Source: Gammaproteobacteria bacterium (GTDB lineage: Bacteria; Pseudomonadota; Gammaproteobacteria; GRL18). From it: a stretch of DNA of 33,484 bases. The stretch covers positions 1 to 33,484 of the forward strand of contig JALVDE010000179.1 of NCBI GenBank assembly GCA_027009375.1. Direction: 5' to 3'. The position numbers and the translations under genes are program-made. Within the stretch, counting starts at the first letter, position 1; each line of letters begins with the position of its first letter. Below the pieces are notes generated by a model. It saw only the letters and a list, made by a program, of their open reading frames with translations. It searched no databases and was not told the DNA's origin. Positions 1 through 33,484 of this stretch are shown one piece after another.

Positions 1-1
1 T

Positions 2-934
2 GACGGCTGGACGCCTAATATGATTCTGGATGACGGGGGCGATCTGACCCAGATTATTCATGATGATCATCCTGAGTTGCTTAAGGACATTAAGGGGCTG
101 TCAGAAGAAACCACTACCGGTGTTCACCGTTTATATGAAATGGCGGAAAAAGGTGAGTTAAAAGTACCTGCCTTTAATGTCAACGATTCGGTCACCAAGT
201 CAAAATTTGATAACCTGTACGGCTGTCGTGAATCTCTGATTGACGGTATCAAGCGTGCTACTGACGTGATGATTGCCGGTAAAATTACTGTGGTCTGCGG
301 TTATGGTGATGTGGGTAAAGGCTGTGCTCAGGCTTTCCGCGGTATGGGTGCCACAGTCTGGGTAACTGAAATTGATCCTATCTGCGCTCTGCAGGCTGCC
401 ATGGAAGGTTATCGGGTTGTTACCATGGAAGATGCTGCAGATAAAGGGGACATCTTTGTAACCACTACCGGTAATATTGATATTATTACCCATGATCATA
501 TGCTGGCCATGAAGAATGAATCCATTGTCTGTAATATCGGTCATTTTGATTCTGAAATTCAGGTTGAAGCATTACGTCAGTATGAATGGGAAAACATTAA
601 GCCTCAGGTGGATCATGTTATTTTCCCTGACGGTAAGCGAATTATCCTGCTGGCAGAAGGCCGTCTGGTCAACCTGGGCTGTGCAACGGGCCACCCTAGT
701 TTTGTGATGTCTGCTTCTTTCACTAACCAGGTTCTGGCACAGATTGAATTATGGCAGCACGGTGAAAACTATGATAACCAGGTCTATGTCCTGCCCAAGA
801 AGCTGGATGAAAAGGTCGCCCATCTGCACCTGCTTAAGATTGGCGCCAACCTGACGCTGCTGAGCAAGGAACAGGCCGACTATATTCGTGTACCTCAGGA
901 AGGCCCTTATAAGCCTGAACACTATCGTTATTAA
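2..934 (+). CDS. ahcY: Adenosylhomocysteinase, C-terminal part (5' end outside window)
   Basis: Converts S-adenosylhomocysteine to adenosine and homocysteine in the cytoplasm, using bound NAD, as part of the activated-methyl cycle. The frame is open from base 2 and reads [14 protein letters not shown], so the ATG at 20 is internal and the true start lies upstream of the window. Visible family signatures are the DDGGDLT segment, a Rossmann NAD-binding motif ([11 protein letters not shown]), the [13 protein letters not shown] stretch that contributes substrate-site residues, and the classic C-terminus ending KPEHYRY. About two thirds of a normal-length enzyme is present. metF follows 19 bases downstream on the same strand, which fits a shared methionine/SAM-recycling operon. 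Any riboswitch or promoter for this operon would be outside the window. Confidence 0.97.
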
Positions 935-953
935 ACGGCGCTACTGACAGCAC

Positions 954-1820
954 ATGATGAAATCACAACAACAATACCCGCAGCCGATCAGCTTTGAGTT
1001 TTTTCCAACCAAGACTGAAGAAGGGGCCAGGAAACTGGCCCAGGTGCGCGATGAACTCAGTGTTTTAAATCCCCTGTATTATTCCGTCACCTATGGTGCC
1101 GGAGGCAGTACCCAGGAAGGAACCATAAAAACAGTGATGAGCATCCAGGATGCCGGTTATTCTGCCGCACCTCATCTGTCCTGTATCGGTGCCACCCGGG
1201 ACAGTCTGGCGGATCTGCTTAATACCTTTATCAATATGGGGATTAAGCGTATTGTCGCTCTGCGCGGTGATCTGCCTTCCGGACATCGGGATATTGGTGA
1301 GTTTCGTTATGCCAACGAGCTGGTTGAATTTATCCGCGCTGAAACCGGCGACCATTTTCATATTGAAGTGGCCGCTTATCCCGAGGTGCATCCGCAGGCT
1401 AAAAATGCCCGGACCGACCTGCAGCATTTTGTCACTAAAATGAATGCCGGTGCCAATAGTGCTATCACCCAGTATTTTTTCAATATGGATGCCTATCTGT
1501 ATTTTGTTGACAGCTGTGAAAAAGCCGGGCTGGATAAACCCATTGTACCGGGCATTATGCCAATCACCAACTATACCCGCCTGGCCGGATTTTCGGATAT
1601 GTGCGGCGCTGAAATCCCACGCTGGTTGTCCCGGCGTCTGGAAAGTTACGGTGATGATTTAGAGTCCATCAAGTCACTGGGTCTGGATGTTGTCAGCCAT
1701 TTGTGTGAACAGTTGTTAGCTGCAGGCGCTCCTGGATTACACTTCTATACTCTGAACCAGAGTCAGACGACTTTGCAGATTTGTGAGAACTTAGGTCTAA
1801 AATCAGGAATTAAAAAATAA
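954..1820 (+). CDS. metF: 5,10-methylenetetrahydrofolate reductase
   Basis: Flavoprotein that reduces 5,10-methylene-THF to 5-methyl-THF, the methyl donor for methionine synthesis from homocysteine. At 288 residues it has the usual length of bacterial MetF. The N-terminal ISFEFFPTK carries the catalytic Glu; VTYGAGGS, VALRGD and ITQYFF are the other hallmark TIM-barrel motifs, with the Asp and Gln that contact FAD and folate. Two ATG codons are adjacent (954 and 957) and neither has a convincing Shine-Dalgarno site. Translation may be coupled to ahcY, whose stop is 19 bases upstream. Function and order (ahcY–metF) agree: homocysteine made by AhcY is remethylated with the product of MetF. The 3' end overlaps the convergent TSUP gene by 11 bases, and no separate terminator is visible. 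Confidence 0.96.
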   Translation: MMKSQQQYPQPISFEFFPTKTEEGARKLAQVRDELSVLNPLYYSVTYGAGGSTQEGTIKTVMSIQDAGYSAAPHLSCIGATRDSLADLLNTFINMGIKRIVALRGDLPSGHRDIGEFRYANELVEFIRAETGDHFHIEVAAYPEVHPQAKNARTDLQHFVTKMNAGANSAITQYFFNMDAYLYFVDSCEKAGLDKPIVPGIMPITNYTRLAGFSDMCGAEIPRWLSRRLESYGDDLESIKSLGLDVVSHLCEQLLAAGAPGLHFYTLNQSQTTLQICENLGLKSGIKK

Positions 1821-2562
1821 GTTTCAGTCCTACCGCAATGGTAATGACTTCAAACACCCGCTTAATCCAGCGGTTGCCCGCTACAATAGCCAGGTGGGCA
1901 CCGGTAAAACCGCCCAGCAGAGAACCCAGCAGCAAGGCAGGCAGCCAGTTCCACTGGATCTGACTGAGCAGACCAATGGTAACAGCGCCCGTACCATTCC
2001 AGAATACCCCGACCAGTACCAGGGTATAGGCAACAGCTGATTTATAATCCAGCCCGAACCAGCCGACTAGCCACATAGTCACAAACAGACCAGTACCTGA
2101 GGTAAGAGAGCCATTTAAAACGCCTATCAGGCACAGTCCCAGCCCACCGATGATCATACCTTTTCTGGAACGGTTACTGGCTTTTAAGGTCAGCCCCATA
2201 GCCGGTTTAAGCCATGAATAAACCCCCAGCGATATGGTCAGAACACCCAATGCCACTCTGGCGGTCATTTCCGGAACCTGAACAATAATAAAACCACCCG
2301 CTATCACCCCGGGTATCCCACAGAGCAGAATAAACAGAGCAAACTTTCTGTCCATGGTTTTGGAACGTAAATGACGGATAGTGGCGCCCACACCAAGAGC
2401 GACGCTGGCCACTTTATGGGTAGCCAGGGCAGTACTGAACATAAGTCCCAGAAAGATCAGCAAGGGCAGTTGTATCAGGCCGGCACCACCACCGGCAAAA
2501 GCTGAAAAGGTATTAGCGATATAGGAAACAACAAATAAGAGAATTTGCTCACTAATTGGCAT
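1810..2562 (-). CDS. TSUP (TauE/SafE, DUF81) family membrane transporter
   Basis: A 250-residue polytopic inner-membrane protein with about seven to eight hydrophobic segments. The first repeat begins near residue 20 with AGGGAGLIQLPLL, the Gly-rich signature of the TauE/SafE family; a second Gly-rich repeat (GVLNGSLTSGTGLFVTMWL) lies near the middle. Known members export or exchange sulfur-containing or organic anions such as sulfite, sulfoacetate or taurine-derived compounds, but the substrate cannot be read from sequence. The gene is monocistronic and convergent with metF. A sulfur anion is a reasonable guess given dsrA in the same window, but the two genes are about 28 kb apart, so the link is inference only. 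Confidence 0.85.
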   Translation of the reverse strand: MPISEQILLFVVSYIANTFSAFAGGGAGLIQLPLLIFLGLMFSTALATHKVASVALGVGATIRHLRSKTMDRKFALFILLCGIPGVIAGGFIIVQVPEMTARVALGVLTISLGVYSWLKPAMGLTLKASNRSRKGMIIGGLGLCLIGVLNGSLTSGTGLFVTMWLVGWFGLDYKSAVAYTLVLVGVFWNGTGAVTIGLLSQIQWNWLPALLLGSLLGGFTGAHLAIVAGNRWIKRVFEVITIAVGLKLIF

Positions 2563-2679
2563 ATTAGATACTTTTATTCATGGCTTTTAATATATTATTC
2601 TTTTCTATTATCTATACTTCTGTTATAAACTATTTAGCATCAGGTTTTACATTATGGATCAGCCAGTTTTTTATTATAT

Positions 2680-3726
2680 ATGCAATTACTAAAACTATTT
2701 AAAATTATTTTATTTTATTCTAAAACACTTTCTTCAGGCTTTACTGGATTCAATAAGACACTACTGATTATTGTCAGTATATTGATAATGTCTTCACCTG
2801 CTCTAAAGGCTGAAAGCTTAATTAAATGCTGGAAGAACACGGATGGTATTACAGAATGCGGCAAACGTATTCCACGAGAATATTATAATCAGCGTATCCG
2901 TTATATTGACGAACAGGGTATTACCCGGAAAATTAAAGAACGCACGAAAACTCCTGAAGAAATTCGTTCTGAACAGGAACTGGCCAGGCTGCTCAAGCTT
3001 GAAGCGGATCAAAAACGTAAATCCAAAGAATATGACCAGGTTTTATTAAAAACCTATCTGACTATTGATGATTTATTACGTTCACTGAGATCCAAACTGG
3101 ATATTATTAACTCCCGTTCTAAAATCCTGCATTCCAGCATGGAACTGAAAAAACGTCAGTTTGGCAACCTGGTCAGACAGGCTGCTAATGTGGAACGTTC
3201 AGGTAAGCAGGTTTCACCTCAGCTGGCTGAATTACTGGATGCCAGCCGAAAGGAAATTCACAACCTGCAATCACAGATCAGCTCCGAAAAAAAGGAAACA
3301 GAAAAAATAAAAACAGTGTTTGCGCATGATGTCGAACGCTTTATGATCACCAAATCAAATCGGCTGAAACACAGTCTTTCTACCCCCAGTCAGGCAAAAA
3401 AATTACATGCAGTTAAACTAAGCTGTTTAAGTGAGGCACAATGCCAGTTGCTCTGGGATCGTTCCATTGAGTTTATCAGGGAGTTTGCAAGCAGACCCAT
3501 TCTTTATCAGACTAATCGAATTGTAGTCACCGATACCCCGGAAAAATACCAGGACATAGCCATGAGTTTAACCAGACTCGATACCAGAGAGTCTGACAGC
3601 AAAAAAGACCTGGTATTTCAGATACGCTGTCATCCGGAACGCATAGGTCAGGAATTCTGTAACAGTGAAGAGGTTTCCGGCTTATTAACTGAATTTAAGA
3701 CCATTGCATATAAAATTAATCAGTAA
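2680..3726 (+). CDS. Exported coiled-coil protein with DUF4124-like N-terminus
   Basis: A 348-residue protein of unknown function. A hydrophobic segment at about residues 27–42 followed by ALKA|ES looks like a signal peptide, although the n-region before it is unusually long. No Shine-Dalgarno site precedes the ATG, so the true start may be a rare codon further in. After the cleavage site, KCWKNTDGITECG (about 49–61) resembles the DUF4124 motif found in many exported gammaproteobacterial proteins. Residues about 75–235 are highly charged and strongly helical, with likely coiled coil. The C-terminal third contains two Cys pairs (LSCLSEAQC and IRCHPERIGQEFC) that could form periplasmic disulfides. 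The gene stands alone between the TSUP gene and slmA; no neighbour suggests a role. Confidence 0.75.
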   Translation: MQLLKLFKIILFYSKTLSSGFTGFNKTLLIIVSILIMSSPALKAESLIKCWKNTDGITECGKRIPREYYNQRIRYIDEQGITRKIKERTKTPEEIRSEQELARLLKLEADQKRKSKEYDQVLLKTYLTIDDLLRSLRSKLDIINSRSKILHSSMELKKRQFGNLVRQAANVERSGKQVSPQLAELLDASRKEIHNLQSQISSEKKETEKIKTVFAHDVERFMITKSNRLKHSLSTPSQAKKLHAVKLSCLSEAQCQLLWDRSIEFIREFASRPILYQTNRIVVTDTPEKYQDIAMSLTRLDTRESDSKKDLVFQIRCHPERIGQEFCNSEEVSGLLTEFKTIAYKINQ

Positions 3727-3769
3727 AAGCCCTTTCCGGAAGAGCAGTGGAATAAGAGGTTGAAACTAT

Positions 3770-5304
<1,535 letters not shown>

Positions 5305-5338
5305 TTATATCTCTTAAAATTTTTCGCTGATTCAGCAA

Positions 5339-5369
5339 CCCCCTCAATCCCCCATCTAAAGAAGGGGGA
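5339..5369. repeat. C-run/G-run hairpin between algC and argB
   Basis: Two CCCCC runs (5339–5343 and 5349–5353) are followed by GGGGG (5364–5368). TCCCCC at 5348–5353 pairs with GGGGGA at 5364–5369 across a 10-base loop, and the first C-run is an alternative partner. No T-run follows in either direction, so it is not a standard intrinsic terminator. It resembles the short C-rich/G-rich interspersed repeats seen in intergenic regions of many environmental proteobacteria. Whether it is repeated elsewhere in this genome cannot be seen here. Confidence 0.5.
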
Positions 5370-5383
5370 GTAAAATAGCTAAT

Positions 5384-7933
5384 TTAAAAAGGGAATTCCA
5401 GTCCGGGTTCAACTTCCATAAGTACGGCTTTAAAGCTGTTGGCAATGCGCTGCAGCGCTTCTTCATTATCCGCTTCAAAACGCATGGTCAGATTATCACT
5501 GGTATTAGAGGCCCGTACCAGCCCCCAGCCATCGGGATATTCAACCCGAATACCATCAATAGTGATCACATTACCACCGTTGAAATGCGCATTATTCGGA
5601 TCCAGCTTTTCCATAATGCCATGAGCATCCGTTGTCGCAATAAGGATTTCCGGGGTATTGAGTGCATCAGGCAGTTCTGCAAAAATCTGCCGTGATTTTC
5701 TCAGATCGATGGATAATATTTCCAGAATCCGGGCCGCAACAAACAGGCCGTCATCAAACCCATACCAGCGATCTTTGATAAAGATATGACCGCTCATCTC
5801 TCCAGCCAGCAAGGCACCAGTTTCAAGCAGTTTACTCTTCATAAAAGAATGCCCGCTTTTGCACATTATCGCCTTACCGCCCAGTTTACTGATAAACGGT
5901 TCCAGTTTGCTGGATGATTTAACATCATAAAGAATAGTGGCTTCCTTATTACGGGTAAGAATATCTTTTGCCAGCAGCATTAAAATTCTGTCCGGCCAGA
6001 CGATATCGCCACCGGAAGAAACCAGGGCCAGCCGATCGCCGTCACCGTCAAAAGCAAAACCGACATCAGCCTTAATTTCTGTTACTTTTTCAATAAGCTG
6101 AGTAAGATTTTCAGGTCGACTGGGATCCGGTTCATGCGCCGGGAAATTCCCATCGACTTCGGCATTTATCGCGGTAACCTGGCAACCCATCTGCTCGAAA
6201 AAAGTAGCAGCAAAACTGCCCGCCACACCGTTAGCAGTATCAATAACAATATTCATTGGACGGGCAAGCAGCACATTACCTGTTATCTTGGTAATATATT
6301 CTTCCATGATATTAAATTGTTCCAGCTTGCCGGCAGTACCATTTTGTTCAGCCGGGGTAGGCCCAGCCTGCTCAGGAGACAGTATCCGTTCCTTCAGTTT
6401 TTCCAGACGTTCCTGACCATAACAATGACCACCCAATAGTATTTTCATACCATTATAATCACCAGGATTATGACTGGCCGTAATTATCAGGCCATTACCA
6501 TCCGTTTTAGTCAGTGCAGCAAAATAGAGAACCGGACTGGTTACCATACCTATATCCAGAACCTGTAAACCACATTCAACCAGGGTATCTGTTACAACTT
6601 TATGCAGTTCAGGGCTGCTGTTACGTCCGTCACGGGCTACAGAGATAGTGCTTTGCTTAAGCTCATTCATTTCCCTGGCAATAGCCATAGCTATTTCCCG
6701 GAAAATTTCAGAGTTAATATATTCACCATATTCGCCGCGAATATCATAAGCACGGAAAATCCTGTTCAGGATAAGTGTCAGGTATTCTCTATCTACAGTA
6801 TTTTCTTCATCCACCTTGATCCCTGATGCAGGGGCTGGAGTCGATGGAATATAGTCTTCATCAATGGATTTTTGTTTATCCGTTTTATCCGCTTGCTTAA
6901 TGTCTGCATCACCCGTCTCAGAATTTTTAACTAACCTGGTCACCAGGCGAACCAGCATAACAATTGAGCTGACCAGGCATACCGTACCCAGTATTAACAG
7001 CAGCAATGGCAGCCATAACTGTTGCGGACTCAGTTCAGTCTGCTGTTGCGCCGGCCATAACTTTATCAGCCATTGAGTTGGTCTGATTTTGTGTGACACG
7101 GATACTGACAGCGATTTAAGTGAAGAATCACCTTTGTGCGCCAGTACCATTGACCGGCCTGAAAAACGCTGAATAATCTCAACATAGCCAGTTGAATATT
7201 TAAATTCCTTGATCAGTTCTTTTACAAACAGTGGTGACATACTGGCGTAAATATAACCGATGTTTACTGTCTTATTCGCATCAACATCCTGGTAGCTGAC
7301 TTTACGTATAATAACCAGACGTGCATTTTTAGTATTGGCACGATGAACTTCTATTTTTATATCATTATTCTTCTTTCTGGAATTTTTAAGTTCCTCGAGT
7401 AAACCCAGTACAGCATAGCCCATATCCGGCTTATCAATAATCATTTCTTCACTGTAGTTTTCGGGGATAATTTCAATAACAGCCTGATATCCCAGCAGGG
7501 CTGCCAGTTCAGTTTGCAGAACACTCTGCCAGGACGGGTCATTAAAATTTTTGATATATTCTGCATCCTTAAGAATATAATTAAAGTTTTCTATCTTATC
7601 TCTTAGTATAAATTCAGCCTGCTCCAGCAGATTATTTAACTCTTTTTCTGCATTGGCTTTAACCTGTTTCTGAAAGTTGTTTTCTACACTGGTTTTGGTA
7701 ACAGAAGCTGCATAAAACAATCCCAGGGCCAGAATAAGAAACAAAACCATAACTGCCGCCAGACGCAGAATTTTTTTCTGTTTATCATCCAGTTTTCTGG
7801 CAGACCTATCCCTGTTGTTCTTTTTTTTATTTTTCTTCCCTTTTTTCAGGCGTTTTTCTTCCAGTTCTTCCTTGCGCTTTGCTGCTTTTTCTTTCTGGAT
7901 CATCTCCTGAATTTTTTCTTTTGTGTCACTCAT
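5384..7933 (-). CDS. algC: Phosphomannomutase/phosphoglucomutase, long membrane-anchored form
   Basis: Interconverts hexose 6- and 1-phosphates for exopolysaccharide and lipopolysaccharide precursors. The C-terminal catalytic part (about residues 385–849) has the four alpha-D-phosphohexomutase loops: phosphoserine loop TASHNPGDYNG (Ser487), metal loop DGDGDR (629–634), sugar loop GEMSGH (711–716) and phosphate loop RASNTSDNLTMRFE (807–820). The N-terminal half is an extension: a very Lys/Arg/Glu-rich cytoplasmic head (1–53), one membrane segment (about 54–75), about 230 residues predicted periplasmic, a second membrane segment (about 305–330) and an acidic linker. Pseudomonas has comparable long AlgC proteins of about 860 residues. 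The periplasmic part is of unknown role and could be sensory. The gene lies in the conserved coaBC–dut–algC–argB order. Confidence 0.93.
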   Translation of the reverse strand: MSDTKEKIQEMIQKEKAAKRKEELEEKRLKKGKKNKKKNNRDRSARKLDDKQKKILRLAAVMVLFLILALGLFYAASVTKTSVENNFQKQVKANAEKELNNLLEQAEFILRDKIENFNYILKDAEYIKNFNDPSWQSVLQTELAALLGYQAVIEIIPENYSEEMIIDKPDMGYAVLGLLEELKNSRKKNNDIKIEVHRANTKNARLVIIRKVSYQDVDANKTVNIGYIYASMSPLFVKELIKEFKYSTGYVEIIQRFSGRSMVLAHKGDSSLKSLSVSVSHKIRPTQWLIKLWPAQQQTELSPQQLWLPLLLLILGTVCLVSSIVMLVRLVTRLVKNSETGDADIKQADKTDKQKSIDEDYIPSTPAPASGIKVDEENTVDREYLTLILNRIFRAYDIRGEYGEYINSEIFREIAMAIAREMNELKQSTISVARDGRNSSPELHKVVTDTLVECGLQVLDIGMVTSPVLYFAALTKTDGNGLIITASHNPGDYNGMKILLGGHCYGQERLEKLKERILSPEQAGPTPAEQNGTAGKLEQFNIMEEYITKITGNVLLARPMNIVIDTANGVAGSFAATFFEQMGCQVTAINAEVDGNFPAHEPDPSRPENLTQLIEKVTEIKADVGFAFDGDGDRLALVSSGGDIVWPDRILMLLAKDILTRNKEATILYDVKSSSKLEPFISKLGGKAIMCKSGHSFMKSKLLETGALLAGEMSGHIFIKDRWYGFDDGLFVAARILEILSIDLRKSRQIFAELPDALNTPEILIATTDAHGIMEKLDPNNAHFNGGNVITIDGIRVEYPDGWGLVRASNTSDNLTMRFEADNEEALQRIANSFKAVLMEVEPGLEFPF

Positions 7934-8034
7934 ATAATTGTTCCGCTCAATTTATCTGGCTGTATGACTGGTTTTCTAAATTAACCACTTGTTAATTATT
8001 GCTCTATATTATCCCGTTAACGGCTCTTAATCTG

Positions 8035-8490
8035 CTAATGGCTTCCAGTATGCCCAAAACCACCTTCTCCACGCTGACTTTGATCAAAGGAATCAACAAT
8101 TTTTAACTGCGCCTGCACAACCGGAACAAAAACCAGCTGGGCTATACGTTCACCCGGTTTAATGGTAAAAGCGCTATTACCTCGGTTCCAGCAGGATACA
8201 AATAGCTGTCCCTGATAATCTGAATCAATCAACCCCACCAGATTACCCAGAACAATGCCGTGTTTATGTCCAAGTCCGGAGCGTGGCAGGATCATGGCTG
8301 CCATATTATTATTAGCAATATGAATCGCCAGCCCGGTAGGAATTAACAGTGTTTCACCCGGTAATAATTCGTGATCTTTATCAAGTATAGCCCGTAAATC
8401 CATTCCTGCAGAACCATCCGTTGCATATTCCGGTAATGGGAATTCGGTGCCGACTCTGGGGTCAAGAATTTTTACATCCACTTCATTCAT
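8035..8490 (-). CDS. dut: Deoxyuridine 5'-triphosphate nucleotidohydrolase (dUTPase)
   Basis: Hydrolyses dUTP to dUMP and pyrophosphate, keeping uracil out of DNA and supplying dUMP for thymidylate synthesis. The 151-residue protein shows the five motifs of trimeric dUTPases in order: [10 protein letters not shown] (motif 1), [10 protein letters not shown] (motif 2), GLIDSDYQG (motif 3, with the catalytic Asp), GERIAQLVF (motif 4) and the flexible C-terminal [10 protein letters not shown] (motif 5). It begins 22 bases after the coaBC stop, so the two genes are very probably co-transcribed, the usual arrangement in this group. A Shine-Dalgarno-like AAGGA/GGAAA stretch precedes the ATG. Confidence 0.97.
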
Positions 8491-8512
8491 AATCTATTTC
8501 CAGTCCTTGTTT

Positions 8513-9781
8513 TTATTGCTTCTTATTATTGCGGTTTTCATATTGCAGAACAATTTCTTTTATCAGCTCTCTAGCCAGCTGCTGCTTAGTAGTTTCAGGC
8601 AATATTTTTTGCTCAATACCTGCACCAGAATTTTTGCAAAATAACACAAGTTCATTAGTATCACGGTCAAACCCTATGCTTCGCCCTGTATTATCACTGC
8701 CCACCCGGTTGGCGGCAATCATATCCAGTTTTTTTCTGTTCAGTTTATCCAGAGCGTACTTTTCCAGCTCTGTGGTTTCGGCTGCAAAGCCAATAGTAAA
8801 AAGTTTTTCATTATGAGAGGATACATCTGCCAGGATGTCAGGATTTTTTATCAGTTTTATAGTCATAGTATCCTGAGATTTTTTAATTTTCTGACTTTTG
8901 GTTTCTACCGGCCGATAGTCCGCCACTGCCGCCGTGGCAATAAAAATATCTATATTATCCAGCTGTTCAAATACCCTTTTATACATCTGCACGGCACTGC
9001 GGACTTTATAACAATTCACCCGCTCCGGTACATCCAGTAGCACCGGGCCGCTGACCAGGGTCACTTCAGCACCCGCTTCAGAAGCCGCCCGTGCAATCGC
9101 ATAGCCCATTTTACCACTGCTGCGATTGCTAATATAACGAACCGGATCAATATCCTCTATGGTTGGGCCTGCGGTAATCAGCAGTTTTTTACCCTTTAGC
9201 TGACCGGACAGGACCTGCTGCTCTTTTAACTGCTGTAATTGCTGTTCACAGAACTGCATGATACTTTCAGGCTCTTCCATGCGCCCAGGTCCATTATCCC
9301 CACAGGCCTGCTCTCCCCGGGCCGGGCCAATCAGACTGATAGATGGCCGCCCCTTGAAGCGCTTAATGTTTTCCTGGTTGACCTCACTACGCCACATCTG
9401 CTGATTCATGGCCGGGGCTATAATAAGCGGAGCCGCACTGGCCAGACAAACCGTTGTCAGCAAATTATCAGCCACTCCCTGGCTGATTTTAGCAATGGTA
9501 TTAGCCGTTGCCGGTGCTATCAGAATTAAATCCGCCCAGCGGGCCAGCTCAATATGCCCCATACCGGCTTCAGCGGCTTTATCAAATAAGTCACTGCGTA
9601 CCGGATTAGATGACAGAGCCTGAAAGGTCATGGGAGCTACAAACTGTTCCGCTGACGGGGTCATGACTACCTGTACCTGAGCACCCGCTTTAATCAGCAG
9701 GCGTAATAATTCTACAGCCTTGTAGGCGGCAACCCCCCCGCAAATCCCTAAAATAATTTTTTTATCCTGGAAAAGTGACAT
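8513..9781 (-). CDS. coaBC: Bifunctional phosphopantothenoylcysteine decarboxylase / phosphopantothenate–cysteine ligase
   Basis: Carries out two consecutive steps of coenzyme A synthesis in the cytoplasm. Residues about 1–190 are the FMN-dependent CoaC decarboxylase: GICGGVAAYKAVELL at the N-terminus, ARWADLILIAPATANTIAK, the PAMNQQMW substrate clamp and EQACGDNGPGRM with the catalytic Cys. Residues about 195–422 form the CTP-dependent CoaB ligase, starting at KLLITAGPTIEDIDPVRYI and SNRSSGKMG. Length (422) is typical. It is the first gene of a coaBC–dut unit and is divergent from radC. Its leader holds an inverted repeat reaching to within three bases of the ATG (9784–9807). Confidence 0.96.
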   Translation of the reverse strand: MSLFQDKKIILGICGGVAAYKAVELLRLLIKAGAQVQVVMTPSAEQFVAPMTFQALSSNPVRSDLFDKAAEAGMGHIELARWADLILIAPATANTIAKISQGVADNLLTTVCLASAAPLIIAPAMNQQMWRSEVNQENIKRFKGRPSISLIGPARGEQACGDNGPGRMEEPESIMQFCEQQLQQLKEQQVLSGQLKGKKLLITAGPTIEDIDPVRYISNRSSGKMGYAIARAASEAGAEVTLVSGPVLLDVPERVNCYKVRSAVQMYKRVFEQLDNIDIFIATAAVADYRPVETKSQKIKKSQDTMTIKLIKNPDILADVSSHNEKLFTIGFAAETTELEKYALDKLNRKKLDMIAANRVGSDNTGRSIGFDRDTNELVLFCKNSGAGIEQKILPETTKQQLARELIKEIVLQYENRNNKKQ

Positions 9782-9783
9782 AG

Positions 9784-9814
9784 CTTACTATTCTACCGAT
9801 TAGTAAGTACTTAC
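9784..9814 (-). promoter_or_regulatory. Inverted repeats in the coaBC leader
   Basis: On the minus strand, CTTACTA (9807–9801) can pair with TAGTAAG (9790–9784) over a 10-base loop, and the second arm ends two bases before the coaBC ATG. The first arm also overlaps a perfect 12-base palindrome GTAAGTACTTAC (9803–9814). The coaBC gene has no strong Shine-Dalgarno site outside this hairpin arm, so folding would cover the ribosome-binding region. Either translational control or a protein operator is possible; the function is inferred. Confidence 0.35.
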
Positions 9815-9941
9815 CGCAATATATATTCCCCTCTGTAGACGGATAATTTTTCAGACTATGACCTGTGTCAGAAAATACCGGCACACTACTCCATTGTTTT
9901 TTTATAAAATAAACAAACCATCATCTGCATAAGGATTTGCT

Positions 9942-10616
9942 ATGTCTATTACTAACTGGCCTAAGGCCGAACGTCCCCGGGAAAAATTACTCCAGCGCGG
10001 TGCGGCAGCACTCAGTGATGCTGAATTGCTGGCCATTTTTTTACGCACCGGCACCCGGGGGATGAGCGCCATTGATCTGGCCTGTCATCTGCTCAATGAA
10101 TTTTCATCTCTGCGCAATTTGTTTGCGGCTGATCTGGAAACATTTTCCCGGGCTAAAGGCGTCGGTACTGCCAAATATGTGCAGTTACAGGCGGTACTGG
10201 AAATGTCACAGCGCTACCTGGCAGAAACCATCAGCCGACAGGATACTATCAGCAGTCCGCAGGATACCCGACTGTATTTAAAAAGTCGTTTGAGGCATAA
10301 GCCGCATGAAGTCTTTGCCGCCCTGTTTCTGGATAACCGCCACCAGGTCATTAAATTTGAAGAACTGTTTCAGGGTACTATTGACGGAGCCTCGGTATAT
10401 CCCCGGGAGGTCGTCAAAAAAGCTCTGCAGTATAATGCCGCGGCAATGATTGTAGCTCATAACCATCCCTCCGGAATTGCAGAACCCAGCCTGGCAGATG
10501 AAAGCATTACCCGCCGCCTGAAGGAGGCTCTGGGTCTGGTGGATATCCGGCTGCTGGATCATCTGGTCATTGGTGATGATGAAATTGTTTCTCTGGCAGA
10601 ACGCGGTATTATTTGA
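9942..10616 (+). CDS. radC: RadC family JAB-domain protein (UPF0758)
   Basis: 224-residue member of the RadC/YsxA family. The N-terminus (about 1–70) has [20 protein letters not shown] and a helix-hairpin-helix-like region around [15 protein letters not shown]. The C-terminal JAB/MPN metalloprotease-like domain has AHNHPSG with a downstream Asp ([10 protein letters not shown]), the conserved HxHPSG-x8-D metal site. Despite the old name, a role in DNA repair is not firmly established. A good Shine-Dalgarno site (AAGGA) lies 7 bases before the ATG. It is divergent from coaBC, as in many Gammaproteobacteria. Confidence 0.94.
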
Positions 10617-10691
10617 CAGTTTTTCATTTCTGGCAAATACTGTAAATAATACGACTATTTCATTATTCCCTCACTCAGTGGAGACAAAATT

Positions 10692-10976
10692 ATGAATTCT
10701 TTTAAATGGATAAAATTTTTCAGCATCGGTATTGTGTTATCTTTAAGCGCCTGCAGCGATGAGCCTGAATGGGTCAGCATTTATAATGAATGTAAAGAGC
10801 AGATTCAGGCCAGTATTGATGAAATAAAACAGTCACCTGATGCTCCACAAGCCATGGGTAACATGATGCAGAGTTTCGGCATGAGTGCCTGTGAAATGAT
10901 AAAAAGCACCTGTGAACAGGATCCCAAAGGTGCCGCCTGTCAATCTATTGTTAATAGTCACAAAGAACAAAAATAA
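10692..10976 (+). CDS. Small cysteine-rich lipoprotein
   Basis: 94-residue protein with a typical lipoprotein signal: charged start, hydrophobic stretch FFSIGIVLSL and lipobox LSAC with Cys21 as the likely acylated residue. The mature part is only about 73 residues and contains four further Cys (YNECKE, MSACEM, KSTCEQ, GAACQS), consistent with two disulfide bonds in the periplasm. GGAG lies 9 bases before the ATG. I do not recognise the family. It follows radC by 75 bases on the same strand but need not be in the same transcript. Confidence 0.8.
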   Translation: MNSFKWIKFFSIGIVLSLSACSDEPEWVSIYNECKEQIQASIDEIKQSPDAPQAMGNMMQSFGMSACEMIKSTCEQDPKGAACQSIVNSHKEQK

Positions 10977-11039
10977 GTCTATATTGCATCTGAAGCCTGG
11001 GCTCTGACCAAAATAACAGTCGGCAGAATGGGTATACTG

Positions 11040-12143
11040 CTATTCATCCTGGTAGTAATAATCATATTTATCCAGCACCGAACTCATAAAACTCCAGGCT
11101 TCGTTATAAGACAGGCCGCTGTCATCGGGAATAATAATTTTGACATACAATTTGTCTTTATAGCGGTCTTTTAAAGCACTGAGCTTTTTATGCATAGCGG
11201 CCTCAGAAATCGTCTGGTAAGGATCATTATCTGACTCCCGGAACTGGATATGAGGTTTACCGGCCTGCTTTTCATAACGCACTTCCACCACGTACTTGCC
11301 AATCGCTGAACGGGATGGCTTGATAAGCTTGTTATACTTGTCTTCCAGCTCTTTATAATCACCCACCAGTACCGAGTGCTGTTGCTGAACTTCAGCAATC
11401 CGGCGTTCATAACGACTGATGCTGTCCTGGTATTGCTGGTTCTGCTGATTCAGTTTCAGCAATTCCTGTTCACGGTTGTGTAATTGTACCATCTGTGTCT
11501 GTAATTCCTTATCTCGTTGAGACAGGGCTATGGCTTTAACTTCCAGTTTAGTGTTAAGAGAATCCATGGTGCTTTCAAGTTGCGCCAGGCGCTGCTGAAC
11601 CTTTTGTAACTCGGTATCTCTTGCTGTAATAGTGCGTTCCAGCTTACGCTTTTGATCTTTTAAACGGGTTAAACTCTGATCCTGTTCCACAATCAGCTTA
11701 TCACGTTCCGAGGCGCTTTCTCTGGCCTGCATTAATTGCAGACGCAGCATGGACAGTTCACTTTGAGTCTGGGTCAGGCGTTCTTCCAGGGTGGCTTTTT
11801 CCTGGGATGTTTTCTGAAAGACTTCGGAGGTTCGTCGCTCTGCTTCAAGTGATTCCTGCAGTTTACGCATTATTTCCTGGCGTTTATTAAGGCTGGCTTC
11901 AAGCTCCTGGGAGGTTTTTTGCTGCGCGACCATACTGGCTTTTAAACGCTGAGATATTTTCTGCTCCACCTCAATACGGGTTTTAAGCTCATCAACCAGT
12001 TCCCAGTTCTTAACAATTAAAATACTGGTAGTGATTAAAAAAATCATCACGACTACGGTCATAATATCTGTAAAAGACGGCCAGAAAGAATCTTCCACCA
12101 GGTGCTGATGGTTCTGTCTGAGATCAATAAAGCCGTCATTCAT
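11040..12143 (-). CDS. MotB-like membrane protein with long coiled-coil stalk and ExbD-like end
   Basis: 367-residue inner-membrane protein. Residues about 20–45 (FWPSFTDIMTVVVMIFL...) form one membrane helix with the MotB/ZorB-type signature S/A-x-x-D-x-M-T, placing Asp26 where the proton-carrying Asp sits in MotB-family proteins. Residues about 48–272 (about 225) are charged, Gln-rich and heptad-like, a predicted continuous coiled coil. By MotB topology this would lie in the periplasm. The end (about 282–367) reads like a small alpha/beta domain; YVKIIIPDDSGLSYNEAW resembles the ExbD/TolR periplasmic pattern, and I see no OmpA-type peptidoglycan-binding motif. It starts 16 bases after the MotA/ExbB-like gene, so the two proteins almost certainly form one channel complex. 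What it drives is unknown. Confidence 0.82.
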   Translation of the reverse strand: MNDGFIDLRQNHQHLVEDSFWPSFTDIMTVVVMIFLITTSILIVKNWELVDELKTRIEVEQKISQRLKASMVAQQKTSQELEASLNKRQEIMRKLQESLEAERRTSEVFQKTSQEKATLEERLTQTQSELSMLRLQLMQARESASERDKLIVEQDQSLTRLKDQKRKLERTITARDTELQKVQQRLAQLESTMDSLNTKLEVKAIALSQRDKELQTQMVQLHNREQELLKLNQQNQQYQDSISRYERRIAEVQQQHSVLVGDYKELEDKYNKLIKPSRSAIGKYVVEVRYEKQAGKPHIQFRESDNDPYQTISEAAMHKKLSALKDRYKDKLYVKIIIPDDSGLSYNEAWSFMSSVLDKYDYYYQDE

Positions 12144-12159
12144 AGCAGCTTACTCACTC

Positions 12160-13110
12160 TCAGGAGGGGTTCTGATTAGAGGGATGGTGAGGGTGGTCTT
12201 CCGGCAGGCGGAAGCCCAGCCGCAGCAGTTCCTTAATTTCACTGAGGTCTTCTGACATACCGCTGACCCTGTCATCAAACTGAGAGGTGATCTCATTAAC
12301 TTTAGAACCCATTTCCAGATACTGCTGCTGGGACAACTGCATATTAGCCGCAGTATGGCGCAGAGATTTAATGAGTTCTGCCAGCTGATGCACCATATTC
12401 TCACTCTGGTGGGAGAAACGCGGCATAAGATGCTGAGTCGTCACCTGCTCAATGGCACTGAACAGGTTAGTCTGGACATCGGTCAGTTTCAGATAAAAAT
12501 AACCAAAGAACATATAACAAACGATAGCTGTTGTTGTCGTTGACAGTGCGGTAGACATACCGTGAATCACCTGCCCCATACTACTAACGCCATTATTTTC
12601 CATTAAGCTGGAAGCCCCCATCAGGGCAATCGATAATGAAATAATGGTACCGAATACCCCCGTAAGAATAAGAACATTGGAGACAAAACGAGGCAAACTC
12701 AAACGGGTACTTTCAGAAGCGACCATGGCCGCCGCAAGTGCACTTTGATTAACCGGTGCATGCTGACGGTAAATATCCTTCATGGTCGCATAGCGATGGG
12801 CAATCAGGCTTTTCTCATAAATATCCTTGACCGGATTAGCACTTTCCTTATGCAGATTAACAATAAATTTGCCCAGCGCCCTTTCCTCACGCCAGTAAAA
12901 CAATAAGGACGATACCTGTTTGGCCATACCCAGCAGGAATAAGCCGAGAATAAAGCCATTAATAAAATAACCGGTATTGGTTAACTGATTTTTAAGATAG
13001 ACATTCTGGATATAATCAAACTGAAAGTAGATCAGTACTACCAGTAAAAGAGACAGAATAATCAGACGCAGAAGGATATTAAAGCTATAGCTGGATTTAA
13101 AGTGTATCAT
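12160..13110 (-). CDS. MotA/TolQ/ExbB-family proton channel protein
   Basis: 316-residue polytopic membrane protein. Likely membrane helices lie at about 11–30, 48–70, 145–166 and 184–208. The third contains LTGVFGTIISLSIAL and the fourth GMSTALSTTTTAIV, matching the conserved G-x-x-G-T and S/T-rich helices that line the channel in MotA, TolQ and ExbB. Between helices 2 and 3 lies a cytoplasmic region of about 75 residues, and the C-terminal tail (about 210–316) is helical and polar. With the downstream MotB-like gene it makes a two-component ion-driven unit. Flagellar (motAB), Tol-Pal and TonB partners are absent from the neighbourhood. The nearest upstream gene is an mlaC homologue, 133 bases away. 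Confidence 0.87.
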   Translation of the reverse strand: MIHFKSSYSFNILLRLIILSLLLVVLIYFQFDYIQNVYLKNQLTNTGYFINGFILGLFLLGMAKQVSSLLFYWREERALGKFIVNLHKESANPVKDIYEKSLIAHRYATMKDIYRQHAPVNQSALAAAMVASESTRLSLPRFVSNVLILTGVFGTIISLSIALMGASSLMENNGVSSMGQVIHGMSTALSTTTTAIVCYMFFGYFYLKLTDVQTNLFSAIEQVTTQHLMPRFSHQSENMVHQLAELIKSLRHTAANMQLSQQQYLEMGSKVNEITSQFDDRVSGMSEDLSEIKELLRLGFRLPEDHPHHPSNQNPS

Positions 13111-13185
13111 AAACAGATAATAAACTAATATAGATCAGCTTAGAATTAGGGTTTATACCTATGAACTGTACCTATAAGAAGGTAA

Positions 13186-13204
13186 CGTGGGCAGGATGCC
13201 CACG
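13186..13204. repeat. Palindromic repeat CGTGGGCA-GGA-TGCCCACG
   Basis: A perfect inverted repeat with 8-base arms and a 3-base spacer lies between the mlaC-like and MotA-like genes. No T-run follows on either strand, so it is not a typical terminator, although it could stall transcription after mlaC. The sequence is much more G/C-rich than its surroundings and resembles REP/MITE-like interspersed repeats of environmental proteobacteria. There is a single copy in this window. Confidence 0.5.
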
Positions 13205-13243
13205 CTCCGGTACAGTGTTATAAATAAAGGCTACAAATAAAAG

Positions 13244-13945
13244 CTATTTAAAAACTTCATTATTCTGCCGTTGACGGCGGATCTGTTCTTCAAAAAAGTG
13301 TCTATAATAAAACAGTGCACTGACACCATTGGCCCGTACATCCACTACTTTCCAGCCGTTTCTGGTTTTCAGAAACTTAAAGTCCGCATGCACAACCGTG
13401 CCGTCTTCCTGCAGAATCCTGGCTGACGCCATAGCTTCATTCTCACTGGTACGACGAGAGCGGAAATTTTCTACCACGGGCGGATAATTACGGAAATTAC
13501 TTAATTTCTGTACAAAGGTAGTAATAAACAGTTCCTTGAAAATCTGGGTAAACTGCTTTTGCTGTTGCGGATTCATGGTTTTGTAATAACGTCCGGCTAC
13601 CCAGCGGGCCATATATTCAAAATCAAAATGCGGGGCAATTTCCCGGTTAAGAAAGTCAGTGATCTGCTCCAGCGAAGCCGGCTGGGGCGTGGACAGAAAA
13701 TCAATCACCTTATTTATAGACTCTTCAAGTAATACGACCGGTGACTTACTGGTAACTACCGGCACCGGCAGGCTTTTCGGACGATAATGCTGAGCATAAT
13801 ACTTACCTGGATTCATGGGATACTGATAAGTCGCTGCCTCCTCACCACGTAAATCATGCACAATAACCCGCGCCTGCACTGCCACTGTATTCGCCAGCAA
13901 TACCAGTGCTGCGCCCCCTAAAAGCGATGTTTTTAATAATTTCAT
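13244..13945 (-). CDS. mlaC: MlaC/Ttg2D-family periplasmic phospholipid-binding protein
   Basis: Soluble periplasmic carrier of the family that moves phospholipids between the outer-membrane MlaA complex and the inner-membrane MlaFEDB transporter. I place the start at ATG 13945 because it has a strong AAGGAAGG Shine-Dalgarno site at the right distance and opens a proper signal peptide (MKLLKTSLLGGAALVLLAN...VQA); the frame is open further upstream, but that extension is unlikely. The mature protein shows the MlaC hallmarks FDFEYMARWVAGRYYKTM, QKQFTQIFKELF and a late NGWKVVDVRANGVS. Other mla genes are not adjacent, unlike the usual mlaFEDCB cluster, so this is an orphan copy. The gene symbol is by family only. 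Confidence 0.82.
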   Translation of the reverse strand: MKLLKTSLLGGAALVLLANTVAVQARVIVHDLRGEEAATYQYPMNPGKYYAQHYRPKSLPVPVVTSKSPVVLLEESINKVIDFLSTPQPASLEQITDFLNREIAPHFDFEYMARWVAGRYYKTMNPQQQKQFTQIFKELFITTFVQKLSNFRNYPPVVENFRSRRTSENEAMASARILQEDGTVVHADFKFLKTRNGWKVVDVRANGVSALFYYRHFFEEQIRRQRQNNEVFK

Positions 13946-14274
13946 TGACCTTCCTTTCTGGTTTTTTAATATTTTTATTTTTGTCTTAAGATAAACCAAA
14001 AACAGAGATTGCACCATAGTTATTTTGTTAATTTAATAAAGACTATTCTGACTGTTTGAGCATAACTATCCACAGATAGCGGATTTTTTAATTTTTCCAA
14101 TAAAAAACTTGCCTCTTAGGGCAATATTGCGTAAAATCTCGCCTCTTATTCGCGCAAGTCGTTACAATTTCAACGGCCTGTGTTGCAAAAAGACCAGAAA
14201 GTAAAATATTTTGTCTTTTTAGTTGGTCTTTTTAATTGAAAGTTAAGATTTAAGCGATTTATTGGAGAGCATCA
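13946..14274. other. Intergenic region between mlaC-like gene and rpmB
   Basis: 329 bases without a credible gene. It should hold the divergent promoters of the mlaC-like gene (minus) and rpmB–rpmG (plus). A TACAAT hexamer at 14163–14168 is a possible -10 for rpmB, but I find no good -35 partner. The approximately 14-base motif beginning TGCCTCTTA and CGCCTCTTA occurs twice in near-copy around 14110 and 14140. The inverted repeat at 14187–14233 is listed separately. Confidence 0.4.
14187..14233 (+). promoter_or_regulatory. Long-loop inverted repeat in the rpmB leader
   Basis: AAAAAGACCA (14187–14196) is a perfect inverted match of TGGTCTTTTT (14224–14233), separated by 27 bases. A nearer GTCTTTTT copy at 14213–14220 can pair with the same left arm, so two mutually exclusive stems are possible; AAAATATTTT sits in the loop. 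It ends 41 bases before the rpmB ATG. It may be an autoregulatory leader for the ribosomal proteins or an operator. The stem is A/T-rich, so stability is modest. Confidence 0.3.
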
Positions 14275-14511
14275 ATGTCTAAGGTATGTCAGGTTACAGG
14301 CAAGCGCCCTGTTACGGGAAACCATGTTTCTCATGCCAACAACAAAGTTAAACGCCGTTTTTTACCTAACCTTCATACCCATCGTTTCTGGGTTGAAAGT
14401 GAAAACCGTTTTGTAAAATTACGTGTTACAGCCAGCGGTATGCGTACCATTGACAAGCGCGGCATCGATACAGTTCTGGCCGAAATGCGTGCCAGAGGCG
14501 AAAAGGTCTAG
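14275..14511 (+). CDS. rpmB: 50S ribosomal protein L28
   Basis: 78-residue large-subunit ribosomal protein of typical length. The N-terminus [20 protein letters not shown] and [36 protein letters not shown] are diagnostic for bacterial L28. A TTGGAGAG Shine-Dalgarno site lies just before the ATG. rpmG follows nine bases after the stop, the standard rpmB–rpmG pair, and the two share the terminator at 14742. Confidence 0.98.
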
Positions 14512-14520
14512 GAGAATACC

Positions 14521-14676
14521 ATGCGTGATAAAATTAAATTAGTATCTTCAGAAGGTACCGGTCATTATTATACAACGACCAAAAACAAGCGCACCATGCC
14601 TGAAAAGCTGGAAATGAAAAAGTACGATCCGGTTGTTCGCAAGCATGTTATGTATAAAGAAGCCAAAATCAAGTAA
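14521..14676 (+). CDS. rpmG: 50S ribosomal protein L33
   Basis: A 51-residue protein: [20 protein letters not shown] at the start, then [17 protein letters not shown] and [14 protein letters not shown]. This is the usual short L33. It contains no cysteine, so it is the zinc-independent (C-minus) form rather than the four-Cys form induced or replaced under zinc regulation in other bacteria. The gene lies nine bases after rpmB with GGAG upstream, and the pair ends at the strong terminator near 14742–14782. Confidence 0.97.
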
Positions 14677-14741
14677 TCTGGCTCAAGGCTGTTCGTTTTT
14701 TAGCTAAAATGTCTATTTAACAGGTTCGCCGATACTCGCTT

Positions 14742-14782
14742 AAAAAAAGCCCTGTACCGTTAAAACGGACAGGGCTTTTTTT
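14742..14782 (+). terminator. Rho-independent terminator of rpmB–rpmG
   Basis: AAAAAAAGCCCTGT (14742–14755) pairs with ACAGGGCTTTTTTT (14769–14782), and CCG/CGG extend the stem inward around a small loop with one bulged base. The seven-T tract on the plus strand follows the G/C core directly. The A-run on the other side makes it potentially bidirectional. It ends 33 bases before the next gene. Confidence 0.93.
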
Positions 14783-14815
14783 GTACTTAAAACAGAAATA
14801 GCCTATATTTCCCCA

Positions 14816-15193
14816 ATGAATATTAAAAATATTGATCACATTGTTCTGACGGTACGCGATCTCGAAGCCTCTATTGCATTTTATACCGCAATACTTGGTA
14901 TGCAGGCTGAAACCTTTGGCAATAACCGGGTTGCTCTGAAATTCGGCCAGCAAAAAATCAACCTGCATCAATATGGCCATGAATTTGAACCTAAAGCAGA
15001 ACAGCCAACACCCGGCTCGGCTGATTTATGCTTTATTATTAACAATGATCTGCAACAGGCTATGGATGAAGTAAAAAGCCAGGGAATAAACATTATTAAA
15101 GGGCCGGTACAGCGAACGGGCGCTGCTGGAAAAATTACCTCCTTTTATTTCAGAGATCCTGACAGCAATTTAATTGAAGTTGCAGTTTATTAA
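14816..15193 (+). CDS. VOC-fold (glyoxalase/dioxygenase superfamily) protein
   Basis: 125-residue protein with a single vicinal-oxygen-chelate module pair. IDHIVLTVRDLEASIAFY is the classic first strand-helix, and FYFRDPDSNLIEVAVY is the classic last strand. His8, His51 and Glu121 sit at the usual metal-ligand positions, so it probably binds a divalent metal. The substrate is not predictable from sequence; glyoxalase-like, fosfomycin-type and extradiol-dioxygenase-like members all look similar at this level. It is preceded by the rpmG terminator and has no obvious operon partner. Confidence 0.87.
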   Translation: MNIKNIDHIVLTVRDLEASIAFYTAILGMQAETFGNNRVALKFGQQKINLHQYGHEFEPKAEQPTPGSADLCFIINNDLQQAMDEVKSQGINIIKGPVQRTGAAGKITSFYFRDPDSNLIEVAVY

Positions 15194-15233
15194 TAAACTC
15201 TAATATTAACACACATATCTATTCATAAATCAT

Positions 15234-15560
15234 TTACCTTCCTAATTCCTGGGGCTCTATAATTCGGTAAACCTGCCATGCCGGTTGTTCATAAGGGTGT
15301 TCCTTCAGCAGGGTTTCTACCACTGTTTTGATGTGTTCATCAGCACAGACCATTTCTACCCGGAACTCCTCAAGCTGTTCCAGCCTGGCCTGTTTGCCTA
15401 TAGCCGGATGGCTGCCTGCCAGCGGTCTGAACTGACCGGTTCCCAGTACCTGCCAGCAGGCCTGATCATAGTGGCCGACTTTTCCGGCACCCTGGGAAAA
15501 TAAAGCCTGTTTGACCCGTTCATGATCCGCGGGCGGAATATAATAAATCAGTGCATACAT
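15234..15560 (-). CDS. Small NIF3/YqfO-insert-like (CutA-like fold) protein
   Basis: 108-residue protein resembling the ferredoxin-like domain inserted in YqfO/NIF3 proteins, which also occurs as a stand-alone protein in many Gammaproteobacteria. Recognisable features are YALIYYIPPADHERVKQALF, AGKVGHYDQACWQ, GTGQFRPLAGSHPAIG, EEFRVEMVC and the C-terminal HPYEQPAWQVY. The domain resembles PII/CutA-like trimerising folds. No biochemical function is firmly known. It starts nine bases after the stop of the HyuA-like gene, so the two are probably co-transcribed; that pairing is the only contextual hint. Confidence 0.7.
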   Translation of the reverse strand: MYALIYYIPPADHERVKQALFSQGAGKVGHYDQACWQVLGTGQFRPLAGSHPAIGKQARLEQLEEFRVEMVCADEHIKTVVETLLKEHPYEQPAWQVYRIIEPQELGR

Positions 15561-15569
15561 TATGCTTAA

Positions 15570-17636
15570 TTATTCCCTGTTCAGTTTCAGATTACCTACT
15601 TTATCAACCATACAATGCCAGTAAGGGGCCAGCCAGGTAGTAGAAACCTGTTCCACTATCAGGGCAGGCCCATTAATTTGCTGCCCGGCCAGCAGAGTTT
15701 CTCTCTGAAAAACCGGTACGGGCTGTTCTACACCGTATACAGAGCGATGTGCAATGGCTTCAGGTGCAGCAAGAGATGATTCTAATTCCGGTAACTGCAC
15801 GGGAACCGAGCTGGCACTGACCTTAATACGTACATTAACCAGTTCCACCGGCTGCTGGTGCTGATGCCCGTATCGTTTCTGATGCAGTTTATGAAAGTCA
15901 GCTAATGCCTGCTCCAAATTATGCCAGACAACATTCAGGGTATAAGACTGCCCCAGGTAACGTAAATCAACTGAGGCCTGGATATTAATCTTCTCCGGAG
16001 CAACACCTTCCGCTATCAATTCTTCACACCCTTTTTGTTCCAGCATATGTAATTGCTGATAAATTTCAGCCTCCTGTGAATGTTCCGGAACCATATTAAT
16101 GGTATGGGATAATTCCCTGCTGCGCGGTGCCACCACCATGCCAAAAGCCGATAACACGCCTGCATAGACCGGTACCAGAGCCTGTGTCATTTGCAGATTT
16201 TCAGCCAGCGCACAGACATGTAACGCACCGGCGCCGCCAAAAGGCACCAGCGTCAGGGTTTTGGGATCAACGCCGCGTTGAATAGACATCACCCTTAAAG
16301 CCCGGCTCATATGCTCATTAGCCACCTGCAGGATCCCCAGCGCTGTTTGCTGCAGGGCATCTTTTTCAGTCCAGCCCAGTTGTTCTGCCAGACTGCCTGT
16401 CACTTTTTCAGACGCATCAATATCCAGCGACATACTGCCGCCGAGAAAATCAGCAGAAGACAGGCGTCCCAGCACCAGATTAGCATCGGTTACCGTAGCC
16501 TGTGTTCCGCCCTTGCCGTAACAGGCCGGCCCCGGACTGGCTCCAGCAGATTCCGGCCCTACCTGTAGTACACCGCCGTCATCCACCCGGGCAATCGAGC
16601 CGCCACCTGCGCCAATAGTATGCATATCCACCATGGATACGGCCACAGGGTAATCACCAATATGCCCCTCATTAGTTAATTGCAGTTCACCTTCAATTAA
16701 TGCCACATCAGTAGAGGTTCCCCCCATATCAAAGGTCAGCAGGCGGGTACTTTGTTTTCCATCAGATTTATCATTAGAGAATGCCGACACAGTCTCAGCA
16801 ATAAATTTGGCTCCGGCCAGCCCGCCGGCAGGCCCGGATAACAGCATACGCACGGCATGCTCTGCTGCTCCTGAGGCCGCAATAGTACCGCCTGAACTTT
16901 GCATAACCGTCAGAACAGCGGGTTTAGTACAGGTTTCCAGACGTTGCAGATACCCCTGCACCAGGGGCCCAACCCAGGCATTCAGCCAGGTGGCAATACC
17001 CCGTTCATATTCTTTATATTCCGGCAGAACATCAGAGGAGCGGGAGATAAAAAGATCCGGAAAATATACCTTAAGATAATCTTCAATCCGGCACTCATCC
17101 TCATTATTTAAAAAGGAAAATAACAGATTAATTGCTACAGCATCGGGCTGGTGCTGCTCAATAAAGGCCTTTAATGCTTCCAGTTCTGAATGATCCAGCA
17201 ACTGCAGAATATTACCCTGAGCATCTACCCGGCTGCTGACTTCAAAACAGAGTTCCCGGGGAACCGGCGGCAGCACGGGTTCCGGAGTCAGATTATAGAG
17301 TTCTTTACGTGCCTGCCGGCCGATTGTCAGGACATCTGCCAGACCTTTATTGCTAATATAAAGTGTTTTAACCCCTTTTTTCTCCAGTACGGCATTCGTG
17401 GCCACAGTAGAACCATGCACAATGGACAGACCATCCAGGTTATTATCCAGTCCCATTTCAGTAATGCCCTGTAAAATGGCCTGTTCGGGGGCATGGGGAG
17501 TGGACAGGACTTTATGAATTTTTAACCGTCCCTGCTGGTAATAAACAAAATCCGTAAAGGTACCACCGGTATCTACACCTAAAATTCGCCGGGTTTGTGA
17601 TCTGGTATGACTGGCAGACAAATTAGTTTCTCGCAT
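15570..17636 (-). CDS. Hydantoinase/oxoprolinase family protein, A (HyuA-type) subunit
   Basis: 688-residue cytoplasmic protein of the ASKHA-fold HyuA family, whose members carry out ATP-dependent hydrolysis of cyclic amides (N-methylhydantoin, 5-oxoproline) or carboxylation (acetone, acetophenone). The N-terminus RRILGVDTGGTFTDFVYY is the first phosphate-binding motif, followed by VHGSTVATNAVLEKKG. The middle has LTFDMGGTSTDVALI and MHTIGAGGGSIA, then GPESAGASPGPACYG and VPFGGAGALHVCALAE, all diagnostic. HyuA normally works with a HyuB subunit encoded next to it; none is present here. Instead a small NIF3-like gene follows by nine bases. The substrate is undetermined. Confidence 0.9.
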   Translation of the reverse strand: MRETNLSASHTRSQTRRILGVDTGGTFTDFVYYQQGRLKIHKVLSTPHAPEQAILQGITEMGLDNNLDGLSIVHGSTVATNAVLEKKGVKTLYISNKGLADVLTIGRQARKELYNLTPEPVLPPVPRELCFEVSSRVDAQGNILQLLDHSELEALKAFIEQHQPDAVAINLLFSFLNNEDECRIEDYLKVYFPDLFISRSSDVLPEYKEYERGIATWLNAWVGPLVQGYLQRLETCTKPAVLTVMQSSGGTIAASGAAEHAVRMLLSGPAGGLAGAKFIAETVSAFSNDKSDGKQSTRLLTFDMGGTSTDVALIEGELQLTNEGHIGDYPVAVSMVDMHTIGAGGGSIARVDDGGVLQVGPESAGASPGPACYGKGGTQATVTDANLVLGRLSSADFLGGSMSLDIDASEKVTGSLAEQLGWTEKDALQQTALGILQVANEHMSRALRVMSIQRGVDPKTLTLVPFGGAGALHVCALAENLQMTQALVPVYAGVLSAFGMVVAPRSRELSHTINMVPEHSQEAEIYQQLHMLEQKGCEELIAEGVAPEKINIQASVDLRYLGQSYTLNVVWHNLEQALADFHKLHQKRYGHQHQQPVELVNVRIKVSASSVPVQLPELESSLAAPEAIAHRSVYGVEQPVPVFQRETLLAGQQINGPALIVEQVSTTWLAPYWHCMVDKVGNLKLNRE

Positions 17637-17728
17637 TAATATTGAAACCTGAATAAAACATTTTAAAGAGTAATAAAACTAAAATACAGTGCTTTGAGAA
17701 CAGTGCATAAACGTACACTATTAAACTG

Positions 17729-17737
17729 TGCTAGAAT
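17729..17737 (+). promoter_or_regulatory. Possible extended -10 promoter of the Gld-like ABC operon
   Basis: TGC-TAGAAT at 17729–17737 matches an extended -10 element (TGn followed by a five-of-six match to TATAAT). It lies 51 bases before the first ATG. No good -35 is seen at the expected spacing, which extended -10 promoters can tolerate. Confidence 0.35.
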
Positions 17738-17788
17738 ATTATTTTTATCCAGATAATAATAACACCTACAGGATAATCACCACCTTAA

Positions 17789-18883
17789 ATGGACAACGAA
17801 GTTCTTATTGAAGTCAGTCATCTGTCCCGGTTTTATCCGGGTAAACATGGTATTGAAGAACGCCATGATCATGTTGTGGCGGTCGATAATATCAGCTTTA
17901 CTTTACAGCGCGGCGAAATACTGGGCTTTCTGGGACCCAACGGTGCCGGCAAATCCACTACCATGAAAATGCTGACCGGCAATCTGGCACCCAGCGAAGG
18001 CCGTATTAAAATCGGCGGATTTGATTTAATGGATGATCCTGTGGCGGCCAAGGCACTGGTCGGCTACCTGCCCGATACTCCGCCTTTATACAAGGAACTT
18101 ACCGTTGATGAATACCTGTTTTACTGTGCCCGCCTGAACCGCGTGGCCAGAAAAGGCCTGAAGCGTGCCGTACAACACAGTAAGGAACGCTGTGGCCTGA
18201 CCGAACACGGTAAACGGGTGATCAATAATTTATCCAAGGGCTATCAGCAGCGGGTCGGCATTGCCCAAGCTATTATTCATGCACCGGATATTGTTATTCT
18301 CGATGAACCAACGGTGGGTCTGGATCCTATCCAGATGATTGAAATCCGCAAACTGATCCGGGAGCTGGGGGAAAACCACAGCGTTATGCTGTCCAGCCAT
18401 ATTCTGCCGGAAATTCAGACTGTGTGTGATAATGTGCAGATCATTAACCAGGGCAGACTGGTCTTTAATGCCCCGATAGAACAGCTTAACCAGCAGATGA
18501 ACACTCAGGTATTACGTATGCGCTGCAGCAGGACAGTGGATAGGAAGCAACTGGAAAAGCTGGACGGTATTCAGGCAATTGAACAGGATGGAGAAAGCTG
18601 GCTGATTGAAGGCCGGACAGAAAGCACGGACAGTATTCCGGATACTGTCGGCATACCCGACAGCCCCCCCAACAACACAGTACAATTATCACAGCAGCTC
18701 GTTGAACTGTCCTGCCAAAATCACTGGGGGCTGTATGAGCTCAGCCCTGTCAGACGCTCACTGGAAGATATATTTATGAGCCTGACCTGTACTGAGCCGG
18801 AGCTGACAGAACTCAGCAATAATAAGAGTAATGATCATAAGGGTACTGAACAGAAAGCCAGGCAGGGAACAGACCATGATTAA
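17789..18883 (+). CDS. ABC transporter ATPase, Gld-like system
   Basis: 364-residue ATPase of an ABC-2 type exporter, related to GldA and to CcmA-type ATPases. Visible motifs: Walker A GPNGAGKST (residues 49–57), Q-loop region near GYLPDTPPLYKEL, signature LSKGYQQRVG, Walker B IVILDEPTVGLDP and switch His in MLSSHILPE. The C-terminal approximately 120 residues follow the ATPase core, with a polar, Pro/Asp-rich linker (around PDTVGIPDSPPNN) and a Glu/Thr/Lys-rich tail. An AGGA lies too far upstream to be an ideal ribosome site. Its stop overlaps the start of the permease gene by eight bases. It is the first gene of a four-gene operon (ATPase, permease, GldG-like, DUF4340). Confidence 0.92.
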   Translation: MDNEVLIEVSHLSRFYPGKHGIEERHDHVVAVDNISFTLQRGEILGFLGPNGAGKSTTMKMLTGNLAPSEGRIKIGGFDLMDDPVAAKALVGYLPDTPPLYKELTVDEYLFYCARLNRVARKGLKRAVQHSKERCGLTEHGKRVINNLSKGYQQRVGIAQAIIHAPDIVILDEPTVGLDPIQMIEIRKLIRELGENHSVMLSSHILPEIQTVCDNVQIINQGRLVFNAPIEQLNQQMNTQVLRMRCSRTVDRKQLEKLDGIQAIEQDGESWLIEGRTESTDSIPDTVGIPDSPPNNTVQLSQQLVELSCQNHWGLYELSPVRRSLEDIFMSLTCTEPELTELSNNKSNDHKGTEQKARQGTDHD

Positions 18884-19637
18884 AATCATTGCACTGCGTG
18901 AACTAAAAAGCCTGTTCCTGTCTCCTCTGGCCTGGACCATGCTGGCCATTACCCAGTTTATTTTATGTTACCAGTTCCTGGCACAACTGGAGACTTACCT
19001 GCAGATACAGTCCAAACTTTCCGTTCTGGAAAATTCTCCGGGCATTACGGATCTGGTTATTGCTCCCCTGCTGGGCGGTGCGGCCATTGTACTGCTGCTG
19101 ATCATTCCTCTGCTGACCATGCGTTCTATCAGTGAGGAACAGAAAAATCAGACCCTGCCTTTACTGTTCAGTGCACCAGTATCCATGTCCCAGATTATTC
19201 TGGGTAAATACCTGGGTATTCTTGGCTTTCTGCTGATTTTAATTGCCATGATCAGCCTGATGCCTTTATCTCTGTTACTGGGTGCCAGCATTGATCTGGG
19301 ACAAATGTCAGCGGCACTCCTGGGACTGTGCCTGATAGTGGCCGCTTTTACCGCGGCCGGTATTTATATTTCTACTCTGACCCGTCAGCCGGCTATTGCG
19401 GCAGTGGGCAGTTTTGGTTTATTGCTGTTTTTATGGGTTATCAACTGGGCCGGCACCAGCGCCGATACCAGTATTGAAGGGCAGAATATTCTGGCCTGGT
19501 TTTCTTTACTTAATCATTTTGAACCCCTGCTTAAAGGTGTGTTTTCCACGGCAGATGTTGTTTATTATCTGCTGTTTATCTGGTTATTTCTGGTCATGAG
19601 CATCCGCCGTCTGGACCGACTGCGTCTGCCGCATTAA
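18876..19637 (+). CDS. ABC-2 type permease, GldF-like
   Basis: 253-residue inner-membrane permease with about six hydrophobic segments. I choose ATG 18876, which follows GGCAGGGAAC and begins MIKIIALRELKSLFLSPLAW, the usual GldF-type N-terminus; the open frame extends upstream but only within the ATPase tail. Recognisable are LLIIPLLTMRSISEEQ, the conserved cytoplasmic coupling segment, and NQTLPLLFSAPVSMSQIILGKY. It overlaps the ATPase stop by eight bases. In Bacteroidetes GldAFG supports gliding; in Gammaproteobacteria this cassette is common but its cargo is unknown. Confidence 0.88.
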   Translation: MIKIIALRELKSLFLSPLAWTMLAITQFILCYQFLAQLETYLQIQSKLSVLENSPGITDLVIAPLLGGAAIVLLLIIPLLTMRSISEEQKNQTLPLLFSAPVSMSQIILGKYLGILGFLLILIAMISLMPLSLLLGASIDLGQMSAALLGLCLIVAAFTAAGIYISTLTRQPAIAAVGSFGLLLFLWVINWAGTSADTSIEGQNILAWFSLLNHFEPLLKGVFSTADVVYYLLFIWLFLVMSIRRLDRLRLPH

Positions 19638-19651
19638 ACAGGTTAACCAAT

Positions 19652-21148
19652 ATGCAGATCACCCGCCAATCTACCCGCAATCTGAAACTGCAGCGCTGGC
19701 TGTTCAAGCTGCTGTTTCTTGCCATGCTCGGCCTGCTGGCTTACCTGAGTAATCTATATGTTTATCAGGCAGACTGGACCGTAAACGGCCAGAACTCACT
19801 GAATGAAGTCAGCATACAGTTACTGCAGACACTGGACGGCCCGGTAGAGCTGGTTTCCTATACCAGTAATCCACGTATCCGCAAATCAGTACAGGAACTG
19901 GTGCAGCGTTATCAGCGCTATAAACCCGATATGAGTCTCAGATTTGTGGATCCCAATGCCGATCCGGAAAGTATTCGGGCACTGAATATCAGCGTAGACG
20001 GGGAAATGATTATTCAATATCAGGGCCGCAGTGAAAACCTGACTGAATTATCCGAACAGAAGCTCACCAATACCCTGCACCGTCTGGTTCGCTCCAGAGT
20101 CCGAAAACTGGTCTTTATCGAAGGCCATGGTGAACGCAGCCCGGTTCGTCAGGCCAATTTTGATTTATCGACCTTTGCCAGGCATCTTAAAAAACAGGGC
20201 TTTACCCTGGAAACGCTTAACCTGGCCCGCAGTATGCGGATACCGGAAAATATTTCGGTACTGGTCATTGCCGGTCCACAGGCGGCTTTTTTACCCGGCG
20301 AAGTACGCTTGCTTATTGATTATGTTAAAGCCGGGGGTAATCTTCTGTGGCTGGGTGAACCGCTGAATATTGAAAAGAATTTCCCCATGCACGGCCTGCT
20401 GCCGCTGTCTGAATTACTGGGTATTGAGTTTCTGGATGGTGTCGTGGTCGATCCCACCACGGAACGATACGGTATTACCCGCCCGGATTATGCCATTATA
20501 ACGGAATACCCTGAACACCCTATTAACCAGGATTTTTCCACCGTCACCCTGTTCCCACAGGCGGCTGGAATTGAACGTCTGCCGGCATTTATAGACGATG
20601 TACGCAATGCAGATGAGACCGGTGCCGATATACCCTCTGACCAGGAAGATGACAGCTCGACTTCCCTGAATTCCAATTTTACTATGCTGCCTTTTCTGGT
20701 GACTGTAGAACGCAGCTGGATTGAAACCTCTCCTATCCGTGATCAGGTACAGTATAGTGACTTACTGGATATCAGAGGGTCGGTGACCATCGGCATGATT
20801 TTAACCCGGCCGCTGAATAATGGCAGTGATGCCTCACAACAGGACGAACATGAACCCGCTAATGAAGTCCCAGGCCGGGAACAGCGCATAATTGTACTGG
20901 GTGATGGTGATTTTCTATCCAATACTTTTCTTGGTAATGCCGGCAACCTGACCCTGGGTCTGAATATTATGAACTGGCTCAGCCATGATGACCATTTTAT
21001 TGCCATCCCGACCCAGATAAAAAATGATATTATTCTGGATCTGTCCACTGAGCAGTTATCCCTGCTGGGCAGTTTTTTCCTGTTAGTGGTGCCGGGAATA
21101 CTGGTTATTAGCGGTACCCTGATCTGGTTCAGAAGGCGCAGACGCTAA
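19652..21148 (+). CDS. GldG-like auxiliary component of ABC system
   Basis: 498-residue protein with one N-terminal (about 17–37) and one C-terminal (about 468–490) membrane segment bracketing a large, probably periplasmic, region; the C-terminus ends in a run of Arg. The core matches the GldG/ABC-type uncharacterised auxiliary component family: NSLNEVSIQLLQTLDGPVE, VFIEGHGERSP, an LVIAGPQAAFLPGEVRLL segment with a GGNLLWLGEP follow-on, and the late VLGDGDFLSNTFLGNAGNL. Two acidic, low-complexity inserts (around DDVRNADETGADIPSDQEDD and NNGSDASQQDEHEPANE) break the core and look lineage-specific. The next gene starts within the stop codon (TAATG), so translation is coupled. Confidence 0.87.
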   Translation: MQITRQSTRNLKLQRWLFKLLFLAMLGLLAYLSNLYVYQADWTVNGQNSLNEVSIQLLQTLDGPVELVSYTSNPRIRKSVQELVQRYQRYKPDMSLRFVDPNADPESIRALNISVDGEMIIQYQGRSENLTELSEQKLTNTLHRLVRSRVRKLVFIEGHGERSPVRQANFDLSTFARHLKKQGFTLETLNLARSMRIPENISVLVIAGPQAAFLPGEVRLLIDYVKAGGNLLWLGEPLNIEKNFPMHGLLPLSELLGIEFLDGVVVDPTTERYGITRPDYAIITEYPEHPINQDFSTVTLFPQAAGIERLPAFIDDVRNADETGADIPSDQEDDSSTSLNSNFTMLPFLVTVERSWIETSPIRDQVQYSDLLDIRGSVTIGMILTRPLNNGSDASQQDEHEPANEVPGREQRIIVLGDGDFLSNTFLGNAGNLTLGLNIMNWLSHDDHFIAIPTQIKNDIILDLSTEQLSLLGSFFLLVVPGILVISGTLIWFRRRRR

Positions 21149-22071
21149 TGAATAATGATGCACGTAATAATGCCCGGCTGGCTGTTATCGTTCTGTTGCT
21201 GGCTTTAATTGCCTGGTATAAGCCGGGGCTGAAACAATATCAGTATCAATATCTGAGTTCACTTAATCCTGAACAGGTACAGACCATTGTGATAGAACGC
21301 CAGGGTATTGAGTCGGTGCGCCTGACTAAACAGGGACAGCACTGGATGATGCAGAGTCCTTATCCATTACCGGCCAACCCCCTGCGTGTTAAGACTGTAC
21401 TGGCACTGGCGACCAAACGCAGTTATTCCAGTTTTGATGTGCCGGACAGTGAGCTAAAAAAATATGCCCTGGACAAACCAAAGCTCAGCGTCTGGCTGGA
21501 TAATAACCGTTTTGACCTGGGCAGCGAAGCACCTCTGAACGGCCAGCGTTACGCCATGAATATCCAGGACAATATTCACAATGGCAAAAACACTATCCAT
21601 CTGATTAATGGAGCCGTTTATTATCAGTTGCGGGCACCGGTTGACAGCTTTATTTCATCCTCATTATTGCCGCCGGATGCAGACCTTGAGCAAATTCAAT
21701 GGGCTGCTTACTCACTGGTACTTAAAAACGGCCAGTGGCAACTTAAAACCAGCCGGGAAAATGCCGGTATACAACCTGACAGCGTTGTCCAGTTAATTCA
21801 TAACTGGCAGACAATACTGGCCTCCAGAGTAGAAACCCGTCTTAAAGTCGATCCTGACACCCTGAGTACCCAAACGGCTGCAAAGACCATCACAATACGC
21901 TATAAACTGAACAACAGGGAACAGACTATTTCTTACCATATTATTCAGGAAGACAGTCAGATTAAATTATTACGTCAGGATCTGTCTATTGCCTGGTGGG
22001 TAACGCCGCAGCAGCTAAAACGTCTGACTGAGTTTATTCCAGTCACCAAAACCACAAAATCATCACAATAA
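21148..22071 (+). CDS. DUF4340 domain protein, Gld-like operon
   Basis: 307-residue protein with a single N-terminal membrane anchor (about residues 8–24) and a periplasmic body. DUF4340 features include LNPEQVQTIVIER near the start, ALATKRSYSSFDVPDSELKKYALDKP and LGSEAPLNGQRYAM. It overlaps the preceding stop by one base (TAATG), the normal architecture of this operon in other Gammaproteobacteria. The body is repetitive beta-rich. Function unknown; by context it works with the ABC proteins, perhaps recognising an envelope substrate. No terminator is evident downstream. Confidence 0.86.
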   Translation: MNNDARNNARLAVIVLLLALIAWYKPGLKQYQYQYLSSLNPEQVQTIVIERQGIESVRLTKQGQHWMMQSPYPLPANPLRVKTVLALATKRSYSSFDVPDSELKKYALDKPKLSVWLDNNRFDLGSEAPLNGQRYAMNIQDNIHNGKNTIHLINGAVYYQLRAPVDSFISSSLLPPDADLEQIQWAAYSLVLKNGQWQLKTSRENAGIQPDSVVQLIHNWQTILASRVETRLKVDPDTLSTQTAAKTITIRYKLNNREQTISYHIIQEDSQIKLLRQDLSIAWWVTPQQLKRLTEFIPVTKTTKSSQ

Positions 22072-22247
22072 TGACTTTTTCTGTGAATGATTTAATATTT
22101 TCAACCCCTTAAACTTGATTTGTAGAAATTACCTGACTATTATGCCTGTTATAAAGCTAAAATAATGACTCAGTATAATATGCATGACATAAGATAATAG
22201 CCAAATCATCTGAGACGTTACCAAACAATTATAAAGTGGGGATTACC

Positions 22248-22565
22248 ATGAAAACGCTTGTTAAAACCACCCTCAGCGCAGCCCTGTTGAGCCTGCTCAT
22301 CACTCTGGCACCTAACAGCTTTGCTGCAGATTATTATGACGAAAGTTATCAGGATCGAGAAGCCGATATGATTGCTGACCTGGTACTGGCACGTCCTCTG
22401 GGTGTGGTTGGTTCAGCCGTTGGCGGTGCCCTGCATTTTGTCGGCCTGCTGTTCAGTGTCCCCGGCGAAAACTTTGATGAATCCGCTGAAGTTCTGGTGG
22501 AAGCACCATTGAACTATACCTTTAACCGTCCGCTGGGTCATTTCCCTGAAGACGAAGACAGATAA
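22248..22565 (+). CDS. Small exported protein of unknown function
   Basis: 105 residues from ATG 22248, chosen because GTGGGGA lies six bases upstream; a GTG at 22236 in the same frame is part of that ribosome site. The N-terminus MKTLVKTTLSAALLSLLITLAPNSFAA is a clear signal peptide with cleavage after FAA or SFA. The mature part has a hydrophobic, Gly-rich central stretch (RPLGVVGSAVGGALHFVGL) that may associate with or cross a membrane, and RPLG occurs twice. Similar small proteins with the same RPLG–hydrophobic–PLNYTFNRPLG layout occur in other Gammaproteobacteria, of unknown role. A TATAAT at 22174–22179 could be its -10, but no -35 is obvious. Confidence 0.78.
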   Translation: MKTLVKTTLSAALLSLLITLAPNSFAADYYDESYQDREADMIADLVLARPLGVVGSAVGGALHFVGLLFSVPGENFDESAEVLVEAPLNYTFNRPLGHFPEDEDR

Positions 22566-22670
22566 TCAGATTCATACTGGTGCAAACAGAAGTGCATTGA
22601 CCATTAGCCCTATACATTTCTGTTTATAACACCTGAATAAGTCACTTTTTTGTATTAAAGTCTGTATATA

Positions 22671-23486
22671 ATGCCAGAACTCCCCGAAGTTGAAACCACC
22701 TTACGGGGCGTTTCCGCACATATTCTTAATACTGAAATCCTGCAGGTTAATATCCGCAACCCGAACCTGCGCTGGCCGATCCCCGCTCAATTACCCCAAT
22801 CTCTTAAACAACAGCAATTTATCCAGATCCGGCGTCGCGCAAAATATCTGTTACTAATCACTGTACGCGGAACATTAATTATTCACCTGGGCATGTCCGG
22901 CAGCCTGCGCATTGTGCCTCATAATACGGCTTATGAGAAACATGAGCACTTTGAACTGTGCTTTACCAATGGCAAGGCTCTGCGCCTGACCGATCCACGC
23001 CGTTTCGGTGCCGTATTGTGGACTGAAGACCCTGTTGAAAAACACGCCTTACTGGCTCACCTTGGGCCTGAACCTTTATCTCCTGAATTTAATGCCGATT
23101 ATTTATTTCAGCTCTCCAGGGGCAGAAAAGTTAATATCAAGCAGTTTATTATGGACAGTAAGGTAGTGGTCGGCATTGGTAATATTTACGCCAATGAAGC
23201 TCTGTTTGCCAGCGGCATTAACCCGAAACGAGCAGCAGGAAAGGTCAGCAAGGCCCGTTACGAACGATTATGCCACAATGCCCGAAAAATTCTTAAAGAA
23301 GCCATCCGCCAGGGCGGTACAACACTAAAGGATTTTACCGGCGGTGACGGCAAGCCGGGCTATTTCAAACAGGAATTACAGGTCTATGGACGCAAAAACC
23401 GGCCCTGTATCCAGTGCGGCCAGGCTCTTAAAGAAATTCGTCTGAATAACCGCAGTACGGTTTATTGCACCCATTGCCAGAAATAA
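22671..23486 (+). CDS. mutM: Formamidopyrimidine-DNA glycosylase (Fpg)
   Basis: Removes oxidised purines such as 8-oxoguanine and nicks the abasic site. The mature N-terminus PELPEVETT carries the catalytic Pro and Glu; RRAKYLL supplies the conserved Lys; HLGMSGSL and DPRRFGAVLW follow; GIGNIYANEALF and GGTTLKDF are the helix-two-turn-helix and nearby segments; the C-terminal zinc finger is C-x2-C...YC-x2-C, ending CTHCQK. Length 271 is normal. A TATAAT-like run overlaps the ATG and I find no Shine-Dalgarno site. The 3' end lies five bases from the convergent coiled-coil gene. Confidence 0.97.
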   Translation: MPELPEVETTLRGVSAHILNTEILQVNIRNPNLRWPIPAQLPQSLKQQQFIQIRRRAKYLLLITVRGTLIIHLGMSGSLRIVPHNTAYEKHEHFELCFTNGKALRLTDPRRFGAVLWTEDPVEKHALLAHLGPEPLSPEFNADYLFQLSRGRKVNIKQFIMDSKVVVGIGNIYANEALFASGINPKRAAGKVSKARYERLCHNARKILKEAIRQGGTTLKDFTGGDGKPGYFKQELQVYGRKNRPCIQCGQALKEIRLNNRSTVYCTHCQK

Positions 23487-23491
23487 GTTAA

Positions 23492-24718
23492 CTACTCTTT
23501 TAACTTTGCTTTCAACTGTGTTTTCAAGAGCGCATTTTCCTCTTCAAGCTGTTTAATTTTTTCACTTTGTTCCTGGGCATTATCTTCCAGTCCGGTAATA
23601 CAGCCCATCAGTTCCTTGCTTTCCTGGGCAAAGCGGGCAATCATATCATCCCGTTCTTTCTGGGACAGTCCTGTATCGGTTTCTGATTCTGCTCCACCCT
23701 GCTGTTCCAGCTGTTTTTCCAGGCGGGTTACTTCGGCCGTTAATGTCTGTATTTCCATATCCATGGTTTCAAGACACAGTTCAGCATCTTTTAACTGACG
23801 GGCATAGGTTTCCACCCCAGCCTGCAGCGTCTGCAGATCGGCAGGAGCTCCATCTTTAGTGGACAAACTGCTCTGTAACTTCCAGATTTCTTCAAACTGC
23901 TGGGCAATTTTACTTTTAAGACGGTTAATTTCATCTTTACGTTCACTGATCAACACATCACTATAATCCATGCTGTCAGTTACACTTTGGTGATGCTGCT
24001 CTTTATCCATACCCAGCAACTGCCCCATGCCGATATAATGAGTTTTGTTTTTCTCAATAATGGCCATAATAGCTGCGGAGTTTTCACTGCCGTCTGCAAG
24101 TTCCGCAATTTTCTGGTTCAGCTGTTCTATTTCGGCAATCTGTTCTGCCATGTTTTTCTGTAAATTAAAATACAGCTGTTTAAATTGCTCAAGATTCTCA
24201 ATTCGCTGCTGTAAATCTTCTGATGGCTCTGCTTCAGCAGCATCCATGGAAGCATTCTGTGCTGCCAGAGCAGGTTGCAGAAAATTCTGTATCAGGGGCA
24301 TCAGTTCATTTTTAATTTTTTCCCAGGCCGCTTCCGGTTCATTACTGTTCTCCAGAGCCGTCAGTTCAGCACTGAGCATCTGAAACCCGGTAATAAGGAT
24401 AAACTGTTCAATGGAAGGTTTAGATTCCAGCCCTTCTTCAAGTGAGTCATTAATTTCTCCTCCGGCCTGCTGCTGATATTCTGCTCTGACATGGTCAATC
24501 ATAGCCCGGATTAATTCCTGCACTCTTTCCTGTGACTGTTCATCCTCATGTTCTTTTATTTTTTTCTTGAGCTTCTTTATCAGCTCTTTCAGATAAAGAG
24601 AATATTCCTTAAGATTTTTTCGATCCCTGAGCACAAATACAATGACAGCCACCAGCGCACCTATCAGTACCAGGGTGATTTCCCCAATCAGGGTCCAGTA
24701 AGCCGGAGGTATGCCCAT
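23492..24718 (-). CDS. Membrane-anchored coiled-coil protein
   Basis: 408 residues. A single N-terminal membrane segment (about 8–30, ending VIVFVLRDRK) is followed by a basic stretch and then an almost entirely helical, Gln/Glu/Lys-rich body with heptad patterns (about 40–75, 170–270 and 300–408). The positive residues right after the membrane helix suggest that the long body is cytoplasmic. A less repetitive segment at about 85–165 (IEQFILITGFQMLSAELTAL) may be a small helical domain. I do not recognise the family. It is divergent from arsM, with an inverted repeat between them, and convergent with mutM. No enzymatic motif is visible. Confidence 0.75.
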   Translation of the reverse strand: MGIPPAYWTLIGEITLVLIGALVAVIVFVLRDRKNLKEYSLYLKELIKKLKKKIKEHEDEQSQERVQELIRAMIDHVRAEYQQQAGGEINDSLEEGLESKPSIEQFILITGFQMLSAELTALENSNEPEAAWEKIKNELMPLIQNFLQPALAAQNASMDAAEAEPSEDLQQRIENLEQFKQLYFNLQKNMAEQIAEIEQLNQKIAELADGSENSAAIMAIIEKNKTHYIGMGQLLGMDKEQHHQSVTDSMDYSDVLISERKDEINRLKSKIAQQFEEIWKLQSSLSTKDGAPADLQTLQAGVETYARQLKDAELCLETMDMEIQTLTAEVTRLEKQLEQQGGAESETDTGLSQKERDDMIARFAQESKELMGCITGLEDNAQEQSEKIKQLEEENALLKTQLKAKLKE

Positions 24719-24750
24719 TTCGTATAATGTCTCATTATTATCAGGAGGGT

Positions 24751-24780
24751 ATTAAACCTAAATAAAAATTCAGGTTTAAT
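24751..24780. promoter_or_regulatory. Inverted repeat between the coiled-coil gene and arsM
   Basis: ATTAAACCT (24751–24759) and AGGTTTAAT (24772–24780) are perfect 9-base arms around a 12-base A-rich loop. It lies 33–62 bases upstream of the minus-strand coiled-coil gene and 129 bases upstream of arsM. No T-run makes it a terminator, so a regulator-binding dyad is the simplest reading. Confidence 0.4.
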
Positions 24781-24908
24781 TAAGAATAGTCAAGCATAGC
24801 CTATTATTCAAGGTCACTGATTTTTCAGAAACTATCTTTATCAGCTACTTTTGTATATGATTTCTAATTCTTTTAATAAGTTACGTTTGTAAGTGGTGAA
24901 CAGTTAAG

Positions 24909-25958
24909 ATGTTTGATGAAGTTAAAGAATATTACGGCAAAATCCTGCAGTCTTCCGGTGATTTAAAAACCGATGCCTGCTGTACCGATACCGATTTGCC
25001 GGATCACATAAAACAGGCTATGAGCAGGATCCATCCCGAAGTAGCAGCCCGCTATTACGGCTGCGGCCTGGTTCGCCCCCAGCAGCTGGAAGGCATGAAA
25101 ATACTGGATCTGGGCAGCGGTTCCGGTCGTGACTGTTATATTCTGGCACAACTGGTGGGCGAGAATGGTTTTGTACTGGGTGTGGATATGACCGATGAGC
25201 AGCTGGCCATCGCCAATCAATACATCGATTACCACACTAAAGCCTTTGGCTATAAAAAACCCAATATGGCATTTAAAAAAGGTTATATTGAACGTCTGGA
25301 TGAACTGGAACTGGAAGACAATAGTTTTGATATTATTGTTTCTAATTGTGTCATTAATTTATCTCCGGATAAAGAATCAGTATTAAAAGAAGCCTGGCGG
25401 GTATTAAAACCCGGCGGCGAACTCTATTTTTCAGATGTTTACAGTGATAAACGGATACCTGAACATCTGATTAAAGACCCTGTTCTATATGGCGAATGTC
25501 TTAGCGGTGCTCTGTACTGGAATGACTTTCAGAATCTGGCCAAAAAATGCGGCTTTCTGGATCCACGACTGGTGGAAGACAGGCCCCTGAAGATCGATAA
25601 TATGAATATTGAAAAGCTGATTGGTCATATTAATTTCTATTCCGCCACTTACCGTTTGTTTAAACTGGATGGCCTGGAACCGGCCTGTGAGGATTACGGT
25701 CAATGCGTGGTCTATAAAGGCACTATTCCACATCATGAAGAGCTTTTTATACTGGATAAGCACCATGCCATAGAAACCGGTCGACACTTCCCGGTCTGTG
25801 GTAATACCTGGCGAATGCTGCAGGACAGCCGTTTTAAACCTCACTTTGAATTTTATGGTGATATGAACAAACACTTTGGTATTTTTGCCGGCTGCGGTAC
25901 TACTCTGCCCTTTGATACTGATACCACCGTTCATCCCGACAGCAGCGGCTGCTGTTAG
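24909..25958 (+). CDS. arsM: ArsM-like arsenite S-adenosylmethionine methyltransferase
   Basis: 349-residue class I SAM methyltransferase matching arsenite methyltransferases, which turn As(III) into methylated arsenicals. SAM-binding motif I is ILDLGSGSGRDCY (about 65–77) and the acidic VDMTDEQL follows; VLKPGGELYFSDVY is motif III. The Cys residues expected to hold arsenic are present: Cys76 in GRDCY, Cys147 in SNCVINL and Cys197 in GECLSGAL. The C-terminal approximately 100 residues carry further Cys and end SSGCC. The usual partners arsR, arsB and arsC are not adjacent. The last codons form the terminator hairpin. It is divergent from the coiled-coil gene. A weak Shine-Dalgarno (TTAAG) precedes the ATG. 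Confidence 0.85.
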   Translation: MFDEVKEYYGKILQSSGDLKTDACCTDTDLPDHIKQAMSRIHPEVAARYYGCGLVRPQQLEGMKILDLGSGSGRDCYILAQLVGENGFVLGVDMTDEQLAIANQYIDYHTKAFGYKKPNMAFKKGYIERLDELELEDNSFDIIVSNCVINLSPDKESVLKEAWRVLKPGGELYFSDVYSDKRIPEHLIKDPVLYGECLSGALYWNDFQNLAKKCGFLDPRLVEDRPLKIDNMNIEKLIGHINFYSATYRLFKLDGLEPACEDYGQCVVYKGTIPHHEELFILDKHHAIETGRHFPVCGNTWRMLQDSRFKPHFEFYGDMNKHFGIFAGCGTTLPFDTDTTVHPDSSGCC

Positions 25959-25965
25959 CTTTTTT
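25939..25965 (+). terminator. Terminator built from the last arsM codons
   Basis: ACAGCAGC (25939–25946) and GCTGCTGT (25948–25955) are a perfect inverted repeat with one central base, folding as a 6-base stem with a 5-base loop. The arsM stop TAG (25956–25958) and a six-T tract (25960–25965) follow at once. The hairpin thus lies within codons for Asp-Ser-Ser-Gly-Cys-Cys and ends the transcript at the stop codon. Confidence 0.75.
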
Positions 25966-26057
25966 CTGGATCTGGGCTATTATTAAAACTGTCAGCACCG
26001 ACTGCATCGTTTCTTACAATACAAAAATTTTAATACAGGTTACAAACTGCACTTTAT

Positions 26058-26819
26058 ATGTTTAAAAATTTTCTTTCCATAAAGTGTACGGCCTATGGCA
26101 AAACCGATACCGGCCGTGCCCGTAATCACAATGAAGACAATATCAGTCTTGATAATAAGCACCATCTGTATATTGTTGCCGATGGTATGGGCGGCCACCA
26201 GGCAGGCGAGGTGGCCAGCAAAATGGCTATTAAAACCATTGAAACCGCCTTACTTAACCATCAGGCCGACCCGAATGCGGATGATGTTGAGTTTCCTGAA
26301 GTACAGACTGTCACCCAGGCTATAGAAGACACCAATATCGGCATTAATCAGTCCAATAAAGACCGTGGACTGCTGGAAGGCAAGGGTATGGGCACCACCG
26401 TGGTAGGCTGCTGGTATTTACCGCGCGCCAAAATGTCCATTATATTCAGTGTCGGCGACAGCCGAGCCTATAGTTTTTACAAAGACAGCCTGAACCAGAT
26501 CACCACCGATCATTCCCTGCTGCAGTTATGGAAAGACAAATGTTTTGAAGGCGATGAACCACCCGCCAATGTACTGACCAAAGCCCTGGGGCCCTATCCT
26601 GATGTTGCCCCTGATATCCTGCTCTACCCGGCTAAAAAAGGCGAACTGATTATCCTCTGCTCAGACGGACTGACCACCATGGTGGATGACAGTGAAATTG
26701 CAGCGACTATTGCCCAGTTTCAGAACAGCCCCGAGAAAATTCCTGAACAGCTGATTATTAAAGCCAACCAGGGCGGCGGGGAAGACAATATTTCAGTTGT
26801 AACAATTGTTTTCGGTTAA
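26058..26819 (+). CDS. PP2C-family protein serine/threonine phosphatase
   Basis: 253-residue bacterial PP2C (Stp/PrpC type) that removes phosphate from Ser/Thr using two metal ions. Motifs in order: TDTGRARNHNEDN with Arg22 and Asp27, VADGMGGHQAGEVAS with Asp42, GKGMGTTVVG, SVGDSRAYSF, LILCSDGLTTMV with Asp203, and GGGEDNISVVTI with Asp243 near the C-terminus. No membrane segment or extra domain is present, so it is cytoplasmic. It converges on the Ser/Thr kinase gene with only 12 bases between stops, suggesting that the two form a reversible phosphorylation pair. The region of both stops is a 16-base tandem duplication. Confidence 0.93.
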   Translation: MFKNFLSIKCTAYGKTDTGRARNHNEDNISLDNKHHLYIVADGMGGHQAGEVASKMAIKTIETALLNHQADPNADDVEFPEVQTVTQAIEDTNIGINQSNKDRGLLEGKGMGTTVVGCWYLPRAKMSIIFSVGDSRAYSFYKDSLNQITTDHSLLQLWKDKCFEGDEPPANVLTKALGPYPDVAPDILLYPAKKGELIILCSDGLTTMVDDSEIAATIAQFQNSPEKIPEQLIIKANQGGGEDNISVVTIVFG

Positions 26820-26836
26820 GATTGTTTTCAGTTAAG
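26805..26836. repeat. 16-base tandem duplication across two convergent stop codons
   Basis: ATTGTTTTCGGTTAAG (26805–26820) is followed directly by ATTGTTTTCAGTTAAG (26821–26836), differing at one base. The first copy supplies the stop of the phosphatase gene (plus) and the second supplies the stop of the kinase gene (minus). It looks like a local slippage or duplication event. Confidence 0.85.
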
Positions 26837-29219
26837 TCTGAAATTTTTTCACCAGGGCTTCCGACGCCAGATACTTCAGTTTCTGCACCAGTTTTAGCTG
26901 GCTGGGTTTAATATTTAATTCTCCGGTTTTAAAACGATCGCCGTAAAACAGGCCAATGGGTTTATTTTTCAGCATTACCGGCAGGACAATAAAGGTTTCT
27001 GCTTCCACTATCTGCTGATACCATGGAGGAATTTTTTTGATAATTTTGGGAGCAGTGGAATCGGCTATAAAAATATCCATGCCTTTTTCCAGGGCCAGGT
27101 GAAACACATCGGGTTTGTATTTCAGAGTAAATCGAAACTGACTCAAAAATGCATTATTAAGACCATGGGCAAATTTACCTTCCATGATTTTCTGCCGGGT
27201 ATTGACCATACACATAACGGAATGATCAAACTCAAAAGCATCATTCATTACGTCCAGACAGAGTTTAAAAATATTAGTCACACTATAATCTATACTTAAC
27301 AGTGCACTGATGTTATTAATACCATTATTAAGAATATCTTCTACCGGTAGTCGAATATCCGGCTGCACTTGATGGTCTGCAGTTTTTTCTGCCGGTTCAA
27401 TCACTATGGTCTTTTCAGTATCTGCCTCAACAACCGATTTTTCGGCTGACTGCGCCTGGGTTTCATTTTCCAGCCCCTGAATAATGGCCGATTTGGACAT
27501 ATTGATATTTAAAATGGAGTTTAAATCCACCAGATCTACCTTGGCCTGGTCTGCCAGTCCGGTCAGATCACGGTCTTTCAAATTCAGTTGCGGAGTATAT
27601 TCACGCCAGAGTTTTACGGCACGCAGACGCCATTGCCCATCATCCTCTTTTTCTATCAACTGTGTCAGTTCATTGGACAGTGAACTGATGGCGTGCATTT
27701 TTTCTTCCTGATTGAGCTGCAGACGCCGACTGTTTGTCTTTGTGTCATACGGCATAATGGTATTAACTATATAGTGGGGCAGTTCCCACTCCCGGGCTAT
27801 GGCATTACCTAGCTGGTTATAACCGATCCCCAGAATTTTTGTGGAGGCCTCCTCATCACTCAGATTTTCATTGTTAACCAGAGCTTCAATTTCCAGATAC
27901 TCTTCATTAAAATAAAAAATAGATAATAATTTACCCAGGTTATGAAAAATTCCGCTTAAAAAAACTTCCTCAAGGTTTTTTAATTGAGATTTTTCAGCCA
28001 GGTTTTTGGCAAATACTCCGCTGTACAGACAGGACACCACCTGATCCCGTAACTGTTTGGCCTGGGACTTATCATGCAGGTGATCAATTAAAATCAGGCT
28101 GACCGCTATGGAGCGGATAGCATCAAAACCCAGCAGCATCACGGCATGAGAAATGGTTTTTACCTCACCACCGCTGCGGCGGTAATAAGCGGAATTAACG
28201 ATTTTAAGAATTTTATTGGTCAGGGAAAAATCTTCTACAATGGCATCGGCCAGTTCATCAAAGCCTTTATCATCCTGGTCGATAATGGTATTAATTTTAA
28301 ACAGTGATTCGGAAAGTGCCGGAAAATCTTTTTTTCGTTTCATGCGTCTGAGCAGAAACTCAATGGTGGCATCCATTTTTTTACTGGAGCCAGTAACTTT
28401 ACTGGTATTACGCTCAATATACTCATCAATGGCTGCATTAAACTCAATGGCACTCTGGTAACGGTTATCCGGTTTTTTATCAATGGCTTTTAATAAGATA
28501 CTTTCAAATGCCGCGTCAATATCATTATTTAATTTTGATGGTGGTGCCAGTTTATCCTTTAATACACTCTGAATGATCTGCCTGATATTAGTACCCTTAT
28601 AGGCGGACTTTCCCGTCAGCATCTCATAAAGAATAATACCCAGTGCATAAGAGTCATTACTGGTGGTAATAAGCTGTTCTTTAATATATTCAGGAGGCAT
28701 ATAACGGGGCGTTCCGAAAAAGCCATTACTTCTGGTTTTCTGTTCGGACATGACGCGGGCAATACCAAAGTCCATGACTTTAGGAACATTCTCATCATTA
28801 ATCAGAATATTGGCTGGCTTCAGATCACAATGGATTATATTTTTTCGGGCGGCTTCACTCATGGCTTCCAGCACCGGTTTTATTAATTCAAGTGCCTGTT
28901 TAACCGTCATGGCACCGGACTTTTTCATCCGCTCTGATAATAACTGGCCACTGACGTATTCAAAAACCAGGTAGGGTTGTTGCTGTTCATCCTCACCGGC
29001 TTCATAAATGGAGACAATATTGGGATGAACCATTTTACTGATGGTTCGGGCTTCTTTTAACAGCAGGTCTTTGGTATTAAAGTCATGTTCGGCATTCAGA
29101 TGTAATGACTTAATCGCCACATTTCTTTGCAAAACCGGATCGATAGCCAGATGCACCACACCCTGTGTACCTCGTCCCAGTTCCCTGATTAAATTAAAAC
29201 GCCCGATTTTTTCTATCAC
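26832..29219 (-). CDS. Ser/Thr protein kinase fused to HDOD and GAF-like domains
   Basis: 795-residue signalling protein. Residues about 7–270 are a Hanks-type kinase: Gly loop GRGTQGVV, Lys37 in VAIKS, Glu56 in KEAR, catalytic HCDLKPANI with Asp132, DFG at 150–152, and GTPRYMPPE activation segment. Residues about 285–490 match an HDOD domain (IVEDFSLTNKILKIVNSAYY, TISHAVMLLGFDAIR). After a Glu-rich linker (about 580–615), the end (about 640–795) looks like a GAF domain (FKLCLDVMNDAFEFDHSVMC..., FIVLPVMLKNKPIGLFYGDR). The start is GTG with AGGA four bases before it. No membrane helix is seen. It faces a PP2C gene. Ligand and targets are unknown; HDOD/GAF suggest small-molecule control. Confidence 0.9.
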   Translation of the reverse strand: MIEKIGRFNLIRELGRGTQGVVHLAIDPVLQRNVAIKSLHLNAEHDFNTKDLLLKEARTISKMVHPNIVSIYEAGEDEQQQPYLVFEYVSGQLLSERMKKSGAMTVKQALELIKPVLEAMSEAARKNIIHCDLKPANILINDENVPKVMDFGIARVMSEQKTRSNGFFGTPRYMPPEYIKEQLITTSNDSYALGIILYEMLTGKSAYKGTNIRQIIQSVLKDKLAPPSKLNNDIDAAFESILLKAIDKKPDNRYQSAIEFNAAIDEYIERNTSKVTGSSKKMDATIEFLLRRMKRKKDFPALSESLFKINTIIDQDDKGFDELADAIVEDFSLTNKILKIVNSAYYRRSGGEVKTISHAVMLLGFDAIRSIAVSLILIDHLHDKSQAKQLRDQVVSCLYSGVFAKNLAEKSQLKNLEEVFLSGIFHNLGKLLSIFYFNEEYLEIEALVNNENLSDEEASTKILGIGYNQLGNAIAREWELPHYIVNTIMPYDTKTNSRRLQLNQEEKMHAISSLSNELTQLIEKEDDGQWRLRAVKLWREYTPQLNLKDRDLTGLADQAKVDLVDLNSILNINMSKSAIIQGLENETQAQSAEKSVVEADTEKTIVIEPAEKTADHQVQPDIRLPVEDILNNGINNISALLSIDYSVTNIFKLCLDVMNDAFEFDHSVMCMVNTRQKIMEGKFAHGLNNAFLSQFRFTLKYKPDVFHLALEKGMDIFIADSTAPKIIKKIPPWYQQIVEAETFIVLPVMLKNKPIGLFYGDRFKTGELNIKPSQLKLVQKLKYLASEALVKKFQT

Positions 29220-29246
29220 TTAGTCCTGCTACTCTTTGTTAGTAAC

Positions 29247-29265
29247 TATTCAGACTATCTGAATA
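29247..29265 (-). promoter_or_regulatory. Dyad upstream of the kinase gene
   Basis: TATTCAGA (29247–29254) and TCTGAATA (29258–29265) are perfect 8-base arms with a 3-base spacer, 28–46 bases upstream of the kinase GTG. The position fits an operator or 5' leader element. No similar dyad is seen before the phosphatase gene. Confidence 0.4.
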
Positions 29266-29405
29266 ATTTCCTTTTTATAATTTTATATTTTCTTAATCCC
29301 GTCTTTAAAATATAGCGAAGATAAATTAATTGTCAAAAATCCTTGCCTGTTATATTAATCTTCTGCATGATAAATAGTCTGTCTCAATCTACTGATAATA
29401 CATTT

Positions 29406-29768
29406 ATGACTTATATTAATAAATTTAATCCAGAAGCTGGTTTTAACACAGAGGAACGCTGTCATATTAATGAGCTATTAAATACTTCGGAACAAGCAGA
29501 ATGTTCTATTGCCCAGGCGACCGTTGCTCCGGGAGTGACCACACAACTGCATGCTGTTAAAGACACTATTGAACGCTATGTTATCCTGAAGGGCAGGGGA
29601 CAGGTTTACATCAATCATAAAGCAGCAGAAAACGTTCTGCCGGGTGATACGGTGATTATTCCAGCCGGCATTGCTCAAAAAATTGCCAATACCGGAACAG
29701 AGGAACTGGTATTTTTATGTATCTGCACCCCACGTTTTGAACAGAAAAATTACCTTAAACTGGAATAA
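29406..29768 (+). CDS. Cupin-domain protein
   Basis: Small cupin-fold protein, 120 residues from ATG 29406. I prefer this start because it opens with MTYINKFNPEAGFNTEERCH, the conserved beginning of related proteins; an in-frame ATG at 29367 and a TTG at 29343 are possible but add no recognisable sequence, and none of the three has a good Shine-Dalgarno site. The cupin core includes APGVTTQLHAVKDTIERYVI (motif 1 with His and Glu) and LPGDTVIIPAGIAQKIANTG (motif 2). LVFLCICTPRFE closes the barrel. A metal-binding enzyme or sensor is possible. It is followed by rof six bases after the stop. Confidence 0.83.
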   Translation: MTYINKFNPEAGFNTEERCHINELLNTSEQAECSIAQATVAPGVTTQLHAVKDTIERYVILKGRGQVYINHKAAENVLPGDTVIIPAGIAQKIANTGTEELVFLCICTPRFEQKNYLKLE

Positions 29769-29774
29769 CTCACC

Positions 29775-30020
29775 ATGCCCGAATCTTATCAGCCTGTCTC
29801 CTGCCAGCTTCATAGTGAACTGGAGTTAATAATAATGCATAAACAGACTATCCAGCTCCAGCTAAAGTCTCAATCCGGCTCCAGAATAGAAACCGTTATA
29901 CCTTACGATATTATCAGCCGTTCCGATACTGGTGAATTTTTGCTTGCCTATAATAAAGAGCAGAAAAAAGTTGAGTTTCGGCTGGATCAGATCATCAGTT
30001 TTAAACCCTTCTCTGTCTAA
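29775..30020 (+). CDS. rof: Rho-binding antiterminator Rof
   Basis: 81-residue homologue of E. coli Rof (YaeO), which binds Rho and inhibits Rho-dependent termination. The alignment is recognisable by eye: ESYQPVSCQLHSELELI at the start, a central QLQLKSQSGSRIET, and the end VEFRLDQIISF, which parallels the E. coli RELRLDKITSF. Length is close to the E. coli protein. It begins six bases after the cupin stop and probably shares its transcript. The bidirectional hairpin at 30179–30211 lies about 160 bases downstream. Confidence 0.85.
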   Translation: MPESYQPVSCQLHSELELIIMHKQTIQLQLKSQSGSRIETVIPYDIISRSDTGEFLLAYNKEQKKVEFRLDQIISFKPFSV

Positions 30021-30178
30021 CTAACAAATATCAATCTGCTAGTTTGATACACTATTATTCAAACACTGAACCTGTCAGTTTACAGATTGGAGCAGTCTTG
30101 ATAATTTTGTAACCTGGGGAAACAGTAATTAACCTGAACTCTGGATTAGAAATAAAAGATAATATTTCTAAGACAAAC

Positions 30179-30211
30179 AAAAAGCCGCCGGGATTGCTCC
30201 GGGCGGCTTTT
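30179..30211 (-). terminator. Rho-independent terminator of dsrA
   Basis: AAAAGCCGCC (30180–30189) pairs with GGCGGCTTTT (30202–30211). On the minus strand it lies 23 bases after the dsrA stop and is followed by a T-rich tract (TTTTTGTTTG). It is nearly symmetrical and may also stop transcription arriving from rof on the plus strand. Confidence 0.93.
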
Positions 30212-30233
30212 CTGGGAAGCTAAAAATAATGGT

Positions 30234-31493
30234 TTAAGCAGAAGCAGCTTCCGCTTTTCTGTCATACCATTTTTTAACTTCTTCATCCCAGCCATCCATA
30301 CGTACGTATGAACACTGACGCGGCTCACTGACCATATTGGGATCCAGGTCTATACCTAAACCTTCCAGGTAGTTAACCAGACCGATACGTTCAATCATTT
30401 CACCGGTACGTTCGTGTTCCAGAGCGTTTTCTGCAAAGAAATCAATCATTTCACCAGTCAGTTCAACCAGTGCTTCGATTTGCTCCATGGTATCCACTTT
30501 CATAAATGGAACAACCACAGTACCCATCATGTCACCAATCTTCAGAGTACGCTTACCGCCAATAAGAATGGTTACACCAGTGTCATCACCAGGTGCCAGG
30601 GCTTTAGTCATAACATTGATACAATGCATACAACGAACACATTCTTTATTGTTGATGGTCACTGTATTGTCATCGTTCAGTTTAATGGCATTGGAAGGAC
30701 AACGGTCAGTGACATTGTCGATAACGTAGTCACGGCCCTTGGCTTCTACAAACTTTTTAACTTCTTCCTGATCCACTTTCATGTCATCACGCCATGTACC
30801 AATCACGGCCATATCAGCACGTTCAATGGCATTGGTACAGTCATTCGGACAACCGGATACTTTAATCTTCCACTTGTAGGGCAGGGCCGGTCTGTGCAGA
30901 TCATCCTGGAATTCATTAACCAGGTGACGCATTAAACCGTGTTCGTTTGTACATGAATGTTCACAACGGGCCGCACCGACACAGGCCATTGCTGTACGAA
31001 CACAGGGACCGGCACCACCAAGATCCCAGCCGTAAGCGTTGATCTTGTCAAAGAAAGGCTGCATTTCGTCGGTCGTCGAACCAATAAACATAATGTTACC
31101 GGTCTGACCATGGAAAGTCTGCAGGCCTGAACCGTGCTGTTCCCAGTCATCCGCCAGTTTGTTCAGAATATCAGCAGTGTAGAAGTTACCCGCCGGTGGC
31201 TGAACACGTACAGTGTGAAATTCTTTGGACTCAGGGAAATGCTCAGCCACTTCAGAAAAACGAGGAATAATACCGCCACCGTAACCAAATACAGATACGG
31301 TACCGCCTTTCCACCAGCCCATACGGGTTTCATAAGAATGTTCCAGCTGACCCAGCAGGCCATTAACCATGTGGTTAATACGCTCATTCGGATGGTCATC
31401 TCTTAAACGCTTAATGCCGCTGATAAAACTTGGCCATTCACCGTTTTCCAGCTCATCCAGCATGGGAGTTTCGTAAATTTTAACTTTTGACAT
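30234..31493 (-). CDS. dsrA: Dissimilatory sulfite reductase, alpha subunit (DsrA), without dsrB
   Basis: 419-residue cytoplasmic DsrA. With DsrB it forms the siroheme enzyme that interconverts sulfite and sulfur at the sulfide level; in sulfur-oxidising Proteobacteria it works in reverse. Diagnostic features are TPMLDELENGEWPSF at the start, VSVFGYGGG, FHTVRVQPPAGN, the siroheme/[4Fe-4S] ligands C171-x5-C177 and C215-x3-C219 (SGCPNDC), IGTWRDD, and the inserted ferredoxin domain with C265, C285, C288 and C291 (CVRCMHC). The sequence is intact. A strong AAGGAGA lies seven bases before the ATG. No dsrB, dsrEFH, dsrC or dsrMKJOP is adjacent: a chemoreceptor gene lies upstream, and a terminator and rof downstream. 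It could be a displaced or second copy. Confidence 0.94.
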   Translation of the reverse strand: MSKVKIYETPMLDELENGEWPSFISGIKRLRDDHPNERINHMVNGLLGQLEHSYETRMGWWKGGTVSVFGYGGGIIPRFSEVAEHFPESKEFHTVRVQPPAGNFYTADILNKLADDWEQHGSGLQTFHGQTGNIMFIGSTTDEMQPFFDKINAYGWDLGGAGPCVRTAMACVGAARCEHSCTNEHGLMRHLVNEFQDDLHRPALPYKWKIKVSGCPNDCTNAIERADMAVIGTWRDDMKVDQEEVKKFVEAKGRDYVIDNVTDRCPSNAIKLNDDNTVTINNKECVRCMHCINVMTKALAPGDDTGVTILIGGKRTLKIGDMMGTVVVPFMKVDTMEQIEALVELTGEMIDFFAENALEHERTGEMIERIGLVNYLEGLGIDLDPNMVSEPRQCSYVRMDGWDEEVKKWYDRKAEAASA

Positions 31494-31517
31494 AGCAAAG
31501 TCTCCTTCCAGCTATCT

Positions 31518-31555
31518 GTCTAAACATTGTCTAAGTATATGGTTTTAGACTAAAA
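31518..31555 (-). promoter_or_regulatory. Repeats in the dsrA 5' leader
   Basis: On the minus strand GTCTAAA (31550–31544) can pair with TTTAGAC (31524–31518); a second TTAGAC at 31534–31529 is an alternative partner, and TTTTAGTCTAAAA (31555–31543) is itself a palindrome. These lie between the predicted transcription start and the dsrA Shine-Dalgarno site (31501–31507). Pairing is A/T-rich. A role in mRNA stability or in binding a regulator is conceivable. Confidence 0.3.
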
Positions 31556-31606
31556 ACAAATAACCTTATATAAAATATGGTTATAAAACAAAGAGTTATT
31601 GTGATC

Positions 31607-31635
31607 ATTTAAATTTATTTTGGTATAAAAGTCAA
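31607..31635 (-). promoter_or_regulatory. Predicted dsrA promoter
   Basis: On the minus strand TTGACT (31635–31630) and TTAAAT (31612–31607) are separated by 17 bases, five and four matches to the sigma-70 hexamers. Transcription would begin near 31600 and give a leader of about 107 bases. The weak -10 fits a promoter that needs an activator, and an FNR-type box lies just upstream. Confidence 0.5.
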
Positions 31636-31642
31636 GATTTTA

Positions 31643-31656
31643 TTGATCTGGATCAA
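31643..31656 (-). promoter_or_regulatory. Perfect FNR/Anr-type box upstream of dsrA
   Basis: TTGATCTGGATCAA matches the FNR/Anr consensus TTGAT-N4-ATCAA in all ten defined positions. It lies in the only space between the chemoreceptor stop (31712) and dsrA, so dsrA is the only downstream gene it can serve. Its centre is about 157 bases before the dsrA ATG and about 49 bases before the predicted transcription start, close to but not exactly the usual activator position of about -41. Confidence 0.7.
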
Positions 31657-31711
31657 CAAAACAAGAGGGCCATTTCTATATGGTGAGCATGTTTACGGTC
31701 CCTGATCCGTT

Positions 31712-33463
31712 TCAGACTTTAAACTGGCCGACAATATGTTCCAGTTTTTCTGAGGACTGCTCAAGGTTCTGACCCAGATCAGCGGCCTCATTAGCATTTT
31801 TATTATTTTTATCCGTAATAGTTTTAATGCTTTGCAGGGTATTTTTTATGGTTTCAACCAGTTGCAGCTGCCGCTCTGACTGTTCCGCAATGGTTTTATT
31901 CATACTGAACAGACCATTGACGGCTTCGGTAATATGCTGCAGTGCCGTACCAGCCTCACCAGCCTGTTCTATGGTTTCCTGCACCTGTTGCTTACCAACC
32001 TCCATCTGACTGATGACCGCATGGCTGGCAGACTGCAATTGTTCAATCATCTGCTGGATCTTATCGGTCGATTCCTGGGTCTGGTTGGCCAGTGTCCGTA
32101 CTTCATCGGCCACCACAGCAAAGCCACGTCCCTGCTCACCGGCACGGGCCGCTTCAATAGCGGCGTTTAAAGCCAGCAGATTGGTCTGCTCAGCAATACC
32201 CTTGATCACACCGACAATAGAACTGATATCTGTTACACTTCTGGCTACTTTGGACGTGGCTTCAGAGGCACTGGTAACAGCTCCGGAGACCTGGTTAATT
32301 TTACTAATGGATAAATTAACGACATTACAGCCTTTCTGGGCGGATTCACTGGTGTCTTCAGCGACATCAGCCGCCTGGTTAATATTATCCGTAACATGCC
32401 CCACCGCCTCAACCATTTGATTGATGGCCTGGTCCACAACCGTGATCTGATCTTGCTGCTGAAGCATAAACTGGCTGCCTAATCTGGATATTTCTGCCAT
32501 TTTTTCTGCCGCCTGGGTACTGCTCAGGGATACATGACTGGCATCGGCAATAATATTCTGAAATTTTTCCAGCATACTGTTAAATGCCTGCGCCAGATGA
32601 TTAAGTTCCAGCACATGGCTTGATGCAACCCGTTTGCGGAGATCGGAATTCTGTTCAATATCCTGAACAACTGCAATCATATTTGCGAGGGGTTTATTTA
32701 TACTGCGAGCAAGAGAAAGCATAATTATGATTGAAACAATTAAAATTATGACTAATGGTGGTAAAATATCATGTAAAACATCTTTCCATAACTGTTTAAT
32801 TTCTGAAATATCCTGCACCATCCATAATTCACCACCACCTTTATTCTGTAAGGGTAATACCAGGTATAACAGCCCCTTATCAAAATCAATATAATGATTA
32901 TCCTGCAACTGCTCGGCAGCAGGTTTCTGATACTTATTTTTCAGCTGTGCAGCCCGTTGCTTTTGTTGTTTATAAACATTTATTTCTGCACTAAGTCTGG
33001 CCTTTATTTTTTCCAGCCTGGATCTTTTTTTATGTTCAGGGGGAAGTTTTGCCAGAGTCGTTTCAATTCTACTTAATTTTGACTGGCGGGATGATAAATA
33101 ATCGTCCGCGTACGAGGTACGGTAAAGTTTACCGGTCTGGGCATCGTATATGGCAGTGAATGGCGTATTCTGCAAATCGGTTTTGCCACTCACTGAAAAA
33201 AATTCTATAGCCTTATTGGCCCTGAACAGGTTCAGGGCTTCAGCATCCTGAATATTGGCATAATTGCCTCCGCCCACTGAGCGGGTCATCAGGTTTAAAA
33301 TAGGCTGTGCCGATACTTTGGCCAGTTCAACCCGGTTGGCTATGGCCTTATCAATATCACTATAATAACGCACGACACCCTGTAAAATTCCAACCACCAG
33401 TAGAATAATAATCGGGACTATGGTTACCGCTTTATTAATGGATATGAATTGCTTAAAGGCCAC
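31712..33463 (-). CDS. Methyl-accepting chemotaxis protein
   Basis: 583-residue chemoreceptor. Membrane helices at about 12–30 and 233–252 bracket a periplasmic sensor of about 200 residues. The sensor has an unusual basic, coiled-coil-like middle (about 125–180, rich in Lys/Arg/Gln) between two more globular parts, and I cannot assign it to a known ligand family. A HAMP linker follows (about 253–305), then the signalling domain with the conserved hairpin tip [20 protein letters not shown] and [15 protein letters not shown]. There is no C-terminal CheR-binding pentapeptide. The start is GTG at 33463, with AAGGAG seven bases upstream. It is upstream of dsrA on the same strand, 218 bases apart, but dsrA has its own promoter. 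Confidence 0.95.
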
Positions 33464-33484
33464 AGCTTATCTCCTTAAAATTTG

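Follow-up and report, generated by a model that had tools for sequence, protein, structure and literature searches.

A conserved two-gene family of putative ion motors whose long coiled-coil stalk changes length mainly in steps of seven residues

The window analysed here, a 33,484-nucleotide stretch of gammaproteobacterial DNA taken as a whole, carries two adjacent genes, here called A and B, that belong to a conserved two-gene family. Judged by sequence, the pair is a member of the MotA/TolQ/ExbB - MotB/TolR/ExbD ion-motor superfamily, within which it would stand as a variant with a coiled-coil rod. The evidence for the rod includes an evolutionary pattern, namely that its length changes almost exclusively by whole heptads. 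Somewhat favoured, at a probability of about 0.55, is a reading in which A and B build an ion motor of A5B2 type whose shaft is rigid, lies in the periplasm and leads to a target in the outer envelope.

The gene pair, its proteins and its distribution

Genes A and B lie on the minus strand in that order, 16 bases apart (Table 1). The first-pass annotation, made from the sequence without database searches, had given the two reading frames (316 and 367 aa), their spacing and the membrane aspartate Asp26 correctly, and its description of a motor-type pair is also borne out: A lies above the Pfam MotA_ExbB cut-off, and B possesses one N-terminal membrane helix with an invariant Asp. Specifically, the A protein scores 24.0 bits against a curated cut-off of 22.9 (E 3.5e-5), and 23 of 25 aligned A relatives hit this family with E <= 0.01, which places A, on sequence, as a distant but above-cutoff member of the MotA/TolQ/ExbB proteins.

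Table 1. Features of the A-B locus, with positions numbered along the window.
Feature	Position	Strand	Basis
Gene A, putative MotA/TolQ/ExbB-family channel protein, 316 aa	12160..13110	minus	PF01618 above cut-off, 25-row alignment, hydropathy/loop charge
GFRL motif, A residues 299-302, end of predicted cytoplasmic C-tail	12205..12216	minus	comparison of A proteins
Gene B, MotB-type axle protein, 367 aa	11040..12143	minus	always with A in sampled class genomes
B single transmembrane helix, residues 24-45	12009..12074	minus	sequence; AF2 helix from residue 24
Asp26 codon, within FWPSFTD, presumed ion-binding residue	12066..12068	minus	invariant in alignments
B stalk, residues 48-276, heptad coiled coil without proline or cysteine	11316..12002	minus	period 3.5, length changes
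B head, residues 277-367, small alpha/beta domain matching no known family	11043..11315	minus	AF2 and failed assignments
MlaC-like gene (periplasmic lipid carrier), immediately upstream of A	13244..14017	minus	PF05494, E 2.6e-32
Terminator-like hairpin between MlaC-like gene and A	13184..13206	minus	sequence

Hydropathy and alignment divide A into three parts. The N-terminal part contains two hydrophobic segments and then a K/R-rich loop of about 70 residues; in the core, a pore helix (GVFGTIISLS) is connected to a Thr-rich second one by a loop that lacks K and R; and a helical, predicted cytoplasmic C-tail extends about 105 residues past the last pore helix to end in GFRLP. The tail motif reads GFRL in 110 of 111 A proteins and GFRI in the other, an invariant ending that had gone unremarked in the first-pass annotation. 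When the A profile was compared with PDB sequences, coiled-coil noise from the C-tail was all that was returned.

The B protein opens with an acidic tail of 20 residues and one membrane helix, and continues as a stalk of 229 residues that leads to a head of roughly 90. Its FWPSFTD motif, with Asp26, is invariant in alignments of 29 and of 31 B proteins. The same conserved head terminates B proteins across the family, with a Y-x-K-L-x-(R/K)-P-x-R entry followed by LY(V/I)K, SGL(S/T)Y and YDYY among its conserved elements. AF2 models residues 270-367 as a confident small alpha/beta domain (pLDDT 91.8, pTM 0.82) in the order b-b-b-a-b-a, which resembles ExbD minus its last strand or strands, and from this predicted order a very distant relation between the head and ExbD is possible.

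Before these comparisons, the end of B had been described as ExbD/TolR-like and as taking the place of an OmpA domain. The second half of that description stands, in that neither OmpA nor any other peptidoglycan-binding domain was matched in B or found among the families listed for 62 heads. The first half does not: PF02472 (ExbD/TolR) gave any match at all in only five of the 62 heads (best E 0.095), the head profile aligned to ExbD/TolR periplasmic domains with an hhalign probability of 0.4%, and the AF2 model had no counterpart among PDB folds at E <= 0.001, ExbD/TolR being absent from its top 50. On these three comparisons, an ExbD/TolR identity was rejected as unproven. The head also lacked any Pfam assignment, and the head profile alone matched no PDB sequence. 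Among other candidates, RNase-H-like and ribosomal matches of the full-length B model in the PDB were discarded as chance, and matches of B to SMC, RNase Y, Rad50, JetC and LmuB as generic coiled-coil similarity.

The two-gene unit, which it had been proposed to seek in other genomes, proved to be conserved. Gene A is present in all 24 genomes of the window's family, in 50 of 323 sampled class genomes at E < 1e-40 (spread across many families), and in 19 more genomes, which belong to two families of the phylum not placed by the search in the window's class. A total of 315 matching places were found in GTDB genomes, and the taxa concerned include Candidatus Thiodiazotropha, Sedimenticola, a Solemya gill symbiont, Chromatiaceae, Thiohalomonas and Methylococcales. 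The head domain was detected in 35 of 232 class genomes, every one of which also carries A, and a plasmid search with A returned no match. Presence in 24/24 family genomes favours a housekeeping role and disfavours a mobile defence system.

A stalk that changes length mostly by heptads

The coiled-coil stalk, put at about 225 residues by the first-pass annotation, rests on firmer ground than was foreseen there. Over the 229 residues of the window's stalk, hydrophobicity shows a single sharp peak at period 3.50 with an amplitude of 0.855, compared with no more than 0.14 at any of eight further periods sampled from 3.3 to 3.8. None of 20,000 shuffled versions reached that amplitude, and the width of the peak is the smallest that 229 coherent residues permit. 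Across 113 stalks, which range from 150 to 549 residues, the spectra peak between 3.495 and 3.53. Proline is absent from all 22,060 residues of these stalks, against 3.2% in the heads.

The evolutionary pattern, which had been missed, is that stalk length is quantised. The distance from the Asp to the head falls into one class modulo 7 in 106 of 111 distinct B proteins, at 15 lengths from 172 to 487. When length changes are inferred on the A tree, at least 35 are needed, and 30 of the 35 are exact multiples of seven (binomial tail at 1/7, p ~7e-21), a value to be read with the reconstruction in mind, since it applies parsimony to a FastTree phylogeny and the changes are not wholly independent of one another. 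By distinct lengths alone, 15 of 20 lie in one mod-7 class (p 1.6e-9). The remaining five changes leave a remainder of 1 (two cases) or 4 (three cases), and insertions of +1 and +4 are the known skips and stutters of coiled coils. The two stalks whose spectra peak at 3.52 or above, in L075 and L237, are the two +1 cases.

Heptad periodicity is retained over the whole of the window's stalk and across evolution, and the conclusion that B stalks zip into one stiff, in-register coiled coil is strongly supported. A hinge at residues 112-118 is possible, as the AF2 model of a single B chain breaks its helix there at low confidence. A preference for multiples of seven was already known in signalling helices (PMC13269768), and in the B family the rule extends to rods of 22 to 82 nm. 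The heptad rule speaks for continuous zipping and not for torque, because any obligate coiled coil purges non-heptad changes. A shaft or rigid reach is favoured over a flexible tether, because flagellar plug-linkers are flexible, whereas the stalk accepts no proline and hardly any length change out of phase.

Computed at 0.1485 nm per residue, the rod would measure about 34 nm in the window, about 22 nm in the shortest stalk and about 82 nm in the longest. An ordinary periplasm is 20-25 nm wide; the shortest rod comes near that width, as would be expected if the rod has to extend to the outer envelope, and the longest rods are too long for any ordinary periplasm. Lengths differ several-fold even within one genus, where B has about 315 aa in L271, 617 aa in L260 and 701 aa in L272 (with stalks of up to 549 residues), and for this reason the rod can be no simple ruler of the periplasm. 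The earlier suggestion that the stalk spans the periplasm is thus retained as a possible span, while the equation of length with span is weakened. For the longest rods, either the periplasm is wide, the rod lies obliquely, or reach matters as a lower limit only.

Comparison with known ion motors

The window's own genome encodes tolQRA, exbBD and two motAB pairs, all separate from A-B, and because these exist separately in the same genome A-B is not a diverged motAB or tolQR. That outcome, a diverged version of either with a known partner, had been named in the first-pass annotation as one that would refute its reading; no such partner was recognised in the lineages examined.

Each of the closest known motors shares some features with A-B and lacks others. 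MotAB and PomAB stators are alike in gene adjacency, channel family, an Asp in the B helix and two extra N-terminal A segments. The plug and linker of MotB are long, glycine-rich and flexible (PMC12505986), whereas in A-B the heptad coiled coil comes directly after the B membrane helix, so that a rigid, proline-free coiled coil replaces the glycine-rich plug-linker, and the OmpA domain is missing. TolQR and ExbBD share with A-B the channel family and have a similar strand/helix order in the B periplasmic domain. In contrast, ExbD and TolR have about 140 aa and no long rod, the head of B matches them neither in sequence nor in fold, and no tolA or tonB lies beside A-B. GldLM, the gliding motor of Bacteroidota, is comparable in having a long periplasmic B part; the GldM shaft is built from folded periplasmic domains in series, whereas the A-B rod is a coiled coil and B has no GldM family match. 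For GldLM, this long periplasmic part has been proposed as a shaft spanning the periplasm (PMC9389320). Finally, ZorAB, the anti-phage motor of Zorya, belongs to the same superfamily, and PADLOC gave ZorA2 for A and ZorB1 for B as best, weak matches (E ~2e-6). ZorB has a presumed peptidoglycan-binding domain and ZorA a long extension (PMC11890865). Unlike Zorya, A-B bears its long rod on B and a different head at its end; the long cytoplasmic extension of ZorA is not found in A, which has just 316 aa; and A-B is stably inherited, with no ZorC/D/E seen alongside it.

The neighbours of A-B in the window are housekeeping genes, and no universal partner gene accompanies the pair across the lineages examined. 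Genes for glycerate kinase, a ferritin-like protein, dtd and his functions, among others, were considered as partners and rejected, as each recurs solely within related lineages. The initial remark that no flagellar, Tol, Ton or Zorya partners are nearby holds well beyond the window: none was recognised beside A-B in the lineages examined, the neighbourhood tables contain no tolA, tolB, pal or tonB near the pair, and no recurrent large partner genes of the ZorC/ZorD/ZorE kind occur in its neighbourhoods. Two other features of the window may be recorded. A small lipoprotein-like ORF with an LSAC lipobox (10692-10976) is convergent with B and has no homologue beside B in the other clustered loci, and a set that looks like GldAFG (17789-22071), made up of genes for an ABC ATPase, a permease and GldG-like and DUF4340-like proteins, lies a few kilobases from A-B.

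Further motor-like pairs were encountered along the way. L006 (own genome, contig C154) encodes a 268-aa MotA-like protein, then a B that combines a membrane Asp with a coiled coil and a stretch resembling von Willebrand A, and adjoins a formylglycine-enzyme-like gene. A second uncharacterised A-B pair is found in other gammaproteobacteria (L209, L210, L211, L213, L216, L217 and L220), with an A of about 330-360 aa and a B of 256-280 aa that ends near PxPVFTLPxG plus a KMLxL tail; in two cases it sits beside an apparent hemE. In L212 and L218 a four-gene set codes for a short MotA-like protein of 227-246 aa, a B of 200-208 aa that has a membrane Asp, a membrane protein of 171-172 aa and a lipoprotein-like one of 233-234 aa.

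Proposed mechanism, rival readings and significance

In the favoured reading, A and B would form an inner-membrane ion motor of the MotAB/TolQR/ExbBD/ZorAB superfamily, presumably as A5B2. By homology, ions would pass between B Asp26 and the conserved Thr-rich A pore helices. Two B helices would exit the membrane and zip into one coiled coil, about 34 nm long here and 22-82 nm family-wide, that would hold the head domains far from the inner membrane, and a target in the outer periplasm, either peptidoglycan or the outer membrane, could then receive the work of the motor or brace it. On the inside, the GFR(L/I) end of the A tail may provide a second conserved contact. The device as a whole would be a stably inherited, housekeeping one and not a mobile defence system; its 5:2 assembly, its ion flow and the outside location of the stalk are steps that we infer. 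A fuller version, in which a proton- or sodium-driven motor turns or pulls the head at the outer envelope by means of a rigid dimeric coiled-coil drive shaft across the periplasm, joined in some lineages by an MlaC-type carrier, is unlikely to be right in every particular.

Alternatively, B may be an anchor and not a drive shaft, which we regard as somewhat unlikely. The head would be held in place by peptidoglycan or a protein of the outer membrane, with the coil as a rigid tether, and the A ring would turn, doing its work in the cytoplasm or membrane via the GFR(L/I) tail, as MotB anchors MotA. The presence of that motif in 111/111 A proteins and of one conserved terminal head on the B proteins would suit such an arrangement, as would the precedents of MotB, which is peptidoglycan-anchored, and ZorB with its presumed binding domain (PMC9389320, PMC11890865). 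However, no OmpA-like or other peptidoglycan-binding domain is present in B, no conserved cytoplasmic partner gene adjoins A-B, and the proline-free, heptad-locked rod is unlike the flexible, glycine-rich plug-linker of MotB (PMC12505986).

A lipid-transport motor is a more doubtful proposal, and it follows from the one gene family noticed adjoining A-B in clearly different surroundings, an MlaC-like carrier that the first-pass annotation had overlooked although it is present next to A. This gene sits immediately upstream of A both in the window's family and in G161. In a third lineage it is on the downstream side of B, directly in G243 and one gene off in its relatives. The copy beside A-B is the sole MlaC found in the own assembly (91% complete), whose mlaF-mlaE-mlaD-mlaB operon beside murA (L146 4978-7450, contig C251) lacks mlaC. 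On this proposal, A-B would power or position an MlaC-type carrier that moves phospholipids between the membranes, with the head docking the carrier or its outer-membrane receptor. In most lineages, however, no MlaC adjoins A-B; the linked MlaCs are not monophyletic, leaving a single co-inherited clade unsupported; and MlaC matches occur in 266 of 323 class genomes, mostly without A-B. In the window, the terminator-like hairpin parts the two genes, which means that A may start its own transcript. The link also emerged from a survey of all neighbours and could have arisen by chance, and the completeness of the assembly bears on the count of one. The adjacency is best treated as a lead to a possible functional partner.

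An inverted topology is very improbable. With its stalk in the cytoplasm, B would be a long sensing arm like the ZorA extension, and the problem of fitting 80-nm rods into an ordinary periplasm would be removed. The weak ZorA2/ZorB1 matches and the very long stalks of one genus are in keeping with this, as is the acidic N-tail of B (net charge -2.3); the charge round the B membrane helix alone is no proof of an outside stalk. On the other side, cysteine is absent from the stalks (0/22,060 residues) and heads (0/10,957 residues) of 113 B proteins, as expected outside the cytoplasm, although this is not proof. In ExbD and MotB the Asp lies near the N-terminal end of the membrane helix and the C-termini are outside; B Asp26 is placed likewise, and the A loop charges fit the usual MotA/ExbB orientation. 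The B stalk is therefore very probably periplasmic. Finally, superfamily membership and the weak Zorya profile matches could point to a Zorya defence system or to a flagellar, Tol or Ton motor that has diverged; such a reading has a negligible chance of being correct given the separate tolQRA, exbBD and motAB genes, a B without an OmpA or ExbD domain, the lack of recognised partner genes and the stable inheritance within the family.

Whether torque or force is transferred across the periplasm by the B proteins of 5:2 ion motors has been reviewed as an open question, and motor torque has been linked to what a coiled coil can bear (PMC9389320). Searches of open-access papers brought up no description of such an A-B pair, and the main text of a 2025 survey of 379 homologues (PMC12505986) does not contain the word "coiled". 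The pair thus appears undescribed. If the fuller drive-shaft version is true, A-B would be, to our knowledge, the first ion motor to carry work across the envelope by a single coiled coil. Taken as a whole, the family, which is retained by many sulfur-oxidising bacteria and symbionts as well as by other bacteria, constitutes a natural length experiment in which whole heptads come and go freely and other changes almost never survive, and it is this variation in heptad steps that makes the question of force transfer testable.

Follow-up and report, generated by a model that had tools for sequence, protein, structure and literature searches.

Reverse Dsr is a main route of stored-sulfur oxidation in many bacteria, and to our knowledge little is known about its tuning by oxygen or nitrate. 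We analysed a 33,484-nt stretch of DNA (hereafter the window) in which an earlier note, made from the sequence alone, had pointed out an FNR-type box in front of a dsrA gene standing apart from dsrB. The locus raises the question of whether one subunit of the enzyme could be under redox control separately from its partner.

A perfect FNR-type box precedes a second copy of dsrA

The box, TTGATCTGGATCAA, matches TTGATNNNNATCAA at ten of ten positions, exactly as the earlier note had claimed, and is the sole perfect match within the window (Table 1). It is about 150 bp from the start of the lone dsrA, in an intergenic gap between dsrA and a chemoreceptor gene. Because both flanking genes are on the minus strand, the box can serve only dsrA within the window, and the claim that this gap belongs to dsrA alone holds within those bounds. 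When two mismatches were allowed, the window contained 34 matches against 26.9 by chance; as this is near chance, we placed weight only on the perfect match. Perfect TTGATNNNNATCAA sites number 20 over the full assembly of 3.2 Mb, and a reversed-pattern control gave 2. Two of the other 19 boxes lie inside an open frame (L178 and L187).

Table 1. Features of the stand-alone dsrA and its promoter region, in window coordinates
Feature	Position	Strand	Basis or remark
dsrA, second copy, stand-alone; intact, encoding the 419-aa alpha subunit of a dissimilatory-type sulfite reductase	30234..31493	-	TIGR02064
AAGGAG, ribosome-binding site of dsrA	31502..31507	-	window sequence
Conserved leader block TTGTTTTATAACCATATT..GGTTAT, with inverted repeat ATAACC/GGTTAT	31560..31591	-	alignment
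TTAAAT, alternative -10, 17 bp from TTGACT; box centre at about -49.5	31607..31612	-	weak: no A at position 2
TAAATT, candidate -10 (TAnnnT), 25 nt past the box; box centre at about -44.5	31612..31617	-	predicted start site
TTGACT, possible -35, 7 nt past the box	31630..31635	-	TTGAC invariant in 14/14 aligned stand-alone promoters
FNR-type box TTGATCTGGATCAA, reading TTGATCCAGATCAA towards dsrA	31643..31656	.	perfect in 13/14 stand-alone dsrA promoters, 0/14 operon-type
Methyl-accepting chemotaxis protein gene	31712..33463	-	bounds the gap on its upstream side

The product of the stand-alone gene scored 583.8 bits against the NCBIfam model TIGR02064 (cut-off 392.85), and its solved relatives also identify it as DsrA. 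Ten of the 11 cysteine positions are kept in every orphan row covering them (11–12 rows), and C394 is kept in 10 of 11. There is no dsrB beside the window dsrA, which is thus not a member of a canonical dsrAB operon. Instead, dsrB was located on contig C31, close to its start and after the final 61 codons of another dsrA; genes resembling dsrE to dsrP by order and sequence (names assigned by eye) follow onward from there. A further contig, C516, ends within another dsrA, after its first 352 codons. The two pieces appear to be one operon copy, split over two contigs that were left unjoined in this draft of 543 contigs. The earlier note's description of a stand-alone alpha subunit is therefore accurate for the locus, which has no adjoining dsrB, but not for the genome, which has a second dsrA plus dsrB elsewhere. 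The window dsrA is a duplicate of the operon copy, so a co-transcribed alpha subunit is also present in the cell.

The box is kept at stand-alone loci and absent from operon promoters

We compared the locus across the family of the window genome (f1), which comprises 23 other genomes (G001–G023). dsrA was found in 21 of these, in some as fragments; G002 and G023 showed none, and G002 gave only a weak match to another reductase. Seven genomes (G005, G009, G010, G011, G015, G016 and G017) have both dsrA with dsrB and dsrA without dsrB, and in G015 both copies are on a single 4.2 Mb contig. Among the 14 stand-alone loci, 11 have a visible 3′ flank with no dsrB within the stretch fetched. The other three (L154, L157 and L159) are cut inside dsrA and were called stand-alone by a divergent neighbour gene, F2, which encodes a PAS plus sigma-54-activator protein. 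F2 is adjacent and divergent in 9 of the 14 loci, starting 319–585 bp upstream of dsrA. F2, the F0 genes (in the window, a cupin and a Rho-antiterminator-like gene) and the F3 kinase recur around stand-alone dsrA at the majority of loci, though not at every one. Genera g1 and g4 thus share a single stand-alone locus.

A perfect box starts 155–247 bp ahead of the start codon in 13 of the 14 stand-alone loci (10 of the 11 with a 3′ flank lacking dsrB and all three truncated ones). The exception is L143 of G015, where the box was lost from the orphan promoter although the genome has Fnr. Perfect boxes were found in 0 of 14 operon-type dsrA promoters within the 277–450 bp examined; the best matches, in two of them, have one mismatch and lie at -358 and -391. 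The operon-type set consists of nine loci with dsrB downstream, four cut inside dsrA and placed by upstream alignment (L098, L153, L155 and L158), and L134. The counts leave out L156 and L161 (5′ end of dsrA missing), L152 and L162–L165 (dsrA start missing), and L160 (other genus, operon, no perfect box). L005, L006, L007, L043 and L064 were treated as repeats of L134, L145, L153, L147 and L155, respectively, and counted once.

All 13 box-bearing promoters agree at each of the ten half-site positions, which is 100% identity between genera, and the 4-base spacer varies. Over the 60 bp upstream of the box, identity between g1 and g4 is 27%. Because the upstream flanks are unrelated between genera and yet the box is identical, selection keeps the box. 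On the strength of this conservation footprint and the whole-genome control we reject a chance match. Judged from sequence, the box is a real, conserved, locus-specific FNR-type site. The earlier note had named three conditions that would refute it, and neither of the two checked here applied: the genome has an Fnr gene (see below), and the stand-alone dsrA promoters of relatives keep the box. Together with the absence of the box from operon dsrA promoters, this gives good support to the suggestion that stand-alone dsrA is controlled separately from dsrB, so that the interpretation in the note is supported in part.

L134 (L005, JALVAL010000566.1) has a dsrA with an operon-type 5′ flank, a stand-alone-type 3′ flank and, by eye, an APS-kinase-like fragment. 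This locus, counted above as operon-type, is probably a chimera of the two loci, the alternative being true recombination.

Coding sequences of the two copies are homogenised within genomes

In the eight genomes with both copies, third-position identity between an orphan and its own operon copy is 60–92%; between g4 genomes it is about 52–69% for either kind of copy. The closest copy to the orphan is its own operon twin in six of the eight, and in G009 and G016 the twin is tied or one point short after rounding. Mismatches between twins are patchy, with none over 360 nt in G005 and one over 360 nt in G017. The tree needs nine orphan/operon label changes, equal to shuffled labels (L008 was dropped from it for length). 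A single clade of orphan coding sequences was rejected (p-AU 3.6e-122) in a topology test on 24 rows that left out the G019 orphan and G006. We reject the idea that the mixed tree arose solely through recent duplications in separate lineages, since the stand-alone loci share neighbours and promoter. Gene conversion within an old pair would explain both the mixed coding sequences and the unmixed promoters.

Orphan and operon DsrA are 93–99% identical. Differences at the protein level are few, and the intact orphan has a dN/dS of 0.015–0.05 against its operon twin in all eight genomes (dS is >1 in three, near saturation), a mark of strong purifying selection. The first codon is fixed by class, being M in 12 of 12 orphans and V in 12 of 12 operon copies covering it.

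Candidate regulators and other boxes

Crp-type helix-turn-helix domains were detected at eight places in the window genome. The protein on contig C411 is Fnr: it scored 307.1 bits against NF008365 (cut-off 228), aligns to the FNR structures 5cvr and 9qll, and has the cysteine pattern CKECSLHQLC (C-x2-C-x5-C) plus a further cysteine and an ETVSR recognition helix. The genome thus contains a true Fnr, for which the earlier note had advised a search. Fnr is also present at ≥ 78% identity in all five other g1 genomes and all 16 g4 genomes. Four further Crp-family proteins (L092, L093, L094 and L095) have E..SR in the recognition helix and no N-terminal cysteine pattern, and another (L091) has FNR-like cysteines. 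Dnr shares the FNR motif.

Elsewhere in the genome, perfect boxes precede fnr itself (just ahead of its start), a cytochrome cd1 gene of the nirS type (two boxes), ubiU and the genes for a c-type cytochrome, tolC, a proton/sodium pyrophosphatase and rpoN. Another precedes a gene that looks UbiT-like by eye and has no family match.

Downstream of the dsr genes on the dsr contig (L099, 12141–12878) there is a Crp-family regulator without cluster cysteines and with an ETFSR helix, a candidate NO or redox regulator of dsr.

Promoter architecture

Two readings of the core promoter were considered (Table 1). Among the aligned promoters the box-to-TTGAC spacing is 6–8 nt, and the box-to-TAnnnT spacing is 24–26 nt in 13 of 13 box-bearing promoters; all 14 aligned promoters share the T, A and T of this motif. 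The predicted box centre is -43.5 to -45.5 if TAnnnT is the -10 element, or -48.5 to -50.5 if the TTGACT/TTAAAT pair is used. At six other boxes of the genome (before ubiU, a cytochrome gene divergent from nirS, nirS, the pyrophosphatase gene, a porin-like gene and rpoN) TAnnnT starts 22–23 nt after the box, as read by eye and with no chance comparison. The spacing at stand-alone dsrA is 1–4 nt longer. A scan of the gap with sigma-70 rules returned no full promoter, and a terminator scan returned no hit. The missing sigma-70 match is expected for an activator-dependent promoter and constitutes weak evidence for one. In E. coli, according to sections of PMC3688515, the site lies at -41.5 ± 4 in 19 of the 23 FNR-activated promoters whose start is known, and at -50.5 in ndh and pdhR, which are directly repressed. 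We favour activation over repression as the probable sign of Fnr-type control.

The leader block is present in all 14 aligned stand-alone promoters, including the box-less one of G015. In a 23-genome pattern search that excluded G015–G022, an exact 18-mer of this block occurred in eight genomes, once each and always at the stand-alone dsrA locus. The ATAACC/GGTTAT repeat has six sites genome-wide versus two for a control. An Rfam search of the gap returned a chance-level match to a yeast snoRNA alone, and folding of the leader gave a z of -0.40. Operon dsrA promoters (L098, L133, L135 and others) have conserved blocks of their own, among them CCTCCCAAAGGAAGGGT.. and repeats of CCTTG/CAAGG, which set them apart from the stand-alone promoters.

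A proposed extra supply of DsrA and its alternatives

We think it rather probable that an Fnr-type regulator binds the box and controls only stand-alone dsrA, giving a supply of functional DsrA apart from the dsr operon. The stand-alone gene would be an ancient duplicate of the operon-borne dsrA, with gene conversion and strong purifying selection keeping the two coding sequences interchangeable while the promoter stays different. At low oxygen, Fnr would hold its [4Fe-4S] cluster, dimerise and bind the box. From a near-class-II position it could recruit RNA polymerase to a core promoter that has no well-spaced -35/-10 pair. The extra DsrA may then join operon-made DsrB during sulfur oxidation with nitrate or little oxygen. 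The box, its conservation, the separate operon copy, the Fnr gene, purifying selection and the mixing in the tree were observed; the binding, the sign, the partner subunit and the physiological purpose are inferred. Loss of the box from the G015 orphan promoter counts against the proposal in that the control is dispensable there, and so does the spacing to TAnnnT, which exceeds that at the other boxes.

Under the opposite sign, Fnr would repress stand-alone dsrA when oxygen is missing, in the manner of E. coli ndh, and the extra DsrA would be produced with oxygen. The invariant TTGAC counts against activation here: with TTGACT as -35 and TTAAAT as -10, the box centre falls near -50, where FNR directly represses ndh and pdhR. 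However, TTAAAT is without the A at position 2 kept by -10 elements, whereas the invariant TAnnnT points to the nearer position. Stand-alone dsrA also has a single box, whereas two upstream sites are reportedly needed at ndh, going by the title of a 1997 paper by Meng and colleagues. On this balance we regard repression as unlikely, though well within reach. Much the same probability attaches to the proposal that a NO-sensing Dnr-like protein, not Fnr, uses the box and ties the extra dsrA to denitrification. The Crp-family proteins that have E..SR without N-terminal cysteines, one of them on the dsr contig, and the two boxes ahead of the nirS-type gene would suit it; with the FNR-like cysteines of L091, these proteins leave several candidate regulators. 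The motif, however, cannot tell Fnr from Dnr, Fnr alone passes a curated model (the NF008365 scan covered Fnr, not the others), and the anaerobic ubiquinone gene ubiU is also preceded by a box.

Far less probable is an origin of the box in the service of F2, with its place before dsrA incidental. F2 is close and divergent in many of the loci, but the window, L131, L132 and L136 have other neighbours and yet a perfect box, and the distances from the box to the downstream TTGAC and TAnnnT are kept. We give hardly any credence to the duplicate dsrA or the box being an artefact of assembly or chance. Such errors would be consistent with the fragmented draft, the split operon copy, the chimera-like L134 and the near-chance two-mismatch count, but not with the single G015 contig that holds both copies or with a box that is perfect at nearly all stand-alone loci.

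Returning to the preferred explanation of an Fnr-type regulator acting on stand-alone dsrA alone, control of the spare DsrA by oxygen or NO is likely as far as the DNA can indicate. An effect of the box on subunit ratio or assembly, which the earlier note had raised, is a guess. More tentatively, and we rather doubt it in full, the family may split its DsrA supply between an operon gene that starts with a valine codon and has no box, and a lone gene with an ATG start, an Fnr box and a leader element found nowhere else. Conversion would equalise the protein, selection would separate the promoters, oxygen or NO would set the DsrA:DsrB ratio, and the leader would act as a second control.

Survey outside the family and comparison with known systems

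Class-wide, dsrA was found in 118 of 369 genomes (E 1e-60 or better). Outside the family we examined 75 stretches upstream of dsrA, from 58 bp to at most 450 bp long; 3 of them have a perfect box, and we reject a general FNR box at the dsrA of sulfur oxidisers. Twelve genomes outside the family have two dsrA genes, and the survey covered both places in 10 of them, leaving out G209 and G380, which have contig-edge fragments. In 19 of these 20 places dsrB is adjacent, so that they are second operons; at the remaining one, L306, the retrieved stretch shows no dsrB next to dsrA and no box. Two second complete dsrAB operons, L290 (dsrA at 2843) and L292 (dsrA at 2915), carry perfect boxes, at -107 and -164, respectively, and their partner dsr operons have no perfect box (upstream sequence is nearly absent at two of the 20 places). 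These loci, from two other gammaproteobacterial families, resemble ours in that one of two dsr loci is boxed and the other is not. They differ in that dsrB adjoins dsrA and copy-to-copy identity is lower.

Lone dsrA copies are known already. Thiobacillus denitrificans has two dsrA copies unlinked to dsrB (Beller et al. 2006, as relayed in part of Loy et al. 2009, PMC2702494), and these likewise are full copies outside the dsrAB cluster of a denitrifying sulfur oxidiser. There, one species has two extra copies with 78–83% DsrA identity, whereas the family studied here has one extra copy, whose protein is 93–99% identical to that of the operon copy and whose FNR-type promoter is conserved family-wide. 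Genomes with two sets of dsrAB have also been described (passages of PMC10504309 and PMC11406059). E. coli FNR class II promoters similarly have a single TTGATNNNNATCAA-type box just upstream of the core promoter (PMC3688515, in part), and the predicted box centre at dsrA is -43.5 to -45.5 or, on the other reading, -48.5 to -50.5. E. coli ndh shares the box type and possibly the distance, -50.5 (parts of PMC3688515 and PMC3411108). A literature search, with most subscription journals outside its scope, turned up no paper that describes an FNR site at dsrA or gene conversion of this gene, so neither the conserved promoter nor the homogenisation was found in print.

A conserved FNR-type promoter that belongs to the spare dsrA and not to the operon would provide a direct and testable link from redox sensing to one subunit, whose synthesis in this sulfur-oxidising family may be subject to two separate controls. 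The dsrA pair is a clean natural case in which coding sequences are homogenised within genomes and regulation is still split.

Also in the window, a Ser/Thr kinase fused to HDOD is encoded at 26832–29219 (minus strand), convergent with a PP2C phosphatase gene at 26058–26819 (plus strand). This kinase family, F3, is near stand-alone dsrA in 7 of the 14 loci.
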